A stretch of 64,000 bases of DNA from Methanolobus bombayensis (GTDB taxonomy: Archaea > Halobacteriota > Methanosarcinia > Methanosarcinales > Methanosarcinaceae): positions 248,001 through 312,000 of the forward strand of contig NZ_JAGGKD010000003.1 of NCBI RefSeq assembly GCF_017873415.1, given 5' to 3'. Positions within the stretch are counted from its first letter, which is position 1; each line of letters begins with the position of its first letter. A program made the translations under genes and the position numbers. Shown here one piece after another: positions 1 through 64,000 of the stretch. Under the pieces are notes generated by a model that saw nothing but the letters and a program-made list of their open reading frames with translations, was not told the origin of the DNA and searched no databases.

Positions 1-598
1 GACCTGCCTCTACAGCCATCTTGATGCCTTTAAGCTGGTTCTTAACCATTATCTCACCAGCTTCAAGACCACGGTAAACTTTTCCCTTATAAGATACGTG
101 ACTGACCAGCTGAGCCTCTATCTCAGGATCAATGGCATTCATCGTCACTGTCAAGGTGGTGACCCCAACTCTTAGAAGGTCGGGCATCTTATCAGGGAGA
201 TTCAACCCATTTGTACTCAGACAGAGAGTTACATCAGGGAATTCGTTCTTGATTAGATCCAGTGTTTCAAAGGTCTCGTCATTAGCAAGCGGATCTCCTG
301 GTCCTGCAACACCAACTACCTTTATGAATGGATAAGCATCCAGTACCTGCCTTGTCTTTTCAAGAGCTGCCTGCGGGGTGAGTACTTCACTGGTAACACC
401 CGGTCTGCTCTCATTTACGCAGTCAAACTTACGATCACAATAATTACATTGAATATTGCATTTCGGAGCTACTGCAAGGTGAATTCGGCCAAACTTATGT
501 TGAGCCTCTTTGGAATAACAAGGATGTTGTGATATTATCCTCTTGATATCTTCATCCCTAGAAACTTCTATTTCGCAATCATCTTTCTCATTTTCCAT
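1..598 (-). CDS. nifB: NifB, nitrogenase cofactor biosynthesis radical SAM protein (partial, C-terminus beyond window)
   Basis: Radical SAM enzyme that builds NifB-co, the 8Fe-9S-C core precursor of the nitrogenase cofactor. The window holds the N-terminal 199 residues; the gene runs off the left edge. Seen directly: the radical SAM cluster motif at about C47, C51 and C54 (CNIQCNYC), followed by the NifB-typical stretch CDRKFDCVNESRPG, and a glycine-rich GVAGPGDPL segment. The ATG at 598 is preceded by a GGAG ribosome site a few bases upstream (about 609-612). It has its own leader, separate from the queC operon, with a TATA-like element near 670-680. Its presence indicates possible diazotrophy, but no structural nif genes are in view. 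Confidence 0.93.
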   Translation of the reverse strand, partial: MENEKDDCEIEVSRDEDIKRIISQHPCYSKEAQHKFGRIHLAVAPKCNIQCNYCDRKFDCVNESRPGVTSEVLTPQAALEKTRQVLDAYPFIKVVGVAGPGDPLANDETFETLDLIKNEFPDVTLCLSTNGLNLPDKMPDLLRVGVTTLTVTMNAIDPEIEAQLVSHVSYKGKVYRGLEAGEIMVKNQLKGIKMAVEAG

Positions 599-667
599 TT
601 CTATAGCTCCTATGGTTCTGAGCAGCTCCAATAAACACGGCTCAATTTAAGGGAAACTACTAGATAT

Positions 668-682
668 AGCTTTGTATAAACT
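668..682 (-). promoter_or_regulatory. Putative TATA box upstream of nifB
   Basis: On the minus strand the segment reads AAGTTTATACAAAGC, a fair archaeal TATA element about 70-80 bases upstream of the nifB ATG. The rest of the gap (599-721) is AT-rich and holds no ORF. No clear NrpR-type palindrome was seen. The start site is not known, so this is a sequence-pattern call only. Confidence 0.35.
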
Positions 683-721
683 TATGACAAATTTACCAAA
701 ATTAAACTACTTTTCACACTT

Positions 722-1066
722 TCAACATGTACTTACTTCGCACCACTTTCCGTTACCTTCCCACATCTTGACTGAGAGTGGAAAATCAAGTCTTGAAGAA
801 AGTTTTGCATGAACGTGCTCACACAGGTTCTCCACACTTGGGAATTCAAGTATATCGTTAAGAAGCACATGATCGTACTCCTTGAGAACTTCTTTTATGA
901 CCTTTTTTATCTCATAGAAGTCCATGACCATACCCGTCTCTTTCTTTTCACCTTCAATTACAATTTCTGTCTTGTAAGTATGTCCGTGAACTATGCCACA
1001 TGTTTCATGCCCTGGCAAATAGTGGGCACTATCAATATAATCAACAATTCCAAGTCTCATTTTCAT
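722..1066 (-). CDS. queD: QueD, 6-carboxy-5,6,7,8-tetrahydropterin synthase
   Basis: Converts 7,8-dihydroneopterin triphosphate to 6-carboxytetrahydropterin, the second step to preQ0, used in archaea for archaeosine in tRNA. A protein of 114 residues, the usual QueD/PTPS size. Zinc ligands are visible as H15, H27 and H29 in SAHYLPGH and VHGH, with the catalytic-type C23 between them. The ATG at 1066 overlaps the TAA of queE by one base (TAATG), so translational coupling is likely. An upstream in-frame start at 1081 lies inside queE and is not needed. Last gene of the queC-DUF366-queE-queD operon. Confidence 0.92.
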   Translation of the reverse strand: MKMRLGIVDYIDSAHYLPGHETCGIVHGHTYKTEIVIEGEKKETGMVMDFYEIKKVIKEVLKEYDHVLLNDILEFPSVENLCEHVHAKLSSRLDFPLSVKMWEGNGKWCEVSTC

Positions 1067-1782
1067 TATAAACAACCCCACATCTTATGTGTCTGAGGTA
1101 TTATTCGCGTATCAATATCATTAAGGAAAGATTCCTGTAATTGTAACAAAAATCCAGGTTCAGGTTGCATATCTTTCTGTGTGACCGGTTGAAGTATCAA
1201 ACTGGAAATATAGCCGGAGATCGCTCCGACAACACCTTCAATATCATCTGCAGGTGTGTCCTTTGTTACAACGATCTTACAGAAACAATCCCTGTCCTTT
1301 GTAACTTTAAGAGTTCTGAAACACTCAATAGTACTTTCAAGATGCAATTCAGGGTCTTCAAGCAATGAATGAGGGAGCAGCTTGACATCACCGGAAACAT
1401 AGGAAATTTTGTCCTTCACTTTTTTAGCCATACGAGGAAGTGTCATATTCGACTCCAGGTACAGAGGAACTTCCGTTTCAAGTAAATTGATGAAATCAGA
1501 ATGTATCAGTGGTTCACCGCCTGTAAGGGATACCGAGTGTAGACCGGAATAAGAATTGATCATTTCACCGACCTTTTCAGCAATCAGAGGATTTTCAAAC
1601 TCATGGAACTCATTGGATCCGGGAACAGCTTCAAACCTGCAAACCTTTGTAACTTCAACAGGAGTATCGCAATAATTGCATTTCAGGTTACATCCGGTAA
1701 ACCGAACAAAAGCCTGCCTGAATCCCACATATGGACCTTCACCCTGTACTGAACAGAATACTTCACTAAGAGAAGCCTGCAT
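1066..1782 (-). CDS. queE: QueE, 7-carboxy-7-deazaguanine synthase (radical SAM)
   Basis: Radical SAM enzyme that contracts the ring of 6-carboxytetrahydropterin to 7-carboxy-7-deazaguanine (CDG) in the preQ0 pathway. Length 238 residues, normal for QueE. The N-terminal VQGEGPYVG motif is family-typical. The cluster motif C31-x3-C35-x2-C38 (CNLKCNYC) and the SLTGGEPL segment fit the radical SAM fold. The start ATG overlaps the stop of the upstream DUF366 gene (TAATG), and the end overlaps queD in the same way. The three genes are therefore tightly coupled. Confidence 0.95.
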   Translation of the reverse strand: MQASLSEVFCSVQGEGPYVGFRQAFVRFTGCNLKCNYCDTPVEVTKVCRFEAVPGSNEFHEFENPLIAEKVGEMINSYSGLHSVSLTGGEPLIHSDFINLLETEVPLYLESNMTLPRMAKKVKDKISYVSGDVKLLPHSLLEDPELHLESTIECFRTLKVTKDRDCFCKIVVTKDTPADDIEGVVGAISGYISSLILQPVTQKDMQPEPGFLLQLQESFLNDIDTRIIPQTHKMWGCL

Positions 1783-2339
1783 TATATCACATCCAATGGT
1801 CTGGATTTGCGAAGATCTTTCTCAATATCAATGAATTCATTGTAATATCGCTTTGCTATTTTGTCCATCAGGCCTGCAACATCATCGTTGCCAAGTCCAA
1901 GGTCTTCAAAACTGCCATAGAAATCGTGAACAACATTAATCCCAAAATGAATCTTCTGTGATACTGCCGATGTGCTTGCGATGGACACTGTTAGCTTTTT
2001 GCCATTTACAAAAAGATCATCACCCTGTCTGACAATATCATTGTGATATTCAGAAAGAACCTCTTTGACTATTGCAGTGAACAGGCGCTGTCTTGAATAT
2101 ATGAGTTTCAGATCACTTGAATCAAAGTGCTCGATGATAAAATGAATCATATCAGTTGAAAATATTATATCACCCTGTTTCTTATCCTCAAGATCGATCA
2201 TATGTTCAATCTTAACATCACATACACCCCTGAAAGCTATGATGGAATCTTCTTGGATATCTTCAAGATTGTAAGCCCAGAGAGATGATATCTGACTACC
2301 ATCATAATCCATCTTTTCATCAAGAACTAAGCATTTCAT
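1782..2339 (-). CDS. DUF366 family protein in preQ0 operon
   Basis: A 185-residue protein that matches the DUF366 family as I recognise it (start MKCLVLDEKMDYDGSQI, followed by an AFRGVCDV segment). No enzymatic motif can be assigned. It lies between queC and queE and its stop overlaps the queE start, so it is expressed with the preQ0 enzymes. Family members are known to cluster with archaeosine/queuosine genes, but I know of no proven reaction. ATG 2339 was chosen because the GGTG ribosome site lies just upstream; the longer GTG start at 2348 would consume that site. Confidence 0.8.
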   Translation of the reverse strand: MKCLVLDEKMDYDGSQISSLWAYNLEDIQEDSIIAFRGVCDVKIEHMIDLEDKKQGDIIFSTDMIHFIIEHFDSSDLKLIYSRQRLFTAIVKEVLSEYHNDIVRQGDDLFVNGKKLTVSIASTSAVSQKIHFGINVVHDFYGSFEDLGLGNDDVAGLMDKIAKRYYNEFIDIEKDLRKSRPLDVI

Positions 2340-2373
2340 AATTAGCACCCATAGTACGACTTAACTACAAACT

Positions 2374-3072
2374 CTATTCCTTACCAAGTCTTACAAGCAG
2401 AGGGTCTTTGGTACCTGCAGCTTCAAATGCTCTTCTTCTCCTTGTACAACTTTCACATTCCCCACATGGAGCATCTTCACCATGGTAACAGCTCCAGCTA
2501 TACTCAAGAGGAGCTTTCAGTTCAATGGCCCTGGCAACTATTTCTTTTTTGCCCATCCCAATGAGCGGAGCGAGCACTTTAACTCCATTCTGTGTTGAAT
2601 ATGAAAGAGAGTCATCAATTGCAGCAATGAATTCAGGGGAATTGTCAGGGAATGTAACAGCTTCCTCTTTGTTAAATCCCACAACAACATACTCACACTC
2701 CATACTCTCTGCATAAGCTGCTGCGATGTTTATAATAATACCATTCCTGTTAGGAACCCACACAGCCTTGGCAGATTCAACTGTGATGGAAGGATCAGCT
2801 TCTTCGGAAATCTCATCTATATCAAGTTTTGGAACGGCAGTATCTGTGTTCACAAGAGATGTAGTGGTAATCTCCTGCATCCAGGTAATATCGAGAATAC
2901 GATAATCTAATCCAAAGTGTTCGCAAACCTTGATGGAATTTTGTATCTCACGCTCGACAGCACGCTGCCCATAATTGAATATAAGAGCCATTTTTATGCC
3001 AGTCTTTTCGAGTACTGCCGCAACGGAAGTCACTGAATCAAGACCGCTACTTAACAAAACAATTGCAGTAAT
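2374..3072 (-). CDS. queC: QueC, 7-cyano-7-deazaguanine (preQ0) synthase, probable AUU start
   Basis: ATP-dependent enzyme that turns CDG and ammonia into preQ0. PP-loop motif LLSSGLDS near the N-terminus (SSG rather than the commoner SGG), an FNYGQR segment after it, and a C-terminal zinc set, [15 protein letters not shown], support the call. The first conventional start is TTG 3057, but it would begin inside the PP-loop strand. An in-frame ATT at 3072 gives the expected start ([10 protein letters not shown]) and lies 7 bases after a perfect GGAGG. ATT is therefore proposed as the start codon; 232 residues. First gene of the operon. Confidence 0.9.
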
Positions 3073-3079
3073 AGGGATT

Positions 3080-3084
3080 CCTCC
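3080..3084 (-). promoter_or_regulatory. GGAGG ribosome binding site deciding the queC start
   Basis: On the minus strand the sequence is TTAGGAGGAATCCCT followed by ATT. The spacing of 7 bases between GGAGG and the ATT at 3072 is ideal, while the TTG at 3057 is 22 bases away. This site is the main reason for calling an AUU start. Confidence 0.7.
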
Positions 3085-3145
3085 TAAGAGTTAGTTGATG
3101 ATAAGTAATACTTGAATAATACCTGAGGAGGTCTTAAAGAATACT

Positions 3146-3160
3146 ACTATATAAATAACC
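3146..3160 (-). promoter_or_regulatory. Putative TATA box of the preQ0 operon
   Basis: The minus strand reads GGTTATTTATATAGT here. The TTTATATA core lies about 80 bases upstream of the queC start, which would leave a leader of roughly 50 bases. The pattern fits archaeal promoters; no start site data exist here. Confidence 0.5.
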
Positions 3161-3221
3161 ATCGCTATTAAGAAACAGAATATTGCTACAAATAAATAAA
3201 AATCGGAAAAAACTACTTCAA

Positions 3222-3336
3222 AAGACTTATAATGTACATATTTCTAAAAGGAGGAAACTGTAATACCAGAAAAAACACAGGTAAAAAAGAAATAAGAACA
3301 AATAAAAAAGTTAAAACCGTAATCCTACGGTTTTAA
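3222..3336 (+). other. Orphan promoter/RBS module with 10-codon reading frame starting at ATA, then hairpin
   Basis: The stretch between queC and the surface protein gene (3073-3346) has no full gene. On the plus strand it carries ACTTATAATG at about 3222-3231, a perfect AAGGAGG at 3248-3254, and 8 bases later an ATA codon (3263) opening the frame x-P-E-K-T-Q-V-K-K-K-stop (3263-3295), followed by the 11-bp hairpin at 3311-3336. Were ATA an ATG this would be a textbook start. It may be a gene remnant, a tiny leader peptide or a small RNA. Confidence 0.3.
3311..3336 (-). terminator. Hairpin terminator of the PEF-CTERM gene
   Basis: Perfect inverted repeat TTAAAACCGTA / TACGGTTTTAA with a four-base ATCC loop. 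On the minus strand it is followed by CTTTTTTATT, so it fits a terminator just downstream of the stop at 3347. Confidence 0.75.
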
Positions 3337-3346
3337 TCAGATTCGT

Positions 3347-4078
3347 TTACTGTCTTCTGCTGAAGATGAAAGCCATACCAATGATTGCTACCATTGGGAT
3401 TGCAATGGTTGGGAATTCAGGAACTTCCTGGGTCACAGGAGTTCTCTCTTCTGAACCTTCCTCATCATTGCCTATTTCTTCATTTTCTTCTTCACCGCTC
3501 TTTGAAGTCAGATCAATATCCTTTGTTATTGAAGCATTATTCAATTCATCTTCACCATATGCGACCATCTTGACTGTGTACTTAGTAGCATCTGAGTATT
3601 TATGTACAAAGGAAGAATTATCACTTGTTGTTCGGTTTGCGCCATCACCAAAGTCCCAGTACCAGGATGAAGCATTCTCAGATTCCTCAGTGAAAGTCAC
3701 ATTAAGACCGTCAACAGTGTAATTAAAGTCTGCTATGACTGTTACAACTGAGTCAGAGTCATCTTCAACAACTTTCTTTACATCATTCCCATCATTTTCA
3801 TCCTCTGTGCTGGATGTACCTAGACTTCCACCACTATAGAACATAGTCGCGGGTGGTTCAGGTGCTTCTTCTTTTGATGTATTTGTATTTACTTGTTCAG
3901 GTTCCTTGGAACTTGCCTTAGGACTGTCCTGAACAACCGTCTCCTTGTCCCCAATTACCGGAGCAGGCACTTCTTCAGGAGATTCCTGAGCAGAACCAGC
4001 CTGATAATTGATCAGTCCTGCAAGCAAGAGAACTGAAAGGAACATTACTATAACTGGCAAAAATAATCGTCTGTCCAT
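3347..4078 (-). CDS. PKD-domain surface protein with PEF-CTERM sorting signal
   Basis: A 243-residue exported protein of the cell surface. Residues 8-24 form an uncleaved-type or signal-peptide hydrophobic segment. Residues 31-110 are low complexity, rich in Pro, Glu, Ser and Asp, with several N-x-S/T sites. Residues about 112-185 form one PKD domain with the diagnostic WDFGDG at 141-146. The C-terminus is PEFPTIAIPM, a hydrophobic helix and the basic end SRRQ. This tripartite tail is the PEF-CTERM signal known to be recognised by archaeosortase C. The ATG at 4078 follows AGGTGG. The archaeosortase gene is not in the window. Single-gene unit with its own promoter and terminator. Confidence 0.85.
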   Translation of the reverse strand: MDRRLFLPVIVMFLSVLLLAGLINYQAGSAQESPEEVPAPVIGDKETVVQDSPKASSKEPEQVNTNTSKEEAPEPPATMFYSGGSLGTSSTEDENDGNDVKKVVEDDSDSVVTVIADFNYTVDGLNVTFTEESENASSWYWDFGDGANRTTSDNSSFVHKYSDATKYTVKMVAYGEDELNNASITKDIDLTSKSGEEENEEIGNDEEGSEERTPVTQEVPEFPTIAIPMVAIIGMAFIFSRRQ

Positions 4079-4140
4079 AATCGTACCACCTTTTTTTCAT
4101 AATCCAAATTAATCGTTACTATGTTAAGCATAAGAGAGAG

Positions 4141-4160
4141 TCATATATAAGTTTTTTCAC
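4141..4160 (-). promoter_or_regulatory. Strong putative promoter (BRE + TATA) of the PEF-CTERM gene
   Basis: Minus strand: GTGAAAAAACTTATATATGA. The purine-rich GAAAAAA fits a BRE and CTTATATATG fits a TATA box. The distance to the ATG at 4078 is about 65 bases, leaving a leader near 40 bases. Confidence 0.6.
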
Positions 4161-4318
4161 ACTGCTGAAAGTCATACTCATTATGATATACCATAATTAC
4201 AAAGTTGAAAACGAAAACAACAGAGCATTATTAATAAAAATATAAATAGGCAATATTCACAATATTCAATCCTATAATTACATATACATTACACCCAATA
4301 ATAAATGGGAGTGAAAGA

Positions 4319-6442
4319 GTGAATCCAGGCAATAAAAATCCAGATGACAGATACAATAGACTGAAAAATGAAAAAAGCCCATATCTGTTACAACATTCAC
4401 AAAATCCGGTTGACTGGTTTCCATGGGGAGATGAAGCTTTCAATCTAGCGGAGGAAGAGGACAAACCAATATTCCTTTCCATTGGATACTCTACATGCCA
4501 TTGGTGTCATGTGATGGAAAAAGAATCCTTTGAAAATGATTCTGTTGCACAACTGTTAAATGAGTCTTTTGTTTCCATCAAAGTAGACCGTGAAGAAAGA
4601 CCGGATATAGATAATATATACATGACAGTATCTCAGGCAATAACCGGTCGTGGAGGGTGGCCCCTTTCCATTCTTATGACACCGGACAGGAAACCATTCT
4701 ATGCTGGCACCTACATCCCCAGGGAAAGTCGATACGGTGTACCAGGAATGGTTGACCTGCTGCCTGCCATTTCAAGACTCTGGAATAGTAAACGGCATGA
4801 ACTTCTTGAAAGTGCAGATGCCATAATTAATGCTGTTTCAGAGAATAACAGAGCAGAACAGAAAACTAACCTGACTATCGAAAAAAGACTGCTCAAAAAT
4901 ACATTTGATCAACTCTATAGTATCTATGATGAAGAATATGCAGGTTTTGGCAGAGCTCCAAAATTTCCAACACTGCATCATCTTACATTTCTTCTGAGAT
5001 ACTGGAAAAGAACAGGTAATGCAGATGCACTGGAAATGACCGAAAGAACACTTGAAGCAATGCTAATGGGAGGAATATACGACCATATAGGCTACGGAAT
5101 ACACAGATATTCCACAGACAGACATTGGCTTGTACCTCATTTTGAGAAAATGCTGTACGATCAGGCCATGATGGTCATTGCTCTGACAGAAGCATATCAG
5201 GCAACTGCAAACCCGGAATACAAAAAAGCTGCTGAAAATATCCTGAAATATATTGAAAGGGATATGACCTCACCGGAAGGAGGTTTTTATTCTGCAGAGG
5301 ATGCAGATAGTGAAGGAGAAGAAGGTAAATTCTATCTGTGGAGTACATCAGAAATTGAAGGTATACTTGGAAAGGAAGATGCTGACCTCTTCATGAAAGT
5401 ATATAACATAAAAAAGGAAGGCAATTTTACTGAAGAACACAGTAATGTTTTGACGGGAAAGAATATCCCTTACCTGACAGAAAGTATCCGGAACATCCGC
5501 TTATGGAATGAAGAGCATGGAAAATACATATCAAATTCCGTTGACAATTCCATAAGAAAATTATACGAAAGGCGTGAAAAAAGAATACATCCATCAAAGG
5601 ACGACAAGATCCTGACAGACTGGAACGGACTTGCCATTACAGCTTTATGTAAAGCATCACAGGCATTTGATGATGAAACTTACACACGGAAAGCAATTAA
5701 AGCTGCAAATTTCTTCATGGAGAATATGAGTGAAAGCAATGGAAAAATGAAGCATAGATATCGTGAGGGAAATGTTGCTATTGATGCTTTCCTTGAAGAT
5801 TATGCTTTCTTTACCCAGGGGCTTATTGAACTTTACCAGACAACTTTTGACATTAAATATCTGGAACATGCCCTGAAACTAAATGATTATCTTATCGACC
5901 ATTTCTATGACGCTGATGAGGGAGGATTCTTCCATACATCTGATGAAGCAGAAGAACTGATATTCAGGAGTAAAGAAGTTTATGATGGTGCAATACCTTC
6001 CGGAAACTCAGTGACTGCCATGAACATGTTGAGGCTGGCTAAGATCACAGGCAGTTCCGAGCTTGAGGAACTGGCAGACAGAACTCTCAGCACATTTGCG
6101 GAAAAGGTTAGTTCAACACCTGCAGGATATACACAATTCATGTCAGCCGTTGACCTGGCAATTAACGGATCAGTGGAAATAGTGATTGCAGGAGAAAAGG
6201 AAGATGCTGTATCAGAAGATGTGATCCGTATGATCAACGAGAGATTCATCCCGGAAAAAGTTATCCTTATAAAAAATAAAAAAGATGCAGAAAGACTCTC
6301 AAAAATAGCACCATATACTAAGGACATGGAGATGACAGATAACAAAACAACCGTGCACATATGCCAGGACCACATCTGCAAACTCCCTTCCAATGATGTT
6401 GATAAGATCAAAGAACAGATAGAGGCACTGTCCCACATTTAA
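4319..6442 (+). CDS. DUF255 (YyaL/SPATA20-type) thioredoxin-fold protein
   Basis: A 707-residue cytoplasmic protein with the standard length and order of the YyaL family. Residues about 15-170 are the DUF255 thioredoxin-like domain with CxxC at C60/C63 (STCHWCHVM), then WFPWG and GGWPL motifs. The remainder is an (alpha/alpha)6 glycosidase-like barrel with the motifs [16 protein letters not shown] and LTDWNGLAI. The family's biochemical role is not settled; it is usually described as thioredoxin-like or putatively carbohydrate-linked. The start is GTG, preceded by a GGGAGTGA stretch. Only 12 bases separate it from the F390 synthetase gene, so the two are probably co-transcribed. Confidence 0.9.
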
Positions 6443-6454
6443 AGAGGAACTAAT

Positions 6455-7810
6455 ATGACAACAGGAAAGTTCTACAACCCTGAGATTGAAACAATGGAGA
6501 GAAGCGAGCTTGATTCCTTAATAGATGAGAGGATCAGATATACAGTTAATTATGCTGCTGAGAACTCATTGTTCTATAAAAAATGGTTCAGAGAACATAA
6601 AATAAATCCCTCTGATATCAGATCACATGAAGACCTGCTGGAACTTCCCATAATATCCGGTAAGACGATCAGGGAAAACCAGCCACCTGTAAAAGATGAT
6701 TTCGGGTTCAGAACTGTTGACTGGAAAGAGGTTTTTACAATACACGAAACCAGTGGAACCAGTGGCACACCAAAATCATTTTTCCTTACATGGAACGACT
6801 GGGAGAGATATGCGGAAAAATATGCCAGATGTTTCGTATCTCAGGGACTTGGAGAACAAGACCGAATTGTTGTTTGTGCTTCATACGGAATGAATGTCGG
6901 TGCGAATACCATGACACTGGCAGCCAGAAACCTTGGAATGACAATGATACCTGAAGGAAAGTGTACATTCCCTGTCAGGGTCATGGACTCATACAAGCCA
7001 ACCTCGATAGTAGCCAGCGTATTCAAACTTTTACGCCTTGCCAGGAGAATGAAAGATAATGGACTTGATCCGGCAGATTCCAGTATTGAACGCCTTATAA
7101 TAGGCGGAGAAAGCTTTGCAGAAGAATCCAGGAAGTATGTTGCTGAAATATGGAACTGTGATGTTTACAACAACTATGGAAGTACAGAGGGAACCATGTG
7201 TGGAGAGTGTACAGACAGCAGTGGACTACATGTCCCTGAAGATCTGGTACATCTTGATGTCTACGATCCCGGCATGGACAAATTCGTAAAGGACGGTGAA
7301 TGTGGCAGACTTGTGCTTACCACGCTGCTACCTGTTGGAGCAAAAAGCGGTAACGTGCTTCTTAATTATGATACAGAGGATACAACGGTTGTCCTTGACA
7401 GAGGAGAATGTTCCTGCGGTAGAACTCACATGAAAATAATGACACCTGAAAGAGAAGCTGAAACATTCTGGACATCAGGAACTCCTTTTAACAGAGTTAA
7501 TATCGAAAAAGGGGTTTTCCAGAGGGAGAACATGGAGTACCTTACAGGGGAGTATGAAGCATTCCTTTATGGGGGCGATGATGAAGAAGAAACTACCCTC
7601 AGAGTAAGCATGGAATGTAACGATATACAGAACTGTAATAAACAGGTCATTGAAGAGAATTTCCTTAGATCGTTCTTTGCCTACAAGAAGAATCTGGAAA
7701 GTGCTTACATTGACGGAAGACTGAATATCCTGTTCAACTACGTAAAACCCGGGGAGCTGGAGTTATACCGCATTAAAGGCAGGCCAAAGCGTATTGTTGA
7801 CAGAAGATAA
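6455..7810 (+). CDS. Coenzyme F390 synthetase-like acyl/adenylate-forming enzyme
   Basis: Member of the phenylacetate-CoA ligase/CapK branch of adenylate-forming enzymes, closest by eye to coenzyme F390 synthetases, which attach AMP (or GMP) to the 8-hydroxy group of F420 when methanogens meet oxygen. The phosphate-binding loop ETSGTSGTPKS is at residues 98-108, the aromatic-acid signature YGSTEGT follows near 240, and a cysteine-rich CSCGRTH patch near 325. Length 451. Start ATG with AGAGGAA upstream. Adjacent to the DUF255 gene. Paralogues that act on aryl acids exist, so substrate identity is inferred. Confidence 0.75.
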   Translation: MTTGKFYNPEIETMERSELDSLIDERIRYTVNYAAENSLFYKKWFREHKINPSDIRSHEDLLELPIISGKTIRENQPPVKDDFGFRTVDWKEVFTIHETSGTSGTPKSFFLTWNDWERYAEKYARCFVSQGLGEQDRIVVCASYGMNVGANTMTLAARNLGMTMIPEGKCTFPVRVMDSYKPTSIVASVFKLLRLARRMKDNGLDPADSSIERLIIGGESFAEESRKYVAEIWNCDVYNNYGSTEGTMCGECTDSSGLHVPEDLVHLDVYDPGMDKFVKDGECGRLVLTTLLPVGAKSGNVLLNYDTEDTTVVLDRGECSCGRTHMKIMTPEREAETFWTSGTPFNRVNIEKGVFQRENMEYLTGEYEAFLYGGDDEEETTLRVSMECNDIQNCNKQVIEENFLRSFFAYKKNLESAYIDGRLNILFNYVKPGELELYRIKGRPKRIVDRR

Positions 7811-7814
7811 GGAA

Positions 7815-7837
7815 CCTGATATGAGAATCATATCAGG
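7815..7837. terminator. Convergent-gene hairpin
   Basis: Perfect 9-bp stem CCTGATATG / CATATCAGG with a 5-base loop, between the F390 synthetase stop and the convergent membrane protein. It overlaps the stop codon of the minus-strand gene. The T-rich run after it is weak, so termination is probable rather than certain. Confidence 0.55.
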
Positions 7838-8247
7838 ATTATTCCTTCCCAGAGTACCAGATAGAGATAAAATCCGCCCAGGAAAGTCAGTATCCACAGT
7901 AAGAGGGTAATTTTCATCATTTTCAGGGGATCAACAACGGAAGGTATTTTTTCACTGAAAGACAGTTTGATGTATATAGTAAATATGATAACAGCCAGAC
8001 CTGATAAATGATGAAGATACATTATTGAATTAAAGGAAGAGCTCATGTTGAATCCCGAAAGTGAATACATTGAAGGAAGCATGAATGCAATCACAGATAA
8101 TAATTGAACTGTCACAGCAATAATAATGAATTTACAGTGTTTTCCATAAGGGTCTTTAGATGCCTGAGTAACAGCAAAAGCAAGCAATATAATTACAATA
8201 ATCTGTAAAAACAAGTCCACATAAACCGTATTTAAATCTGAGAACAT
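7828..8247 (-). CDS. Small four-helix membrane protein, function unknown
   Basis: A 139-residue protein with four hydrophobic segments at about residues 10-27, 40-57, 76-95 and 112-134. Histidines occur at the start of helix 3 (YLHHLSG), which recalls small haem- or copper-related DUF420-like membrane proteins, but the match is not good enough to name it. It stands alone between the convergent F390 synthetase gene and the KaiC-like gene (118 bases upstream, same strand). The start ATG 8247 has no strong ribosome site. Confidence 0.6.
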   Translation of the reverse strand: MFSDLNTVYVDLFLQIIVIILLAFAVTQASKDPYGKHCKFIIIAVTVQLLSVIAFMLPSMYSLSGFNMSSSFNSIMYLHHLSGLAVIIFTIYIKLSFSEKIPSVVDPLKMMKITLLLWILTFLGGFYLYLVLWEGIILI

Positions 8248-8365
8248 ATATTTATAACCCCATTAATTATAAGGATATGTTTTGGCTAAAGATATAAATA
8301 TCTAGCTTAAAAGCAGATTACATTGATATGATATTCTGAATCACATTTTCAAAACAGGTTCTGTA

Positions 8366-9064
8366 CTAGAAATTTCCTTTGTAAACTTTCAGGCCGTTTT
8401 CAGAAACTGCAAGAATCCACGGTTCCATACTGTGTGCTGTGGAACGCATTTTCCTTACCCTCATGTATCTATTGGCAACATTACCCTTAAGATGCAGACC
8501 AAGTTCTATAATTCCATCTGCAAGATAACCTTCCATCCCTGTAGCAGGGTCAGAAATACCGGACAGTTTTTCTTCTTCCAGTATAAGGAAAGTTGTCAGT
8601 TTTTCACGTCTCATGGTCTCAAGGAATTTATACATTATTTTTCTCAGAATACGTGGATCCACATCAAGAAGAGAATATAGCGCGCCCAGAGAATCAATGG
8701 CTACACATGTACATTTCTCACCAATGTTTTCCCTGAACTGAACAATGTTTTCTTCCAGTATATTCAGGAGATCATCCGAAAATTCATCATACATTACACG
8801 ATAATCACTAAAATCCGATATATGGAGCTTCTTTGAAAGTTCGATTCCCATGCTGTCCATATTCTGAAGATGGTTTTCCTTACTTTGCTCAAAAGTTATG
8901 TAAAGGCCATACTCATCTTGCTCTTCCAGATAATTAGATAAGAGCTGGAAAGTGAAACCTGATTTAAGCGTGCCTGCCGCACCGGTAACCAACACTACAC
9001 TGTTTTTGGGTATATCTGTCTCAAAGACCTCATTCAAACCTTCTATGGTATCCACAAATCTCAT
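8366..9064 (-). CDS. KaiC-like RecA-fold protein with altered P-loop
   Basis: A 232-residue single-domain KaiC/RecA-family protein, the kind often annotated HTR-like in methanogens. The Walker A equivalent is GAAGTLKS (residues 28-35), where the canonical GxxGxGK[ST] glycine before Lys is Leu; the Lys and Ser remain. A Walker B-like segment VAIDSLG occurs near 120. The C-terminal GxxxYLADGIIEL and MRVRKMRSTAH segments are typical of KaiC-like proteins. Role presumed regulatory. Ribosome site GAGGGG precedes ATG 9064. It lies 206 bases downstream of a response regulator on the same strand, which suggests a signalling pair. Confidence 0.8.
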   Translation of the reverse strand: MRFVDTIEGLNEVFETDIPKNSVVLVTGAAGTLKSGFTFQLLSNYLEEQDEYGLYITFEQSKENHLQNMDSMGIELSKKLHISDFSDYRVMYDEFSDDLLNILEENIVQFRENIGEKCTCVAIDSLGALYSLLDVDPRILRKIMYKFLETMRREKLTTFLILEEEKLSGISDPATGMEGYLADGIIELGLHLKGNVANRYMRVRKMRSTAHSMEPWILAVSENGLKVYKGNF

Positions 9065-9270
9065 AATACCCCTCTTTACTTCTAGTTTTCAAAAAGAAGT
9101 AAGAATAATAGTGTAAAAATAATATATATCTTTAATGATGGTAAGATAATTAAATGACAATATATCTAAATAGAATCTATTCTTGACCTAATAATAATCT
9201 TTTATTGCACGCAATGATACAATTTTTCGCACATAATGCGCATAAATTTATCTGCAAATATTGTTTTATA

Positions 9271-10926
9271 TTATAAGTTCTCTGGGCCCACAACATCCCC
9301 GTTGACAGACCGCATCCATCTTTTAAGCAAATGGAATTCCTTCTTTTCCAGAACATCAGGATCAAGCTGAAGTAGCATTCGTGAATTTGATGCCATGATT
9401 GTGCCATTGGTCTGCTCCAGTAATTTGACAACAGAAAGGAAATCATTGTCAAGTATCAGGTATTCCAGACCATCCATAAGAACAACACCATCTTCAACCT
9501 TATTCACAAAATCAGCTATAGTGGGATGTATTCTGAAAAGCTCAGTGGAATCGATGGACTGCTGATCCGTTGTCTTGTTCTTGGTCAGCCACACGATTGG
9601 TGTTTTTGCAATACCATATATATTACGTATCTTATCAGGATTCATCCTTGTAATACAAAGTCCGGGTTTCCCGCTTTTCACAAGTTCGGAAAATGTTTTG
9701 TAGCTTGGCCCCTGTTCTTCGGAGCCTGAAAGATATATAAATCCACCTTCAAGTTCAACTTCCGTCTTGTTGGGGTCTTCTTCAATATCCTCAGTCAGAG
9801 GAGTGATAAAAAGACCTCTTAAACGTGAGCGATCCTGAAGAGTAATTATGAGACCTTCTTTTTTATTATCATCAGGAAGCAGAGAAGTTGAAACATTCAT
9901 TAGAACCTTTTCATCATGCTTGGTATAGAAAATCATTTCAAAATCTTTTTTCTCAGCGAATTCCAATAGGTTCGCATCATCCACAAATTCCCTGATAGGT
10001 TGTGCAATGATATCACCGACTTCATAACCCAGCAGGTCTGCAGCATTCTTATTAGCAGTAACTATTCGCTTTTTACTGTCAAGGGACAGTATGGCAATAG
10101 GTGATGCCTTCAAAAGATTATCAAGATATTCGTTGGCCCTTTTAATCTTTGATTCTGCTTCAAGTCTTTCAGTGATATCTTCACCCGAAACAAGCAGACC
10201 GTTCCTGTTTCCTTCAGAATCATACAGTACAATGTTGTTCCAGCTCATTATCCTTTTTTGTTTATTGCTGTTTAAGAAAGGAATTTCAAAATAACCCACA
10301 TATTCTGCTGATGTTGAAAATAGTTTTTCAAAGCCCTTTCTGGCGCTTTCCCTGAAAAGTTCCGGCACATAACTCTCAAACCAGTCGCTACCAAGAATCT
10401 CATCTTCCGGATAACCAAGAATCTCACATCCTTTCCTGTTGATAACCTTAACAATACCATTCTCGTCCAGCACAAAAAGCATTACTCCTGCAAGTTCCAG
10501 ATAATTCTGCGCCTGATCCCTCTCAGCTATCAATTCATCATGAAGTTTCTTAATCCTTAAAAGTGAGCCTACTCTAGTCTTGATCTCAAGACGGTCCAGA
10601 GGTTTTGTGAGAAAATCATCTGCGCCTGAGTTGATACCTTTTATGCGATCTTCAAGACTTGATAATGCTGTAACCATGATAATAGGAATGAAACGGGTCT
10701 TTTCAGAACTTTTCAGTATCTTACATACCTCATAACCGGTTATGTCAGGCATCATGAGGTCAAGTAATATTATATCAGGACTATGTTCCTCAACTTTTTC
10801 CAGTGCTTCTAAACCACCATATGCAGATATAATCTCATATTCATGCATGAGATAGGCATCCAGCAGCTTAACATTCATTGACTCATCGTCAACAATCAGC
10901 ACTTTACCTTTTTTTTGCTCTTCCAT
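9271..10926 (-). CDS. Response regulator with two PAS domains and DUF835 output
   Basis: About 551 residues. Domain order: receiver (about 5-125, with VDDE at the N-terminus and the phospho-Asp in IILLDLMMPD), PAS (about 135-255), PAS (about 260-375), then DUF835 (about 390-540; ITRMNPDKIRNIYG and WLTKNK segments are typical). No kinase domain and no DNA-binding domain is visible, so output is likely through protein contacts, perhaps with KaiC-like partners. ATG 10926 is preferred; an in-frame GTG at 10935 is possible and neither has a clear ribosome site. The partner histidine kinase is not in the window. Confidence 0.85.
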   Translation of the reverse strand: MEEQKKGKVLIVDDESMNVKLLDAYLMHEYEIISAYGGLEALEKVEEHSPDIILLDLMMPDITGYEVCKILKSSEKTRFIPIIMVTALSSLEDRIKGINSGADDFLTKPLDRLEIKTRVGSLLRIKKLHDELIAERDQAQNYLELAGVMLFVLDENGIVKVINRKGCEILGYPEDEILGSDWFESYVPELFRESARKGFEKLFSTSAEYVGYFEIPFLNSNKQKRIMSWNNIVLYDSEGNRNGLLVSGEDITERLEAESKIKRANEYLDNLLKASPIAILSLDSKKRIVTANKNAADLLGYEVGDIIAQPIREFVDDANLLEFAEKKDFEMIFYTKHDEKVLMNVSTSLLPDDNKKEGLIITLQDRSRLRGLFITPLTEDIEEDPNKTEVELEGGFIYLSGSEEQGPSYKTFSELVKSGKPGLCITRMNPDKIRNIYGIAKTPIVWLTKNKTTDQQSIDSTELFRIHPTIADFVNKVEDGVVLMDGLEYLILDNDFLSVVKLLEQTNGTIMASNSRMLLQLDPDVLEKKEFHLLKRWMRSVNGDVVGPENL

Positions 10927-10935
10927 CCCTTTCAC

Positions 10936-11254
10936 TCACAAAACATGTTGATAGGTATCCAGTATGGGAAATGTGTCTCAAAGTCACAACACTATATAAT
11001 ATCTAAAGTATTTAAATAAAACCCGACTGCTAAAAATACTGTTTTTTAAGTTAGTTTTAGATGCAAAAGTACTCTGATTTTAATCGGTAGTGATAAAAAA
11101 TAAATTACTATAATTAACGAATAGTATTACTAAACAAGAAATTATTAATATTAAAACATAATTCATAGTCATAATTCACTACATAATTGGATGATTAAAA
11201 CAATATTTCATAATAAATTACAGCCACCATCTAATCGTAAAATAGGATGAAAAA
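10936..11254. other. AT-rich divergent intergenic region
   Basis: About 320 bases between two divergent genes. No ORF, tRNA or strong hairpin was found. It should hold promoters for the response regulator (minus) and the ABC transporter (plus). A loosely repeated CATAATTCA occurs twice near 11158-11180. The only firm element is AGGATGA (11243-11249), the ribosome site of the first transporter gene. Confidence 0.5.
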
Positions 11255-12193
11255 GTGTTCGAAAACTTGCTCAATGTATCAGATCTTCATGTGAGATTCC
11301 CAACAGATGTTGGACTTGTAAATGCTATCAATGGTGTAGATCTTTCTATAAATTCAGGAGATATCATGGGTTTGATAGGCGAATCTGGTTGTGGAAAATC
11401 TGTACTGGGACTTGCAATAACTCGTTTGCTTCAGGAAGATGCCATTGTAAATGGAAGAATTAACTATAGAGGAGATGAACTGCATGCTCTTGACAAAAAG
11501 ACTATGCGACAGATAAGAGGGAAAGACATTGGCATAATCCTGCAAAACCCCGGTACATCACTGAACCCTGTAATCCCCATAGGTAAGCAGATAGCTGAGC
11601 CACTGGTCATTCATCAGAGAATGAAACGTTTTGCTGCGATGGATAAAGCCGTTTCACTCCTTGAACGCGTAAAGATACGGGAACCTGAAAAAAGAGCAAA
11701 GGAATATCCTCACCAGTTCAGCGGTGGAATGAAAGAGCGTGCTCTTATAGCTATGAGTCTGGCAAACGAATCTGAATTCATAATTGCTGATGAACCCACA
11801 AAGGGACTTGATGTCACTGTAAAAAAGAATATTGTAAAGCTGCTCAAGGAAATAGCAAACAAAAAGACAATGCTCATCATCACCCATGACCTTGCAGTGG
11901 CAGAAGATGTCTGTGACAATATAGGAGTCATGTATGCAGGGGAAATAGTTGAAATTGCACCTGTTGAAAGGATGTTCAGTGAACAATTACACCCTTATAC
12001 AAAAGGATTTTTTGAATCGCTTCCTGCAAGAGGACTAAAGCCTATTAAAGGGAACAGTCCTTCACTAATCGATCTTCCTGAAGGATGCAGGTTCCATTCC
12101 AGATGTGACCACTGCACAGAACGTTGTAAAAAAGAACATCCCCCTATGATCGAGCATGAAGGAAGACATGTGAGGTGTTTTCTTTATGCTTAA
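11255..12193 (+). CDS. Opp/Dpp/Nik-type ABC transporter ATP-binding protein (OppD-like)
   Basis: One of two ATPase subunits of a peptide/nickel-class importer on the cytoplasmic face. Walker A is GESGCGKS, the Q-loop is ILQNPG, the signature is FSGGM, Walker B is FIIADEP and the switch His lies in ITHDL. The C-terminal oligopeptide-transporter extension with Cys residues (CRFHSRCDHC) is present. Length 312, normal. GTG start with AGGATGA upstream. The stop overlaps the next ATPase gene by 8 bases. The signature is SGGM where most family members have SGGM/Q, so it looks functional. Confidence 0.9.
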   Translation: MFENLLNVSDLHVRFPTDVGLVNAINGVDLSINSGDIMGLIGESGCGKSVLGLAITRLLQEDAIVNGRINYRGDELHALDKKTMRQIRGKDIGIILQNPGTSLNPVIPIGKQIAEPLVIHQRMKRFAAMDKAVSLLERVKIREPEKRAKEYPHQFSGGMKERALIAMSLANESEFIIADEPTKGLDVTVKKNIVKLLKEIANKKTMLIITHDLAVAEDVCDNIGVMYAGEIVEIAPVERMFSEQLHPYTKGFFESLPARGLKPIKGNSPSLIDLPEGCRFHSRCDHCTERCKKEHPPMIEHEGRHVRCFLYA

Positions 12194-13118
12194 AGTTTCC
12201 GGGCTTAAAAAAACATACATTACAGGTACATTTCACAAATGCAGAGTTCATGCTGTTAATGATGTTTCATTTCATATAACAAAAGGACAGACCTTTGGAA
12301 TCGTCGGAGAGAGCGGCTGTGGCAAATCCACACTTGGAAAGTGTGTTCTCAGACTCACAGAGCCAACTGAAGGAAAGATAATATTCAATGGTACAGAAAT
12401 TACATCCCTGGATAAGGAAAGCCTGCGAAGTATCAGACCAAAAATGCAGATGATATTCCAGGACCCGGATTCTTCCCTGAACCCCAGAAAAACGCTGGGG
12501 CAGAGTATAGCAGAACCATTGAAGATCAGTGAAATAGAAACAGGCAGAATCAGTGAAAAGGTAGAGGAACTTGTCAGGCATGTGGGCCTCCTTCCAGAAC
12601 ATATAGACCGGTATCCGCATCAGTTAAGTGGAGGGCAAAACCAGAGAGCTGTGCTTGCCAGAGCTTTAGCACTTGAACCGGTATTTATTGTAGCTGATGA
12701 ACCAACAGCTTCACTTGATGTTTCAGTACAGGCACAGATACTCAACCTGCTCAAAGACCTGAAACATGAGTATGGACTTACCATGCTATTCATATCCCAT
12801 GACCTTGAGCTCATGCGACATATGTGTGACCGTATTGCTGTAATGTACATGGGAAAGATTGTTGAGATAGCAAGCGTTGAAAACATCTTCCATTCACCAA
12901 TGCATCCTTTCACACGCCTGCTGCTCAATGAAAATGAAAATGATAGTGAAGAGATTTCATGTGCCAGTGGTATAAGCAATATTTGCTGCTATTACAACAA
13001 TTGTCCTTTGAAAACAGGAAAATGTGCACATGATATTCCTTATCTCACCGAACATATGCAGGAACATTTTGTAGCCTGTCACAATATCAAATCGATGCAT
13101 ATTATAGAAAATGATTGA
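12186..13118 (+). CDS. Opp/Dpp/Nik-type ABC transporter ATP-binding protein (OppF-like)
   Basis: Second ATPase subunit. Walker A GESGCGKS, Q-loop MIFQDP, signature LSGGQ, Walker B FIVADEP and ISHDL switch are all visible. The C-terminal OppF extension carries CP and C...H..AC spacing. Length 310. The ATG lies inside the end of the upstream ATPase gene, so the two are translationally coupled. Substrate specificity cannot be read from ATPases. Confidence 0.9.
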   Translation: MLKVSGLKKTYITGTFHKCRVHAVNDVSFHITKGQTFGIVGESGCGKSTLGKCVLRLTEPTEGKIIFNGTEITSLDKESLRSIRPKMQMIFQDPDSSLNPRKTLGQSIAEPLKISEIETGRISEKVEELVRHVGLLPEHIDRYPHQLSGGQNQRAVLARALALEPVFIVADEPTASLDVSVQAQILNLLKDLKHEYGLTMLFISHDLELMRHMCDRIAVMYMGKIVEIASVENIFHSPMHPFTRLLLNENENDSEEISCASGISNICCYYNNCPLKTGKCAHDIPYLTEHMQEHFVACHNIKSMHIIEND

Positions 13119-13120
13119 TC

Positions 13121-13134
13121 CGACCGACAGGTCG
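13121..13134 (+). other. Short hairpin between ATPase and binding-protein genes
   Basis: CGACC / GGTCG stem with a GACA loop, just after the stop of the second ATPase gene and 27 bases before the binding-protein ATG. Followed by TTACGTTTATTT. It could be an mRNA stability or processing element. Small stem, so low weight. Confidence 0.3.
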
Positions 13135-13161
13135 TTACGTTTATTTAGGCAGAGGATTAAA

Positions 13162-14751
13162 ATGAATATTTCAAAAATTAAGGAAAGAATAAAAGTACCA
13201 CTTCTGGTACTTATTTTAATTACTGCGGTCGTTGCAGGTTCTCTTTGCATTGACCAGGATGATAGCGGAACAGATACCGTTGAATCTGGAAGTCATCTGA
13301 ATTGTGTACTTGCACAGGGTCCTTCCGATTCACTTGACCCCGCAAGCAAATGGGTAGGATGGTATGTGCGTGAATTCGGCATATACGAGACACTTTTCAG
13401 TTACGATGAAAATATGGTACTTCAACCTGAACTTGCCACAGGTTACGAGCAGGTTTCTGATACCGAATGGAAAATAATACTCAGGGATGGGGTCAAATTC
13501 CATGATGGTACTATCATGGATGCAGATTCGGTTGTATATTCCCTTAAAAGGGTGCTTAACTCTGAAAACTCAAGAAAGAGCGAATACGATTTCATCGACT
13601 CCATTACAAGTGAATCAGCAAACACAATCACAATTACAACAAAATATCCATATGCACCTACCATTGCAAGTCTGACAGACCCTATAATGTCAATTGTCAG
13701 CCCCGAAGCAGATGACATTAAAAACTCACCGGTTGGAACCGGACCTTTCAAGTTCAAGAGCTATGAGCGTGAAGTCAGCATCAGTCTGCAAAAATTCGAT
13801 GACTACTGGAATGGTGCTTCTGAAATTGATACTATAGATGCATATATTGTAGGTGATGGTATGACCCGTCTTTTCATGCTCGAAAGTGGAGACGCTGATA
13901 TCTCCAGATACATACCACAATCCGAGGTTTCAAATATTGAAAGCAACGAGGACTTTGAGATCACATCCAAAGAAACTCTCAGATCATATTTCCTCTACAT
14001 CAACATGAACAAGGAACCATTCAACGATGTGAATTTCAGACAGGCAATGAACCATGCAATTGATCGTCAGCAGATCGTTGACGTTGCTCTGGAAGGAATT
14101 GGAGGAACACCTGCAGAAAGTGTATTCCCTTCAGTATCTCAGTGGTCAATTAACGATGAACTTGAAGTCATTGAGAGAAATGAAACAATGGTGAAAGAAC
14201 TACTTGCAGAAGCAGGTCTGGAAGATATAGACAATGATGGCTATCTCGAGTATAACGGAGAGGACTTTGAGATCAGCATTTACACCTATACAAGCCGTCC
14301 GCAACTTAAACCATCTGCTGAGGTAATTGTGACCCAGTTCGAATCAGTTGGACTGAAAACAAGTCTGACCACCATGGAAGGCAGTGCCATAGAAGCAAAG
14401 ATGGTCGAAGGAGATTATGACCTTGCCCTCTATGCATGGGGAGTCGCTCCAACAGGTGACCCGGACTACTTCTTCAGCAAGCATTTCTATTCTAGCGGAA
14501 CTGAGGCACAGAAAACTGGATACTCTAACGAACAGGTAGACCAGTGGATTGATGATGCCAAGAAAAGCTCTGATGAGGATCTCAGGAAAGAATACTACGA
14601 CAATGTCCAGAGACAGATCCTGGAAGACTGCCCGGAGATATACATATTCTACCAGAATGCAATCACCGGATACGATACCAAAGTGGGAGGTTACAAGGAA
14701 TACCCAAATGAAATCACGATCCTGACAAAGGACATCTATCTCAATGAATAA
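13162..14751 (+). CDS. Family 5 extracellular solute-binding protein (peptide/nickel class)
   Basis: Substrate receptor of the importer, outside the membrane. A 529-residue protein with a basic N-terminus, a hydrophobic helix at about 12-28 and a Cys at about 31 that may be lipidated. The family-5 landmarks are visible: the E-P-x-L-A-x-x-Y type segment, DGVKFHDGT, the GTGPFKF segment, the FRQAMNHAIDR motif and a late GDPDYFF segment. ATG 13162 was chosen over the upstream in-frame start at 13111, which lies within the ATPase gene. Ligand unknown; peptide, nickel or a metal chelate are all possible. Confidence 0.9.
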   Translation: MNISKIKERIKVPLLVLILITAVVAGSLCIDQDDSGTDTVESGSHLNCVLAQGPSDSLDPASKWVGWYVREFGIYETLFSYDENMVLQPELATGYEQVSDTEWKIILRDGVKFHDGTIMDADSVVYSLKRVLNSENSRKSEYDFIDSITSESANTITITTKYPYAPTIASLTDPIMSIVSPEADDIKNSPVGTGPFKFKSYEREVSISLQKFDDYWNGASEIDTIDAYIVGDGMTRLFMLESGDADISRYIPQSEVSNIESNEDFEITSKETLRSYFLYINMNKEPFNDVNFRQAMNHAIDRQQIVDVALEGIGGTPAESVFPSVSQWSINDELEVIERNETMVKELLAEAGLEDIDNDGYLEYNGEDFEISIYTYTSRPQLKPSAEVIVTQFESVGLKTSLTTMEGSAIEAKMVEGDYDLALYAWGVAPTGDPDYFFSKHFYSSGTEAQKTGYSNEQVDQWIDDAKKSSDEDLRKEYYDNVQRQILEDCPEIYIFYQNAITGYDTKVGGYKEYPNEITILTKDIYLNE

Positions 14752-14772
14752 TGTTCCGGGAAATCCGGAACA
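14752..14772 (+). terminator. Hairpin with T-run inside the transporter operon
   Basis: Perfect 8-bp stem TGTTCCGG / CCGGAACA with a GAAAT loop, followed by CACTACTTTTTCAG. It begins directly after the binding-protein stop codon. It probably acts as a partial terminator or 3' stabiliser that raises binding-protein mRNA over the downstream genes. Confidence 0.7.
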
Positions 14773-14807
14773 CTACTTTTTCAGATATTATAAAAGAGGT
14801 GATTAAT

Positions 14808-15551
14808 ATGGAAACAAAAGAAGTTATTCAGAATTATTGGGATTACAGGAGTGATACTTACAACTCTTTTGTCGTTGACCAGTCAGATGAGGAAAGAAAT
14901 ACATGGATGACAATTTTGTCCGAAGCAATGGACAACAGAGATAGTCTGAAAGTACTTGATGTTGGAACCGGACCCGGATTTCTGGCGCTTATATGTGCTG
15001 AAATGGGGCATAATGTCACAGCTGTAGACCTGTCAGAGAATATGGTCAAAAAGGCAAAAGAAAATGCACTGAAGAGATCACTTGAAATTGATGTCATGCA
15101 GGGTGATGCAGAGAATCTTGAACTACCCGACAGTCATTTTGATGTGGTTATGAACAAATATCTTCTCTGGACACTACCAGAACCAGGTAAGGCACTGATG
15201 GAATGGAAGAGAATCCTTAAACAGGGAGGAATGATCATTGCCATAGATGGTGACTGGCATAACGATGGCATTCTGAGCAAAACACTAAGAAAGATTTCAA
15301 ATGCCATAAAAGTGATCAGGGAAACAAAATATCCACGCATCTACAACAAGCATTATGATCCACTCAAAAAAGAGCTACCTCTTTTCAGTCTAAAACCTGA
15401 TGAAGTAAAACGCTATTTTAAGGAAGCAGGTTTTGAAGATGTTAACATTGAAAGGATTGAGAATCCCTATATTTCCGGGAAGAAGAGGACGTGGAGAGAT
15501 AAGCTGAACCTTTCTGAGCCTGTGTACATGATAAAGGCCAGAAAACAGTAA
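14808..15551 (+). CDS. Class I SAM-dependent methyltransferase within transporter operon
   Basis: A 247-residue methyltransferase. Motif I is VLDVGTGPGFLA at about 49-60, motif II-like VTAVDLS follows, then MQGDAENLELPD and the acidic post-motif segment. No membrane segment. The substrate is unknown. It sits between the binding protein and the two permease genes of the ABC importer, which is unusual for a plain peptide transporter. ATG 14808 has GAGGTGAT upstream and lies after the hairpin at 14752-14772; the longer frame from 14751 would run through that hairpin. Possibly modifies the imported compound or a chelator. Confidence 0.85.
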   Translation: METKEVIQNYWDYRSDTYNSFVVDQSDEERNTWMTILSEAMDNRDSLKVLDVGTGPGFLALICAEMGHNVTAVDLSENMVKKAKENALKRSLEIDVMQGDAENLELPDSHFDVVMNKYLLWTLPEPGKALMEWKRILKQGGMIIAIDGDWHNDGILSKTLRKISNAIKVIRETKYPRIYNKHYDPLKKELPLFSLKPDEVKRYFKEAGFEDVNIERIENPYISGKKRTWRDKLNLSEPVYMIKARKQ

Positions 15552-15582
15552 GAAACAAAACAGGAATAAAAGAGGAGCATAT

Positions 15583-16527
15583 TTGATCGAGTTCATTGTC
15601 AGAAGAGTATTACTCCTGATACCGGTCCTTACATTGATATCAGCAGTCAGTTTCGGGATAATCTATATAACACCCGGAGATACTGCAAAGAATGCACTCA
15701 TGAGCCCTTCAGGTGGTGCAAACGAGAAAGCCGTTGAGGAATTCAGGATACAACAGGGACTTGACAAGCCTATTCATATACAGTATCTCACATGGATGGG
15801 AAAAGTGCTCCATGGGGACCTTGGATATTCCTATATGACCAATGAAGGAGTGAGCGATGCAATACTCCGGACATTCGGAGCAACACTGAAGCTTGCAATC
15901 GTAAGCATGTTGATATCACTTTTAATTGCAATTCCTGCAGGGATAATAGCAGCCTTGAAACACGGCACTATCATCGATGACTTATTCAGGTTCACAGCTC
16001 TGTTCGGTGTTTCCATGCCAAACTTCTGGCAGGCATACATAATGATAATCGTATTCGCACTGTTCCTGAAAGTACTACCGTCCTCAGGTTACGGAAGTGG
16101 TGACCTGTCACATATAATACTACCTGCCATCACCCTTGGAACAGGCTATGCAGCAGTGACCATGAGACTCATGAGAGCAAGCATGCTTGACGTGCTCAGA
16201 CAGGATTACATCAGAGCTGCAAGGGCAAAGGGACTGCCGGAATATCTCGTAATATCCAGGCATGCGTTGAAGAACTCCCTTATACCAGTAGTTACCATGG
16301 CAGGACTTAATTTCGGATATCTTCTTAATGGTTCAGTGATCGTGGAAACCATATTTTCATGGCCCGGACTTGGAAAACTAATCGTTTCATCCATACTTAC
16401 CAAGGATTATCCCATGATACAGGGTTGTATCCTGTTCATAGCTGTCATTTTCGTGCTGATCAATTTCGCTGTTGATTTATCCTACGCATACCTTAACCCG
16501 AGGATCAGATATGAGACCCGCAATTAA
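15583..16527 (+). CDS. Opp/Nik-type ABC transporter permease (OppB/NikB-like)
   Basis: Membrane permease subunit, 314 residues, six predicted helices with the first at about 9-30. The N-terminal signature (FIVRRVLLLIPVL) and the EAA-loop region (YIRAARAKGLPEYLV...HALKNSLIPV) are typical. The start is TTG 15583, supported by AGAGGAG nine bases upstream. The 3' end overlaps the next permease gene by 17 bases. Confidence 0.9.
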   Translation: MIEFIVRRVLLLIPVLTLISAVSFGIIYITPGDTAKNALMSPSGGANEKAVEEFRIQQGLDKPIHIQYLTWMGKVLHGDLGYSYMTNEGVSDAILRTFGATLKLAIVSMLISLLIAIPAGIIAALKHGTIIDDLFRFTALFGVSMPNFWQAYIMIIVFALFLKVLPSSGYGSGDLSHIILPAITLGTGYAAVTMRLMRASMLDVLRQDYIRAARAKGLPEYLVISRHALKNSLIPVVTMAGLNFGYLLNGSVIVETIFSWPGLGKLIVSSILTKDYPMIQGCILFIAVIFVLINFAVDLSYAYLNPRIRYETRN

Positions 16528-17347
16528 AAAACACAGTGCAGGTATCATACTCAGCTTTGTAATTCTTACAATATTATTTATCGTGGCACTATTTGCCGGA
16601 TATATTGCACCACATGACCCGGAAGAAGCAAATCTTGAGAAGAGACTTCAGGAACCATCCGCAGAATATCCTTTTGGAACCGACCACCTTGGACGCTGTA
16701 TCTTAAGCCGGATTATATTCGGGTCAAGAATATCACTATCAGTTGGCCTGCTGGTTGTATCTTCATCTCTTTTATTCGGAATGACCGTCGGCACTATTTC
16801 AGGATACTATGGAGGGATTCTGGATGAGATTATTATGCGTATAGTTGATACGTTCCTTGCATTCCCCGGACTGCTGCTGGCACTTGGCATATCGGGACTT
16901 TTCGGTGCAGGGTTCACCAATATGGTCATCGCTCTTATAATAGTGGAGTGGACAGGTTATGCACGACTTGCAAGAAGCTCTGTAATAGATGTAAAAGAAC
17001 ATGATTATGTCACAGCTTCCAGAGGTCTTGGAGCAAAGGATTCACACATAATTATACAGCACATAATTCCAAACATAATGTCACCACTCATAGTCATGGC
17101 AACCATAGGAATGGGATATGCAATACTTGCATCTGCAGGACTCAGTTTTCTTGGTTTTGGAATCCAGCCACCAACTCCCGAATGGGGATCCATGCTTACT
17201 GATGGAAGAGAATACATCCGCTCCGCACCTTATATAATGATCTTCCCAGGTATTGCTATTATGGCGACAGTTCTTGCATTCAACTATCTGGGTGACAGCC
17301 TGAGAGATATTCTTGATCCCAGAAAAAACAGAAGTTCTGAACTATAA
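16511..17347 (+). CDS. Opp/Nik-type ABC transporter permease (OppC/NikC-like)
   Basis: Second permease, 278 residues. A first helix at about 14-34 is followed by the family motif FGTDHLGRCILSRIIFGSRISL, and the EAA loop is present as DYVTASRGLGAKDSHI. The C-terminal GDSLRDILDPR is diagnostic of the DppC/NikC group. ATG 16511 follows a GAGGATCAG ribosome site inside the upstream gene. It completes the five-subunit importer D-F-A-B-C. Confidence 0.9.
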   Translation: MRPAIKKHSAGIILSFVILTILFIVALFAGYIAPHDPEEANLEKRLQEPSAEYPFGTDHLGRCILSRIIFGSRISLSVGLLVVSSSLLFGMTVGTISGYYGGILDEIIMRIVDTFLAFPGLLLALGISGLFGAGFTNMVIALIIVEWTGYARLARSSVIDVKEHDYVTASRGLGAKDSHIIIQHIIPNIMSPLIVMATIGMGYAILASAGLSFLGFGIQPPTPEWGSMLTDGREYIRSAPYIMIFPGIAIMATVLAFNYLGDSLRDILDPRKNRSSEL

Positions 17348-17397
17348 CACTATTTTAAAAAAACTCGAACAAAAACATATCAATTGCAGGAATACTA

Positions 17398-18651
17398 ATG
17401 GTCATACAGAAGGCTAAAGCATCAACTGGAAACTATTTTTCACGGATAAAGGAGTTCACACCAAACGCAAGGATGTTCCTTTCATATGTGTTCATGATTT
17501 CCCTAAACCTTGGAGTGTATAAGGTAATCTTTAATCTCTACATCCTGAGGCTTGGATATTCAGAAGATTTTCTTGGGCTGATATTATCATTAACATCAAT
17601 AGCCACCGGTGTCTTCTCAATCCCTGCAGCTATGATATGTGACCGCATAGGAAGAAAAAGAACACTTCTGTTATCATGTTTACTGCTTACTATTTCCCTT
17701 GTATTCCTTTATAACACAGCAATAAAAGAACTCCTGATGTTTTTCAGTATACTTTACGGAGCATCATCTGCATTGAATATTGTAACAGGTTCGACGTTCA
17801 TGCTGGAAAATTCGAAGCCTTTTGAAAGGATGCACCTGTTTTCAATGTATCAGTTACTCTATACCGGTGCTACAATGGCTGGAAATCTAGTAGGAGGTGC
17901 TTTTCCTGCTATACTGGCAAAAGTGACTGCAATGGACGCCAGTGGTTCACTTGCATACCGAATCACACTAATGCTGTCACTGTTGACAATAATGGTCTCT
18001 TTTTTGCCATTACTTAAAATAAAAGAGGAAAAAACCGTTGTCCACCGTAAAAAGCGTTCATACATCTTCAGCAGTCTTCTGAAATCACAAAATGTGTTGA
18101 AAATGATTGTAGTATACATCTTTTTCGGACTGGGATGGGGACTTGCACTTCCCTATTTTAATGTATACCTTGACGTGATAATCAATGCTGGTTCTGATGA
18201 AATAGGATTCATTTTCTCCCTTGCGGAAATTCTTATGATGATAGCGCTTTTGTTCCTTCCGGGATTTACTGAGAGTTTTGGAAAAATAAGAGTAGCATCT
18301 ATTGTCCAGATATTATCCATACCTTTTCTTTTGATGTTCATATCAAGTCCGGTTTTGTATATAGTAGGATTTGCCTACATTATGAGGTCAACCCTGATGA
18401 ATCTAGCAAATCCAATATTAAATAACTTCAAACTTGAAATTGTCAGTGAAGAAGAAAGAGCAACAATGAACAGTATTGCCTGGATGACGTGTTATGTGTT
18501 TGTTGGCGTGGGAACATATGCAGGTGGCTATATACTAGCTTCAGGCAATTACAGGTTACCTTTCATTATTACCTGTGGGATGTACGCAGCAGCTGCCATA
18601 CTGAACTTCATATTCTTTGACAAACTTGAAAAGAACATGACAGCTACATGA
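17398..18651 (+). CDS. MFS transporter at the end of the ABC importer operon
   Basis: A 417-residue major facilitator protein with about 12 hydrophobic segments. The cytoplasmic loop 2-3 motif is present as DRIGRKRTLLL near residue 80. It starts 50 bases after the second permease and its stop is one base from the DUF434 gene. Substrate unknown. An MFS exporter together with an Opp-type importer is the gene set seen in staphylopine-type metallophore systems, but no chelator synthase is recognised here. Confidence 0.85.
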   Translation: MVIQKAKASTGNYFSRIKEFTPNARMFLSYVFMISLNLGVYKVIFNLYILRLGYSEDFLGLILSLTSIATGVFSIPAAMICDRIGRKRTLLLSCLLLTISLVFLYNTAIKELLMFFSILYGASSALNIVTGSTFMLENSKPFERMHLFSMYQLLYTGATMAGNLVGGAFPAILAKVTAMDASGSLAYRITLMLSLLTIMVSFLPLLKIKEEKTVVHRKKRSYIFSSLLKSQNVLKMIVVYIFFGLGWGLALPYFNVYLDVIINAGSDEIGFIFSLAEILMMIALLFLPGFTESFGKIRVASIVQILSIPFLLMFISSPVLYIVGFAYIMRSTLMNLANPILNNFKLEIVSEEERATMNSIAWMTCYVFVGVGTYAGGYILASGNYRLPFIITCGMYAAAAILNFIFFDKLEKNMTAT

Positions 18652-18652
18652 A

Positions 18653-19420
18653 ATGTCAGAACTCAATGCCAACATATATAATTCTCAAAAAGAAGATTTA
18701 AACATAGAGAATGAAAGACTGACCAGGAAGAATATTAAACAAATAATGTCAGAGAACAAACACATAATCAAAAGCCTGAATGATAAGATCAAATCCGGAA
18801 ATGAGGTTGCTGAAGACATTCGTTACCTTCTTGAAAGAGACTACCGCAGAGATAGTGCAATCCGTTTTGTAGCTGACCATTACAGACTGGATAAAAATGA
18901 GAGATACATACTGGGACGTACTGTATTTTCCAAAAAAATAGCCAGCTCTCGCAAAGGAAAGAAACTTAACTTTAGCGATTTGAAAAGTCGAAAAGTACTC
19001 ATAGATGGTTATAACGTTCTTATTACACTGGAAAGCCTGATTGACGGAGAAGAGGTATGGTTAGCAGATGATTCGTTCCTACGGGACACAAGAGGAGTAT
19101 TCAAAAATCATACTAATGGCAATAATACATTCAAAGCTGTTGAAGAAATGCTGGATTTCATCCGGAACTCAAATACTGAAAGTGCTGAAGTACTACTTGA
19201 TACTCAGATGAAGAACAGCGGAGAACTTGCAGCATTCATCAGGAAACGCATGGATGAACTATTGATCACTGGTGATGCAAAAACATCAAAACATGTGGAC
19301 TATGACCTGAAAAACTGTGATTCAGATTATGTGGTGGCTACAGCAGATGGTGTAATTATTGATGCTGTGGAAAATGTTGTGGATATTCCAGGTTGTATTT
19401 TCAGCAGTTCCAACCGTTAA
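18653..19420 (+). CDS. DUF434 family protein (PIN-like)
   Basis: A 255-residue cytoplasmic protein that fits DUF434 with the C-terminal DUF5616-type domain. The N-terminal third is charged and helical. The second part begins with VLIDGYNVLITLES, where the Asp and Asn recall NYN/PIN nuclease sites, and it has later acidic positions (VLLDTQM and NCDSDYVVATADG). RNA- or nucleotide-directed hydrolysis is possible but unproven. Its ATG is one base after the MFS stop, so it may be read through from the transporter operon. Confidence 0.7.
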   Translation: MSELNANIYNSQKEDLNIENERLTRKNIKQIMSENKHIIKSLNDKIKSGNEVAEDIRYLLERDYRRDSAIRFVADHYRLDKNERYILGRTVFSKKIASSRKGKKLNFSDLKSRKVLIDGYNVLITLESLIDGEEVWLADDSFLRDTRGVFKNHTNGNNTFKAVEEMLDFIRNSNTESAEVLLDTQMKNSGELAAFIRKRMDELLITGDAKTSKHVDYDLKNCDSDYVVATADGVIIDAVENVVDIPGCIFSSSNR

Positions 19421-19473
19421 CTTGCAGGCAAGAGTTCTAATAGTTCATAATACCTAGAAATAAAGGAAGGAAT

Positions 19474-20406
19474 ATGAAAAAACTGGGAATTATTGTAACT
19501 GATCCGCATGACTGGACAGCTCAAGCTCTTATTCAGGAAGCGGAAAAAAGAGGATTTGAAACATTTTTTCCTGATCTGATGCAACTCGAAACATCCATTG
19601 GCAGGAGTGTAAGCCACAGAGCAGGAGATGTCTGTTTATCAGAACTGGATGCAATTATTATCAGGGACATGGGACCTGGAAAGAATGATGCACATATATT
19701 TCGGTTTGATGCATTGAGAGAACTCGAGCAAAGCGGCGTGCTTATAATAAATTCTCCAGTTGCCATACAAAATGCTGCCAACAAGTTCTACGCAAGCTGT
19801 CTGATGGCAGGAGCCGGAATACCTGCACCTGAAACTTTTGTAACTCAGGAAGCAGAAAAGGCTATTGAAATCATTGAAAAACTTGAGGATGTAATTATAA
19901 AACCTGTATTCGGATACAAAGGGATTGGCATTCAACGTATTAAGAAGGGAACTGTTCTTGCACCAGATGGAAATAAAATGAAAACATCTCCAATAGAACT
20001 AATACATCAAATAATAGATGAAAAAGGAATGCTTTATATACAGGAGTTCATAGAAAACTCAGGACAGGATATTCGCGCATTTGTTGTTGACGGCAAAATA
20101 ACAGGGGCTATTTACAGAAAAGCACCTGAGGGGTGGTGGCTGAACAATCTGAGTCAGGGCGGTACTCCAGTAGCCTGTGAACTTACAGCAGAGCAGAAAA
20201 AAATGTGTATCGATGCTTCAAAGGCCATTGGGGCCATATATGCAGGTGTTGACTTTATTGAAAGTGACAATGGATATTTCATCCTTGAAATAAACGCCAC
20301 ACCTTCAGGAGCAGGCATCTATAAATCCCTGAATATCAATGTTGCAGAGCATATCATAACTGCCATAGAAAGCAGACTTATAAAAACGGGGCATCAAAAT
20401 GACTGA
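19474..20406 (+). CDS. mptN: RimK-family ATP-grasp ligase, probable tetrahydromethanopterin:glutamate ligase (MptN)
   Basis: ATP-grasp ligase of 310 residues. In Methanosarcinales the MptN member adds L-glutamate to tetrahydrosarcinapterin's precursor, while the CofF member adds glutamate to F420. Visible motifs are the ATP-grasp lysine segment [14 protein letters not shown], the [18 protein letters not shown] segment and the metal-binding [11 protein letters not shown]. Ribosome site AAGGAAGG precedes ATG 19474. The choice of MptN over CofF or a general RimK is from overall resemblance. Its 3' end overlaps pth2 by 8 bases. Confidence 0.72.
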
Positions 20407-20746
20407 ATACAAACAATGCATTGTTATAAGGGACGATCTTAAACTATCCAAAGGTAAACTTGCCGTTCAGGTTGCGCATGCAGCAGTCTCTGCTTCAGAG
20501 TGGGCTGAACGTTCTGCATTTGATAAGTGGAAGGAAGGCGGGCAGAAAAAAGTGGTTCTGAGAGTTCCGACATTAAAAGACCTCTTTGAACTGAAAGAAG
20601 TTGCAAGAAGACAGGGGCTTCCAACTGCACTAATACAGGATGCAGGACTGACCCAGATTGCTCCGGGAACTGTAACTGTACTGGGCATAGGACCTGCAAA
20701 AGTAGATGACATTGATAAAGTGACAGGAAATTTAAAACTCCTCTAA
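20399..20746 (+). CDS. pth2: Peptidyl-tRNA hydrolase, Pth2 type
   Basis: Releases peptidyl groups from tRNA after premature translation stop. A 115-residue protein, the normal archaeal Pth2 size. The family landmarks are visible: [21 protein letters not shown] with the conserved Lys, AHAAVSA, and the C-terminal [16 protein letters not shown]. Overlaps the upstream ligase gene, so the pair is coupled. Confidence 0.96.
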
Positions 20747-20781
20747 GTCATAGAGTAATACATTGTATTTGGGGGTTTGGC

Positions 20782-21963
20782 ATGAAAAATGAGAAAAAAA
20801 CGCAGATTCTTGAACTTATCATGGTAGTTTTTTTGCTATCAGGTATCATGTTAAGCTCCGGCTGTATTTCAGAGTCTATGAATAAAGTCGAGGGAATTTT
20901 CAAGCCTTCATCAGTAACTCTGTTCCAGAACGAAAATTATTACCAGATAGAACCCAGTGAACTAACTGTACCGATAGTTCCTGATCAGGATGTGTCTGTT
21001 TATGAAGAGAGTCCTGACCAGTTGACTGAAAAGATGCCTGGTTTTGAATTGTCAAGTTCCTATTATTACACCGAGTTCATAGAGGGAAATGAAGCCGTGA
21101 TCAGTGTAATTATACACAACATGGGAAATACACCAATATACATTTATGAATTCGGTTTTTTGGTAAGTGAAGAGAACGAAATGGTACTCCATGAAGCAGG
21201 AGTTACTATAGAACCCGATGATAAGGCTCGTGTAGGTATATTATCAATTGACATAAGCCGGGAAGCCACACAAATGGAACTGGAACCCCGTATATCACTC
21301 CTTGTTCAAACTGAATCGGGAAAGTGGCATGATTACAGAACTCAGAAATTCGAAGAAATCACAATAGAAGTTAGCCCGGAAATGGAAACACAGAATCCTG
21401 ATTACTCAAATAATCCCGAACAGATGTTCAATCAGGTTAATGAAAAAGTAGATCCTTACGATGTCCAGGTCCGCACCATGGCAGCGGCTTCAGCAAAGAA
21501 ATATCCCGGTCAATACAATATATACCAGATATGTCACCTTTTTGATGACACTAAAGAAAACATACAATACATAAGCGACCCCAGAGGGAAAGACCTGTGG
21601 TCAACTCCCGGAGAAACGATGACTGTCGGAGCCGGAGACTGTGATGACTATGCCATCCTGCTTGCCTCACTGATAGAAGCAATCGGAGGAACTTCAAGAG
21701 TCTACCTTACAGATACGCATGCATTTGCAGCAGCATATATTGGGAATGATACTGAGATCATGGCAGATGCCATCAGTAATTATTACGGACCGGTGCCGAT
21801 ATACTATACTACGGACGAATATGGTTGCTGGCTTATGCTGGACCCCACATCCAGTATCTATGCAGGAGGGCTTCCAGGAGGAACAGCACCAACAGATACG
21901 GGATGGACTTTTCTTAATACAAGTACTGTCACTGTGATTGACATTGCTCCGGACTTAGGATGA
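20782..21963 (+). CDS. Lipoprotein with transglutaminase-like domain
   Basis: A 393-residue exported lipoprotein. The hydrophobic signal is followed by the lipobox LSSGC (C28). Residues about 80-200 look like an immunoglobulin-like beta domain. The C-terminal half is transglutaminase-like, with the nucleophile in GAGDCDDYAILL (C287), a His at 313 (DTHAF) and a following Asp. Such archaeal proteins may act as surface peptidases or cross-linkers; the substrate is unknown. Six bases separate it from truD. Confidence 0.82.
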   Translation: MKNEKKTQILELIMVVFLLSGIMLSSGCISESMNKVEGIFKPSSVTLFQNENYYQIEPSELTVPIVPDQDVSVYEESPDQLTEKMPGFELSSSYYYTEFIEGNEAVISVIIHNMGNTPIYIYEFGFLVSEENEMVLHEAGVTIEPDDKARVGILSIDISREATQMELEPRISLLVQTESGKWHDYRTQKFEEITIEVSPEMETQNPDYSNNPEQMFNQVNEKVDPYDVQVRTMAAASAKKYPGQYNIYQICHLFDDTKENIQYISDPRGKDLWSTPGETMTVGAGDCDDYAILLASLIEAIGGTSRVYLTDTHAFAAAYIGNDTEIMADAISNYYGPVPIYYTTDEYGCWLMLDPTSSIYAGGLPGGTAPTDTGWTFLNTSTVTVIDIAPDLG

Positions 21964-21969
21964 TAATTA

Positions 21970-23292
21970 ATGATACCAATAATACCTGAAATTGAAAAAA
22001 AAATGGGAATAGACCTTTATTGCACACATACCGAAGGTATAGGTGGTGTACTCAGGCAGGAGCCTGAAGATTTTATTGTCAAAGAGATCACAAACCGTGA
22101 AGAAGGCGATAGTGGTAAGAACCTGATACTTGAACTCACAAAAACCAACTGGGATACACACCATCTTGTAAGGGATATGTCCCGTAAACTTGGTATCAGC
22201 CAGAAGAGAATCGGTTTTGCCGGCACCAAGGATAAAAGGGCTAAAACTACCCAGAAGATCAGTATTTATGACATGTCCGAAGAGGATATTGAGAATTTTT
22301 ACATTAAAGATGTAGAGCTTAAAGTCATAGGAAGATCTGACAGATCCATAGGTCTTGGAGACCTTTACGGAAATGAGTTTATCATTACAGTGAGGGACAT
22401 TGATGCTAGCCCTGATGAACTCAAAAAAATATTAAATGAAATTACCGATGAGATACTGAAATTCAGAGGAGTTCCTAACTTTTTCGGAGTTCAGAGATTC
22501 GGAGCTGTCAGACCTGTCACCCACATGGTTGGAGAACAGTTACTTAAAGGGGACATAGAAAAAGCTGCTCTGATATACATTGCAAGATCATTCCCTGATG
22601 AGACAGATGATGTGAAAGAAGCAAGAGATTATGTATGGGAAACAAAGGATTTTGCAGAAGGACTCAAAATATATCCTCTCCGGCTCAGGTATGAGAGAGC
22701 CATGATGCACTACCTGATTGAGAACCCGGGAGACTATGCAGGATCTTTCAGTGTACTTTCACGTAATATCAGTAAGATGTTCATCCACGCTTATCAATCC
22801 TACATGTTCAACCGTATAATATGCAAAAGGATCGAACAGGGACTCCCACTTGACAAGGCTGTCAAAGGGGACATTGTTTGTTTCAAGAACAAAGAGGGCC
22901 TACCTGATACAGCTAAACTGCAAAAAGCAACGGAAGATAATGTAAGCGGAATGAACAATCTTCTGAAAAGAGGAAGGGCATTTGTGACAGGCCCTCTTAT
23001 TGGATACAAGAGCGAATTTGCTTCGGATGAGCCAGGAGAACTTGAGCTTGCTGTTTTCAGTGAAACAGGATTTAAGACAGATGATTTCAAAATAAAAGAT
23101 ATCCCGAAAATTGATTCAAAAGGACTTCGCAGGGAAATATTACTTCATTGTGAGCCGGGATTTGAAACGGCAGAAGATGAGCTGAATCCCGGAAAAAGCA
23201 AAGCTACAATAAAGTTCTCTCTCCCGAAAGGAAGCTATGCAACAACGGTCCTCAGGGAATACATGAAAACAGATCCTTTAAAAATGAGTTAA
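21970..23292 (+). CDS. truD: TruD, tRNA pseudouridine synthase
   Basis: Makes pseudouridine-13 in tRNA. A 440-residue archaeal TruD. The catalytic Asp segment is FAGTKDKRAKT near residues 79-89, preceded by the family's PEDFIVKEI start. NFFGVQRFG and the MFIHAYQSYMFNR segment are conserved. The TRUD insertion domain occupies the middle. Follows the lipoprotein gene closely and ends in a terminator at 23293-23311. Confidence 0.96.
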   Translation: MIPIIPEIEKKMGIDLYCTHTEGIGGVLRQEPEDFIVKEITNREEGDSGKNLILELTKTNWDTHHLVRDMSRKLGISQKRIGFAGTKDKRAKTTQKISIYDMSEEDIENFYIKDVELKVIGRSDRSIGLGDLYGNEFIITVRDIDASPDELKKILNEITDEILKFRGVPNFFGVQRFGAVRPVTHMVGEQLLKGDIEKAALIYIARSFPDETDDVKEARDYVWETKDFAEGLKIYPLRLRYERAMMHYLIENPGDYAGSFSVLSRNISKMFIHAYQSYMFNRIICKRIEQGLPLDKAVKGDIVCFKNKEGLPDTAKLQKATEDNVSGMNNLLKRGRAFVTGPLIGYKSEFASDEPGELELAVFSETGFKTDDFKIKDIPKIDSKGLRREILLHCEPGFETAEDELNPGKSKATIKFSLPKGSYATTVLREYMKTDPLKMS

Positions 23293-23311
23293 GCCCATTG
23301 CAACTGTGGGC
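23293..23311 (+). terminator. Hairpin terminator after truD
   Basis: GCCCAT / GTGGGC stem (one G-T pair) with a seven-base loop, directly after the truD TAA and followed by CTTTTATCTTTCC. It separates truD from the convergent pyrG gene. Confidence 0.6.
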
Positions 23312-23374
23312 CTTTTATCTTTCCAATAATCAAAAATAAATTATTGTTTAATTTTTCAGGTTTTCAATTCTCAT

Positions 23375-24958
23375 TCATTTGATCATAGACTCAATGAAAG
23401 CCTTAAATGGTGGTGAAGGTCTTCCAGGCCTGGATTTGAATTCCGGGTGGAACTGTGATGCAAAAAAGAACTTTTTACCGGGTATCTCAGCAATCTCCAT
23501 TCTGTTCCTGTTCTTACCTGAAAATACCATTCCTTTTGCCTCTATCTTTTCAACATAGTTAGGATTGACCTCATACCTGTGTCTGTGACGTTCAACTATA
23601 CTGGACTGACCATATATTTTCTCTGCGAGTGAGCCTGGTCTAAGAGCCGCATCATAGTCACCAAGGCGCATTGTTGCACCCATATCAACCACATTCTCCT
23701 GTTCAGGTAAGATGTCTATTACAGGATAAGGTGTGTTCTCATCGAATTCCGAGCTGTTAGCACCCTCAAGACCTGCAACATTTCTTGCAAACTCGATAAC
23801 AGATAACTGCATTCCAAGACATAGACCAAGATATGGGATATCATTCTCCCTTGCATACTGGATAGCCCTGATCTTGCCCTCGGTTCCTCTTTCACCAAAA
23901 CCTCCTGGTACAAGGATTCCATCGTATTCAGAGAGTGAAGAGACCATTTCAGGATGGTCTTCAAAGGTCTCAGCGTTTATCCAGCAAACTTCATAGTTGA
24001 CACCACATTCAATTGAAGCATGTTTGATAGATGCGCTTATACTCAGATATGAATCTTCAAGATGAGTATATTTTCCAACAATCCCTATCTTCACATCACC
24101 TTTAAGATGATGCATTCTGTCAACCATCTTTGACCAGGACTTGTCCTCTGATCCGGTAGAGGTAAGCTCAAGATGTTTCATAAGGAAATCAGTAAGACCT
24201 TCTTTTTCAAGCATAAGAGGGACTTCATAAATATCATCTGCATCGTGAGCACTGATAACAGCTTCTTCTGAAACATCACAGAAAAGAGATATCTTTGAGA
24301 TAGTGCCTTCAAGCAGAGGTTCAGGACATCTGGTTACTATAATATTAGGTTTCAGGCCAAGTTCTCTTAACTCTTTTACCGAATGCTGTGTTGGCTTTGT
24401 TTTCTGGTCACCCTGCGGATCCATTGGTACAAGTGTCACATGAACAAAAGCAAGATTCTCTTTTGGCTCCTCCCGGTACATCTGTCTTACAGCTTCAAGG
24501 AATGGCATACTTTCAATGTCACCAACAGTACCGCCAACTTCTATAAGACAGACATCCGCACCACTTTTTGCAGCAACTCTTCGGATGCGCTCCTTAATCT
24601 CATTTGTGATATGAGGGATAATCTGGACGGTCTTTCCAAGGTATTCTCCTCTGCGTTCTTTGGAAATAACAGACTCGTAGACCTTGCCTGTTGTCAGATT
24701 ATGCTCCCGTGTCAGTTCAGTATCAAGGAAGCGCTCATAATTTCCAAGATCAAGGTCCACTTCACCTCCGTCTTTCAGGACAAAGACCTCTCCGTGCTGG
24801 AAAGGGCTCATAGTACCTGCATCAATATTGATATAGGGGTCGATCTTAATGGCTGTGACCTTGTAGCCTTTATTCTTAAGATTACGTCCTATTGAAGCAG
24901 TGGTTATTCCTTTTCCAAGACCACTCATTACACCGCCGGTAACTATGATATATTTCAT
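23375..24958 (-). CDS. pyrG: CTP synthase
   Basis: Converts UTP to CTP with glutamine as nitrogen donor. 527 residues. Synthetase domain: [17 protein letters not shown] at the start, [18 protein letters not shown] and the [19 protein letters not shown] segment. Glutaminase domain: nucleophile Cys in YLGLCLGMQ and a late QFHPE with the catalytic His-Glu. ATG 24958 follows AAGGTGA; an in-frame GTG at 24967 is part of that ribosome site and is rejected. Last gene of a three-gene operon with a membrane protein and a Trm112-like protein. Confidence 0.97.
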
Positions 24959-24972
24959 ATTATTCACCTTGA

Positions 24973-25689
24973 TTATCTTTTAGATTTAGGAAGTCTCAAT
25001 AATAGATAAGCCATCAGAAATGTCAGCATGATCGAATAGAGAACAGAATTGTAGAAACTAAAGAATTGTTCAAGATCAAGCGACAATATAAATGAAACGA
25101 ATAAAGCAGCTAATAACAGTAAAATGATAATTTTCAGTATCCTACCTGAATATGGAGAAATTGCCTCAAAGGTTGAACCGAGCATTTCCATTGATATGGA
25201 AGGAATCTGCGCACTCCAGTGATCTTCACCGAAAATGGAAGAAGATTTTGATGACCTGGATGATCCTGATGATTTTGATTTGGATTTTGTTGATTGAACA
25301 GCAGGTTTGTAAAGTGATTCATCTACATCCACTGAAAAACCGGTCTCATTGGGACCCGGGTTTCCGAGATTTAAATTGAAACCCTGTCTTTTTGAACCAT
25401 ACCCTACAGTAATATATACTTCTCCTTTTGTGTAGAGTCTGCCATCGTACGGGATACGTGCTATCAGAGGAATGTATTCCTCGTGCTTAACATAAGGATT
25501 GTCTTCAAGAACAGTGATATTCTCTCTCAGGGAGTCGCTTACAGAAAGGTTGACATGGGTTGGAGCGCCATAATTGATCAGCACAACTTCAAAACTGCGT
25601 TCCTCACCGGGAGACAAAGGTAACTCGACACTATCTGTGTCGAATTCAATAGAATTTACTCCAAGTCTGTTAATGTGAACCTGCTGCAA
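24973..25689 (-). CDS. Membrane-anchored protein upstream of pyrG (possibly DUF7524-like)
   Basis: A 238-residue protein. Residues 1-110 look like a beta-sandwich domain ([29 protein letters not shown]). Residues about 130-155 form a Ser/Lys-rich linker. Two hydrophobic helices sit near 185-203 and 212-232, with a basic end. The start resembles a domain found next to pyrG in haloarchaea (DUF7524), from memory. The start is TTG 25689 with GAGG eight bases upstream. The gaps to both neighbours are under 20 bases, so it is co-expressed with pyrG. Function unknown. Confidence 0.65.
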
Positions 25690-25707
25690 TTGAATGTCCT
25701 CACAGTT

Positions 25708-25890
25708 TCATTCCCTGAGATCAGGTGGAAGCATATTCGGAATGCCTTCTTCTATGGGATAGTATTCATCGCAGGCAGAACAATACAAGGTGCCCGAAAT
25801 AACCTCATTGTCGTCCTCTTTTTCGATGTTCAGGACAAGGTCCCCTTTGCAGATGGGACAAGCAAGAATATCCATAAGGTCCTTTTTCAT
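25708..25890 (-). CDS. Trm112-like zinc protein, methyltransferase activator family
   Basis: A 60-residue protein of the Trm112/UPF0434 type. Zinc ligands are CPIC near residue 11 and CSAC near 39, followed by YPIEEGIPNMLP, the family's C-terminal signature. Archaeal Trm112 proteins hold and activate tRNA or protein methyltransferases. The ATG at 25890 has AAGGTGGTGA upstream; the frame extends further upstream without family similarity. First gene of the operon with the membrane protein and pyrG. Confidence 0.8.
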   Translation of the reverse strand: MKKDLMDILACPICKGDLVLNIEKEDDNEVISGTLYCSACDEYYPIEEGIPNMLPPDLRE

Positions 25891-26028
25891 TCGATCACCA
25901 CCTTTCAATACGTTACAATAAATATAAGGTTTTTCTATCACCTGAACTACCAAAATAGAACCTGTTTGCCAGAAAATATCATGCCTCAAGAGATAGTTTA
26001 ATTTATAACCTGAAATGTACAATAACCC

Positions 26029-26967
26029 ATGTTTTCCATTTTTATGAAGGTACTCGATTTTGCTGTCCCTATCCTTATTATGATATTCGTGGGATTATTC
26101 GGAACAGGTATTCTCATAGAACTTGGATTCATGCAAAAATTTGCGGGTATTGTCAGGCCTCTTTTCAAATATACAAATCTTCCTGATACCTGTGCTTCGG
26201 CATTTCTGGTTGCTCTGGGGTCCACAGTAGCTGCCAATGGAATGGTTGTTAACTTTAAGGAAAGCGGATGTATAAATGAAAAAGAAACAATGCTCTGTGC
26301 CTTACTTAACAGCACGCCTGCCTATGTCAGGGAAATTATCACCTATCAGATACCAATAGTTCTACCGGCACTTGGTCCCATAGTTGGTGGGTTCTATGTG
26401 ATGGTTTTCATAATCACAGCCATTGTAAAAGTAGGTACAGTAATATTACTAAGCAGGATATTCCTGGATAAGAATGACTGTGTCTATTCAGAGAACGTTT
26501 CAGAGAAGAGAGTTTCTCTGAAAGATGCTATAAAGAAATCATTGAAACGTAATCGCAGGCTTTTCACAAAAATCGCCGTTATATATCTTTCAATGACAAC
26601 GCTGGTATTCATACTTAGAGAAAATGGTGCTTTTGAAATATTCAATGTGCTTCCTCTTGCTGAAATATTTGGAATACCATCAGAAAGCATTGTTCCCCTG
26701 ACAAGCTATGTTGCAAGCCCGATTCTTGGAATTTCACTGCTTGGACCAATGATAAGCAACAATGGTATTTCCTATATCCAAGCCATGATCGTACTTATGC
26801 TTGGAAGTATGTTCATGCTTCCGATATTCAGTGTCAGGACACTCCTGCCCAGGTATGTGTCTATTTTCGGACCTCGCATCGGTGTCAGAATTGTTGCTTT
26901 TTCCACCGGGATGAGTATATTGGTTCGTTTCTGCTTTCTCATAATATTACTTACAATTGCAAGTTGA
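26029..26967 (+). CDS. Nucleoside recognition (Gate) domain membrane protein
   Basis: A 312-residue inner membrane protein with about eight hydrophobic segments. It contains two Gate-like regions: one with GLFGTGILIELGFMQ and STVAANGMVVN, and a second with SYVASPILGISLLGPM. Gate-domain proteins include spore maturation proteins SpmA/SpmB and nucleoside transporters; the substrate here is unknown. Divergent from the Trm112-like operon. ATG 26029 is the first start in frame; an internal ATG follows at 26044. Confidence 0.75.
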   Translation: MFSIFMKVLDFAVPILIMIFVGLFGTGILIELGFMQKFAGIVRPLFKYTNLPDTCASAFLVALGSTVAANGMVVNFKESGCINEKETMLCALLNSTPAYVREIITYQIPIVLPALGPIVGGFYVMVFIITAIVKVGTVILLSRIFLDKNDCVYSENVSEKRVSLKDAIKKSLKRNRRLFTKIAVIYLSMTTLVFILRENGAFEIFNVLPLAEIFGIPSESIVPLTSYVASPILGISLLGPMISNNGISYIQAMIVLMLGSMFMLPIFSVRTLLPRYVSIFGPRIGVRIVAFSTGMSILVRFCFLIILLTIAS

Positions 26968-27279
26968 ACTCTAATTTTTATTAGATATTCCCTATTCCGG
27001 GTTGGAACATTTTTTTATTAATATATAACAAGAAATATTATATAGTAGCCGCAATATACATAAATTGCATAATTTGCACAGGCTGTATTTTTTAGCCAGA
27101 TGGAATATTATAATTTGGTTTACAAAATTACTATTTAAGTAAAAGTAATTAATGAACAATAAATTAATATATTATATAATATACTATATAATAACGTAGA
27201 AATACAATCCATATTCTACTGATATTGCGTGCAAATTTTGCACATGTTATGCAACACCAAACATGGGAGATATGAACAA
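26968..27279 (+). other. AT-rich leader/promoter region of the chemotaxis operon
   Basis: About 310 bases with no ORF of its own. Near 26995-27016 is a weak TTCC/GGAA hairpin with a T7 run that may end the upstream gene. Several TATA-like stretches occur (27035-27045, 27165-27195), so the exact promoter cannot be chosen. TTTGCACA occurs twice (near 27074 and 27237), the second within a palindrome. The ribosome site GGGAG is at 27265-27269. Confidence 0.5.
27229..27243. promoter_or_regulatory. Palindromic operator-like site upstream of cheY
   Basis: GTGCAAATTTTGCAC, seven-base arms around one central base. It lies 36 bases before the cheY ATG, between the likely promoter and the ribosome site. 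A half site TTTGCACA also occurs near 27073-27080. The binding factor is unknown. Confidence 0.45.
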
Positions 27280-27636
27280 ATGGTAAAAGTAATGATTGTG
27301 GATGATGCTGCCTTCATGCGCATGGTCATCAAAGACATATTAACAAAAAATGGTCATGAAGTGGTTGCCGAATGTGTTGACGGGCTTGATGCCGTAAACA
27401 AATATCCGGAAGTTAAACCGGAACTGGTCTTCATGGATATTGTTATGCCAAACATGGAAGGAATAGATGCACTTAAGAAGATCATGGAGATGGATCCTGG
27501 TGCAAAAGTTGTCATGTGTTCATCCATAGGACAGCAGTCAGTTGTCACAGATGCACTCAAAACAGGAGCACTTGACTTTATAGTTAAGCCTTTTGATGCA
27601 GCAAAGGTTCTCGAAGTAATTGGAAAAGTAATGTAA
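27280..27636 (+). CDS. cheY: CheY, chemotaxis response regulator
   Basis: Single receiver domain of 118 residues that carries the phosphoryl signal from CheA to the archaellum motor, in archaea through CheF-type adaptors. The acidic pocket is D8-D9, the phospho-Asp is D53 in FMDIVMPNMEG, followed by the CSSIGQ Ser/Thr switch and KPF lysine. ATG 27280 gives the compact domain; the upstream in-frame start at 27229 falls in the palindrome. First gene of the che operon, one base from cheB. Confidence 0.93.
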   Translation: MVKVMIVDDAAFMRMVIKDILTKNGHEVVAECVDGLDAVNKYPEVKPELVFMDIVMPNMEGIDALKKIMEMDPGAKVVMCSSIGQQSVVTDALKTGALDFIVKPFDAAKVLEVIGKVM

Positions 27637-27637
27637 C

Positions 27638-28747
27638 ATGACTATAAATGCACTTGTAGTCGATGACTCCGCACTCATGCGAAAGGTCGTCTCGGATATC
27701 CTGAAACAAGACCCGGAAATAAACGTAATAGCTACGGCCAGGAACGGTCTTGAAGCTGTTGAAAAGGTCGAACAGTTCAGGCCGGATGTGGTGACCTTGG
27801 ATATTGAGATGCCTGTACTTGACGGATTGCACGCTCTTGGATATATCATGAGTGAGTGCCCTACTCCAGTAGTCATGTTAACGGCGGTCGACTCCAGGTC
27901 TGCGGAAAGTACACTAAATGCATTCGAATATGGGGCAGTAGACTTTATACAAAAACCTTCGGGAAATATCAGTGTAAACATTGAGGACATCGCCGACAAT
28001 ATTCGCAAAAAAGTAAAGATGGCATCAAAAGTGGATCTGAAGAAACTAGGATTCATGGAAGAACACGTGAAAATTTCACGTGAGAAGAAGAGCAAACCAT
28101 TGCCATCCAAACCAAAGAGAAGAGTTGCTACAAAGAGTGCGGTTCATCATGCAAATGGTAAGATCGTTGCCATAGCATCCTCTACAGGTGGTCCTCGTGC
28201 TCTTGAACAGGTAGTTCCTAAATTACCAGGGAACCTGAAAGTTCCCGTAGTGATCGTCCAGCACATGCCTGCCGGATTTACTGCATCACTGGCACAGAGA
28301 TTAGACGGACAGTCTGCATTAACGGTCACCGAAGCAAAAGAAGGAGACGTACTTCATCCGGGACATGTCTACCTTGCGCCGGGAAATTATCACATGGAGA
28401 TCAAATCCACTGAAAAAGGTGGAATTTACCATGAGGTAGTAACACTTAATCAAAAACCCCGTGAACAGGGGGTCAGGCCCTGTGCAAACATCCTTTTCAG
28501 ATCACTTGTACCAATCTACGGAGCTAACATAGTCTCAGCGATCCTGACCGGAATGGGAGCTGACGGTGCCGATGGTGTGGAAGAGATAAAGAAAGCAGGA
28601 GGAAAAGTAATCACTGAAGATGAACGGTCATGTGTGGTATATGGTATGCCAAAAGCAGTCGTTCAGAGAGGACTTGCAGACAGCATTGTACCTCTGGAGA
28701 AAGTCTCCTCCGAAATAGTACGAATGCTGAATTCATCCGGTGATTAA
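27638..28747 (+). CDS. cheB: CheB, chemotaxis methylesterase/deamidase
   Basis: Removes methyl groups from chemoreceptors and deamidates them. 369 residues: receiver (1-120, phospho-Asp D55 in TLDIEMPVLDG), a basic linker (about 145-170) and the methylesterase domain. Catalytic residues are visible as Ser182 in ASSTGGPRAL, His209 in VQHMPAGF and the Asp of LTGMGADGADG. The ATG is one base after cheY stop. All catalytic residues are kept, so it should be active on receptors coded elsewhere. Confidence 0.96.
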   Translation: MTINALVVDDSALMRKVVSDILKQDPEINVIATARNGLEAVEKVEQFRPDVVTLDIEMPVLDGLHALGYIMSECPTPVVMLTAVDSRSAESTLNAFEYGAVDFIQKPSGNISVNIEDIADNIRKKVKMASKVDLKKLGFMEEHVKISREKKSKPLPSKPKRRVATKSAVHHANGKIVAIASSTGGPRALEQVVPKLPGNLKVPVVIVQHMPAGFTASLAQRLDGQSALTVTEAKEGDVLHPGHVYLAPGNYHMEIKSTEKGGIYHEVVTLNQKPREQGVRPCANILFRSLVPIYGANIVSAILTGMGADGADGVEEIKKAGGKVITEDERSCVVYGMPKAVVQRGLADSIVPLEKVSSEIVRMLNSSGD

Positions 28748-28798
28748 AATGTGTTTGGAAAATGTGAAGATCAGTATGATCTCAGGGTTGGTGTGACC

Positions 28799-30871
28799 AT
28801 GGATATGTCAGAATACAAAGAAATATTTAAAGCAGAATCAGAAGAACATCTGCAACAGCTTAACGATTCATTACTGGGACTTGAACAGAATCCCAATGAA
28901 CTTGAATACATCAATACAATGTTCCGTTCTGCACATACCTTGAAAGGAATGTCAGCAACGATGGGTTTTAACACCATTTCAGAACTCACTCATGAAATGG
29001 AAAACCTGATGGACATGGTAAGAAAATCGCAGGTAGAAGTGAGCAACAGTTTAATAGATATTCTGTTTGAATGCCTTGACACCCTCGAGGCACTTGTTGA
29101 AACCGTAGATAGTGAAGAAGAAGTGGACATTGGTCATCTTCAGGCAACACTTACACAGGCTATGGAAGGTTCAATGCCTGTGCAGGACATTAAAGGATCA
29201 GTAGCTTCAAGCATAGATACTATTGAAAATGAGATAAGTAAGGAAATACCAGAGGTACCTGAAGCAGAAGAAAACGAATCAAAGCCAGAGATTGTCCCTG
29301 TTGCAGATGATATAGAGTTATCTGATAATGATAAAAAAGCAATAAAGGAAGCTGTTAACGAAGGAAATCGTATTGTTTCAATGAAAGTAATCCTGGACGA
29401 ATCTTGTGTTCTGAAGTCTGCAAGGTCAACTCTTGTACTTATCAATGTTTCCAAGATGGGAGAAATAATAAAGTGTGTCCCTACGGAAGCAGAGCTTGAA
29501 GACGAGAAATTCGATCTTGACTTTACTGTAATATTTGCAACTAAATCTGCTGATGAAGATATAGTTGGCACAATAAAGAAGATATCGGAGATCAAGGACG
29601 TAATTCCTTCAACAATTGCAGAAAGTGATGGTAAACAGGAAGCAAAGAAAGAAAATGAAGAGAAGGAAGACTCAGAAGCTAAGAAAAGCAATTCAGCTGT
29701 AAAAAGACCTGATGCTGTCAAGAGCATTCAGAGTGTCAGGGTCAATATAGAGCGTCTTGATAATCTGATGAACCTTGTTGGAGAACTTATTATCAATAAG
29801 ATCCGACTTAACCAGCTTGCTTCCGATCTTAATGCAAAGGATCTGGACGAATCACTTGCAAACCTTGACCGCCTTACCAATGAGATCCAGACCGAAGTAA
29901 TGGAATCAAGAATGGTTCCTATCGACCAGATATTCAGCAGATTCCCGAGAATGGTCAGGGATCTTGCAAAGTCCGAAGGTAAGCAGATCAATCTTATTAT
30001 TGAAGGTAAGGAAATCGAACTTGACAGGACAGTGCTGGACGAGATAGGTGACCCATTGGTACACCTGCTCAGAAATGCTGTAGACCACGGTATCGAATCC
30101 GAGAAAGAACGTAAGGAACTGGGTAAACCTCCGGCAGGTATGGTTAGACTGGCGGCTTCACGTCAGAGAAACAGTGTACTAATTGAGGTTGAGGATGACG
30201 GTAAGGGAATGGATCCCGCTCATCTTAGAGATATAGCTGTAAAGAAAGGCATTATGACAAGAGATGAGGTTGACAAATTATCTGACAATGATGCCCTGAA
30301 CCTGATATTTATGCCTGGTTTCAGCGGAGCTAAGGTCGTTACCGACATTTCAGGAAGAGGTGTCGGAATGGATGCTGTCAAGACAAAGATTGAAGCACTT
30401 GGTGGAAGCGTAAAGATCAGTTCCGTGGTAGGCCAGGGCAGTATAATGAAACTACAACTGCCACTTACAGTTGCCATCATTCAATCACTCATGGTCACTG
30501 TGACCGGTGAAACATACGCAATACCTCTGGGTAATGTGATCCGTGATGTAGGAATAAAAGCCAGTGACATAAAAACAATAGAAGGAAAAGAAGTGATCAT
30601 GCTCAGGGGTGAAGTACTACCACTGTTAAGACTGCATGATGTACTTGAATGTCCTACTGAAGAGGAAGAAAAACAGAATCTCATTGTTGTGGTTGTTGAA
30701 AAGATGGGAAGCAACATAGGATTGGTAGTTGACGAACTCCTCGGTCAGCAGGAAGTAATCATCAAATCACTTGATAATAAACTTTTGAAAAACATGAAAG
30801 GATTTGCAGGTGCGACTATACTTGGAGATGGAAGTGTCGCACTGATCCTTGATATTGCTACATTGATCTAA
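28799..30871 (+). CDS. cheA: CheA, chemotaxis histidine kinase
   Basis: Central kinase, about 690 residues. P1 domain with the phospho-His H46 in SAHTLKG. P2-like region near 185-285 for CheY/CheB docking. A charged linker rich in Lys and Glu follows. Dimerisation P3 begins near NLVGELIINKIRL. ATPase P4 has the N box HLLRNAVDHGIE, G1 DDGKGMD and G2 GRGVGMDAV. P5 is the CheW-like regulatory domain. ATG 28799 matches the usual CheA start (MDMSEYKEIF); GTG 28751 upstream is an alternative. No cheW lies nearby. Confidence 0.95.
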   Translation: MDMSEYKEIFKAESEEHLQQLNDSLLGLEQNPNELEYINTMFRSAHTLKGMSATMGFNTISELTHEMENLMDMVRKSQVEVSNSLIDILFECLDTLEALVETVDSEEEVDIGHLQATLTQAMEGSMPVQDIKGSVASSIDTIENEISKEIPEVPEAEENESKPEIVPVADDIELSDNDKKAIKEAVNEGNRIVSMKVILDESCVLKSARSTLVLINVSKMGEIIKCVPTEAELEDEKFDLDFTVIFATKSADEDIVGTIKKISEIKDVIPSTIAESDGKQEAKKENEEKEDSEAKKSNSAVKRPDAVKSIQSVRVNIERLDNLMNLVGELIINKIRLNQLASDLNAKDLDESLANLDRLTNEIQTEVMESRMVPIDQIFSRFPRMVRDLAKSEGKQINLIIEGKEIELDRTVLDEIGDPLVHLLRNAVDHGIESEKERKELGKPPAGMVRLAASRQRNSVLIEVEDDGKGMDPAHLRDIAVKKGIMTRDEVDKLSDNDALNLIFMPGFSGAKVVTDISGRGVGMDAVKTKIEALGGSVKISSVVGQGSIMKLQLPLTVAIIQSLMVTVTGETYAIPLGNVIRDVGIKASDIKTIEGKEVIMLRGEVLPLLRLHDVLECPTEEEEKQNLIVVVVEKMGSNIGLVVDELLGQQEVIIKSLDNKLLKNMKGFAGATILGDGSVALILDIATLI

Positions 30872-30885
30872 AATGAGGGAATAAT

Positions 30886-31503
30886 ATGGCGGAAATGGAC
30901 GAGATGGCAAAAGGAGCATTTCAGGAGGCTGGAAACATTGGAATGGGACATCTGGCCACATCACTTTCTAAAATGGTGAACAGGGATGTGAAAATAGACA
31001 TTCCTGTGGTTGAAATGCTCAGCCTTGATGACATAATAGCAAAAAGCAATGTAGAAGGGAAAAATAAGAGTGTTGTTGGAATACATCTTCATATTACAGG
31101 AGACGTATCCGGAGGAACGCTCATACTACTTCCAAAATTCTCTGCACTGTCTTTTTCAGATCTTCTTATGAAAAAGCCAATAGGAACAACAAATAAAATT
31201 GAAGAACAACAGGTTAAAAAACTCCGTGAAATGGGAGTAAATCTCTGTAGTGCCTACATGCGTGTTGTCAATGAATTCCTGGGAATAAATCTCAGCATTG
31301 GAGATCCAAGCATGGAAGTCAACCTGGAAGGTGTAGGTGACTTCATTCAGAAAGAGATTGGAGAACTTGCCGATGAATTCATCGTTGTAAAAGGTGAATG
31401 TCTGATACCTTCTACAAACTCAAAGAACGAATTTAACATGCTTTTCGAACCCGGAGCTACAGATATAATTATGGCAGCTATCATGAAGAAGATGATGGGA
31501 TAA
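30886..31503 (+). CDS. cheC: CheC paralogue 1 (first phosphatase site intact, second altered)
   Basis: CheC/CheX/FliY-family CheY-P phosphatase-like protein, 205 residues. The first ExxN site is intact at E14/N17 (QEAGNIGMG). At the second helix the pattern is REMGVN, so the Asn position is Val118 and the site is probably dead. Encoded between cheA and the FtsA-like gene, with 14 bases to cheA and one base to the next gene. Likely a phosphatase with one active centre or a scaffold for CheD. Confidence 0.85.
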   Translation: MAEMDEMAKGAFQEAGNIGMGHLATSLSKMVNRDVKIDIPVVEMLSLDDIIAKSNVEGKNKSVVGIHLHITGDVSGGTLILLPKFSALSFSDLLMKKPIGTTNKIEEQQVKKLREMGVNLCSAYMRVVNEFLGINLSIGDPSMEVNLEGVGDFIQKEIGELADEFIVVKGECLIPSTNSKNEFNMLFEPGATDIIMAAIMKKMMG

Positions 31504-31504
31504 A

Positions 31505-33625
31505 ATGAACATTGCCCATTTTGCTCTGGATATAGGAACAAGAACTGTTGTGGGACTTGTCACAGAAGATGGGGACCTCAACATAAAAGCTGCATGTGTT
31601 AAAGAGCACAATGAGCGCAGCATGCAGGATGGGCAGATCCATGATGTCGAAAAGGTTGCAAAAGTTGTAGATGAGGTCAGAAAAGATCTGGAAAAACAAA
31701 CAGGATCAAAATTATCCAAAGTAGCAGTGGCCGTTGCAGGCAGAGCACTTAAGACATCCAAGGTAAAAGTTTCAGTTGAGATGCCTTACAGGGAAATTAG
31801 CCGTGAGGACATTTCTGAACTGGAATTTGAAGCTGTTGCAAGAGCTGGCAATCAACTTGGTAGTGGAAAGGGTTTTAATTGTGTTGGTTACTCGGTTATA
31901 AGCTACGAACTTGATGGAGAAGGTATTTCCAATATAGTCGGACAAAAAGGAAGTTCGGTTTCTGTGGAAGTGCTTGCTACTTTTCTTCCGGAAGCTGTTA
32001 TCAGCAGTATGTTTGCCGTACTTGACAGATGTGGCCTTGAAGCATCAAGTGTTACACTTGAACCAATAGCAGCTCTTAATGTCGCTATTCCCTCTGATAT
32101 GCGCAAACTCAATATTGCGCTTGTAGATATCGGCGCCGGAACATCTGATATTGCCATTACGGATAATGGAACAGTGATAGGCTATGGAATGGTCCCTGAG
32201 GCAGGGGATGAAATTACTGATTTTATCTGTGACTATTATCTTGTTGATTTCAAGAAAGGAGAAAACATCAAACGTTCCCTGAACGATATGGAAATGATCG
32301 AGCTGGAAGATATTTTTGGTGTTACAACTGAAATACCGGTAAGCCAGGTAATTAGTGATATTGAAGCTGAAATTGACAAACTGTCACAGCATATTGCTGA
32401 AGAGATCCTTACAATTAATAACAAAAAACCGAGTGCTGTGGCTCTGGTCGGAGGTGGATCACAAACCGCAGGACTTAAAGAACATTTATCGAAACATCTT
32501 GATATACCAGTACAGAGAATCGGGTCACGTCTTCCAAAGCAGATAGAAGGACTGGCTGATGGCACCGGAATGGTCAACGGTGCAGACATGATAACTCCAC
32601 TTGGCATAGCACGCATGGCTATCCTTGATGAAGGAATCGAATTTATTGAACTGAATGTCAATGGTCTGGAAATACACCTGATGGACATAAACGGTCTTTC
32701 TGTCATGGATGCACTTGTGGCTGCAAAGGTCACACGCCTTTATCCGCGTCCTGGTATGGCCCTTAGCCTTACTGTCAATTCAGATTTCAGGACAGTTGAA
32801 GGTGACATGGGAGTGCATGCAAAGATACTGCTTAATGGAAAGAAAGCAAGTCTTGGAGATCCGGTAATAAATGGTTCTTCCATTGAATTCACAGCACCTG
32901 TTGACGGTAAAGATGCACATCTTAAAGTGAAAGACCTCATGGAGATCGAGGGAACAAAAAGCGTGCACAGGATAAATGTCAATGGAAACGAGAAAGAGTT
33001 CAGACCTTTTATCAGTATCAATGGCAAACCAGCATCTTTTGAAGATACAATACCTGACAGATCAGAGGTGATAATCCGTGCACCAAATCTTGAAGACGTA
33101 CTTGAGATGGAATACGGACACGAAGAAAATGAAATGATCTCTGTGACCGTGAACAATAAACCAAGGTATCTGAACAGGATAAATTACACATTCAGATTGA
33201 ATGGCGATGTAGTGGAGAGAGATAAGCTTCATGAATGTCATGTAAGTGATGATGACATAATTATTATTGAAAAATCAGTGTTTGAATACAGAATAGAAAA
33301 CGTTCTTGGCAAACCTGAAGAAGGCAAAAGGATCAGTGTACTTCTCAATGGTGATGAAGTTACATTCGACGGATCAGTGCCCCAAATTGTCCTCAATGGA
33401 AAAAGGGCATCTCTTTTTGATAAGATAAATGATGGAGATAACATCATATTTAAAATGGGGGAGGATGCGGACCCGATACTTTCGGATCTGTTCGAATTTA
33501 TGGATATTAAAAAGGAAGAACTTGTTGGCAAGAGAATGAGACTTCTTGTGAACAATGTTCCGGCCAGATTTACAACCCCACTGAGGGATGGAAACAATGT
33601 GACAATAGAATTTGCAGAGGTATAA
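31505..33625 (+). CDS. FtsA/PilM-type actin-fold ATPase with five C-terminal beta-grasp-like repeats
   Basis: A 706-residue protein of the actin/Hsp70 ATPase superfamily. PHOSPHATE1 is ALDIGTRTVVGLV (7-19), PHOSPHATE2 is LVDIGAGTSDIAI (206-218) and ADENOSINE is ALVGGGSQTAGLKEHL (313-328). An SHS2-like insertion precedes PHOSPHATE2, as in FtsA and PilM. Residues about 437-706 hold five units of the form LNGKxAxLxDxIxDGDxIxF (near 437, 502, 562, 627 and 678), resembling ThiS/ubiquitin-type beta-grasp repeats. No membrane helix. Such long FtsA-domain proteins are, from memory, typical of anaerobic Firmicutes. The gene lies one base after cheC1 and three before cheR, so it belongs to the chemotaxis operon. 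Role unknown. Confidence 0.85.
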   Translation: MNIAHFALDIGTRTVVGLVTEDGDLNIKAACVKEHNERSMQDGQIHDVEKVAKVVDEVRKDLEKQTGSKLSKVAVAVAGRALKTSKVKVSVEMPYREISREDISELEFEAVARAGNQLGSGKGFNCVGYSVISYELDGEGISNIVGQKGSSVSVEVLATFLPEAVISSMFAVLDRCGLEASSVTLEPIAALNVAIPSDMRKLNIALVDIGAGTSDIAITDNGTVIGYGMVPEAGDEITDFICDYYLVDFKKGENIKRSLNDMEMIELEDIFGVTTEIPVSQVISDIEAEIDKLSQHIAEEILTINNKKPSAVALVGGGSQTAGLKEHLSKHLDIPVQRIGSRLPKQIEGLADGTGMVNGADMITPLGIARMAILDEGIEFIELNVNGLEIHLMDINGLSVMDALVAAKVTRLYPRPGMALSLTVNSDFRTVEGDMGVHAKILLNGKKASLGDPVINGSSIEFTAPVDGKDAHLKVKDLMEIEGTKSVHRINVNGNEKEFRPFISINGKPASFEDTIPDRSEVIIRAPNLEDVLEMEYGHEENEMISVTVNNKPRYLNRINYTFRLNGDVVERDKLHECHVSDDDIIIIEKSVFEYRIENVLGKPEEGKRISVLLNGDEVTFDGSVPQIVLNGKRASLFDKINDGDNIIFKMGEDADPILSDLFEFMDIKKEELVGKRMRLLVNNVPARFTTPLRDGNNVTIEFAEV

Positions 33626-33628
33626 AAA

Positions 33629-34453
33629 ATGTTAAAACCTGTTGAGAAAAAAGATGATGAGTACTACCAGACACTGAAAAACCTTATCCAGAAAAATCTT
33701 GGATTCAACTCAAACCAGTACAAGGATTCTCACTTTAAAAGGAGGATAGATGTCAGATTGCGCGCAACAAATACCAGTACATACAAAGAGTATGTGGAAT
33801 TGCTGCAAAGTGATCGAAACGAATATCCTGAGCTTATGGAAACACTGACAGTTAATGTTACCAACTTCTTCAGGAATCCTGAAGTCTATGATATTGTAGA
33901 AAAGGAAATACTTCCAGCCATCATCAAATCGAAAACAGGTGGCCTGCGTTCCATAAGAATATGGAGTGCCGGATGTTCCATCGGTGTTGAAGCATATTCC
34001 CTGGCCATGCTTTTCCATAACTTACTTGGAAAAGAATTCGGCAAATATAACATCAAGATAACCGGAACAGACATTGATAGAGAAAGTCTTCTAAAAGCCC
34101 AGAGTGGCGTTTATTCTGAAGCAGAAATGAAAGATGTAAGACCTGCTTTCCTTAAAAAATATTTTACAAAAGAAGAAGGTAAATACCTCATTTCAGATGA
34201 ACTCAAGAAGATTACTCAATTTAAAAAGCAGGATTTAATATCAGGTCCGAAAATGAGCGGATTTGATGCTGTATTCTGTAGAAATGTCACAATTTACTTC
34301 CAGAAAGAATTGCAGGAGCAACTCTATATGGACTTTTACAACGCCCTTGGAAAAGACGGATTCTTTGTGATGGGTAAGACAGAGACACTTATAGGACCGT
34401 CAAAAGACAAATTCAAATCATACAATTCCAAGGAGAGAATCTACCAGAAATGA
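33629..34453 (+). CDS. cheR: CheR, chemotaxis methyltransferase
   Basis: SAM-dependent methyltransferase that methylates receptor glutamates. 274 residues with the N-terminal helical domain (FKRRIDVRLRATN, TVNVTNFFRN) and the C-terminal SAM domain. The SAM motif reads WSAGCSIGVEAYSLAM where the usual form is GCSTGEEPYS, so three positions differ. TGTDID and FCRNVTIYF are otherwise standard. Three bases after the FtsA-like gene. Probably active, though the motif drift deserves note. Confidence 0.92.
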   Translation: MLKPVEKKDDEYYQTLKNLIQKNLGFNSNQYKDSHFKRRIDVRLRATNTSTYKEYVELLQSDRNEYPELMETLTVNVTNFFRNPEVYDIVEKEILPAIIKSKTGGLRSIRIWSAGCSIGVEAYSLAMLFHNLLGKEFGKYNIKITGTDIDRESLLKAQSGVYSEAEMKDVRPAFLKKYFTKEEGKYLISDELKKITQFKKQDLISGPKMSGFDAVFCRNVTIYFQKELQEQLYMDFYNALGKDGFFVMGKTETLIGPSKDKFKSYNSKERIYQK

Positions 34454-34503
34454 TGTTGATGAACTAAAAGCAAGCATCTTATACTTAATTAGGGAGTCTA
34501 CAA

Positions 34504-35118
34504 ATGAAATATAAGATATCAAACCTGACCGAAATGCAGGTGAGTGCCTTAAGGGAAATTGTGAACATTGGAGTTGGGAACGCTGTTACCTCGCTTTCAA
34601 AAATGATAGAAACAGGAGTTAAGATAGAGGTTCCTGATTTTAAAGTAGAGTTGATCGAAGATGTTCCGGAGGTGCTGGGAGGACCTGCTAATGTTGTATC
34701 AGGCGTCATCATGCAGGTCACAGGTGATATCGACGGCTACATCATAATGATGCTTCCTGAAGAAGCAGCCCGGACAATTTGTGAAATAATAACACATGAA
34801 GAGAACACGGATATTCTGACTCCTATAAACCAATCACTGATTGAAGAAGTCGGACATATCCTGGCAGGCTCGTATGTAAGTTCATTGTCTGATTTTCTGA
34901 GTCTGAATATTAAGATTTCAACACCAATGCAGACATTTGACATGCTCGGTGCCATCATAGACCATATATTGATCGAAATGAGCCAGAAAGTAGAGTATGC
35001 ACTTCTTTTTGACACATTGTTCATACTCCAGGGCGATAGAACAGATGGATTTTTCCTTACGATGTTCGATCCTGATTCCATGGATACTATAATCGGGCGT
35101 GTTGATAAAATGATCTGA
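34504..35118 (+). CDS. cheC: CheC paralogue 2 (second site Asn replaced by His)
   Basis: CheC-family protein of 204 residues. The first site is intact (E18/N21 in LREIVNIGVG). The second is E115-V-G-H118 where Asn is expected, so only one functional phosphatase centre is predicted. The strand segment VTGDIDGYIIMMLP is typical of the family. Located 50 bases after cheR and 14 bases before cheC3. Confidence 0.86.
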   Translation: MKYKISNLTEMQVSALREIVNIGVGNAVTSLSKMIETGVKIEVPDFKVELIEDVPEVLGGPANVVSGVIMQVTGDIDGYIIMMLPEEAARTICEIITHEENTDILTPINQSLIEEVGHILAGSYVSSLSDFLSLNIKISTPMQTFDMLGAIIDHILIEMSQKVEYALLFDTLFILQGDRTDGFFLTMFDPDSMDTIIGRVDKMI

Positions 35119-35132
35119 CAGGAGAGATATGA

Positions 35133-35744
35133 ATGAATATAGTACTTGATAAGTTCTACTATGATGCACTGAATGAAGTGGGAAACATAGGAATGGGGAA
35201 TGCAACAACCGCACTATCACAGCTTGTAAGCAAGAGGATAGAGGTTAGTGGCTCGTCCCTGACTTTGCTTAAAGCCAAGGATATTGCCGAGAACCAGAAT
35301 GATGAGAGGGTCGGAGCTATAGTCAGAGTAATGGGGGATATGAATGGAGGATTCATACTTGTTCTTGGCAAGAAACAATCTGAAATTCTGGCTGATATGC
35401 TTCTTGAAGATAGTTCCGGTGAAGATACTTACATGAAAATATCAGCTTTTATTGAAGTTGCTAATATACTTGCAGGTAGTTACTATAATTCACTCTCAAA
35501 ATTCCTTAATCTTTCAATAATACCTTCAATACCCACAATATCTGAAGGTGATTCAGATGAGATATTCGAAAAAGCAAAAAAACATATGAGCGGTAAGATA
35601 GACCATATCTTTGGCCTGACAACATTATTTGAGATCCATGGTGAGGATGAGTACCACAGTTTGAGCGGAGATATGTACATGCTCCTGGATACAGCTTCTT
35701 TGCAGTCAATTATCGACAGGATAGAAGAGATGCGTACGAGATAA
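35133..35744 (+). CDS. cheC: CheC paralogue 3 (both phosphatase sites intact)
   Basis: CheC of 203 residues with both ExxN sites present: E15/N18 (NEVGNIGMG) and E108/N111 (IEVANILAG). This is the only one of four copies here with two full sites, so it is the best candidate for the main CheY-P phosphatase. It directly precedes cheD (2-base gap), its known regulatory partner. Ribosome site AGGAGAG precedes ATG 35133. Confidence 0.9.
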   Translation: MNIVLDKFYYDALNEVGNIGMGNATTALSQLVSKRIEVSGSSLTLLKAKDIAENQNDERVGAIVRVMGDMNGGFILVLGKKQSEILADMLLEDSSGEDTYMKISAFIEVANILAGSYYNSLSKFLNLSIIPSIPTISEGDSDEIFEKAKKHMSGKIDHIFGLTTLFEIHGEDEYHSLSGDMYMLLDTASLQSIIDRIEEMRTR

Positions 35745-35746
35745 AT

Positions 35747-36220
35747 ATGATAATAGTGGGAATGGCTGACAGCGCTGTTGTAAAAAAACCTGAAAAGCTC
35801 ACCACCCTCGGCCTGGGATCCTGTGTGGGTATTTCATTATATGATAAAAGTACAGGTGTTGGCGGCATGGTGCATATTATGCTTCCAAGCATAGAGAGTG
35901 CAAGATCAAAGGAAAACATTGCAAAATTTGCAGATACAGGTATCCCTTCACTTGTTGATGACATGGTGGATGCAGGTGCATATAAACATCGCACCACTGC
36001 CAAAATAGCTGGTGGTGCAAGCATGTTCTCATTCAATTCAAATACCCAGCTCAATATTGGGGAAAGAAACGTAACAGCTACTAAAAATACATTGGATGGA
36101 CTGAAAATACCCATTGTTGCTGAAGATACCGGACAGAACTATGGACGTACTATTGTGCTTGACACTGAAAACGGAGAACTTACTGTCAAGAGCGCACTTA
36201 AAGGTATAAAAATATATTAA
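35747..36220 (+). CDS. cheD: CheD, receptor deamidase and CheC activator
   Basis: Deamidates chemoreceptor glutamines and binds CheC to stimulate its phosphatase activity. 157 residues. The catalytic Cys26 lies in LGLGSCVGISLYD and His43 in GMVHIMLP, with the third residue of the triad in the RTTAKIAGGA region. Directly behind cheC3. All recognisable catalytic positions are kept. Confidence 0.94.
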   Translation: MIIVGMADSAVVKKPEKLTTLGLGSCVGISLYDKSTGVGGMVHIMLPSIESARSKENIAKFADTGIPSLVDDMVDAGAYKHRTTAKIAGGASMFSFNSNTQLNIGERNVTATKNTLDGLKIPIVAEDTGQNYGRTIVLDTENGELTVKSALKGIKIY

Positions 36221-36271
36221 TATATACAGCGTAATAATATATCAAATGGATGAATAATAGGTGACAGCAGG

Positions 36272-37303
36272 ATGTTAACTCCGGAAATAACTCTAACACA
36301 TATCATTTTTGTATCCATATCATTAGCTTGTGGATTGGCAGCTATATACTTCTGGGTGAAGGTTTATTTTGAAACTAAAAAAGGATCTATTGCCTGGTTA
36401 CTTCTTGCACTTACAGCCATTTTCCTTATAACTTCTTCAATATTCCCATCAATTGCTATTAGCTCCCAGGATACAGATATTACTGAAATGGTATTCCTTT
36501 TCCTCGGTTTCTGGAGTGCTGTGTACACCAGTATATTTGCAGCAGCCGGTTTTTTGATGTTCCAGGCATTTAAGACAATTCCCCGGGAAAATCTTGGAAA
36601 TTTCCTGATAGAAGGAATGGTATTTACAAAACCAGTCAAGGCAGAAGATGACATGGAAGAACTGCCGGAAGTAGAACAGGTATCTACACTTCTCAACAGG
36701 TCCACACTTATCGAATACACTCCTAAAACCAGATACGAGGATTCCGTAATAGAGATATGCCTTCGTCTTTACGGTGAAATGGTGAATACTGTGTTGGTAT
36801 CTACACAACCGCGTACTGAAATGTACAAGGAGAAGATCGGAGACCTGATGGATATAGGCGCAATGAAGTTTATTGAAATATCCTCTACAACTAAACATGT
36901 TAATGATGAGGATGGAATAATCAAGTTACCTTCAGATGAGATGGGGAAATTCTTTGAACTCACAAGTAAGCTGCCTGAAGGATGTGCGGTTATCTTTGAA
37001 CCTATAACCCAATTGATACTTACAGATGGAGAACAAAAGACCTATGAATTCATTTCTGAAATGGTAGAGCGTTTCTCTGCCAGCCAATTACTTCTTGTGG
37101 GCATGATCAACAAAGAAGCTCATGACGATCAAACAGTTTCAAGGTTTGAAGGACTTTTCCTTAATCTGGCTGAAGAAAAGGATGCTAAGATCCGTGTTGT
37201 AAAAGGTGGAAAGGAAGAGTACGTAAGATTCTACGTTGGAGAGAAATTCTTCATGGAACAGGATGTAGAGGTAATACTTGAAGAAAAAAAGGTTGAGTTT
37301 TAA
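36272..37303 (+). CDS. Three-helix membrane protein with cytoplasmic signalling-like domain
   Basis: A 343-residue protein. Three hydrophobic helices at about 8-29, 39-58 and 70-95, with an acidic linker near 125-140. The cytoplasmic part (about 145-343) begins STLIEYTPKTRYEDS and has VLVSTQPRT and a CAVIFEPITQLIL strand, which recalls P-loop-less KaiC/RecA-like domains of archaeal signalling proteins; the family is not certain. The ATG follows AGGTGA, 51 bases after cheD. It shares the TAATG overlap with cheC4, so it is a true operon member. It might localise the che proteins to the membrane. Confidence 0.65.
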   Translation: MLTPEITLTHIIFVSISLACGLAAIYFWVKVYFETKKGSIAWLLLALTAIFLITSSIFPSIAISSQDTDITEMVFLFLGFWSAVYTSIFAAAGFLMFQAFKTIPRENLGNFLIEGMVFTKPVKAEDDMEELPEVEQVSTLLNRSTLIEYTPKTRYEDSVIEICLRLYGEMVNTVLVSTQPRTEMYKEKIGDLMDIGAMKFIEISSTTKHVNDEDGIIKLPSDEMGKFFELTSKLPEGCAVIFEPITQLILTDGEQKTYEFISEMVERFSASQLLLVGMINKEAHDDQTVSRFEGLFLNLAEEKDAKIRVVKGGKEEYVRFYVGEKFFMEQDVEVILEEKKVEF

Positions 37304-37929
37304 TGGACAGACAGCTTGACAATTTCCTGACCGATGCATTCAAGGAAATCGGCAGTATAGGCATGGGAAATGCTACTACATCCCTTTCTAAACTCATTGA
37401 GAAAAGGGTGCAGTTGAATCTTTCCGACGCACGTTTGTTTGAACCTTCTGCCATTGTTGATATGATACCCGACTCAATAACAATGACAAGTATTATGATT
37501 CCGGTACATGGAGATCTTAATGGTCTTACAATGTTGCTTTTTGAGTTTGGTAATGCTGTTTATCTTAGTAATCTGCTGCTCCAGAGTATTGAACATGATG
37601 ATGATCCGAGTATCTATGAATCAGCACTACTTGAAACAGGAAACATTATTGCCGGATCCTACCTGAACTCCCTTTCATCATTCCTTAACCTCAAGATAAT
37701 GCATTCAGTCCCGGATATTAGTATCGGTACAATTGATGACATACTGGAAAAAGGGCTCAATAAGATGCAGGAAGAACCTGAGGGAATACTGAATATTGAA
37801 ACAATGTTCATGGTCTACTCCTCAGAAAAGGATGTTGGAGCTGGTACTATCTATGGAGATATGTTCTTGCTGCTGGATTCAGAATCACTTGACAGGATGC
37901 AGAATTCCATACAGGACATGTTGAAATGA
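37303..37929 (+). CDS. cheC: CheC paralogue 4 (first site Asn replaced by Ser)
   Basis: CheC-family protein of 208 residues. The first site is E15-I-G-S18, so the Asn is lost; the second is intact at E111/N114 (LETGNIIAG). It is thus the mirror image of copies 1 and 2. The start overlaps the stop of the membrane protein gene (TAATG), pointing to coupled synthesis of the two. Confidence 0.86.
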   Translation: MDRQLDNFLTDAFKEIGSIGMGNATTSLSKLIEKRVQLNLSDARLFEPSAIVDMIPDSITMTSIMIPVHGDLNGLTMLLFEFGNAVYLSNLLLQSIEHDDDPSIYESALLETGNIIAGSYLNSLSSFLNLKIMHSVPDISIGTIDDILEKGLNKMQEEPEGILNIETMFMVYSSEKDVGAGTIYGDMFLLLDSESLDRMQNSIQDMLK

Positions 37930-37966
37930 ATTCCTAATTATTAATCAGATCTTACGGTTGAACTAT

Positions 37967-38413
37967 ATGAAAAATATCTGGACTTATCATCTGGAAAAAT
38001 CCAACGCCAATGACAATGATGGCGATAGTACATTCTCACAGATGCTCCATTCGTTTGTAAGAACAGGAAATGATGAGAAGATGCATACAGGCATTTCCAT
38101 GGGGATCTCACAAAAGAATAAAAATACTGGTAATATTGATGTCAACAAAGCAGAAACCCAATTATGTACCTGGATGGCAGAAAGTCATGAAGCATACGAA
38201 CTCGGAATAGATTCATCTAAAAGAGACAGTGTACGGCTTATTATGGCTGAAGATGGAGGATTATCCCTCAGATATGATGTGGCTGGAGAAACACCTTTTG
38301 AAATGTCAGTAAGATCTGAAGAAGAAGCCATGGATATTATCGAGGAAGATAATGCCACTACTGAACAGCTTTATCCGGATAATCCGGAACTAAAGTGGAT
38401 TAAAATAACATAA
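37967..38413 (+). CDS. Small acidic protein, unknown, end of che operon
   Basis: A 148-residue soluble acidic protein, not recognised. The first 60 residues are polar and probably flexible (NANDNDGDST). The second half (about 95-148) looks folded, with GGLSLRYDVAG, and ends in PDNPELKWIKIT. It follows cheC4 by 37 bases with no obvious terminator between, so it may be part of the operon. ATG 37967 is preferred to the in-frame start at 37958; the ribosome site is weak. Confidence 0.5.
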   Translation: MKNIWTYHLEKSNANDNDGDSTFSQMLHSFVRTGNDEKMHTGISMGISQKNKNTGNIDVNKAETQLCTWMAESHEAYELGIDSSKRDSVRLIMAEDGGLSLRYDVAGETPFEMSVRSEEEAMDIIEEDNATTEQLYPDNPELKWIKIT

Positions 38414-38527
38414 ATTTAATATATATACATTAATTCAATGGTAAAGAATAAAAACTAGTAAAACAATTAATATATAAATATTGTATAATAACTAACTGGA
38501 CTCAAGAGATAAAGGAGATCTATAATT
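38414..38527 (+). promoter_or_regulatory. Likely promoter and RBS for the Cys/His paralogue pair
   Basis: AT-rich gap with TTAATATATAAATATTG near 38467-38483 as a TATA candidate and AAAGGAGAT at about 38511-38519 as a ribosome site. This suggests that the paralogue pair is a separate transcript from the che operon. Confidence 0.5.
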
Positions 38528-39154
38528 ATGATGGACATTGCAATTTACTCACTTGTTGATGACATGGTCAGCAAGGCCGGCACTGAGGGTGTCGTTGAAT
38601 ACTGGCTTCGTGTAGGTGAGAGCTATGCAGAAAGAATGGGAAAAGAAGCATATGTAGGATGGCCTGCCTTTAATGTAGCAATGAAGGATGGAAGAACATC
38701 ACTTACAGTTGAAGGTGCTGTTAATGTCCAGACTGACCTTGCTATAACTGACAAGGATGGGGATGTCATTGGTTATGTCTATGCTTTAAAAGTGTGCCCA
38801 ATGGCACCTACCATGGGAAGATACATTTCAAGGATCGGACCGATACCTGACTCTGACACCGATGTAGCAGACAGCTACAATAACCGTGTAAGAGATTCAG
38901 CTGTTTCAAATTACTGCATTACCCACCAGAAATTCAGGGAAGTTGCAGCTAATAACATTACCGTTGCAAAGCAGGCTCTTGAATGCCTTCATCTTGCAAA
39001 CAAGGGAATGACCGGTGAAGTGAAAATGGTACAGGAAAACCTTGCAAGGATAAATGTGGATGAGAGACACATTAAAAGTATTCTGCGCAATGCTTCCTGC
39101 GTGTTCGCACTTATTGTGAAGGGCAAGAGTGCAGGCGAGGAAATAATTGACTGA
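38528..39154 (+). CDS. Cys/His-motif protein, paralogue A (unknown function)
   Basis: A 208-residue soluble protein paralogous to the next gene. The shared core is VCP near residue 89, YISRIG, then SAVSNYCITHQKFR near 126-139 and a late SC near 190. The spaced Cys and His residues suggest a bound metal, haem or other cofactor. There is a loose likeness to ATC-hydrolase-type folds (CP ... C..H), not enough to name it. Two adjacent ATG codons (38528, 38531) follow AAAGGAGAT. Its stop is 10 bases before paralogue B. Position after the che operon hints at a signalling or sensing role. Confidence 0.6.
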   Translation: MMDIAIYSLVDDMVSKAGTEGVVEYWLRVGESYAERMGKEAYVGWPAFNVAMKDGRTSLTVEGAVNVQTDLAITDKDGDVIGYVYALKVCPMAPTMGRYISRIGPIPDSDTDVADSYNNRVRDSAVSNYCITHQKFREVAANNITVAKQALECLHLANKGMTGEVKMVQENLARINVDERHIKSILRNASCVFALIVKGKSAGEEIID

Positions 39155-39164
39155 TGGTGATCAT

Positions 39165-39770
39165 ATGGCTGAAAATATAGAATCCAATCCTTTTGTCGAT
39201 GTTTCAGTATATCTGTTCTTTGAGGATATTTCTGATAAACAGGGTGTTGAAGGTTTCACCAATTACATGGTTGGCCAGGCCGAATCACTGGCTAAATCTG
39301 TCCCTGAGGAAGAATACCAGACATGGGATGATTTTGCAAATGCCGTTACGAACGGTGAATCTGTCCTATCATCTTTTGAACATATAGGACAGATCAGCAA
39401 ATATGGTTTTGTTACAAAGGTATGCCCATTTTCCAAAGCTATTAGAGAATATATAAAAAGAATAGGTAACTTCAACCCGGTTCACATGGAAGCAACCGAT
39501 CATTTCAATCACACCATACAGCCTTCCGCTGCACACAGTGCATGTATGATGCACCAGACTTACCGTAAGGAAGTAGCTAAGAGAATAAAGATCGGAGGGA
39601 AACCACTCCAGTATGCTCAGATAGCAGCAAAGGCATACACCGGAAAGATAGCACTTCCTCCTGAATCATGGAAGAAGGTATTACTGGAAAAAGCAGGAAT
39701 TACCGAAACCCAGGGATTCATGGAAATGAGGGAGAACAGCTGTCTGTATCTTCTTTACGTTGAAGAATAA
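39165..39770 (+). CDS. Cys/His-motif protein, paralogue B (unknown function)
   Basis: A 201-residue paralogue of the preceding gene, sharing KVCP, YIKRIG, D-x-F-N, SAAHSACMMHQTYR and AKAYTG. Cysteines and the HQ pair align with paralogue A, while the rest has diverged strongly, so the pair is an old duplication that has kept the same putative binding site. ATG 39165 follows GGTGATC; the longer frame from TTG 39147 overlaps the upstream stop. No known family assigned. Confidence 0.6.
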   Translation: MAENIESNPFVDVSVYLFFEDISDKQGVEGFTNYMVGQAESLAKSVPEEEYQTWDDFANAVTNGESVLSSFEHIGQISKYGFVTKVCPFSKAIREYIKRIGNFNPVHMEATDHFNHTIQPSAAHSACMMHQTYRKEVAKRIKIGGKPLQYAQIAAKAYTGKIALPPESWKKVLLEKAGITETQGFMEMRENSCLYLLYVEE

Positions 39771-39827
39771 GAATAGAACTTTTTAGAGCAGTAAAGTATA
39801 TACTGCTCTAAAACTGATTTTCTATTA

Positions 39828-41108
39828 ATGCACCCTATAATCATTTTTATATTAGCACTTGCTGTAATACTAGTTCTTACTGCGAAACTCAGAATACATC
39901 CTTTTTTAGGTCTTATTTTAACTTCTGTTTTCACCGGTGTGCTTGCAGGTGAAGCATCTGCAACAATTGAAACAATCACAACCGGAATGGGAAAAGTATT
40001 CTCACATTTTGCCATAATTATCGCTTCAGGAAGCATTATTGGTCTTATATTACACAGGACAGGTGGAGCAAAGTTAATTGCATCTGATATCATCAGGATA
40101 TCAAAAAAACCACTTTTCGGACTGAATATCCTTGGATTTATCTTTGCCGTGCCACTTATGTGTTGCATCCTTGCCTATGTAATATTCATCCCTGTTGCAA
40201 GAGAAATAAAATTAAAAGAAGGATTTCCAAAAGTTCTCACAGCATCCGTTCTTGTATTTGGAACGCTGGCCTCGTATAATCTTGTGTATCCGTCCCCAGT
40301 TATTTATTCTGCCGTTTCAGGATTGGGACTTAACAATAGTGACATACTGATTCCCGGAGTTATCATTGCATTCATCGTTTCAATTGCAGGGTATTTTTAT
40401 GCTGTCAAATTCTGCAGCACAGGCGACATGAGCGGTTTCATAATAGATAATGAAAAAGAGAATGAGAATATTGAAGTACCCGGCAGGGTTGCAGCCTACT
40501 CACCAATTGCTATTCCAGTTACACTGATCCTTGCAGATGTATTTACAAACATAGCCCTGTTTGATATTGTGGGTGCACCTGACATGGCACTCCTGATAGG
40601 AGTCATTATGGCAATATTCTTTGCTTACAGGCAATACACATTTGATCCTGTCAGGAAATGGGTTGAAAAAGCAATAAAAAGAAGCGGAGTGGTCATTCTT
40701 GATATGTGCGGAGGTGGGGCTCTTGGTGCCACCCTTGCAATGACAGGGGTCGGACAGGAGATGGGAACCCTGCTTTCAGGATTACCTTTACCTGCTATTC
40801 TTGTTCCTTTCCTTATTGCAGTTGCAATACAGAGTGTACAGGGTTCACGTGTTGTTACTATGCTGGTTGCACCTTCAATAGTTATACCCCTTATCCCAGT
40901 TCTTGAACTACCAGCTGAAATTGTTCTCTTTTCTATGGCATCAGGAACATTTCTTATATCACACTTCAATGACCCGTTCTTCTGGATATATAAGGATCTG
41001 GCGGAACTGGAAACTGCTGAGGTTCTGAGAAGTTATACACTTGGTGGGGTTGTGATGGGAATTACAAGCCTATTGCTTACGGGTACAGCATATATGCTAT
41101 TTTATTAA
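39828..41108 (+). CDS. GntP-family permease
   Basis: A 426-residue membrane protein with about 12 hydrophobic segments of the gluconate:H+ symporter family. The N-terminus (LALAVILVLTAKLRIHPFLGL), the GSIIGLILHRTGGA segment and the C-terminal SGTFLISHFNDPFFW are typical. Substrate unknown; organic acids such as gluconate or glycerate are usual, which is unexpected in a methylotrophic methanogen. It stands 57 bases after paralogue B and ends at a shared terminator. Confidence 0.88.
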   Translation: MHPIIIFILALAVILVLTAKLRIHPFLGLILTSVFTGVLAGEASATIETITTGMGKVFSHFAIIIASGSIIGLILHRTGGAKLIASDIIRISKKPLFGLNILGFIFAVPLMCCILAYVIFIPVAREIKLKEGFPKVLTASVLVFGTLASYNLVYPSPVIYSAVSGLGLNNSDILIPGVIIAFIVSIAGYFYAVKFCSTGDMSGFIIDNEKENENIEVPGRVAAYSPIAIPVTLILADVFTNIALFDIVGAPDMALLIGVIMAIFFAYRQYTFDPVRKWVEKAIKRSGVVILDMCGGGALGATLAMTGVGQEMGTLLSGLPLPAILVPFLIAVAIQSVQGSRVVTMLVAPSIVIPLIPVLELPAEIVLFSMASGTFLISHFNDPFFWIYKDLAELETAEVLRSYTLGGVVMGITSLLLTGTAYMLFY

Positions 41109-41165
41109 AAGCAAGTTAAAACCGCAAATAAACAAATTAATATTTATCCAAAAAAGAAAAGATCG

Positions 41166-41182
41166 GACCGGCAAAGCCGGTC
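41166..41182. terminator. Bidirectional hairpin terminator between gntP-like gene and fpo operon
   Basis: GACCGGC / GCCGGTC perfect 7-bp GC-rich stem with AAA loop. On the plus strand TTCTATTTT follows; on the minus strand CGATCTTTTCTTTTTT follows. It therefore fits terminators for both the permease gene and the fpo operon. Confidence 0.8.
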
Positions 41183-41196
41183 TTCTATTTTAATAA

Positions 41197-41559
41197 TTAA
41201 TGGTGTTCGTGTTCGTCTTCAGCCTTCTGATTTTCCCATGCTTCCTGTGCATCATTGATAGAATCAAGGCACTTCTTGCATAACTGAACTGTGTCGTCCT
41301 CGGCACCCTTTGAGAATGAAGGTCTGCTGATTGTTACATCGTACAACTGTGCGATTGCACCGCAGAGATCACATACTCCTGCTGCTCCGCAGCTTGGAGA
41401 CTCTGCCTGTGCATCATGGGCTTTTTTGCCTGCGTTTAAGCATCCTTCACAAAGACCCTGCCACATTCCGTGTGGATAAGACTCTGCGTACTTTGGTTTG
41501 AATACTCTTACAGGAACCACTGTTGGAATGGCTACTCCACAAAGATCACAATCTGCCAT
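41197..41559 (-). CDS. fpoO: FpoO, F420H2 dehydrogenase subunit
   Basis: Small methanogen-specific subunit of the Fpo complex, 120 residues. Cysteine pairs CDLC near 4-7 and CEGC near 37-40 in the first half, and CDLC and CKKC in the second, give a duplicated metal or 2Fe-2S type arrangement. The C-terminus is acidic and His-rich. Last gene of the fpo operon; its ribosome site AGGAGGT lies over the stop of fpoN. Confidence 0.9.
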   Translation of the reverse strand: MADCDLCGVAIPTVVPVRVFKPKYAESYPHGMWQGLCEGCLNAGKKAHDAQAESPSCGAAGVCDLCGAIAQLYDVTISRPSFSKGAEDDTVQLCKKCLDSINDAQEAWENQKAEDEHEHH

Positions 41560-41560
41560 T

Positions 41561-43009
41561 TTACATACCTCCTACCAGTACTTTTGCTGCTTCCATTGCC
41601 CAGTAGATGAAAGGCTCTGACCAGAAACCAATTGCAAGTACACCAACTGCTGCAACTACCATTGCAACGGTGTAGGGATAAGGTTCTGCGACCTTCTCAC
41701 TGTCTGTTGGCAGGAAGTACATGTACTTGACGATCTTTGCATAATAGCCCAGTGAAATTGCACTGTTAAGAATTGCAATTACTGCAAGCCAAGCAAAGCC
41801 TGCCTGGATGGTTGATGAGAACAATACGAACTTGCTCATGTAACCTGCTGTTAATGGGATACCTGCAAGAGCAAATACGAATATTGTCATACAGAGAGCA
41901 GTTACCGGCATTCTCTTGCCAAGACCTCTGAAGTTATCAATGTGATCTGGGTCAGGTGATTCCTTGTTCTCAGAAAGTACCATGTACGTTACAGCGGCTG
42001 TTGCAATGAAAGCTCCTGCTTTCATGAAACCGTGTGACAGTGCATAGAATATACCACCGCCAAGTGCCAATGGTGTTAGTACCACAAATGCCATTGTGAT
42101 GTAACCTGCCTGTGCAAGTGAGGAGTATGCAAGCATTCTCTTGACACTTGTCTGGTTCAGGGCTACAACGTTTCCGTATGTCATTGTGATTACTGCAAGT
42201 ATTGCAAAGGCAGTCTGCCATTCAGCCTGAAGGGCTATGAGTGCAACCACAAATACCTTGAGAGCTGCTACAATACCCATCTTCTTTGAACCTGCTGCAA
42301 GCAGTGCGGATACAACTGATGGTGAACCCTGGTATGTGTCAGGTGCCCACATGTGGAATGGTACAAGAGCTATCTTGAATCCGAATCCAGCAATCAGAAG
42401 AACTACTGCAACAATGCCCATTGGGCTTGAGGCCAGTATGCCTGCATTAGCTGCAACTTCCGGAATACTGGTTGTACCTGTTGCTCCGTATACATATGAT
42501 ATACCAAGGAGCATAAGTGCTGCTGAAAGTGAACCAATGATGAAGTACTTCATGGCTGCTTCCAGTGACTTGGCATTATTCTTCTCAAATCCTGCAAGTG
42601 CATAGGTTGCAAGACTTGCGAGTTCGAATGCAACGAAGAGTACCATGAGGTCGTTTGCAGATGCAACGAACATCATACCGATTGTTGCAAAGAGCCCAAG
42701 CGCAAAGAACTCCTCTGTGTTGCTGTTTCCCTCAGTGTACTTGATTCCTGAGATCGTAAAGAGTAATGCGACCACAAGGAAAACTATCTTGAAGAACTGC
42801 GACAGGGCATCTATTGACACTGTGTCATAAAATACCAGTGCTTCAGTTCCAAGACTTGAAATTGTCAGTCCAAGGGCAACAAGAACACCAAGAGATGCCA
42901 GGTAGCCAAGAATCTTTTTTGAGCCTGTCGGAAGGAATAATCCGATAAGCAATACTGCCAGTCCTGTGAGTGCAATGACAATTTCAGGTGCTAATAACAT
43001 AAGATCCAT
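41561..43009 (-). CDS. fpoN: FpoN, F420H2 dehydrogenase antiporter-like subunit
   Basis: Membrane proton-translocating subunit, NuoN homologue, 482 residues with about 14 helices. The proton_antipo_M core contains the conserved Glu helix region FVAFELASLATYAL and Lys/His-bearing helices (FKIALVPFHMWAPDTYQG). One base separates it from fpoO and four from fpoM. Part of the complex that passes electrons from F420H2 to methanophenazine. Confidence 0.95.
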   Translation of the reverse strand: MDLMLLAPEIVIALTGLAVLLIGLFLPTGSKKILGYLASLGVLVALGLTISSLGTEALVFYDTVSIDALSQFFKIVFLVVALLFTISGIKYTEGNSNTEEFFALGLFATIGMMFVASANDLMVLFVAFELASLATYALAGFEKNNAKSLEAAMKYFIIGSLSAALMLLGISYVYGATGTTSIPEVAANAGILASSPMGIVAVVLLIAGFGFKIALVPFHMWAPDTYQGSPSVVSALLAAGSKKMGIVAALKVFVVALIALQAEWQTAFAILAVITMTYGNVVALNQTSVKRMLAYSSLAQAGYITMAFVVLTPLALGGGIFYALSHGFMKAGAFIATAAVTYMVLSENKESPDPDHIDNFRGLGKRMPVTALCMTIFVFALAGIPLTAGYMSKFVLFSSTIQAGFAWLAVIAILNSAISLGYYAKIVKYMYFLPTDSEKVAEPYPYTVAMVVAAVGVLAIGFWSEPFIYWAMEAAKVLVGGM

Positions 43010-43012
43010 TAT

Positions 43013-44500
43013 TTACACCCCCATTACAGCCATAAGGCTGACTATCTGTTCTGAGTTTGTCAACATCATTTCAAGCACCGGGCTTGGGTTAAGTCCGAAG
43101 TACAGTATGAGTATTGCGATGACACCCATTGAAAGTGTCTGATAAGTATTGATATCTGTTACTGTACCGAGTTTCTCATTATAGACACCAAACATTGCCC
43201 TCTGGAGAGCCCAAAGGTGATATGCTGCGGTTATCACGATTGCAACCAGTGCAATCATAACGTATGATGGCAGGTTCACAAAGCTTCCGGCAAGCACGGA
43301 TACTTCAGCAATGAAGCCGCTAAGACCGGGAAGTCCAAGGGATGCCATAAATGTCAGTACCATAATAACTGCCAGTTTTGGCATCTTCTGTGCAAGACCG
43401 CCAAGGTCGTTGATGATTCTTGTGCCTGTTACATTCTTGATAATTCCACATGACATGAACATAATGCTCATGATAAGTCCGTGTGAGAACTGCTGGAACA
43501 TTGCTCCGGAAACGGAGAGTGAAACCAGACCGGCTGCACCAAGTGTTACGTAGCCCATGTGGCTTACACTGGAGTATGCAACCATTCTCTTGAGGTCCTT
43601 CTGTGAGAGTGCAAGGAATGCACCGTAAAGTATACTTACTGAACCAAGGGATGCCATGATGGTAATCATCAGGTTTGGTGATGCTGTGAATGGCAACATT
43701 GGAAGCATGATCTTAAAAAGACCATATCCACCGATCTTAAGCATGACAAAGAGCACACTGCCAGCAGTTGGTGCCTCAGTATATGCATCAGGAAGCCATG
43801 AGTGGAATGGGAAACTTGGAATCTTGACAATGAAACCGAAAAGCAGTGCAAGGAATATCATATCCTTTGCAATTCCGGATTCAATGAACTGGAACTGGGC
43901 AATAAGCGTTGGTATGTCCAGTGTAGGAGTTCCTGTCATGTCCCATGCTGCGAAGTAAAGTCCGAATATACCCAGAAGCATCACAAGGGAAGCCACGTGA
44001 GTATAGATAAAGAATTTAATTGCTGCTTTGTGTTTATTGGGTCCTCCCCATATGCTCACCATAAAGAAGAGCGGTATGAGTGTAAGTTCCCAGAATATGT
44101 AGAACAGGAAGAAGTCCAGTGCGGTGAATACACCAATTACTGCACCCTCTGTTGCGAGTATGAATGCATAGAACTTGTTTGGTGATTTCCTGTCATCGTT
44201 CCATGTGAAGAGAACGAGCAGTGGAAGTACAATAGCATTGAGAAGTATCAATGGCATTGAGATTCCGTCAACACCGAGGTGATAGTTAATTCCAAGGGAT
44301 TCTACCCACGGTACAAGTTCCTTGAATTGGTTATCCGCTATAGTACTGTCGAAGTTAAAGTACATGTATACTGTGAGTAACAGTACGATAACAGTACCTG
44401 CAAGGGCTATTGCTCTTGCCTGTTCCTTTGTTTTTGTTAATAATGCAAGTGCTGCAAATATCAGAGGTATCAGCACGATCATTGAAAGTATCGGCATCAT
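43013..44500 (-). CDS. fpoM: FpoM, F420H2 dehydrogenase antiporter-like subunit
   Basis: NuoM homologue, 495 residues with about 14 helices. The key Glu is in FYIFWELTLIPLFFMV, and FPFHSWLPDAYTEAP carries the conserved His/Trp/Asp segment. The ATG shares its A with the fpoL stop (TGATG), with GGAGGTAAT as ribosome site inside the fpoL end; a second ATG follows at once (44497). Confidence 0.96.
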   Translation of the reverse strand: MMPILSMIVLIPLIFAALALLTKTKEQARAIALAGTVIVLLLTVYMYFNFDSTIADNQFKELVPWVESLGINYHLGVDGISMPLILLNAIVLPLLVLFTWNDDRKSPNKFYAFILATEGAVIGVFTALDFFLFYIFWELTLIPLFFMVSIWGGPNKHKAAIKFFIYTHVASLVMLLGIFGLYFAAWDMTGTPTLDIPTLIAQFQFIESGIAKDMIFLALLFGFIVKIPSFPFHSWLPDAYTEAPTAGSVLFVMLKIGGYGLFKIMLPMLPFTASPNLMITIMASLGSVSILYGAFLALSQKDLKRMVAYSSVSHMGYVTLGAAGLVSLSVSGAMFQQFSHGLIMSIMFMSCGIIKNVTGTRIINDLGGLAQKMPKLAVIMVLTFMASLGLPGLSGFIAEVSVLAGSFVNLPSYVMIALVAIVITAAYHLWALQRAMFGVYNEKLGTVTDINTYQTLSMGVIAILILYFGLNPSPVLEMMLTNSEQIVSLMAVMGV

Positions 44501-46515
44501 CAGATTACCTCCATTACCACTTTAATAAGAATGACCAGAAGACTTACTCCGGTTATTACTGCTGTGGCATAATTCTGTACTGCTCCTGTCTGGAACTGAC
44601 GCAAAGATTCACCTGCTTCCAGTGTAAGATCGCTGAACCAGTTGACGGTCCAGTCAAATCCTCTGTCAATGGCACGTCCTGCAAAGGCAAATCCTTCGTA
44701 GATTACCTTGACTGAGAAGAAATCTGTGAATATAGCGTTCTGATAGTACCTGTTGTACAGGAGTTTGTATATCGGGTTGTTTCTTGAAACCAGGCTGTCC
44801 ATATTGACAATCTTCAATCCGTATATAAGGAAAGCTATGACAAAACCTGCAAGTGCGACGATCAATGGCATCCAAAGGATAATCAATGGTTCATGATGAC
44901 CACCATGTGAGGCAAGATGATATCCACCGATTGATGCAAGTTCATGGATATCCATATTTACGAAATTGTTCACGAAGGTCTCACTTACAAAAGTATTGAA
45001 TGTCTTTGATGTCAGACCACCGAAGAACAGTGCGAACACTGCAAGTATTGAAAGCGGAACTGTCATTGAACCAGGTGACTCGTGACCTCCATAGTCAGTA
45101 CGTGGCTTTCCGTAGAATGTCATGAAAAGTAGTCTGAATATGTACAGGGAAGTCAGAAGTGCTGCTACAATAGAGAGTGCATATGGTATCCATGCACCAG
45201 TCGTATCTCCGAAAAGGTATGCATTTTCGATTATCGCATCCTTACTGAAGAAACCACTGGTACCAATTGATGTACCCGGAATACCAATTCCTGCAAGTGC
45301 AAGGGATGCAGCCACCATTGTTGCTGCCGTTATAGGCATTACCTTTGCAACACCTCCAAGCTGTCTCATATCATGTGTACCTACTGCGTGAATTACGCTA
45401 CCTGCACACAGGAAGAGAAGAGCCTTGAAGAATGCGTGGTTGATCAGGTGGAAGAGTGAGATACCTACTGCTTCAGCACCTATAGCTGCGCCCACACCAA
45501 GACCCAGCATCATATAACCTAGCTGGCTGATCGTGGAGTATGCAAGTACACGCTTGAGGTCGTTCATGACGATACCCATTGTTGCCGCGAATATTGCGGT
45601 GAAAGCACCAACGTATGCAACTACCATGAGTGAGTCAGGAGCTGCGATGAACATCGGGAATGTTCTTGCAACCAGATATACACCGGCTGTAACCATTGTT
45701 GCTGCGTGTATAAGAGCTGAAACAGTTGTAGGACCTTCCATTGCGTCAGGAAGCCACACATGGAGCGGGAACTGACCTGACTTACCAACAGCACCACCGA
45801 AGAATAGGAGTGTTATCAGGGTGATGTGGCTTACCTCCATTCCAAAGATGTTTGCATTCATTGCTGCAATATCCGGAATGTGAGCGAATATCTCGTCGAA
45901 CCTGAGTATATAGACACCATCGGGGATTGTACCGTTGAATATCTTGAAAAGGTCCGAGAACAGGATTATGATACCTGCAAGGAACATTACGTCACCGACC
46001 CTGGTTGTCAGGAAAGCCTTCTTTGCTGCTGTTGCAGCAGATGGCTTCTCGAACCAGAATCCGATAAGCAGGTATGAACAGACACCCACAAGTTCCCAGC
46101 AAATGAAGAGCTGGAGGATGTTGTCCGAAAGAACCAGACCAAGCATTGAAGCTGTAAACAGTGCTGTCTCGGCAAAGTACCTGGAAGGTGCCTTGTCGTG
46201 TGACATGTAACCTACTGAATAGATATGGATGAGCAGACTTACAAGTGTAACCATTGTAAGCATCACTGCTGCCAGCGGATCAACAAGGATACCTATGTTG
46301 AGCATGGCAAACCAGCTGTATGATTGGCTCACAACTTCTTCAGGGTTTGCAAGCAGGTTCAATGTAATTAATAATGATATTACGAATGATGTAGCAATAG
46401 CTACTATTGGAATTATTGCACCGCCACTTGGCAGTTTCTTCCCAAGGAAGAAAGTCAGCACAAAGGCAAGTGCAGGCAGGACCGGAATTAAAAATGCAAA
46501 ATCTCCTACTGCCAT
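44500..46515 (-). CDS. fpoL: FpoL, F420H2 dehydrogenase antiporter-like subunit
   Basis: NuoL homologue, 671 residues, the largest pump subunit. About 14 core helices plus the C-terminal lateral helix region and a final membrane helix (VITGVSLLVILIKVV). Conserved segments: LLFICWELVGVCSYLLIGFW-type helix with the key Glu, and FPLHVWLPDAMEGPT. ATG 46515 follows GAGGTGG with a five-base gap; the in-frame start at 46524 is within that ribosome site. Confidence 0.96.
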   Translation of the reverse strand: MAVGDFAFLIPVLPALAFVLTFFLGKKLPSGGAIIPIVAIATSFVISLLITLNLLANPEEVVSQSYSWFAMLNIGILVDPLAAVMLTMVTLVSLLIHIYSVGYMSHDKAPSRYFAETALFTASMLGLVLSDNILQLFICWELVGVCSYLLIGFWFEKPSAATAAKKAFLTTRVGDVMFLAGIIILFSDLFKIFNGTIPDGVYILRFDEIFAHIPDIAAMNANIFGMEVSHITLITLLFFGGAVGKSGQFPLHVWLPDAMEGPTTVSALIHAATMVTAGVYLVARTFPMFIAAPDSLMVVAYVGAFTAIFAATMGIVMNDLKRVLAYSTISQLGYMMLGLGVGAAIGAEAVGISLFHLINHAFFKALLFLCAGSVIHAVGTHDMRQLGGVAKVMPITAATMVAASLALAGIGIPGTSIGTSGFFSKDAIIENAYLFGDTTGAWIPYALSIVAALLTSLYIFRLLFMTFYGKPRTDYGGHESPGSMTVPLSILAVFALFFGGLTSKTFNTFVSETFVNNFVNMDIHELASIGGYHLASHGGHHEPLIILWMPLIVALAGFVIAFLIYGLKIVNMDSLVSRNNPIYKLLYNRYYQNAIFTDFFSVKVIYEGFAFAGRAIDRGFDWTVNWFSDLTLEAGESLRQFQTGAVQNYATAVITGVSLLVILIKVVMEVI

Positions 46516-46517
46516 TT

Positions 46518-46820
46518 TTACCACCTCAGTACGTTAATATGGTCAAGACTGATCGTATCCTTCATCCTGTAAAGAGCCATCAGTATAGCAAAGCCAATTG
46601 CTGCCTCACAGGCTGCCAGTGCGATGGAGAACAGTGCAAATACCTGTCCTGTAAGATCATGGTTGTAGCTTGAGAATGCCACAAGATTAAGATTAGCGGC
46701 ATTGAGCATGAGTTCCACGCACATGAGAATACGAATACCACTACGCTGTGTCATAAGTCCATAAAGACCTATTGAGAATAATATTGCTGCAAGAGCAAGA
46801 TAAAATGCGATTGGTATCAT
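46518..46820 (-). CDS. fpoK: FpoK, F420H2 dehydrogenase subunit
   Basis: NuoK homologue, 100 residues and three membrane helices (about 4-22, 29-50, 60-82). The conserved Glu pair is visible as [15 protein letters not shown] and [10 protein letters not shown]. It overlaps fpoJ2 by four bases. Confidence 0.94.
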
Positions 46821-47125
46821 TTGTTATCATCTCCTTTTGCCATGTAGATGGCACCCATCAATGAGGACAACAATACGATAGACATTATTTCGAAAGGAAC
46901 CACGAAATCAGTAAAGATCATAACTCCGATCGCCTCAATGTTACTCTGATCCTCAATGTTCTGAGGGAGCTGATCCATTGCTGGCCAGGCTGTAAACACA
47001 ATTGCCACAGCAAGTACTGCAAGGAACAGGAAAGCGATTATCATTCCAAAGATTCGTGGTTTGAGGTAGTCATACACAGATGTAGCAATATCCATTGCTG
47101 TAAATGATATTTCTTTATTCAGCAT
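46817..47125 (-). CDS. fpoJ: FpoJ2, C-terminal half of NuoJ-type subunit
   Basis: A 102-residue membrane protein equal to the C-terminal half of NuoJ, with two helices near 20-40 and 70-92. The end segment [20 protein letters not shown] is the conserved NuoJ terminus. ATG 47125 follows AAGGAG by ten bases and overlaps fpoJ1 by 11 bases; a TTG at 47134 is too close to that site. Split fpoJ is known in Methanosarcina. Confidence 0.88.
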
Positions 47126-47393
47126 CTGTACCAAACTCCTTCTTAGTAAGCATTACAGCAAACAGTATCAATACACCTACTGCACCGATGTACACCAGTA
47201 CCTGGGCAACACCAAGGAACTGTGCATTGAGCATTATGTAAAAAGCCGCAACAATGAACATTGTCACAACAAGTGCAAGTGCTGCCCTTACTACATCTTT
47301 AGCTGTAACTACAAATATTGAGAATACTATCGATACAAGAGCAAGGATCGCAAAGACGATCAATTCTATTATTGTGCCTATTGTGGCGTCCAT
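47115..47393 (-). CDS. fpoJ: FpoJ1, N-terminal half of NuoJ-type subunit
   Basis: A 92-residue membrane protein equal to the N-terminal half of NuoJ, with three helices. The segment GVAQVLVYIGAVGVLILFAVML carries the conserved pi-bulge helix of NuoJ. The start overlaps fpoI by 16 bases and the end overlaps fpoJ2. The split is not a frameshift artefact, because each half has its own start and ribosome site. Confidence 0.9.
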   Translation of the reverse strand: MDATIGTIIELIVFAILALVSIVFSIFVVTAKDVVRAALALVVTMFIVAAFYIMLNAQFLGVAQVLVYIGAVGVLILFAVMLTKKEFGTDAE

Positions 47394-47821
47394 CTGCTCA
47401 CCTCTTCACCAGCTTCTTCTTCAGCATTAATGTCAATTTCCCTTGCCAGCATGTCCGGTGTAAAGAGAAGATCCTCATGGTTCCAGCGGATTACACCTGT
47501 CAGGTATACCTTTGAGCTTTCCAATGCATCCTTTGGACACTGACTGATACAAAGACCACAGAACAGACAGTGACCTATGTCAATTTCAGGGAACCATCTC
47601 TGCTTGTCACTATCCGGACTAACACGTGCCCTGACTATCTTGATACAATTGTTGGGACATGTGTTGGCACATATTCCACAACCTATACATTTCGTTTTAT
47701 CCAGTTTTTGCAACCCTCTGAACCTGTCTGAAAGCTTTGTAGGCACTTCAGGACACTGTCTTGTTACAGGCGGGCCAAAATAAATGTTCTTTACTGCTGT
47801 TATGATATTTTTAATAACCAT
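47378..47821 (-). CDS. fpoI: FpoI, iron-sulfur subunit of F420H2 dehydrogenase
   Basis: NuoI homologue, 147 residues, peripheral. Two [4Fe-4S] motifs: CIGCGICANTCPNNC near 56-70 and CLFCGLCISQCP near 97-108. They pass electrons to the N2 cluster of FpoB. ATG 47821 comes right after the fpoH stop; a longer frame from 47845 lies in fpoH and is rejected. Confidence 0.95.
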   Translation of the reverse strand: MVIKNIITAVKNIYFGPPVTRQCPEVPTKLSDRFRGLQKLDKTKCIGCGICANTCPNNCIKIVRARVSPDSDKQRWFPEIDIGHCLFCGLCISQCPKDALESSKVYLTGVIRWNHEDLLFTPDMLAREIDINAEEEAGEEVSRWTPQ

Positions 47822-47822
47822 T

Positions 47823-48851
47823 TCAGTACACCCCCAGCAGGCCAAGTCCGATTACCCAACCAAGGTTAAGCAGGGACAATGGTAGAAGTTTTTTCCAGCT
47901 CAGGTCTACTACCTGGTCGATCCTGAACCTTGGAACAGCCCATCTGATCATTATGATAAAGAGCATCACCAGAGCTACCTTCAACAGGAAGAATACTGTT
48001 GGAAGGATTATACCAAGGATAGTTATATCAGTCAGGAATACAGGCAAATTCCATCCACCAAGGAACAATAGTACAACAAGCATTGAACCAAGAATCAGGT
48101 GAATATATTCTGCAAAGAAAACATAACCGAATCTCATACTTGTGTATTCGGTGAGAAAACCGGCAATGAGTTCTTCCTCAGATTCGTTCTGGTCAAAAGG
48201 AAGACGACCCATATCAGCCATAAGAGCAATGAAGAACACAATAGCTCCCAGAGGCTGCATTATTATGAACCACATAGGACTCTGTGCCTCAGCGATATCT
48301 ATTATATTAAGTGATCCTGCCATGATGGCGACACTCACAATACAGATACCAAGAGGAACTTCGTATCCTATCATACGTGCAAAGTTCCTGAAAGCTCCAA
48401 GAACTGAATATTTATTGTTTGCACTGTAAGCAACCATGAATATACCAATAATAGAGATTGCGGACATGGCTTCAATATAAAGGATACTGATGTCCATATC
48501 TGTTGCTGCAATTGGATAACTCTGTCCGTCAATGATGACAGCACCAAAAGGAATTGCCACAAGCATGAGGAAAACAGACCCCATAAGAAGGATAGGTGCT
48601 GAAACAAATAATAATCTGTCAGCATTCCTGGGTATGATATCTTCTTTCGTGAACAGCTTGATAGCATCTGCAGCGAGCTGAAGTAATCCGTGAGGACCTA
48701 CTCTCATTGGACCATATCTTTGCTGGATATCTGCAGAGAGTTTACGCTCAAACCAAATAGCTACACATGCTCCTCCGAATATTGCACCCATAAGACAAAG
48801 TCCAAGAACTGCCCTCAAGATAGGATTGTAGATAATATCTATATCAATCAT
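47823..48851 (-). CDS. fpoH: FpoH, F420H2 dehydrogenase membrane subunit
   Basis: NuoH homologue, about 342 residues and eight helices, at the quinone-site end (here methanophenazine). Conserved segments: ERKLSADIQQRYGPMRVGP, ANNKYSVLGAFRNFARMIGYEVP and the FDQNESEEELIAGFLTEY loop, each shortened here in quotation only. Starts at 48860 (GTG), 48854 and 48851 (ATG) are possible; 48851 has the usual spacing from AGGTGAT. Confidence 0.93.
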   Translation of the reverse strand: MIDIDIIYNPILRAVLGLCLMGAIFGGACVAIWFERKLSADIQQRYGPMRVGPHGLLQLAADAIKLFTKEDIIPRNADRLLFVSAPILLMGSVFLMLVAIPFGAVIIDGQSYPIAATDMDISILYIEAMSAISIIGIFMVAYSANNKYSVLGAFRNFARMIGYEVPLGICIVSVAIMAGSLNIIDIAEAQSPMWFIIMQPLGAIVFFIALMADMGRLPFDQNESEEELIAGFLTEYTSMRFGYVFFAEYIHLILGSMLVVLLFLGGWNLPVFLTDITILGIILPTVFFLLKVALVMLFIIMIRWAVPRFRIDQVVDLSWKKLLPLSLLNLGWVIGLGLLGVY

Positions 48852-48856
48852 CATTA

Positions 48857-49981
48857 TCACCTGTCAACCTCACTGGTACATGTGTCCATACTACCGGCAA
48901 TTGACACGATATCAGCAACTGTCACACCCTTAAGCAGTGGAGGGAGTGTCTGGAGTGTCGGGTACACAGGTCCTCTTATCTTTACACGATATGGTTTATC
49001 AGAACCATCGGATACCATATAGAATCCCATTTCACCTCTTGGGTCCTCCACACGGTGGAATACCTCTCCGGCAGGGATTCTCATTACAGGTGACCTCTTA
49101 CCATACGGAGTGTCCTCAGGGAAGAGTGGTCCTGATGGAATCTGGTCAAGACACTGTTCAATGATGTGCATACTTTCACGCATCTCATCCAGACGTACCT
49201 GGATTCTTGCGTAAACATCACCATCTGTCTGTGTGCATACCTTAAAATCAAGGTCATCATAAACAAGATAAGGTTCATCCTTACGGATATCAAAAGCAAC
49301 ACCTGTTGCCCTGAGAGGTGGTCCTGAGACACCAAGGTCTTTTGCAACATCTGCTGTAAGGACACCAATTCCTACAGTTCTTGCTCTGTAGATATCATCG
49401 GTCCTGTAAAGCTCTTCATACTGATCAACAGCTTTTCTCAGGTTTCCAAAGACATACTTTACGTCGTCCTTGAATCCGTCAGGAAGGTCGTCCTTTACAC
49501 CACCATAACGCAGGAAACTGTGTGTGACACGTGCTCCGGTAACGGAGTCAATAAGAGACATCACATCTTCCCTGTCCCTGATTGTATACATGAACATACT
49601 TACAAAGCCTAAAAAGGAAGCATATTCTCCCATACCAAGCAGATGGCTCTGTATTCTTGAAAGTTCTTCCATAATAACACGGATATACTGAGATCTCTCA
49701 GGTACCTCAATACCTGCAAGCTTCTCAACACAACCAACATAAGCTTCTTCATTGGTCATTGCTGCTAGGTAACATATCCTGTCAACAATGGTAATACCCT
49801 GAAGATATGTTTTATTTTCAAGGATTTTTTCAATTCCTTTGTGGATCCAGCCCATCTCAACTTCAGAATCCACAATGGTCTCACCCCTCAATTTCGCATT
49901 CAACCTGAATGGTCCTGGCATCATGGGGTGTTGTGGGCCAAGATGTACTATCATTTCAGAAGGTTCAACTGTTTCATCCAT
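48857..49981 (-). CDS. fpoD: FpoD, F420H2 dehydrogenase 49-kDa-type subunit
   Basis: NuoD homologue, 374 residues, derived from hydrogenase large subunits. The N-terminal LGPQHPMMPGPFRL motif carries the His pair of the quinone site. EMGWIHKGIEK and RICYLAAMTNEEAY are family-typical. The C-terminus ends in SMDTCTSEVDR, as in Fpo/NuoD proteins without Ni ligands. Starts ten bases after fpoC. Confidence 0.96.
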   Translation of the reverse strand: MDETVEPSEMIVHLGPQHPMMPGPFRLNAKLRGETIVDSEVEMGWIHKGIEKILENKTYLQGITIVDRICYLAAMTNEEAYVGCVEKLAGIEVPERSQYIRVIMEELSRIQSHLLGMGEYASFLGFVSMFMYTIRDREDVMSLIDSVTGARVTHSFLRYGGVKDDLPDGFKDDVKYVFGNLRKAVDQYEELYRTDDIYRARTVGIGVLTADVAKDLGVSGPPLRATGVAFDIRKDEPYLVYDDLDFKVCTQTDGDVYARIQVRLDEMRESMHIIEQCLDQIPSGPLFPEDTPYGKRSPVMRIPAGEVFHRVEDPRGEMGFYMVSDGSDKPYRVKIRGPVYPTLQTLPPLLKGVTVADIVSIAGSMDTCTSEVDR

Positions 49982-49990
49982 ATTTAACCC

Positions 49991-50467
49991 TCACACCAAA
50001 TTCCTGGCAGTCTTGTTGGGGAAGCCTTTGTAGTCTTTACGTAATGGCCACTCACCGAGCATCTCTTTAGGAAGTACAAGAGGTTTAAGGTCGGGGTGGT
50101 TAAGGTACTTCACACCAAACAGTTCGTAAGTTTCTCTTTCGTACCAGTTAGCATTCCAGTAAACAGGTACCACAGATTCAATTTCCGGATTGTCCCTTGG
50201 AAGGATTGCCTTCATTGTAAGAACAACCGGATGTTCATAGGAACCTATTACATATATTACTTCGATCTCATTCCTGTCCGGATAGTCTACTCCGAATTCA
50301 CAGCAGAGGTGTCCGAAAGACAGGTCTTCTTTGAGGTAGCGGCAAACTTCCACTACGTTTTCTGGCTTCACTTTGGCACCGATCCTTATATCGGATTCCA
50401 TGATATCATCACAAATGTCGTCCGGGAACTTGCCTTTAAGTGAAGTGATAATAGAATTAGCGTCCAT
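49991..50467 (-). CDS. fpoC: FpoC, F420H2 dehydrogenase 30-kDa-type subunit
   Basis: NuoC homologue, 158 residues, peripheral arm. The 30-kDa signature appears as YWNANWYERETYELFG followed by PLRKDYKGFP. ATG 50467 follows GAGGTGA. Separate from fpoD, unlike the NuoCD fusion of E. coli. Confidence 0.95.
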   Translation of the reverse strand: MDANSIITSLKGKFPDDICDDIMESDIRIGAKVKPENVVEVCRYLKEDLSFGHLCCEFGVDYPDRNEIEVIYVIGSYEHPVVLTMKAILPRDNPEIESVVPVYWNANWYERETYELFGVKYLNHPDLKPLVLPKEMLGEWPLRKDYKGFPNKTARNLV

Positions 50468-50476
50468 TTTTTCACC

Positions 50477-51037
50477 TCAATAATCAGTACCTTTGTCCTT
50501 CTTTGCATCGATCTTCTTCTGGAGCTCAACAAAACCCTGAATAAGAGCTTCACACCTTGGAGGACATCCTGGTACAAAAACATCTACAGGGAAAATATCG
50601 TCAACGTTCTGGTGAGTACTGTATGACTCATAGAATGGACCACCGCTGATTGCACAGTCTCCAAAACAGATTACCCATTTAGGTGCAGGCATCTGGTCCC
50701 ATACCCTTTTCAGAGCTGGCAGGTACTTCTTTGTTACGTACCCACTGATAATGAGCACATCAGCGTGCCTTGGGGAATTACGTGGGATAATACCAAAACG
50801 GTCGGTATCGTAGTGAGCCATACCTGTTGCAAGCAGCTCAACACCACAGCATCCCATTGCGTTTACCATGAACCACAATGAATTTTTACGTCCCCAGTTG
50901 AGAACATCCTGAACCTTTGTTTTCTTAAGGAAATCAGCGATAGCATTTGAGTCTGTAAGCATTGTTCCCGGAACATCAGTATATCCAACATCCAAGACTG
51001 CATCTTGTTCGGCATTTGTCTGCTCTATCTCATCCAT
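50477..51037 (-). CDS. fpoB: FpoB, F420H2 dehydrogenase subunit with cluster N2
   Basis: NuoB homologue, 186 residues. The cysteine set for the N2 [4Fe-4S] cluster is visible: tandem Cys in NAMGCCGVELLATGM, Cys in GDCAISGG and Cys in VPGCPPRCEALIQG. ATG 51037 follows GGAGG and overlaps the end of fpoA by 13 bases. Confidence 0.96.
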   Translation of the reverse strand: MDEIEQTNAEQDAVLDVGYTDVPGTMLTDSNAIADFLKKTKVQDVLNWGRKNSLWFMVNAMGCCGVELLATGMAHYDTDRFGIIPRNSPRHADVLIISGYVTKKYLPALKRVWDQMPAPKWVICFGDCAISGGPFYESYSTHQNVDDIFPVDVFVPGCPPRCEALIQGFVELQKKIDAKKDKGTDY

Positions 51038-51417
51038 TTAAGAGCCTCCTTCTTGATTAGGTACACATAACCAAACAATACAACAAAAATAAAGACTAAC
51101 ATTTCTACAGTTGCTATATAATCAATACCATGTCCTTTGAAAATAGTAGCCCATGGATAAAGGAAAAGGACTTCAATATCAAAGAGAACAAAAGCAATGG
51201 CATAAAGATAATACTCGACATTAAATTGTATCCTGGCATTTCCTTTTGGAAGAGAACCAGCCTCATATGTCGTGTATTTTGCTAATGATTTGCTCCTGGG
51301 ACTTAACATTTTTACTATTAACATTGTCATAGGAGGCATCACTAGTGCCACAATGAGGATTATTGCAACCGGTATGTAACTATTGGCTATGTTACTAATA
51401 TCGATTATTCCTGACAT
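51025..51417 (-). CDS. fpoA: FpoA, F420H2 dehydrogenase membrane subunit
   Basis: NuoA homologue, 130 residues with three helices. The conserved loop is YTTYEAGSLPKGNARIQFNVEYY-like with the Glu helix FDIEVLFLYPWA. First gene of the operon. ATG 51417 follows AGGAGA. FpoF, the F420H2-oxidising input subunit, is not in the operon; it is usually encoded elsewhere. Confidence 0.94.
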   Translation of the reverse strand: MSGIIDISNIANSYIPVAIILIVALVMPPMTMLIVKMLSPRSKSLAKYTTYEAGSLPKGNARIQFNVEYYLYAIAFVLFDIEVLFLYPWATIFKGHGIDYIATVEMLVFIFVVLFGYVYLIKKEALKWMR

Positions 51418-51767
51418 AAACTATTCTCCTGAAAGTTATAAAGATACATAGACTATTTGTATAAAACACCTTCGTGCGAGTGAATACCCAAATAACTATA
51501 CAACCTGTACGGATAGACAAACAATATCTGTCGACATATTTTTCAATAGATAGAGTTCTAGTAATTGATAATAATTCATCATATTTAAATTGTCTCAATC
51601 GAAATACAGGATGCTGAAACCCCAGCCAAAAACTATAATAGGAAGGAAAAATGGAAGTTTGGAAAGTTATCACTGCCTAAAATTTTAAAATATCCCATGT
51701 CAGCCTTCATCAACTTAATTTCTGACATATATAAAATTCGCGATGTTGAAAAATAAATTAAAAGCGT
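51418..51767 (-). promoter_or_regulatory. fpo operon promoter and upstream region
   Basis: About 350 bases without a credible gene. On the minus strand a GAAGGTGTTTTATACA element (TATA core at about 51459-51466) lies 42-50 bases before the fpoA ATG and would leave a leader of about 20 bases carrying the AGGAGA ribosome site. A 92-codon frame on the minus strand runs across this region but overlaps fpoA and resembles nothing. The far end holds the terminator of the upstream gene. Confidence 0.5.
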
Positions 51768-51779
51768 TCAAACGCTTTT
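51760..51779 (-). terminator. Hairpin terminator of the zinc-ribbon gene
   Basis: AAAAGCG / CGCTTTT stem with a TTTGAA loop that contains the stop codon; on the minus strand AATTTATTTTTC follows. The hairpin thus overlaps the end of the coding region. Confidence 0.7.
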
Positions 51780-52274
51780 CATCGAGAAATATTTTTTAAT
51801 TACCGTACCACATTCCGAACACGAAATAACCATCCAGTCACCAATATCCCTGCGGGTATATTTCTCAAAGATAGAAGAACCACAACCAGGACATACATAA
51901 TAGTCCTTAAAGTAATAATGGTAGAAATGCGGACTTTCTTCCAGCCATTCGAGAACTTTCTGCATATGTTCGAAATAGCGCTTCTTTGAAGGATGACTTT
52001 CACCATTTTCCAGAGCATCAGTTACCCTGGAACTTATGTCCTTTGTATGCTGATCTGATTTCTTTACCAGCTTCTTATAATCGGAAATATATTTTGTTGT
52101 GTTGTTTAAATAATTAAGATAGGCACCATGGGCCTTAGGTTCATGTTTCCAGATGGTTCGAAGGAAATACTCTCCCATAACGTCTTCCATGATGTCCGCG
52201 CATGTGGTACAAATATTGTATCCATCAAAGTGCCTGAAGTCCTGAAGTTCCCCACATATTACGCAAGTTTCCAT
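51768..52274 (-). CDS. Zinc-ribbon protein, unknown function
   Basis: A 168-residue protein with Cys pairs at both ends: CVIC at about 4-7 with CTTC near 22-25, and CPGC near 127-130 with CSEC near 152-155. Each set can bind a zinc. The middle is helical and rich in charged and aromatic residues (SPHFYHYYFKDYY). Not assigned to a family. Lies upstream of fpoA on the same strand but is separated by its own terminator. It is 10 bases after the DUF22 gene, so the two are co-transcribed. Confidence 0.65.
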   Translation of the reverse strand: METCVICGELQDFRHFDGYNICTTCADIMEDVMGEYFLRTIWKHEPKAHGAYLNYLNNTTKYISDYKKLVKKSDQHTKDISSRVTDALENGESHPSKKRYFEHMQKVLEWLEESPHFYHYYFKDYYVCPGCGSSIFEKYTRRDIGDWMVISCSECGTVIKKYFSMKSV

Positions 52275-52283
52275 ATAACCACC

Positions 52284-52703
52284 TTATCTGAGAGAACGAG
52301 GTGTCATAGCCTCACGGGTGAACATTATCGGGAATATATTGAGCACTGCCAGCAGATCACCCTCGCGTATCCTTCCGCTTTCCTGTCCCAGAACATAAGC
52401 GGAATTAATAACACGGTCACTATCAACAGGTTTTGCACCCCCTTTTGCACCCACCTTTATCAGAGAAACAACAGCATGATGTGAAAAAGTACATGGAAGT
52501 GCTACCATATCAGGATCCAGATGTATTTCTTTCACAGAAACTTTTTTGAATTCTCCTGCACGTATTTCCATATCCTCTTCTGAAATTACCATTTCCCATT
52601 TTGCACGTGTCGCAATAGTAAACTCATATGGTGCTGCCTTGACTTGTTTGGAATTCAATTCACCATTATCTCTGGAAACTACCTGAATCACTTCTTTCTT
52701 CAT
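52284..52703 (-). CDS. DUF22 family protein
   Basis: A 139-residue soluble protein that matches the archaeal DUF22 family by its pattern (basic N-terminus, ATRAKWEMVI segment, and C-terminal GRIREGDLLAVLNIFP). The family has no known function. It forms a two-gene unit with the zinc-ribbon gene downstream. The gap to the Lrp gene upstream is 146 bases. Confidence 0.7.
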   Translation of the reverse strand: MKKEVIQVVSRDNGELNSKQVKAAPYEFTIATRAKWEMVISEEDMEIRAGEFKKVSVKEIHLDPDMVALPCTFSHHAVVSLIKVGAKGGAKPVDSDRVINSAYVLGQESGRIREGDLLAVLNIFPIMFTREAMTPRSLR

Positions 52704-52849
52704 AAGCCCACCAAAAAAGAAACGTACTTAATGTTATATAAAAGTTAGCAATAACTGTCATGAATAATCATGAGGTATGTCTTTTTGAAATGATATTCAA
52801 AAGTATTCTAACTGTAAACCACCTAATCAAAAAGCCACTTGCGATTAAT

Positions 52850-53299
52850 CTATTTTTTAAGTATCGTGCAACTCTTTTCCTTATGGCATTTAGTAGTCAG
52901 AATGCTCTGAGATTCTTTTATACCATCCATATTGCCCAACACCTGGAGAACATTTTCCTTAAGTGAATGAATATCAAATGTCCGCACTTTTAAAAGCAGG
53001 TCATAAGGCTCAAGCAATTCATATACCTCAAGCACATCATCAATCGTTTTCAGACGATTGATAATATTTATTCTTTTACTCTGCTCAATATTAACACCAA
53101 TAAATGTTGTAACATTCAACCCAACCTCGTTAGTGTCCACCTTAACAGTAAACTCCTTTATAATTCCTGTTTCACGCATTTTCTCTATTCGCTTATGTAC
53201 GGTCGATGTTGCCAGATCCAATGCTGTTGCTATCTCAGTACTGTGCATCCTGGAATTATTACATAAGTGTCCCAATATATCCAGATCTACTTCATCCAT
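52850..53299 (-). CDS. Lrp/AsnC-family transcription regulator
   Basis: A 149-residue regulator. The N-terminal winged helix-turn-helix (about 1-60) opens with DEVDLDILGHLCNNSRMHSTEIA and the recognition helix TSTVHKRIEKM. The C-terminal RAM/AsnC effector domain follows (VTTFIGVNIE to the end). The C-terminus KCHKEKSCTILKK has two Cys. Divergent from the ferredoxin and CrtI-type gene pair, 184 bases away, which may be its target. Ligand unknown. Confidence 0.9.
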   Translation of the reverse strand: MDEVDLDILGHLCNNSRMHSTEIATALDLATSTVHKRIEKMRETGIIKEFTVKVDTNEVGLNVTTFIGVNIEQSKRINIINRLKTIDDVLEVYELLEPYDLLLKVRTFDIHSLKENVLQVLGNMDGIKESQSILTTKCHKEKSCTILKK

Positions 53300-53431
53300 G
53301 ATAATATAAATGTTATTTAATAATAATAAATATTTCTATTTGAACGGCAAGATGACAAAAATGTGTTAGATATTTCAAATAATATCATCGAACCATATTC
53401 ATCATACCAGATAAAATAAAATGGAGAACAA

Positions 53432-53460
53432 TAAGGCTTTTTATTATTGAAAACCTTATA
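53432..53460 (+). other. Stem-loop upstream of the ferredoxin gene
   Basis: ATAAGG(c)TTTT pairs with AAAACCTTAT, ten pairs with one bulged C and an eight-base loop. It ends 23 bases before the ferredoxin ATG. Its T-run is in the stem, so it is not a classical terminator. It may be a leader structure or chance. Confidence 0.3.
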
Positions 53461-53483
53461 CAATGAAATCCGGTGAATACAAC

Positions 53484-53639
53484 ATGAAGGTAAATAATAA
53501 CTGTGTAGGATGTGGCCAATGTGCTGCTTTTTGTAAATTTGAAGCCATTGTGATCAGGGGAAAGGCAAGTTTCACTTCCTCCTGCATAGATTGTAAGGTA
53601 TGTGCCGAATACTGTCCGGTTAAAGCAATAGAGGCATAG
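53484..53639 (+). CDS. Two-[4Fe-4S] ferredoxin paired with CrtI-type flavoprotein
   Basis: A 51-residue ferredoxin missed by length cut-offs. Two cluster motifs: C7-x2-C10-x2-C13-x3-C17 (followed by Lys rather than Pro) and C34-x2-C37-x2-C40-x3-C44-Pro. ATG 53484 is preceded by CCGGTGA; an in-frame ATG at 53463 has no ribosome site. The stop is one base before the flavoprotein gene, so the ferredoxin is probably its dedicated electron donor. Confidence 0.9.
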   Translation: MKVNNNCVGCGQCAAFCKFEAIVIRGKASFTSSCIDCKVCAEYCPVKAIEA

Positions 53640-53640
53640 G

Positions 53641-54924
53641 ATGAAAGTAATTATTATTGGTTCCGGACTGGGCGGACTTTTGAGTGCGGCAAAGCTTTCA
53701 AAAGCAGGATATGAAGTAGAGATCTTTGAACGCCTCCCAATTATCGGAGGGAGATTCACTAATATTCTCTATCAGGGTTTTCAGTTGAGCACCGGTGCGC
53801 TTCACATGATACCGCACGGACCTGCAGGTCCACTTTCACAACTGCTGAAAGAAGTCGGCGCAGATGTAGATATCATTCGCAAAAAACCAGTTTCTGTCAT
53901 CAGAATACCAAGAACTAAAAAAGACACAGATTACAAATTTGGCCATAAAGACCTTCTTTTTGAGGACTTTAAAGTTCCATTCTCAATTTTAAATCGCCTT
54001 AAACTCATATACTACATCGCAAGTACAAGGAAAAACCCTCCTACAGGACAATCTTTTGAGGAGTGGTGCAGAAAGCACATACCTCAAGACTGGACACACC
54101 GTATTTCTGATTCATTCTTTGGATGGGCCCTTAGTCTGAAAAGTGCAGATGTTCCTGTGGAAGAAGCTTTTGCCATTATTGAGAACCTATACCGTTTCGG
54201 AGGACCTGGAATCCCAATGGGAGGATGCAAAGGAGTTACCGATGCACTTGTAGATATCATTACAAACAATGGGGGAACCATACACACATCTTCAGAGGTT
54301 ACAGGCTTCGAATTTAATAATGACAGGGTTACCGCAGTTATTGTAGATGGTAATGAACATGCTGCTGATATTGTTATCAGCGATATCGGACACCCAGCTA
54401 CTGCAAACCTCATAAGACCCGAGACAGACATTAGTGGAATGGATGAATACACGCGCACATCAAAAAGTCTCAAGCCATCCGCAGGAATTAAGATCTGCCT
54501 TTCCTCCGACAAACCACTTATCGGACATGGTGGCGTCTTACTCACCCCTTATGCAAAAAGAGTGAACGGAATTAATGAAGTAACAAATGTTGACCCCTCT
54601 CTTGCACCGGTCGGAAAACACCTTACAATGGCACACCAATGTGTCCACTGGAACAATATTGATAATCTTGACAGGGAAATAGAACTGGGACTTGAAGACC
54701 TCAAGGACATATTCTCAGGAAAAAAATATGAAGTACTTCTGATACAATCATACTCAAACGACTGGCCTGTGAACAGATCACCTTCCGGAGCTGACCTTCA
54801 GAACAGAACTCCGATACCAAACCTTTATGTAGTAGGCGATGGAGCGAAAGGTAAAGGTGGCATCGAAGTTGAAGGAATTGCCCTGGGGGTAAAGAATTGT
54901 ATGCAGGAAATTTTGATTCCGTAA
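53641..54924 (+). CDS. CrtI/phytoene-desaturase-family FAD oxidoreductase
   Basis: A 427-residue flavoprotein. The FAD-binding motif IIIGSGLGGLLSAAKLS is at the start, followed by EIFERLPIIGGR, and the C-terminal FAD contact LYVVGDGAKGKGGIEVEG. These are features of the phytoene desaturase/NAD(P)-binding-8 family. A homologue in Methanosarcina acetivorans was reported to be responsible for hydroxyarchaeol formation, so this may act on isoprenoid chains of lipids or of methanophenazine. Coupled to a small ferredoxin upstream. The exact substrate cannot be read from sequence. Confidence 0.8.
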   Translation: MKVIIIGSGLGGLLSAAKLSKAGYEVEIFERLPIIGGRFTNILYQGFQLSTGALHMIPHGPAGPLSQLLKEVGADVDIIRKKPVSVIRIPRTKKDTDYKFGHKDLLFEDFKVPFSILNRLKLIYYIASTRKNPPTGQSFEEWCRKHIPQDWTHRISDSFFGWALSLKSADVPVEEAFAIIENLYRFGGPGIPMGGCKGVTDALVDIITNNGGTIHTSSEVTGFEFNNDRVTAVIVDGNEHAADIVISDIGHPATANLIRPETDISGMDEYTRTSKSLKPSAGIKICLSSDKPLIGHGGVLLTPYAKRVNGINEVTNVDPSLAPVGKHLTMAHQCVHWNNIDNLDREIELGLEDLKDIFSGKKYEVLLIQSYSNDWPVNRSPSGADLQNRTPIPNLYVVGDGAKGKGGIEVEGIALGVKNCMQEILIP

Positions 54925-54987
54925 TCAATATAAAAATCATTGCCGGTAAAACTTATGTAATGGTTAAATTAAATCAAGGAACTAACA

Positions 54988-55974
54988 ATGGATGAATTTG
55001 CCACATTCTGCCGTAATGTCTTCATACCTGTCACAAATATTTGCAGGAACAATTGCAGGTATTGCACCTTTAGGTGTGACCCGGAAGATCCAGATGCAAA
55101 ACTGATGAAGATAGAAGAAATCCTGCCTATTCTGGAAGAAGGAAAAAAAGCAGGATGTACAGAAGTTCTTTTTACATTTGGGGAATATGCAGAAGAAGTT
55201 CCAAAGTATAAAGATTGGCTGGAAAAGCTTGGATATAGCAACAATGTTGACTACATATGTGAATTATGCAGAATAGCCATTAATACAGGTCTTTTGCCAC
55301 ATACCAATGCAGGTATATTGAACTATACGGAGCTTGAGAAGCTTAAACCTTTGAATGCAAGTATGGGATTAATGCTGGAGACAACAGCAGAATTAGCAGC
55401 GCATGAGGGGTCTCCCGGAAAAGTCCCTTCCAGGAGAATCAATACTATACGTTACGCAGGCGAATTAAATATCCCTTTTACAACTGGCCTGCTAATAGGT
55501 ATTGGTGAAACATTGGATGACAGGATAAATTCTCTTCTGACCATTGCCGAACTGCATGAAGAGTACGGGCACATACAGGAAGTAATTATACAGAACTTTA
55601 TTCCAAAACCAGATACTCCTATGGCAGATATGCCGATACCCACAGAAGAAGAAATGATGCAAGTGGTATTGATAGCCAGAGAGATACTTCCGAACGATGT
55701 GGCGATTCAGGTTGCACCGAACCTTATTGACCCATATCTTATGATACAGTGTGGTGCCAGTGACCTTGGTGGAATCTCACCAACCACAATTGACTGGATT
55801 AACCCGGAATCTGAATGGCCAGATGTGTCAGAACTAAAAAAGATGCTTCATGAAGTCGAACTTAAGGAAAGACTTCCAATTTATCCGCAGTACATTAAAA
55901 AAGGGTGGTACAGCGATAATCTGAAAGATCTTATAAAAGGTCTTGCAAATGAAGATGGGTATCGTGAAATATAA
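54988..55974 (+). CDS. cofG: CofG, FO synthase subunit 1 (radical SAM)
   Basis: Half of 7,8-didemethyl-8-hydroxy-5-deazariboflavin (FO) synthase, the chromophore step of F420. 328 residues. The radical SAM motif is C19-x3-C23-x2-C26 (CRNNCRYC) behind FIPVTNI. VLFTFGE and GLLIGIGET are CofG-typical. ATG 54988 follows AGGAACT. The following cofH starts 52 bases later, so the subunits are expressed together. Confidence 0.95.
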   Translation: MDEFATFCRNVFIPVTNICRNNCRYCTFRCDPEDPDAKLMKIEEILPILEEGKKAGCTEVLFTFGEYAEEVPKYKDWLEKLGYSNNVDYICELCRIAINTGLLPHTNAGILNYTELEKLKPLNASMGLMLETTAELAAHEGSPGKVPSRRINTIRYAGELNIPFTTGLLIGIGETLDDRINSLLTIAELHEEYGHIQEVIIQNFIPKPDTPMADMPIPTEEEMMQVVLIAREILPNDVAIQVAPNLIDPYLMIQCGASDLGGISPTTIDWINPESEWPDVSELKKMLHEVELKERLPIYPQYIKKGWYSDNLKDLIKGLANEDGYREI

Positions 55975-56026
55975 TTTCCGATTGGGCACACATTTTAAAT
56001 ACAAAAGAAAAGTATCGGTGACAACT

Positions 56027-57142
56027 ATGAATCCTATTATCCCAAATGAAATTGTTGAACGGGCCTATAAAGGTACAATCACAAAAGAAGATGCTCTTTT
56101 TCTTCTGGAGATACCGCCGTTCAAATTGTTCGAACTTGCAGACAGGTTACGTCAGGAAACCGTAGGTGATACTGTAACCTATGTAGTAAACCGCAATATC
56201 AATTTCACAAACAGATGTGTTGGAACCTGTGGTTTTTGTGCGTTCAGGGATAATTCAGGATACATTATGGATACACAGCAGATACTCAATAAAATAGGAG
56301 AAGCTGAGAGTATGGGAGCCACAGAGGTTTGCATTCAGGGCGGACTGCTGCCAGATGTGGACATTGATTTTTATACTGACATTATAAGATCAGTAAAGAC
56401 AGAGTTCCCACACATACATACCCACGCATTTTCACCAATGGAAATTTACCATGCAGCAAAGAAGAGCAACATAACCGTTGATGAGGCACTTATGCGTCTT
56501 AAAAATGCAGGACTTGATACCATGCCCGGAACCGCTGCAGAGATACTTTCTGACAGAGTGAGGGACATAATCTGCCCGAGTAAGCTAAAGACCAATGAAT
56601 GGGTGGATGTAATCACCAAGGCACACCAGACAGGTATCAACACTACCGCAACAATCATGTACGGACACGTGGAGACGATCGAGGAGCGTATCGACCATAT
56701 AATGCTTATCAGGGATATTCAGAAAAAGACGGGCGGTTTCACGGAATTCGTTCCACTGACATTCATGCCCTATAACAATAAGATCGGCTGTGAAATGATA
56801 AAAGAAGGCAGGTATGCTACCCCGGGAATACAGGATCTTCAATTATATGCACTTGCACGCATAATTCTTAATACCCATATCACAAACATCCAGGCAAGCT
56901 GGGTCAAGCTGGGAAAGAAGCTGGCACAGGTAGCTCTCTTTTGTGGCGTTAATGACCTCGGTGGCACCCTTATGGAAGAGAAGATCTCGGCTTCTGCAGG
57001 TTCTACAAACGGCCAGTTCATGTCAGCACAGGAACTGGAATGGTTTATCAAGACATCCGGAAGGCGACCTTTACAGAGGAACACAACATATAATCCGATT
57101 CTCAATAACGATTCAGAACAAGTGGAGTTCAAGATCGCTTGA
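56027..57142 (+). CDS. cofH: CofH, FO synthase subunit 2 (radical SAM)
   Basis: Second FO synthase subunit, joins 5-amino-6-ribitylamino-uracil with tyrosine-derived fragment. 371 residues. The radical SAM motif is C64-x3-C68-x2-C71 (CVGTCGFC) in NFTNRCVGTCGFCAF. EVCIQGGLLP and HAFSPMEI segments are typical of the CofH/MqnC group. ATG 56027 follows CGGTGA; the frame is open upstream into the cofG end and was trimmed. Confidence 0.94.
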   Translation: MNPIIPNEIVERAYKGTITKEDALFLLEIPPFKLFELADRLRQETVGDTVTYVVNRNINFTNRCVGTCGFCAFRDNSGYIMDTQQILNKIGEAESMGATEVCIQGGLLPDVDIDFYTDIIRSVKTEFPHIHTHAFSPMEIYHAAKKSNITVDEALMRLKNAGLDTMPGTAAEILSDRVRDIICPSKLKTNEWVDVITKAHQTGINTTATIMYGHVETIEERIDHIMLIRDIQKKTGGFTEFVPLTFMPYNNKIGCEMIKEGRYATPGIQDLQLYALARIILNTHITNIQASWVKLGKKLAQVALFCGVNDLGGTLMEEKISASAGSTNGQFMSAQELEWFIKTSGRRPLQRNTTYNPILNNDSEQVEFKIA

Positions 57143-57202
57143 GTGTTCAAAGAACTGTAAAACTACAGACATTTCGGAAGAACCGTTTTGTGAGGAAACA
57201 CA

Positions 57203-57838
57203 ATGAAAGCATTGATACCTTATAAAAAGAAAAACGCCAAATCGAGGCTTTCACCTGCACTTACCCTGAAAGAGCGTGAGGAATTTGTAGAGCTTATGCT
57301 AAAGGACGTAGTCTCAAGTCTAAAGGAAGCCGGCATCAAAGAAATAGACATACTGACAACACCTGATAATGGCGTTCCAAAAGATCTGGATGTCAATATA
57401 ATCCTCAGTGAACACGACCTTAATGAAGCAATAAATAGCTATCTTGAGCGGGAAATCAAACCAATATTCATTATAATGGCAGATCTTCCCCTTGTAAGAG
57501 CAAAACACGTGGAAGATATTATTTCAAGGACAGAGGATGTTGTGATCGTCCCCGGCAAAGGAGGAGGAACAAACGTCATTTTCGTAAAAGATCCTTCTAA
57601 TTACCATGTCAAATACTATGGTTCCAGTTTCCTTAACCATTGCAATATAGCTAAAAGCAGGAACTGTTCTGTTTTCATATATGATTCATTCCTGTTGAGC
57701 ACAGATATTGACGAACCACATGACCTGGTAGAGATAATGCTTCATGGCCGTGGTAATTCACAAAGATATGTGAATGAAAGGTTTGATATGAAAACAGGCA
57801 AGACCAGAGCAAAGATAAATGCTACAGGCAATGCATAA
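57203..57838 (+). CDS. cofC: CofC, 2-phospho-L-lactate guanylyltransferase
   Basis: Activates 2-phospholactate (or phosphoenolpyruvate) with GTP for F420 assembly. 211 residues. The nucleotidyltransferase start IPYKKKNAKSRLSP with its Lys and Arg, the MADLPLV Asp motif and PGKGGGTNVIF are typical for CofC. Sixty bases after cofH, completing a cofGHC cluster. Confidence 0.93.
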   Translation: MKALIPYKKKNAKSRLSPALTLKEREEFVELMLKDVVSSLKEAGIKEIDILTTPDNGVPKDLDVNIILSEHDLNEAINSYLEREIKPIFIIMADLPLVRAKHVEDIISRTEDVVIVPGKGGGTNVIFVKDPSNYHVKYYGSSFLNHCNIAKSRNCSVFIYDSFLLSTDIDEPHDLVEIMLHGRGNSQRYVNERFDMKTGKTRAKINATGNA

Positions 57839-57958
57839 ACCACATATATTCCTTATTCCATATTGGTTTCCCTGATTACTAGTATTCTGATAAAGATTTA
57901 GAAAGATATATTTCCATTTAAATTATTAATGACAAATCATACAAATTTATAGGTGATA

Positions 57959-58135
57959 ATGGTGACCATCAACGTAAATAAATTCAAATGCGGATACTGC
58001 GGTGCATGTGTAAGTGTGTGTCCTGTTGGCGCACTTGAGTTGGTCGAAACCTGGATAGAAGTAAATGATCTATGTACTTCTTGCGGCATCTGTTCCAAAA
58101 TATGCCCTGTCGGAGCCATTGAGGTGAAAAAGTGA
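57959..58135 (+). CDS. Two-[4Fe-4S] ferredoxin paired with geranylgeranyl reductase
   Basis: A 58-residue ferredoxin. Cluster motifs: C-x2-C-x2-C-x3-CP ([12 protein letters not shown] near 11-22) and [12 protein letters not shown] near 40-51. A homologous ferredoxin next to geranylgeranyl reductase in Methanosarcina acetivorans is known to be required for full lipid reduction. The start may be ATG 57959 or GTG 57962, judged by spacing from AGGTGAT; GTG 57953 is inside the ribosome site. Overlaps the reductase gene by four bases. Confidence 0.93.
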
Positions 58136-59349
58136 AAAATGAATATGATGTTGTGGTTATAGGCGCCGGTCCGGCAGGATCCATCACTGCTAAAACAGCA
58201 GCTGAAAAGGGCCTCAGTGTCTTATTGATTGAGAAACGACAGGAGATTGGTGACCCGGTAAGGTGTGCTGAAGGAGTAAGTAAGGTATGGCTCAGAAAGC
58301 ACATAGAACCAGATCATCGCTGGATATGCTCAGATGTAAAAGGATCGCGTATCTACACTCCTGACGGAACAATGATAGAAATGGCAGAAGAAATTGCAGG
58401 CGGGGAAGTAGGATATGTTCTTGAACGTAAGATCTTTGACAGAGCTCTTGCTTACGAAGCTTCAAAAGTCGGTGCAGAAGTAATGGTTAAGACAAGAGCT
58501 ACCGGACTTATCATTGAAAATGGATTTATCAAAGGTGTTAAAGTATCCCATCTTGGAGAATCATACGATATTAAAGCTAGAATTGTAGTGGGTGCTGACG
58601 GAGTGGAATCAAAGGTCGGCAGATGGGCAGGAATCGATACGTCCCTTAAACCAGTAGACATTGAAACCTGTGCTCAGTACCTTATGAGTGGTACAGGCAT
58701 TGACCAGGACTATTGCTATTTCTATCTGGGTAATGAAGTTGCTCCTGCAGGTTATATATGGATATTCCCTAAAGGAAATGACATGGCTAATGTTGGCATA
58801 GGAATCCTGGGAAATAAATCAGGTAATGGAAAACATGCAATTGACTACCTCAATGATTTTGTAAAAGATAAATACCCGGATGCAAAAATACTGGAAGTAG
58901 ATATTGGTGGAGTTCCTGTAAGCGGGAGTATCGATAGAACCATTGCTGACGGATTAATGCTGGTAGGAGATTCAGCCAGACAATCCGACCCTATCACAGG
59001 TGGTGGAATCATCAATGCAATGGAAGCCGGAAAGATTGCCGGAGAAGTTGCATACAACGCTATATCCAAGGGTGATGTCTCAACAAAAGCACTTAATGAG
59101 TATGAAGAGAAATGGCGGGAAACCATTGGTCGTGAGATCAATAACAGCCTGATAGTCAAGGATACATTCACCAAATTTACAGATAGAGAACTTAACTCAC
59201 TTGGACATTCACTTGAAGGAGTGAATTTCTCAAGTATGAGTCTGCTGGACTTGCTTTATGCGCTTTTCAAAGCAAACAAGAAACTCCTATGGGATTTAAG
59301 AGTTCTTTTCAAGACTGTGGTCAAATATGAACTTGATTTTGAAAAATAA
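58132..59349 (+). CDS. Digeranylgeranylglycerophospholipid reductase (geranylgeranyl reductase)
   Basis: FAD enzyme that saturates the isoprenoid chains of archaeal membrane lipids. 405 residues. The FAD motif [18 protein letters not shown] opens the protein; [11 protein letters not shown] bears the conserved Cys, and [20 protein letters not shown] binds FAD. GTG 58132 overlaps the ferredoxin stop (GTGA) and follows GAGGTGA with four bases between. Followed by a strong hairpin terminator. Confidence 0.94.
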
Positions 59350-59371
59350 AGTGATAATATAATCACTTTAT
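59346..59371. terminator. Hairpin between ggr and trkH (convergent)
   Basis: ATAAAGTGAT / ATCACTTTAT, a ten-base-pair stem with an AATATA loop that includes the reductase stop codon region. On the plus strand CGCATTTCTTTTTTATTT follows, a good terminator tail. It can serve the convergent trkH gene too. Confidence 0.8.
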
Positions 59372-59406
59372 CGCATTTCTTTTTTATTTGATTTTCATAA
59401 TATGTT

Positions 59407-60840
59407 TTACCTTCTCCAGAACTCAGGGGTCAGCATTACTATAACAGTGAAAACCTCGAGCCTGCCTATCCACATATTTGCAATAAGCAATATTTTCCCA
59501 ACAAGAGGTAAAACATCAAAATTTGCCATTGGACCTACAAGACCGAAACCCGGACCAATGTTACCCAGTGTTGCAATTGATGCTGTGACAGAACTTATAA
59601 TATCCATACCCATAAGAGAAAGAAGGCCTGTTGACACTGCAAATATCATAAAGTAGATCACTACAAAAGAAACAATTGCCTGCATAACATCGTCAGGAAC
59701 TGTTTTGTTGTTGTGCTTGATGGGCTGCACTGCACGTGGATGTATAGATTTGAAAAGAGCACGTTTTGCATATTTGAGAAGAAGAAGGAACCTCACAACT
59801 TTAATACCACCGGAAGTTGAACCGGCGCATCCACCTATGAACATTACTGCAAGTAATACGATCTTTGCAGAATCAACCCATAAATTGAAATCCACCGTTG
59901 CAAAACCTGTTGTTGTCATGATTGAAATTACCTGAAATACCGCATATCTGAATGATGATGATATGGTCTCATCCATATAATTCCAGAGACTGAATGTGAG
60001 TATTGAGGTTGCAATGATTATGACAACAGCATAGAATTTGAACTCATCATCCTTTACAAGACTTTTCCTGTCAGTATATAGCGTGCGGTAGTGGAGAGCA
60101 AAGTTAGCCCCGGCAATGAACATGAAAAGAGTTATGATACCTTCAATAAGAGGATTATTGAATGAAGCAATACTCTGAGCATAAGGGGAAAAACCACCAC
60201 AAGCCATTGTGGTAAAAGTATGTGTTATTGCATCATATACAGACATACCTGCAAGCAAAAGAGCAACAACCTCAATCAAAGAAATAGAACAATAAACCAT
60301 CCAAAGGATTTTTGCTGTTTCCCTTATCCTCGGTTTGATCTTGTCTTCTGTTGGACCGGGAGCTTCTGCCCTGAACAACTGCCTTCCTGCAACCCCAAGT
60401 TTAGGGAGAATTGCAATGAAAAGCATTATGATACCCATACCTCCCAGCCATTGTGTCATGCTGCGCCAGAAAAGTATACTGCGTGAATGGGCTTCGATAT
60501 CCAGAAGAACAGTAGCTCCGGTGGTTGTAAAACCGGACATTGATTCAAAAAGTGAATTTACAGGGCTTATGCCATCCAGCATGTAAGGAATCGAACCGAA
60601 GACAGCAGCTGAAAGCCATCCCAGCGCAACTATGGCAAAACCTTCTCTTGCTTTCCATTCATCAGGAGAATTATAACGTTTGGAGAGAAAAATACCAGTT
60701 AAGCCCGTAATTGTCACCGCAATAAGGAAAGGATAAAGCGAGTCACCATAATAAATAGCCACTATCAAAGGAACAAGCATTATAGCGCCCAGAAACCTTA
60801 GAAGAGCACCTAAAACGTTCAATATGACCCCATATTTCAA
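59407..60840 (-). CDS. trkH: TrkH-type potassium uptake membrane subunit
   Basis: K+-conducting subunit, 477 residues, with repeated M1-P-M2 units. Selectivity-filter-like loops: GFTTTGATV near the first repeat, [19 protein letters not shown] and [10 protein letters not shown]. The start is TTG 60840, with GGGGAG upstream; it gives the expected N-terminus [12 protein letters not shown] longer frame to 60879 would overlap trkA and is not preferred. Downstream of trkA, with which it works. Confidence 0.92.
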
Positions 60841-60859
60841 GAAAACATCTCCCCAGGAA

Positions 60860-62194
60860 CTACTTGAACAGCTTTTCAACTTCAGAATTTGCAGACTGGA
60901 GACTGAATACCACTACACGATCTCCTTCCTCTATCACATACTCACCACGAGGAACCACCGTGTTGCCTTTATGAACAACCATACTTATAATAGCACCTGG
61001 TGGGAACTTTACATTTTTCAGAGGTTTGCCAACGATCTTTGACTTCTTGGAAGTTGTGTATTCCACGATTTCTGCTTTTTCGCCTTCAATAGTTGTTATG
61101 GACTCTATTCCCTGTCCAAATGTAAGTTTAAGGACTTCATTAACAGTTGCCTGCCTTGGACTTACAGCACTGTCTACACCAACCATCTCAAATAATGATA
61201 CATAATCTGAGCGATCCGATCTGGCAATCACTTTTTTCACGCCAAGTTGTTTCGCAAGCAGAGAGCATAGTAGATTCTTCTCATCACTATTTGTCACGGA
61301 TATGACAACATCCATATCTGAAATGTCTTCCTCCTTCAGAAGATTGATATCTGTTCCATCACCATTAAGGACAAGCACACCAGGCAGTTCATCTGCGATA
61401 ACAAGAGACCTTTCTTTATCTGATTCAATCAGCTTAAGATCAAATTCACTCTTAGCAACCTGTTTTGCAAGATAGAAACCAACGATTCCTCCGCCAATGA
61501 TAAGCACTTTACTTCTTTTACCTGTCTTTTCCCCGAAAAGATCACGGACTTCTTTCATGGATGCAGGTTTTCCAATAACAACTATATGATCGTTGTTTTC
61601 TATTATATCCTCCCCATGAGGGATGATGACTTCCGTGTCCCTGAAAAGAGCGCTTACAATACAACAATTAGCAAGGTTGAGATCCTGCATTTGCTTTCCT
61701 ACAAGATTATGGTCCACAGGAACTACAAATTCCATCATTTCAACTTTACCATCTGCAAAAAGCTCTGCACCAATGGCAGAAGGAATAGCAAGTATCTGCG
61801 CAACTTCCGATGCAAGAGCCAGTTCAGGACATATCATCAGATCAATGCCTATTTGCGGTCTTTTTGCAACCGGCTGGTCGATATAATCAGGGTTGCTTAC
61901 TCTTGCAACGGTTTTTAATTTATTTTTGTCATTTACCGTGAGCTTTGAAGCCATGCAGGCAACTATGTTAACTTCATCTGAACCGGTAACAGCTACCAGA
62001 AGACCAGCATCTTCCAGTGTTTCATGAAGAAGGGAAACATTAGCTCCATTACCATGTATTACATGAACATCAAGTTCATCTGCACGAGCGCATGCTTCCT
62101 CATTTTGATCGACAATAACAATGTCATTTGTCTGGTAAAGAGCCTTAGCAATGTGATAACCTACCTCACCAGCACCAATTATTACGATTTTCAT
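60860..62194 (-). CDS. trkA: TrkA, potassium uptake regulator with two RCK domains
   Basis: Cytoplasmic NAD-binding gating subunit for TrkH. 444 residues with two KTN/RCK repeats: the first begins MKIVIIGAGEVGYHIA and the second, near 232, VLIIGGGIVGFYLA. Each is followed by a TrkA-C domain (about 140-220 and 365-444). The stop lies 19 bases before the trkH start. An AT-rich leader with a palindrome lies upstream. Confidence 0.95.
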   Translation of the reverse strand: MKIVIIGAGEVGYHIAKALYQTNDIVIVDQNEEACARADELDVHVIHGNGANVSLLHETLEDAGLLVAVTGSDEVNIVACMASKLTVNDKNKLKTVARVSNPDYIDQPVAKRPQIGIDLMICPELALASEVAQILAIPSAIGAELFADGKVEMMEFVVPVDHNLVGKQMQDLNLANCCIVSALFRDTEVIIPHGEDIIENNDHIVVIGKPASMKEVRDLFGEKTGKRSKVLIIGGGIVGFYLAKQVAKSEFDLKLIESDKERSLVIADELPGVLVLNGDGTDINLLKEEDISDMDVVISVTNSDEKNLLCSLLAKQLGVKKVIARSDRSDYVSLFEMVGVDSAVSPRQATVNEVLKLTFGQGIESITTIEGEKAEIVEYTTSKKSKIVGKPLKNVKFPPGAIISMVVHKGNTVVPRGEYVIEEGDRVVVFSLQSANSEVEKLFK

Positions 62195-62277
62195 AATAAT
62201 ACCTTCAAAAGGTCATAACTGAGATATTCGTTGATACGAAAAACAAAACCGCATAATATGCTTATTGCTTTTTAAAC

Positions 62278-62297
62278 CTTACCATACAACTGGTAAG
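62278..62297. promoter_or_regulatory. Palindrome upstream of trkA
   Basis: CTTACCA / TGGTAAG arms around TACAAC. On the minus strand it lies just upstream of GTTTAAAAAG, a possible TATA element for trkA. It could be an operator. It is also downstream of dnaJ, so an mRNA hairpin role is not excluded. Confidence 0.4.
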
Positions 62298-62317
62298 ACA
62301 GTATAAATAATTGGCCT

Positions 62318-62353
62318 GAAAAAGAGAGTAAAAAATTATTAAAAAATGAAAAG
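62318..62353 (-). terminator. Oligo-T terminator after dnaJ
   Basis: On the minus strand the stretch is CTTTTCATTTTTTAATAATTTTTTACTCTCTTTTTC. Repeated T-runs without a stem are the common archaeal terminator type. They lie directly after the dnaJ stop. Confidence 0.65.
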
Positions 62354-62356
62354 ACG

Positions 62357-63538
62357 CTATGCGCCCGCTTCAAAAGCACCTTTTACTTTTTCAAAGATAC
62401 CTTTTCCACCTTTATTGGCTTTCATATCGGGCCCGCCATCAAGTTCCTGGAGCTTTTTGAAAAGCTCTTTTTGCTCATTTGAAAGTTTTGTTGGCGTTCT
62501 TACAATAATCTTCACAAGCTGATCACCATTTGAATGGCCATGAAGATGTGGCATACCCTTACCCTTAAGACGCAGTATGGAGTGAGTCTGCGTACCAGGC
62601 TTGATATTCATTTTCACTTTACCATGGAGTGTTGGTACCATTACATCCCCACCAAGTGCAGCAGTAGCAAAAGATATTACCTGTTCATAAACAATATCAT
62701 CACCCATACGCTGGAACTTATCATGTGGTTCTACGTGGATTACCACATAGAGATCACCGGATGGCGCTCCGGGACTACCTTCTTCTCCTTCTCCTCTGAC
62801 CTTCAGACGAAGTCCGTTGTCAGCACCCTTTGGAACTTTAACAGAGATCTTGCGGACCTTTTTCATCTTACCTGTGCCTTTACAGGCAGGACATGGGTCA
62901 TCTATAATCTCACCACGTCCATGACATGCATTACATGGACTTGTTGACATAAAAGTACCAAAAGGAGTTTTACGACCCTGTGTTACCTGACCCGAACCAT
63001 GACATGTAGGACATGTTTTCGGACTCGTGCCTGCCTTAGCGCCGGTACCGTTACAGGACTCACAATTTTCCGCCCTTGGAACGTTGATCTTTGTATCCAC
63101 ACCTTCTGCTGCCTGTTCAAGTGTGATACCCAGATCATAGCGCAGATCAGAACCTCTCATAGGTCCCTGTCTTCTCTGACCTCCGCCAAAGCCACCGAAA
63201 CCTCCAAAACCACCGAAGCCGCCACCTCCGAATATACTTCCAAGTATGTCGCCAAGATCTGCGAAGTCTCCGAAGTCTGCATTTCTGAAAATATCCTCCT
63301 GACTGTAACGGCCATCAATACCTGCATGACCGAACCTGTCATACTGTTCTCTCTTCTCTGCATCGGAAAGTACAGCATAGGCTTCGGATATTTCCTTGAA
63401 CTTCTCTTCAGCATCTTCTTCCTTGTTCTTATCCGGATGATATTTCAGAGCAAGCTTCCTATAAGCTTTCTTGATCTCGGACTCAGTGGCATCCTTGGAT
63501 ATACCTAATATTTCGTAATAATCGCGTGTGGTGGACAT
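62357..63538 (-). CDS. dnaJ: DnaJ, Hsp40 co-chaperone
   Basis: Type I Hsp40 that stimulates DnaK ATPase and delivers clients. 393 residues. J domain 1-70 with HPD at 34-36. A Gly/Phe-rich linker near 95-130 (repeated GGFGGF). Four CxxCxGxG zinc repeats: [24 protein letters not shown] and CPACKGTG. The C-terminal substrate-binding domain follows. One hundred bases after dnaK with a hairpin between. Confidence 0.97.
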
Positions 63539-63589
63539 GGATGATTCCTATGATATTATGTGATTTTTATTATTTTAAAATTAAAGGTA

Positions 63590-63619
63590 GTAAGATACTT
63601 CCAGATTAAAGTATCTTAC
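63590..63619 (-). terminator. Hairpin between dnaK and dnaJ
   Basis: GTAAGATACTT / AAGTATCTTAC, a perfect 11-bp stem with an eight-base loop, 20 bases after the dnaK stop. On the minus strand a moderately T-rich stretch follows. It may attenuate or process the dnaK-dnaJ transcript, giving more DnaK than DnaJ. Confidence 0.65.
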
Positions 63620-63638
63620 CCGGGTTATCCATGTGTGT

Positions 63639-64000
63639 TTACTTATCGTCGTCAACTACTTCATAATCTGCGTCGACGATGGTCTCATCATCAGACTCTG
63701 AAGAGCTTTCAGTCTCATCTGTGGCAGATGCTGCAGCTGCAGCTTCTTCCTGTGCCTTCTGATACATTGCGGAAGATACATCATAGACAGCAGTCTGAAG
63801 TTCCTCGGTCTTTGCCTTGATATCTTCAATATCATCACCTTCAAGAGCAGTCTTCAGGTCAGCAATTGCAGCTTCTATCTTTGACTTCTGCTCATCGGTT
63901 GCGACATCTCCGGCTTCTTCAAGTGTCTTCTCAGCAGCATTCACAAGAGATTCAGCTGTGTTCTTGACCTCGACCTCTTCCTTACGCTTCTTGTCCTCTT
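63639..64000 (-). CDS. dnaK: DnaK, Hsp70 chaperone (partial, C-terminal part only)
   Basis: The last 120 residues of DnaK; the N-terminal part lies beyond the right edge. Seen: the helical lid (about AESLVNAAEKTLEEAG and following), then an Ala-rich stretch, a Ser/Asp/Glu-rich tail and the end DADYEVVDDDK, typical of the DnaK C-terminus. Gene order dnaK-dnaJ is the common one; grpE would be expected beyond the window. Confidence 0.93.
   Translation of the reverse strand, partial: EDKKRKEEVEVKNTAESLVNAAEKTLEEAGDVATDEQKSKIEAAIADLKTALEGDDIEDIKAKTEELQTAVYDVSSAMYQKAQEEAAAAASATDETESSSESDDETIVDADYEVVDDDK

Follow-up and report, generated by a model that had tools for sequence, protein, structure and literature searches.

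In the analyzed window, which comprises 64,000 nucleotides of the Methanolobus bombayensis genome (contig NZ_JAGGKD010000003.1, positions 248,001 to 312,000), a chemotaxis operon was found that contains four CheC genes. CheC is an enzyme as well as a binding switch, and evolution seems to have parted both roles into separate genes of one operon. With moderate confidence we assign copy 2 as the CheC coupled to CheD in feedback, copy 3 as an accessory phosphatase with two sites, and copies 1 and 4 as single-site specialists. The parts belong to known families, and their combination is unusual.

The operon is a tightly spaced run of plus-strand genes (27229-39770 of the window) in the order cheY, cheB, cheA, copy 1, actin-fold gene, cheR, copy 2, copy 3, cheD, MEM, copy 4, o151, o208 and o207. 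The intergenic spacing ranges between -8 and 51 bases throughout, with the sole exception of 114 bases ahead of o208. The cheY gene (27229-27636) was named from its sequence and BLAST matches in relatives. It is 71-99% identical in those copy 1/copy 4-type loci of the same family that contain cheY, and its annotated start may lie upstream of the real start. The cheB gene (27638-28747) was assigned from the ORF and conserved synteny. For cheA (28751-30871), the NCBIfam CheA models matched with up to 558 bits, yet below their cut-offs; a second likely start is the ATG near position 28796, as the ORFs of relatives align from residue 15. The cheR gene (33629-34453) was identified by PF01739 and PF03705, and cheD (35747-36220) by PF03975 and by alignment with Bacillus CheD. 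The residues GSC...VH, which we take to be catalytic, are present in the window CheD. No cheW was found in the che cluster in the ORF list of the window, and the genome contains 11 chemoreceptor-domain matches over the cut-off. At the 3' end, o151 (37958-38413, 151 aa) is fast-evolving, with 32-66% identity in relatives, and the Pfam search assigned it to no family over the cut-off. It is followed by o208 (38528-39154), an uncharacterized Cys-containing protein, and its paralogue o207 (39165-39770, starting with the ATG at 39165 or a TTG at 39147), which shares 28% identity with o208. A terminator-like hairpin of 13 pairs (39781-39813, plus strand), identified by consensus match only, is located 3' of o207 and likely marks the end of the transcription unit.

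Copies 1 to 4 (30886-31503, 34504-35118, 35133-35744 and 37303-37929, respectively) were identified by PF04509 and by residue alignment. They scored 29.1, 68.2, 58.1 and 52.5 bits compared to the curated cut-off of 22, which places all four in the CheC family. Genome-wide, PF04509 gave six matches, every one inside these four genes. Copies 2, 3 and 4 also exceeded the cut-off of the CheX model (PF13690), but the CheC model scored higher, and solved CheC structures were matched far better than CheX ones. A profile of the four copies matched T. maritima CheC (1xkr) in the PDB set at 9.7e-39. Fold family and ExxN motifs are shared with the CheC of B. subtilis and T. maritima (PF04509; 1xkr, 2f9z). 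Identities within the window are 37% between copies 3 and 4 and 29% between copies 2 and 3.

An earlier note on this DNA had listed the state of both ExxN sites in each copy, and these states were reproduced exactly in the alignment of the four proteins, with no Asn at the positions given as lost. In copy 1, site 1 is intact (E14/N17) and site 2 is lost (E115/V118). Copy 2 likewise retains site 1 (E18/N21) and carries E115/H118 at site 2. Both sites are intact in copy 3 (E15/N18 and E108/N111), and copy 4 has lost site 1 (E15/S18) and retains site 2 (E111/N114). The designation of a CheC with two ExxN centers therefore fits copy 3 only. By their sequences, copies 1, 2 and 4 are still CheC homologues despite the loss of one Asn each. 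B. subtilis and T. maritima have one CheC with both sites, whereas the window has four, of which three are without one Asn and three without the CheD contact residue.

For the analysis of conservation, che loci from 25 further Methanolobus genomes and 14 loci from other genera of the family were used, and orthologues were typed by the best BLAST match. CheC is present in 26 of 27 Methanolobus genomes; the remaining one (G073) has no che locus. In copy 1, the first pair is E/N in all 34 sequences and the second Asn is replaced by V, L, I, M or S in all 34. Copy 2 retains the first pair in 39 of 39 sequences, and its second position is His in 32, Asn in 6 and Gln in 1. This substitution is labile: 4 of the 26 sequences of the genus and 2 of the 13 from outside it have Asn. 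His may be near-neutral here since Asn occurs in 6 of 39. All 24 copy 3 sequences are from Methanolobus; 23 are full-length and keep both pairs, and one is truncated and keeps the second. The first position of copy 4 is Ser in 28, Gly in 3, Thr in 1 and Asn in 1 of 33 sequences, and the second Asn is kept in 32 of 33 (exception: L109). Within the genus, V, L or I replaces the lost Asn of copy 1, and Ser that of copy 4. The codons vary, as in the first Asn of copy 1 (AAC 12, AAT 14) and the Ser of copy 4 (AGT 6, AGC 19). Since the retained residues are invariant in 26 genomes of the genus while their codons vary, the pattern is not due to chance or sequencing error. By its conservation across these sequences, it is an old pattern. 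The contig of one Methanolobus locus (L091) stops after cheD, so that copy 4 was not scored there. BLAST typing of the loci detected no copy 4 in L104 and no copy 1 in L110.

The presence of copy 3 varies. It is absent from L085 and L088 and truncated in L089 and is hence missing or truncated in 3 of 26 genomes of the genus. In L089 (7090-7341, minus strand) an internal deletion fuses the start of site 1 to site 2, leaving a single-site ORF of 83 aa. In the loci affected, copy 2 carries His (L088, L089) or Asn (L085). Copies 1, 2 and 4 are present in the loci L102, L103, L105 and L106 (g14), and none of them is dual-site. In L109 (G006), the second Asn is gone from every CheC found, with Leu in copy 1, His in copy 2 and Ser in copy 4, and copy 4 has lost the Asn of both sites. 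A locus without copy 3 is thus workable, as neither L109 nor the g14 loci have a dual-site CheC. The earlier note had described the lost sites as complementary. Strict complementarity is not required, since no copy found in L109 has an Asn at site 2.

The second feature that distinguishes the copies is the residue of the CheD interface. In B. subtilis, a D149K exchange in CheC leads to poor CheD binding and near-null behavior at normal phosphatase activity; the activity of CheC is about 6% of that of FliY, and its binding role outweighs catalysis (accessible part of PMC3513319). The D149 column was placed via an annotated CheC from Bacillus velezensis, whose residue 149 is the Asp in SLDMFG. 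In the window, this column is Asp in copy 2 (in FDMLGAIID), Gly in copies 3 and 4 and Asn in copy 1, and the Asp-Met of the interface helix of the B. subtilis and T. maritima proteins is common to copy 2. The Asp was found in 39 of 39 copy 2 and in 0 of 24 copy 3 sequences (Gly in 24 of 24). Copy 4 never has Asp (0 of 33; Gly in 32, Glu in 1), and copy 1 has Asn in 30 and Asp in 4 of 34 sequences, with a different helix sequence. Taken as the sign of CheD binding, the Asp singles out copy 2, although a single residue represents a protein interface only poorly. On the side of CheD, M101 and F102 are located at the CheC interface (same source, PMC3513319), and the Met-Phe pair is kept in the window CheD according to the alignment with Bacillus CheD. 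Outside the genus, copy 2 is the neighbor of cheD in 13 of 13 loci that have cheD.

For comparison, 49 CheC domains from outside the family were read in 30 phylum-wide loci. The first Asn is intact in 16 of them, and 14 of these combine two complete Glu/Asn sites with the Asp. The other 33 domains include haloarchaeal-type two-domain proteins, and 32 of them have no Asn at site 1. Among these 33, the Asp is found in all 12 second domains of two-domain CheC, but in only 4 of the 21 other domains. For Hbt. salinarum, the two-domain CheC3 was described to bind CheD and CheC1 not to bind it, which agrees with this Asp pattern; CheC2, which lies outside the residue comparison, also binds CheD (accessible part of PMC3579733). 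The several CheC of Hbt. salinarum (CheC1, CheC2, CheC3) with different partners resemble the window in this respect, as far as this source covers them, and by tree they are not orthologous to the window copies. The loss of one site is common in haloarchaeal-type CheC as well, the two-domain copy carrying the Asp. There, however, it is site 1 that is lost in nearly all domains read, whereas the window copies lose different sites.

A CheC tree was calculated from 79 sequences selected from those collected (quick IQ-TREE run, SH-aLRT support only). Copy 1 forms a single clade (support 100) with a stem of 2.12 changes per column followed by short branches. Copy 2 clusters with the lone CheC of che2-like loci (98), with L112 apart, and copy 3 is the sister of copy 4 (98). 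Copy 3 is thus a relative of copy 4 that was found only in Methanolobus in the sampled genomes. On a locus tree of 35 rows, the minimum number of changes was four for the Asn state of copy 2, three for the presence of copy 3 and four for the actin-like gene. The loci L113 and L114, Methanosarcina by inference, contain a copy 2 orthologue with the same His as their single CheC; no copy 1, 3 or 4, actin-like gene, MEM or o207/o208 was detected in these loci. This corresponds to the che2 region of Methanosarcina, which likewise has no CheF and in which CheC adjoins CheD (accessible part of PMC2666748).

CheF was described as the adaptor between CheY-P and ArlCDE (accessible part of PMC9126983), and a 2009 paper, in its accessible part, names the che2 regions of Methanosarcina as the only archaeal che regions without CheF (PMC2666748). 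Hbt. salinarum has CheF, whereas the window locus is without it. A CheF profile built from four family genomes matched only L112 among the che loci examined and no copy 1/copy 4-type locus. The match is the CheF in the che locus of G002 (L112, 12590-13390). It was missed by the family-wide PF04283 search, and the absence of CheF is therefore claimed for the loci only. Proteins of about 400 aa with weak PF04283 (CheF-arch) matches over the cut-off occur in four genomes of the genus (L071-L074, e.g., L072 559-1761, minus strand), encoded apart from the che operon, upstream of a KaiC-like gene. They are perhaps distant CheF relatives, to which profile comparison gave a probability of 18%. In the window's genome, a gene set resembling arlCDE-G-F-H-I-J was named by eye (L119, 5935-12423). 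A second Arch_fla_DE protein of 972 aa is encoded away from the archaellum operon (L121, 8769-11687), and two Arch_fla_DE genes are present in most genomes of the genus.

The pair o208/o207 shares the residues CP, C..HQ and SC and represents the most conserved proteins of the operon. Neither matched a Pfam or NCBIfam family, and the structure model of o208 has a mean pLDDT of 36.1. Where found in the family, o208 is 81-100% identical. Strong matches were obtained in 18 of 60 family genomes, and these 18 are the genomes that have a copy 1 and/or copy 4 locus (16 loci were read; the locus type of G019 and G031 was inferred). Among 246 genomes of the phylum, o208 was found in 15, all within the family, plus one weak match. 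Archaellum-type Arch_fla_DE genes are present in all 18 o208 genomes. An operon without CheF and with two unnamed conserved proteins is relevant to the route by which chemotaxis acts on the archaellum in this family. It is conceivable, if improbable, that Methanolobus and four related genera perform a CheF-free archaellar taxis in which o207/o208 together with copies 1 and 4 would form a substitute adaptor-phosphatase, positioned in two genera by a Bacillota-derived actin-fold protein.

From these data, we infer activities, partners and locations of the four copies, which appear to be specialized on two independent axes, namely the choice of the ExxN site that is retained and the retention or loss of the CheD-binding helix. 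Copy 2 would be the ancestral che2-type CheC and is the predicted partner of CheD. With one site intact and His at the other, it may bind CheY-P chiefly to pull CheD off the receptors, resulting in feedback adaptation. Copy 3, which has both sites and no CheD-binding Asp, is a candidate accessory, stand-alone CheY-P phosphatase. Copies 1 and 4, neither of which has the CheD contact, would be single-site members of old origin. Translation of copy 4 is probably coupled to that of the putative membrane protein, and its product may work at the membrane. Copy 1 would have been re-shaped on a long branch and then frozen, acting on CheY or another receiver at a fixed location; a role on CheB is suggested by analogy.

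Three other explanations were considered. The earlier note had proposed split duties with copy 3, the neighbor of cheD, as the main phosphatase and a possible tie of the copies to the actin-like protein and the membrane protein. In the extended form of this proposal, copy 3 would be activated by CheD and the other three copies would be weaker single-site helpers or scaffolds. The dual-site state, which in the window genome is found only in copy 3, and the distance of 2 bases between copy 3 and cheD speak for it. However, the D149 equivalent is missing from every copy 3 sequence, cheD adjoins copy 2 elsewhere, and copy 3 is limited to Methanolobus, where it is not even present in full in all genomes, which makes this explanation very unlikely. 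Copy 3 as CheD partner was rejected on the interface residue and the synteny, and ancestrally, copy 3 is unlikely to have been the main phosphatase. A division of duties itself is plausible and consistent with the divergence of the copies into lineages that are conserved, maintained separately and different in their active-site states; the CheD duty of copy 3 is not supported.

A neutral decay of a redundant family, with random loss of sites and a pattern without functional meaning, is unlikely as well. It is supported by the alternation of His and Asn at site 2 of copy 2 (at least four changes by the locus tree), by the loss or truncation of copy 3 in some genomes and by the lack of both Asn in copy 4 of L109. 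The retained Glu and Asn are nevertheless invariant in the genus despite codon variation, the states of copies 1 and 4 hold across genera apart from a few exceptions, and copy 1 is the most conserved CheC (80-93% identity to the window within the genus). It is also doubtful that copies 1 and 4 serve as a switch or scaffold replacing the missing CheF and carry CheY-P to the archaellum motor like the bacterial FliY/FliM. Copies 1 and 4 were seen solely in the locus type without CheF, archaellum-type genes are present in these genomes, and the haloarchaeal CheC2 binds CheF (accessible part of PMC3579733). But each of the two copies conserves one intact ExxN site, which would be unneeded in a pure scaffold, a CheF-domain protein is encoded elsewhere in at least four genomes of the genus, and one CheF is known to have escaped the genome-wide search. 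Compared to these, the assignment of copy 2 to CheD, with copy 3 as accessory phosphatase, is preferred.

The gene between copy 1 and cheR (31505-33625) encodes an FtsA/PilM-like actin-fold protein of 706 aa, with PF11104, PF14450 and PF06723 over the cut-off. Its C terminus shows weak ThiS-like (beta-grasp) similarity, and PF02597 exceeded its cut-off on the C-terminal piece. PF14450 and PF11104 are shared with the FtsA/PilM family, whereas the protein has about twice the model length, is closest to Bacillota proteins and scores far below the NCBIfam cut-offs (FtsA, TIGR01174: 118.7 bits, equivalog cut-off 175.85; PilM, TIGR01175: 63 bits, subfamily cut-off 133). In six Methanolobus records the protein is 71-84% identical and the gene order is the same. 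Among 60 family genomes, it was found, outside Methanolobus, in a single genome of a different genus (G013); two additional matches, with E values near 1e-3, were assigned to different actin-fold proteins. When one genome per species was scanned, which covers close relatives only, 39 loci were obtained, 6 from Methanolobus and 33 from Bacillota, in which full-length relatives were found. Because 33 of 39 loci belong to Bacillota, a horizontal transfer of the gene, in either direction, is likely. By eye, the ORF lists of three of the 33 Bacillota loci (L133, L135, L155) contain no obvious che genes, and motA/motB-like genes are located near the actin-like gene in L135. The gene is missing in L085 and internally deleted in L088, both of which are without copy 3, and it is present in L101 and L089 without a full copy 3. 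The association of copy 3 with the actin-like gene therefore comprises four independent pairs only.

MEM (36272-37303), a putative membrane protein named from its sequence, combines a hydrophobic helical region at the N terminus with a soluble domain at the C terminus, the latter weakly similar to DUF7504/DUF7090; all its Pfam matches are below the cut-off. The structure model is of low confidence (mean pLDDT 47.5). The start of copy 4 overlaps the stop of MEM by one base, and this overlap is the sole evidence that ties MEM to CheC.

The literature search found no paper joining Methanolobus with CheC, and phrases for multiple CheC gave nothing relevant among the matches listed; a 2008 review of CheC-type phosphatases lies outside the coverage. 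The four copies would represent a natural separation-of-function series, and assays could be run on it, as strains of this archaeal genus are in culture. Elsewhere in the window (8366-10935, minus strand), a KaiC-like gene was found near a receiver-PAS gene with a DUF835-like end (by eye), which may be another sensory module.

Follow-up and report, generated by a model that had tools for sequence, protein, structure and literature searches.

An FtsA/PilM-type actin-fold protein with tandem beta-grasp repeats in the Methanolobus chemotaxis operon and its association with CheA in Bacillota

What might a protein resembling FtsA and PilM be doing in the chemotaxis operon of an archaeon? The question is raised by a 64,000-nucleotide stretch of Methanolobus bombayensis DNA (here the window; contig NZ_JAGGKD010000003.1, positions 248,001–312,000), in which an open reading frame at 31505–33625 on the + strand encodes a protein of 706 amino acids; we refer to this protein and to its family as X. 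A sequence-only reading had placed the gene one base past cheC1 and three bases ahead of cheR, and the coordinates bear this out, with the cheC1 stop codon ending at 31503, the X ATG at 31505, the X stop codon ending at 33625 and the cheR ATG at 33629. The operon, all on the + strand, includes cheY (27280–27636; Pfam Response_reg 1.1e-27), cheB (27638–28747), cheA (28751–30871) and, directly upstream of X, cheC1 (30886–31503; Pfam CheC 9.8e-7), and continues directly downstream of X with cheR (33629–34453; clustering with Pfam-confirmed Bacillota CheR), cheC2 (34504–35118; CheC 5.6e-19), cheC3 (35133–35744; CheC 8.5e-16), cheD (35747–36220), a gene for a 343-aa protein whose N-terminal part is hydrophobic (36272–37303) and cheC4 (37303–37929; CheC 4.8e-14), where cheB, cheA and cheD are conserved operon members named from sequence. 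Expression of X together with the signalling proteins of this operon is very likely. Using the ORF list and Pfam, no pilN or pilO neighbour was identified in the window and no pilus or archaellum gene in the operon.

Several other features of the operon may be recorded here. There are four cheC paralogues between 30886 and 37929, none of the identified genes is a cheW, and cheC3 lacks a counterpart in the operons examined from other genera. The 343-aa protein and a 151-aa protein (37958–38413) are kept in the operon of several genera and neither has a Pfam match over cut-off, while the operon is closed by two adjacent and mutually similar proteins of ~208 aa (38528–39770) which match no Pfam family and share 78–99% identity across the Methanosarcinaceae, above most Che proteins of the operon.

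The sequence-only reading had recognised three actin-superfamily nucleotide motifs in X, and all three proved invariant in an alignment of 35 archaeal and Bacillota homologues: LDIGTR at residues 8–13 (L8, D9, G11, T12 and R13 being the invariant positions), LxDxGAGTSDI at residues 206–216 and GGG at residues 316–318. The signature MQDGQIHD is likewise invariant from Methanolobus to the Bacillota. Residues 1–370 (31505–32614, +) match the Pfam families PilM_2 (1.8e-11), FtsA (3.4e-9) and MreB (2.7e-8), of which PilM_2 is the best match and exceeds its cut-off. We built an AlphaFold2 model of X from the 35 homologues (mean pLDDT 84.6), and Foldseek placed FtsA first amongst its PDB matches (7q6i, E 9e-29) and PilM second (E 5.6e-21), followed by EutJ and MreB, with DnaK also below FtsA and PilM. 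With the phosphate and adenosine motifs present and the fold matched, residues 1–370 are, on profile and model evidence, an FtsA/PilM-type actin-fold domain, in agreement with the earlier suggestion, and would be expected to bind a nucleotide. The gene is under purifying selection (dN/dS ~0.1).

We considered whether X might be FtsA proper, as the whole of its actin domain aligns with that of FtsA. However, X scores 118.7 bits (3.1e-34) with the NCBIfam ftsA model (TIGR01174), below the cut-off of 175.85, and the last element of the X model is a strand (residues 698–705) where FtsA has its C-terminal amphipathic membrane helix; we therefore reject this identity. X also differs from FtsA in having about 330 extra beta-grasp residues, and most of the Bacillota X hosts checked have, besides X, another and shorter FtsA-like frame of about 400–490 codons. 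The likeness to PilM, the type IV pilus platform, is found in the PilM_2 score and in the PilM structures matched by the model, but X reaches only 63 bits against the 133 required by NCBIfam pilM and has no PilN or PilO neighbours identified.

The C-terminal part of X (residues 371–706; 32615–33622, +) had been described from the sequence as five beta-grasp-like repeats, and this description has held. The units lie at about residues 376–466, 467–527, 528–592, 593–652 and 653–706, each of about 55–90 residues, and all ten pairs amongst them match in HHalign with 96.5–99% probability. Pfam ThiS matches the C-terminal part in 27 of 30 X family members (best 7.3e-14), and a separate model of this part (pLDDT 84.4) finds a bacterial multi-ubiquitin protein in Foldseek (9cd2, a weak match at E 8e-5) and, weakly, ThiS 3cwi and SAMP1 3po0. 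Profile comparison and modelling agree that these are five homologous tandem beta-grasp (ThiS/ubiquitin-like) repeats, the number of which differs among the Bacillota members, judging by alignment gaps. Unlike the tandem ubiquitin-like proteins, ThiS and SAMP1, X has no terminal Gly-Gly, and its repeats are fused to an actin-fold domain; they are therefore probably a binding arm rather than a conjugated modifier.

X is found in nearly all of the Methanolobus genomes compared and also in a single genome (G003) from a sister genus, and the full-length frames in relatives within the genus share 58–84% identity. In a broader draw of the Halobacteriota, X was present in 10 of 247 genomes, all of them from the genus of the window, and in none of the other 237. 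The order cheY–cheB–cheA–cheC–X–cheR is kept in all 26 archaeal loci examined, and free-standing homologues outside che operons, which would speak against the proposed link, were not seen amongst them. In three other genera (g9, g11 and g12) the operon is the same except that X is missing and a short spacer lies between cheC and cheR. Two Methanolobus genomes gave no match to X: one of these (G048, locus L192) otherwise keeps the operon, as in the three genera, and the other (G054) has no operon-type cheR and only a weaker cheR match within a much longer frame. In a further genome (G051), an in-frame internal deletion joins X residues about 104 and 600 and leaves 216 residues, though this is a draft assembly and an error is possible. 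X is accordingly an accessory component, missing from the operon in three related genera and one Methanolobus genome and deleted in another, and as the archaeal operon exists without it, X is not essential to chemotaxis.

A phylogenetic tree of 94 X sequences placed all 27 archaeal sequences in one clade with a support of 100 and a long stem, nested among Bacillota lineages whose branches around it form a polytomy. Because the archaeal sequences make up a single clade within a deep Bacillota family, the tree supports the transfer of one copy of X from the Bacillota to the ancestor of Methanolobus, in keeping with the Firmicutes-like donor proposed earlier. Co-transfer of cheR with X was considered and rejected: in a CheR tree the archaeal CheR tracks its own archaeal lineage and falls outside the clade of Bacillota CheR proteins encoded next to X. 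As there is no sign in this tree of the archaeal cheR having arrived with X, the X–cheR pairing probably arose separately in archaea and Bacillota. Archaeal occurrence of such a protein deserves comment as FtsA-family proteins are reported to be almost absent from this domain, with a survey of 150 archaea finding FtsA homologues in the Methanopyri only (PMC8178401). Like X, the Methanopyri homologue is an archaeal member of the FtsA family for which transfer from bacteria has been proposed (PMC8178401).

The link to chemotaxis becomes much stronger than the operon alone could make it when the Bacillota are considered. Our sample comprised 199 genomes, partly draft, from one draw of the phylum (a second draw returned almost the same genomes and was not counted), and among these X was found in 112, CheA in 167, SpoIVA in 172, FliG in 170 and PilN in 108. 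Both X and CheA were present in 111 genomes, X alone in one, CheA alone in 56 and neither in 31 (p = 4e-12, relatedness ignored), such that CheA accompanies X in 111/112 genomes compared with 56/87 of those lacking X, and X occurs in only one of the 32 genomes without CheA. The association is also seen within sporulating genomes, where CheA is present in 106/107 with X and 49/65 without (p = 6e-7, relatedness ignored). Three other partners were considered and set aside: a link to sporulation vanishes given CheA (CheA-positive genomes, p = 0.11, relatedness ignored), FliG as a marker of flagella adds nothing given CheA (p = 0.30, relatedness ignored) with four genomes having X and CheA and no FliG match, and PilN as a marker of type IV pili is found in 67/111 CheA-positive genomes with X and 32/56 without (p = 0.74, relatedness ignored). 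In two genomes lacking a FliG match (G208 and G356; loci L230 and L231) there is a cheA–cheW–cheC–cheD cluster, and in G208 the genes topA–trmFO–xerC–codY are followed directly by cheY–cheA–cheW–cheC–cheD (names from sequence); these two genomes have apparently lost their flagellar genes and kept the chemosensory ones.

This association was re-examined with relatedness taken into account on one SpoIVA gene tree of 80 genomes, rebuilt on 79, which includes 14 tips without CheA. The absence of CheA is scattered over this tree by about ten changes, of which supported branches force at least seven. Of the 14 CheA-negative tips, one carries X, compared with 6.3 expected (P = 0.002). The fit also improves when the gain and loss of X are modelled as dependent on CheA (likelihood-ratio test, p = 0.002). 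PilN, used as a control, shows a weaker dependence on CheA (p = 0.02) and is found at 3/14 CheA-negative tips, and for this reason part of the phylogenetic signal is probably owed to reduced or incomplete genomes. The co-occurrence of X with CheA nevertheless exceeds that explained by phylogeny, and genomics links X to chemotaxis. As X is found almost only in Bacillota genomes with chemotaxis genes, the family probably assists or organises the chemotaxis machinery, a role not recognised before.

The neighbourhoods of 91 Bacillota X loci are varied and lie mostly outside che operons proper, with no che genes alongside X at most of them. In 11 of the 91, cheR (confirmed by Pfam) is directly upstream of X on the same strand, usually preceded by heme-synthesis genes and in three cases separated from X by a gap of about 590 bases holding only a small antisense ORF; in a twelfth locus, cheR and X are separated by one gene. 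Seven of the genomes with the cheR–X pair have no cheR in the DNA up to about 10 kb from cheA, and so the X-adjacent gene may be the chemotaxis system's own cheR in these genomes, with this reading limited to the stretches near cheA. At three other loci (L148, L157 and L244), an mreBCD–pbp–minCDE cluster holds X, with minE upstream of it and a rodA-like gene downstream (MinE assigned by Pfam and the other genes from sequence or cluster), and at a further six (L129, L130, L132, L137, L139 and L240) a flagellar basal-body rod gene and a WecG/TagA-type glycosyltransferase gene are just upstream of X, with an mreB-like gene preceding both in at least some of these.

We read X as a chemotaxis-associated actin-family ATPase which most likely serves signalling proteins as a scaffold or as a factor that positions them. 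We tentatively favour, at somewhat less than even confidence, a family derived from the Bacillota which works with the chemosensory system through a nucleotide-driven actin fold and a beta-grasp arm holding Che proteins. In such a mechanism, the nucleotide-bound actin-fold part would behave like FtsA and PilM and either self-assemble, perhaps as filaments, or dock on a partner. The beta-grasp arm would bind chemotaxis proteins, with CheR and CheC or the array as the likeliest clients; signalling or adaptation proteins would as a result be held by X at the array or cell pole. ATPases of another fold are known to position chemosensory arrays, namely ParC in Vibrio and MinD4/MinD2 in Haloferax (PMC5706961, PMC11588486), and X may be the actin-family counterpart of the ParA/MinD-family ATPases ParC and MinD4. 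The likeness is restricted to the proposed job of an NTPase organising the chemotaxis machinery, as the ParA/MinD (Walker) fold and the actin fold of X share no homology.

Other readings of X place it closer to one chemotaxis enzyme or further from chemotaxis altogether. It might act as a PilM-like peptide-binding docking protein that brings CheR (or CheC/CheD) to the receptors, the repeats contacting the receptor or array, and would then neither form filaments nor place arrays. This would be in keeping with the binding of a PilN peptide by PilM, which has a related fold (PilM:PilN structures are among the Foldseek matches), and with cheR being the only che gene to adjoin X in both Bacillota and Methanolobus, the more so if the two pairings had separate origins. 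However, there is no cheR near X at most Bacillota loci, the adjacency in Methanolobus is weak evidence because X touches cheC as well, and related archaea keep the operon, cheR included, without X; we regard an adaptor of this kind as rather improbable, though the most credible of the alternatives. That X is an FtsA/MreB-like morphogenetic protein, associated with chemotaxis only indirectly as motile rod-shaped cells retain both, we consider unlikely: the minCDE–X–rodA order and the six loci in which X accompanies the flagellar rod gene and the glycosyltransferase gene, with mreB ahead of these in at least some, would fit a role in cell shape or division, but the near-constant presence of CheA, the dependence of X on CheA on the tree, the separate FtsA-like frame in most Bacillota genomes checked and the confinement of the archaeal loci to the che operon all argue against it.

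Still less probable is a role like that of PilM, as a platform on which type IV pili or the archaellum would be assembled. In favour of it are the kinship of the archaellum with type IV pili, PilM_2 as the best Pfam match and PilM as the second fold match, but X is independent of PilN in CheA-positive genomes and the operon has no identified pilus or archaellum genes. The results for CheA and PilN speak against both the morphogenetic and the pilus readings. The missing or damaged X in a few Methanolobus genomes might even be taken to mean that the transferred gene is a passenger of the operon which plays no part in the chemotaxis of the archaeon; we think this very unlikely, as the gene is under purifying selection, nearly every Methanolobus genome retains it, and X is tied to chemotaxis in the donor phylum as well.

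If the preferred reading of X is right, the known components of chemotaxis would come to include an actin-family ATPase, and its gene is a common one in the Bacillota (112 of the 199 genomes sampled). The literature searched holds no described family like X, although absence there is not proof. A bolder version, which we put forward as doubtful, is that X forms ATP-driven actin-family polymers with ubiquitin-like arms which organise arrays or the enzymes of adaptation in over half of the Bacillota sampled, with a single move into archaea. If true, this would represent a new cytoskeletal class for chemotaxis, with the same job done elsewhere in archaea by MinD-family ATPases. The Bacillota copies and the natural pairs of archaea with and without X make the function of the protein directly testable.
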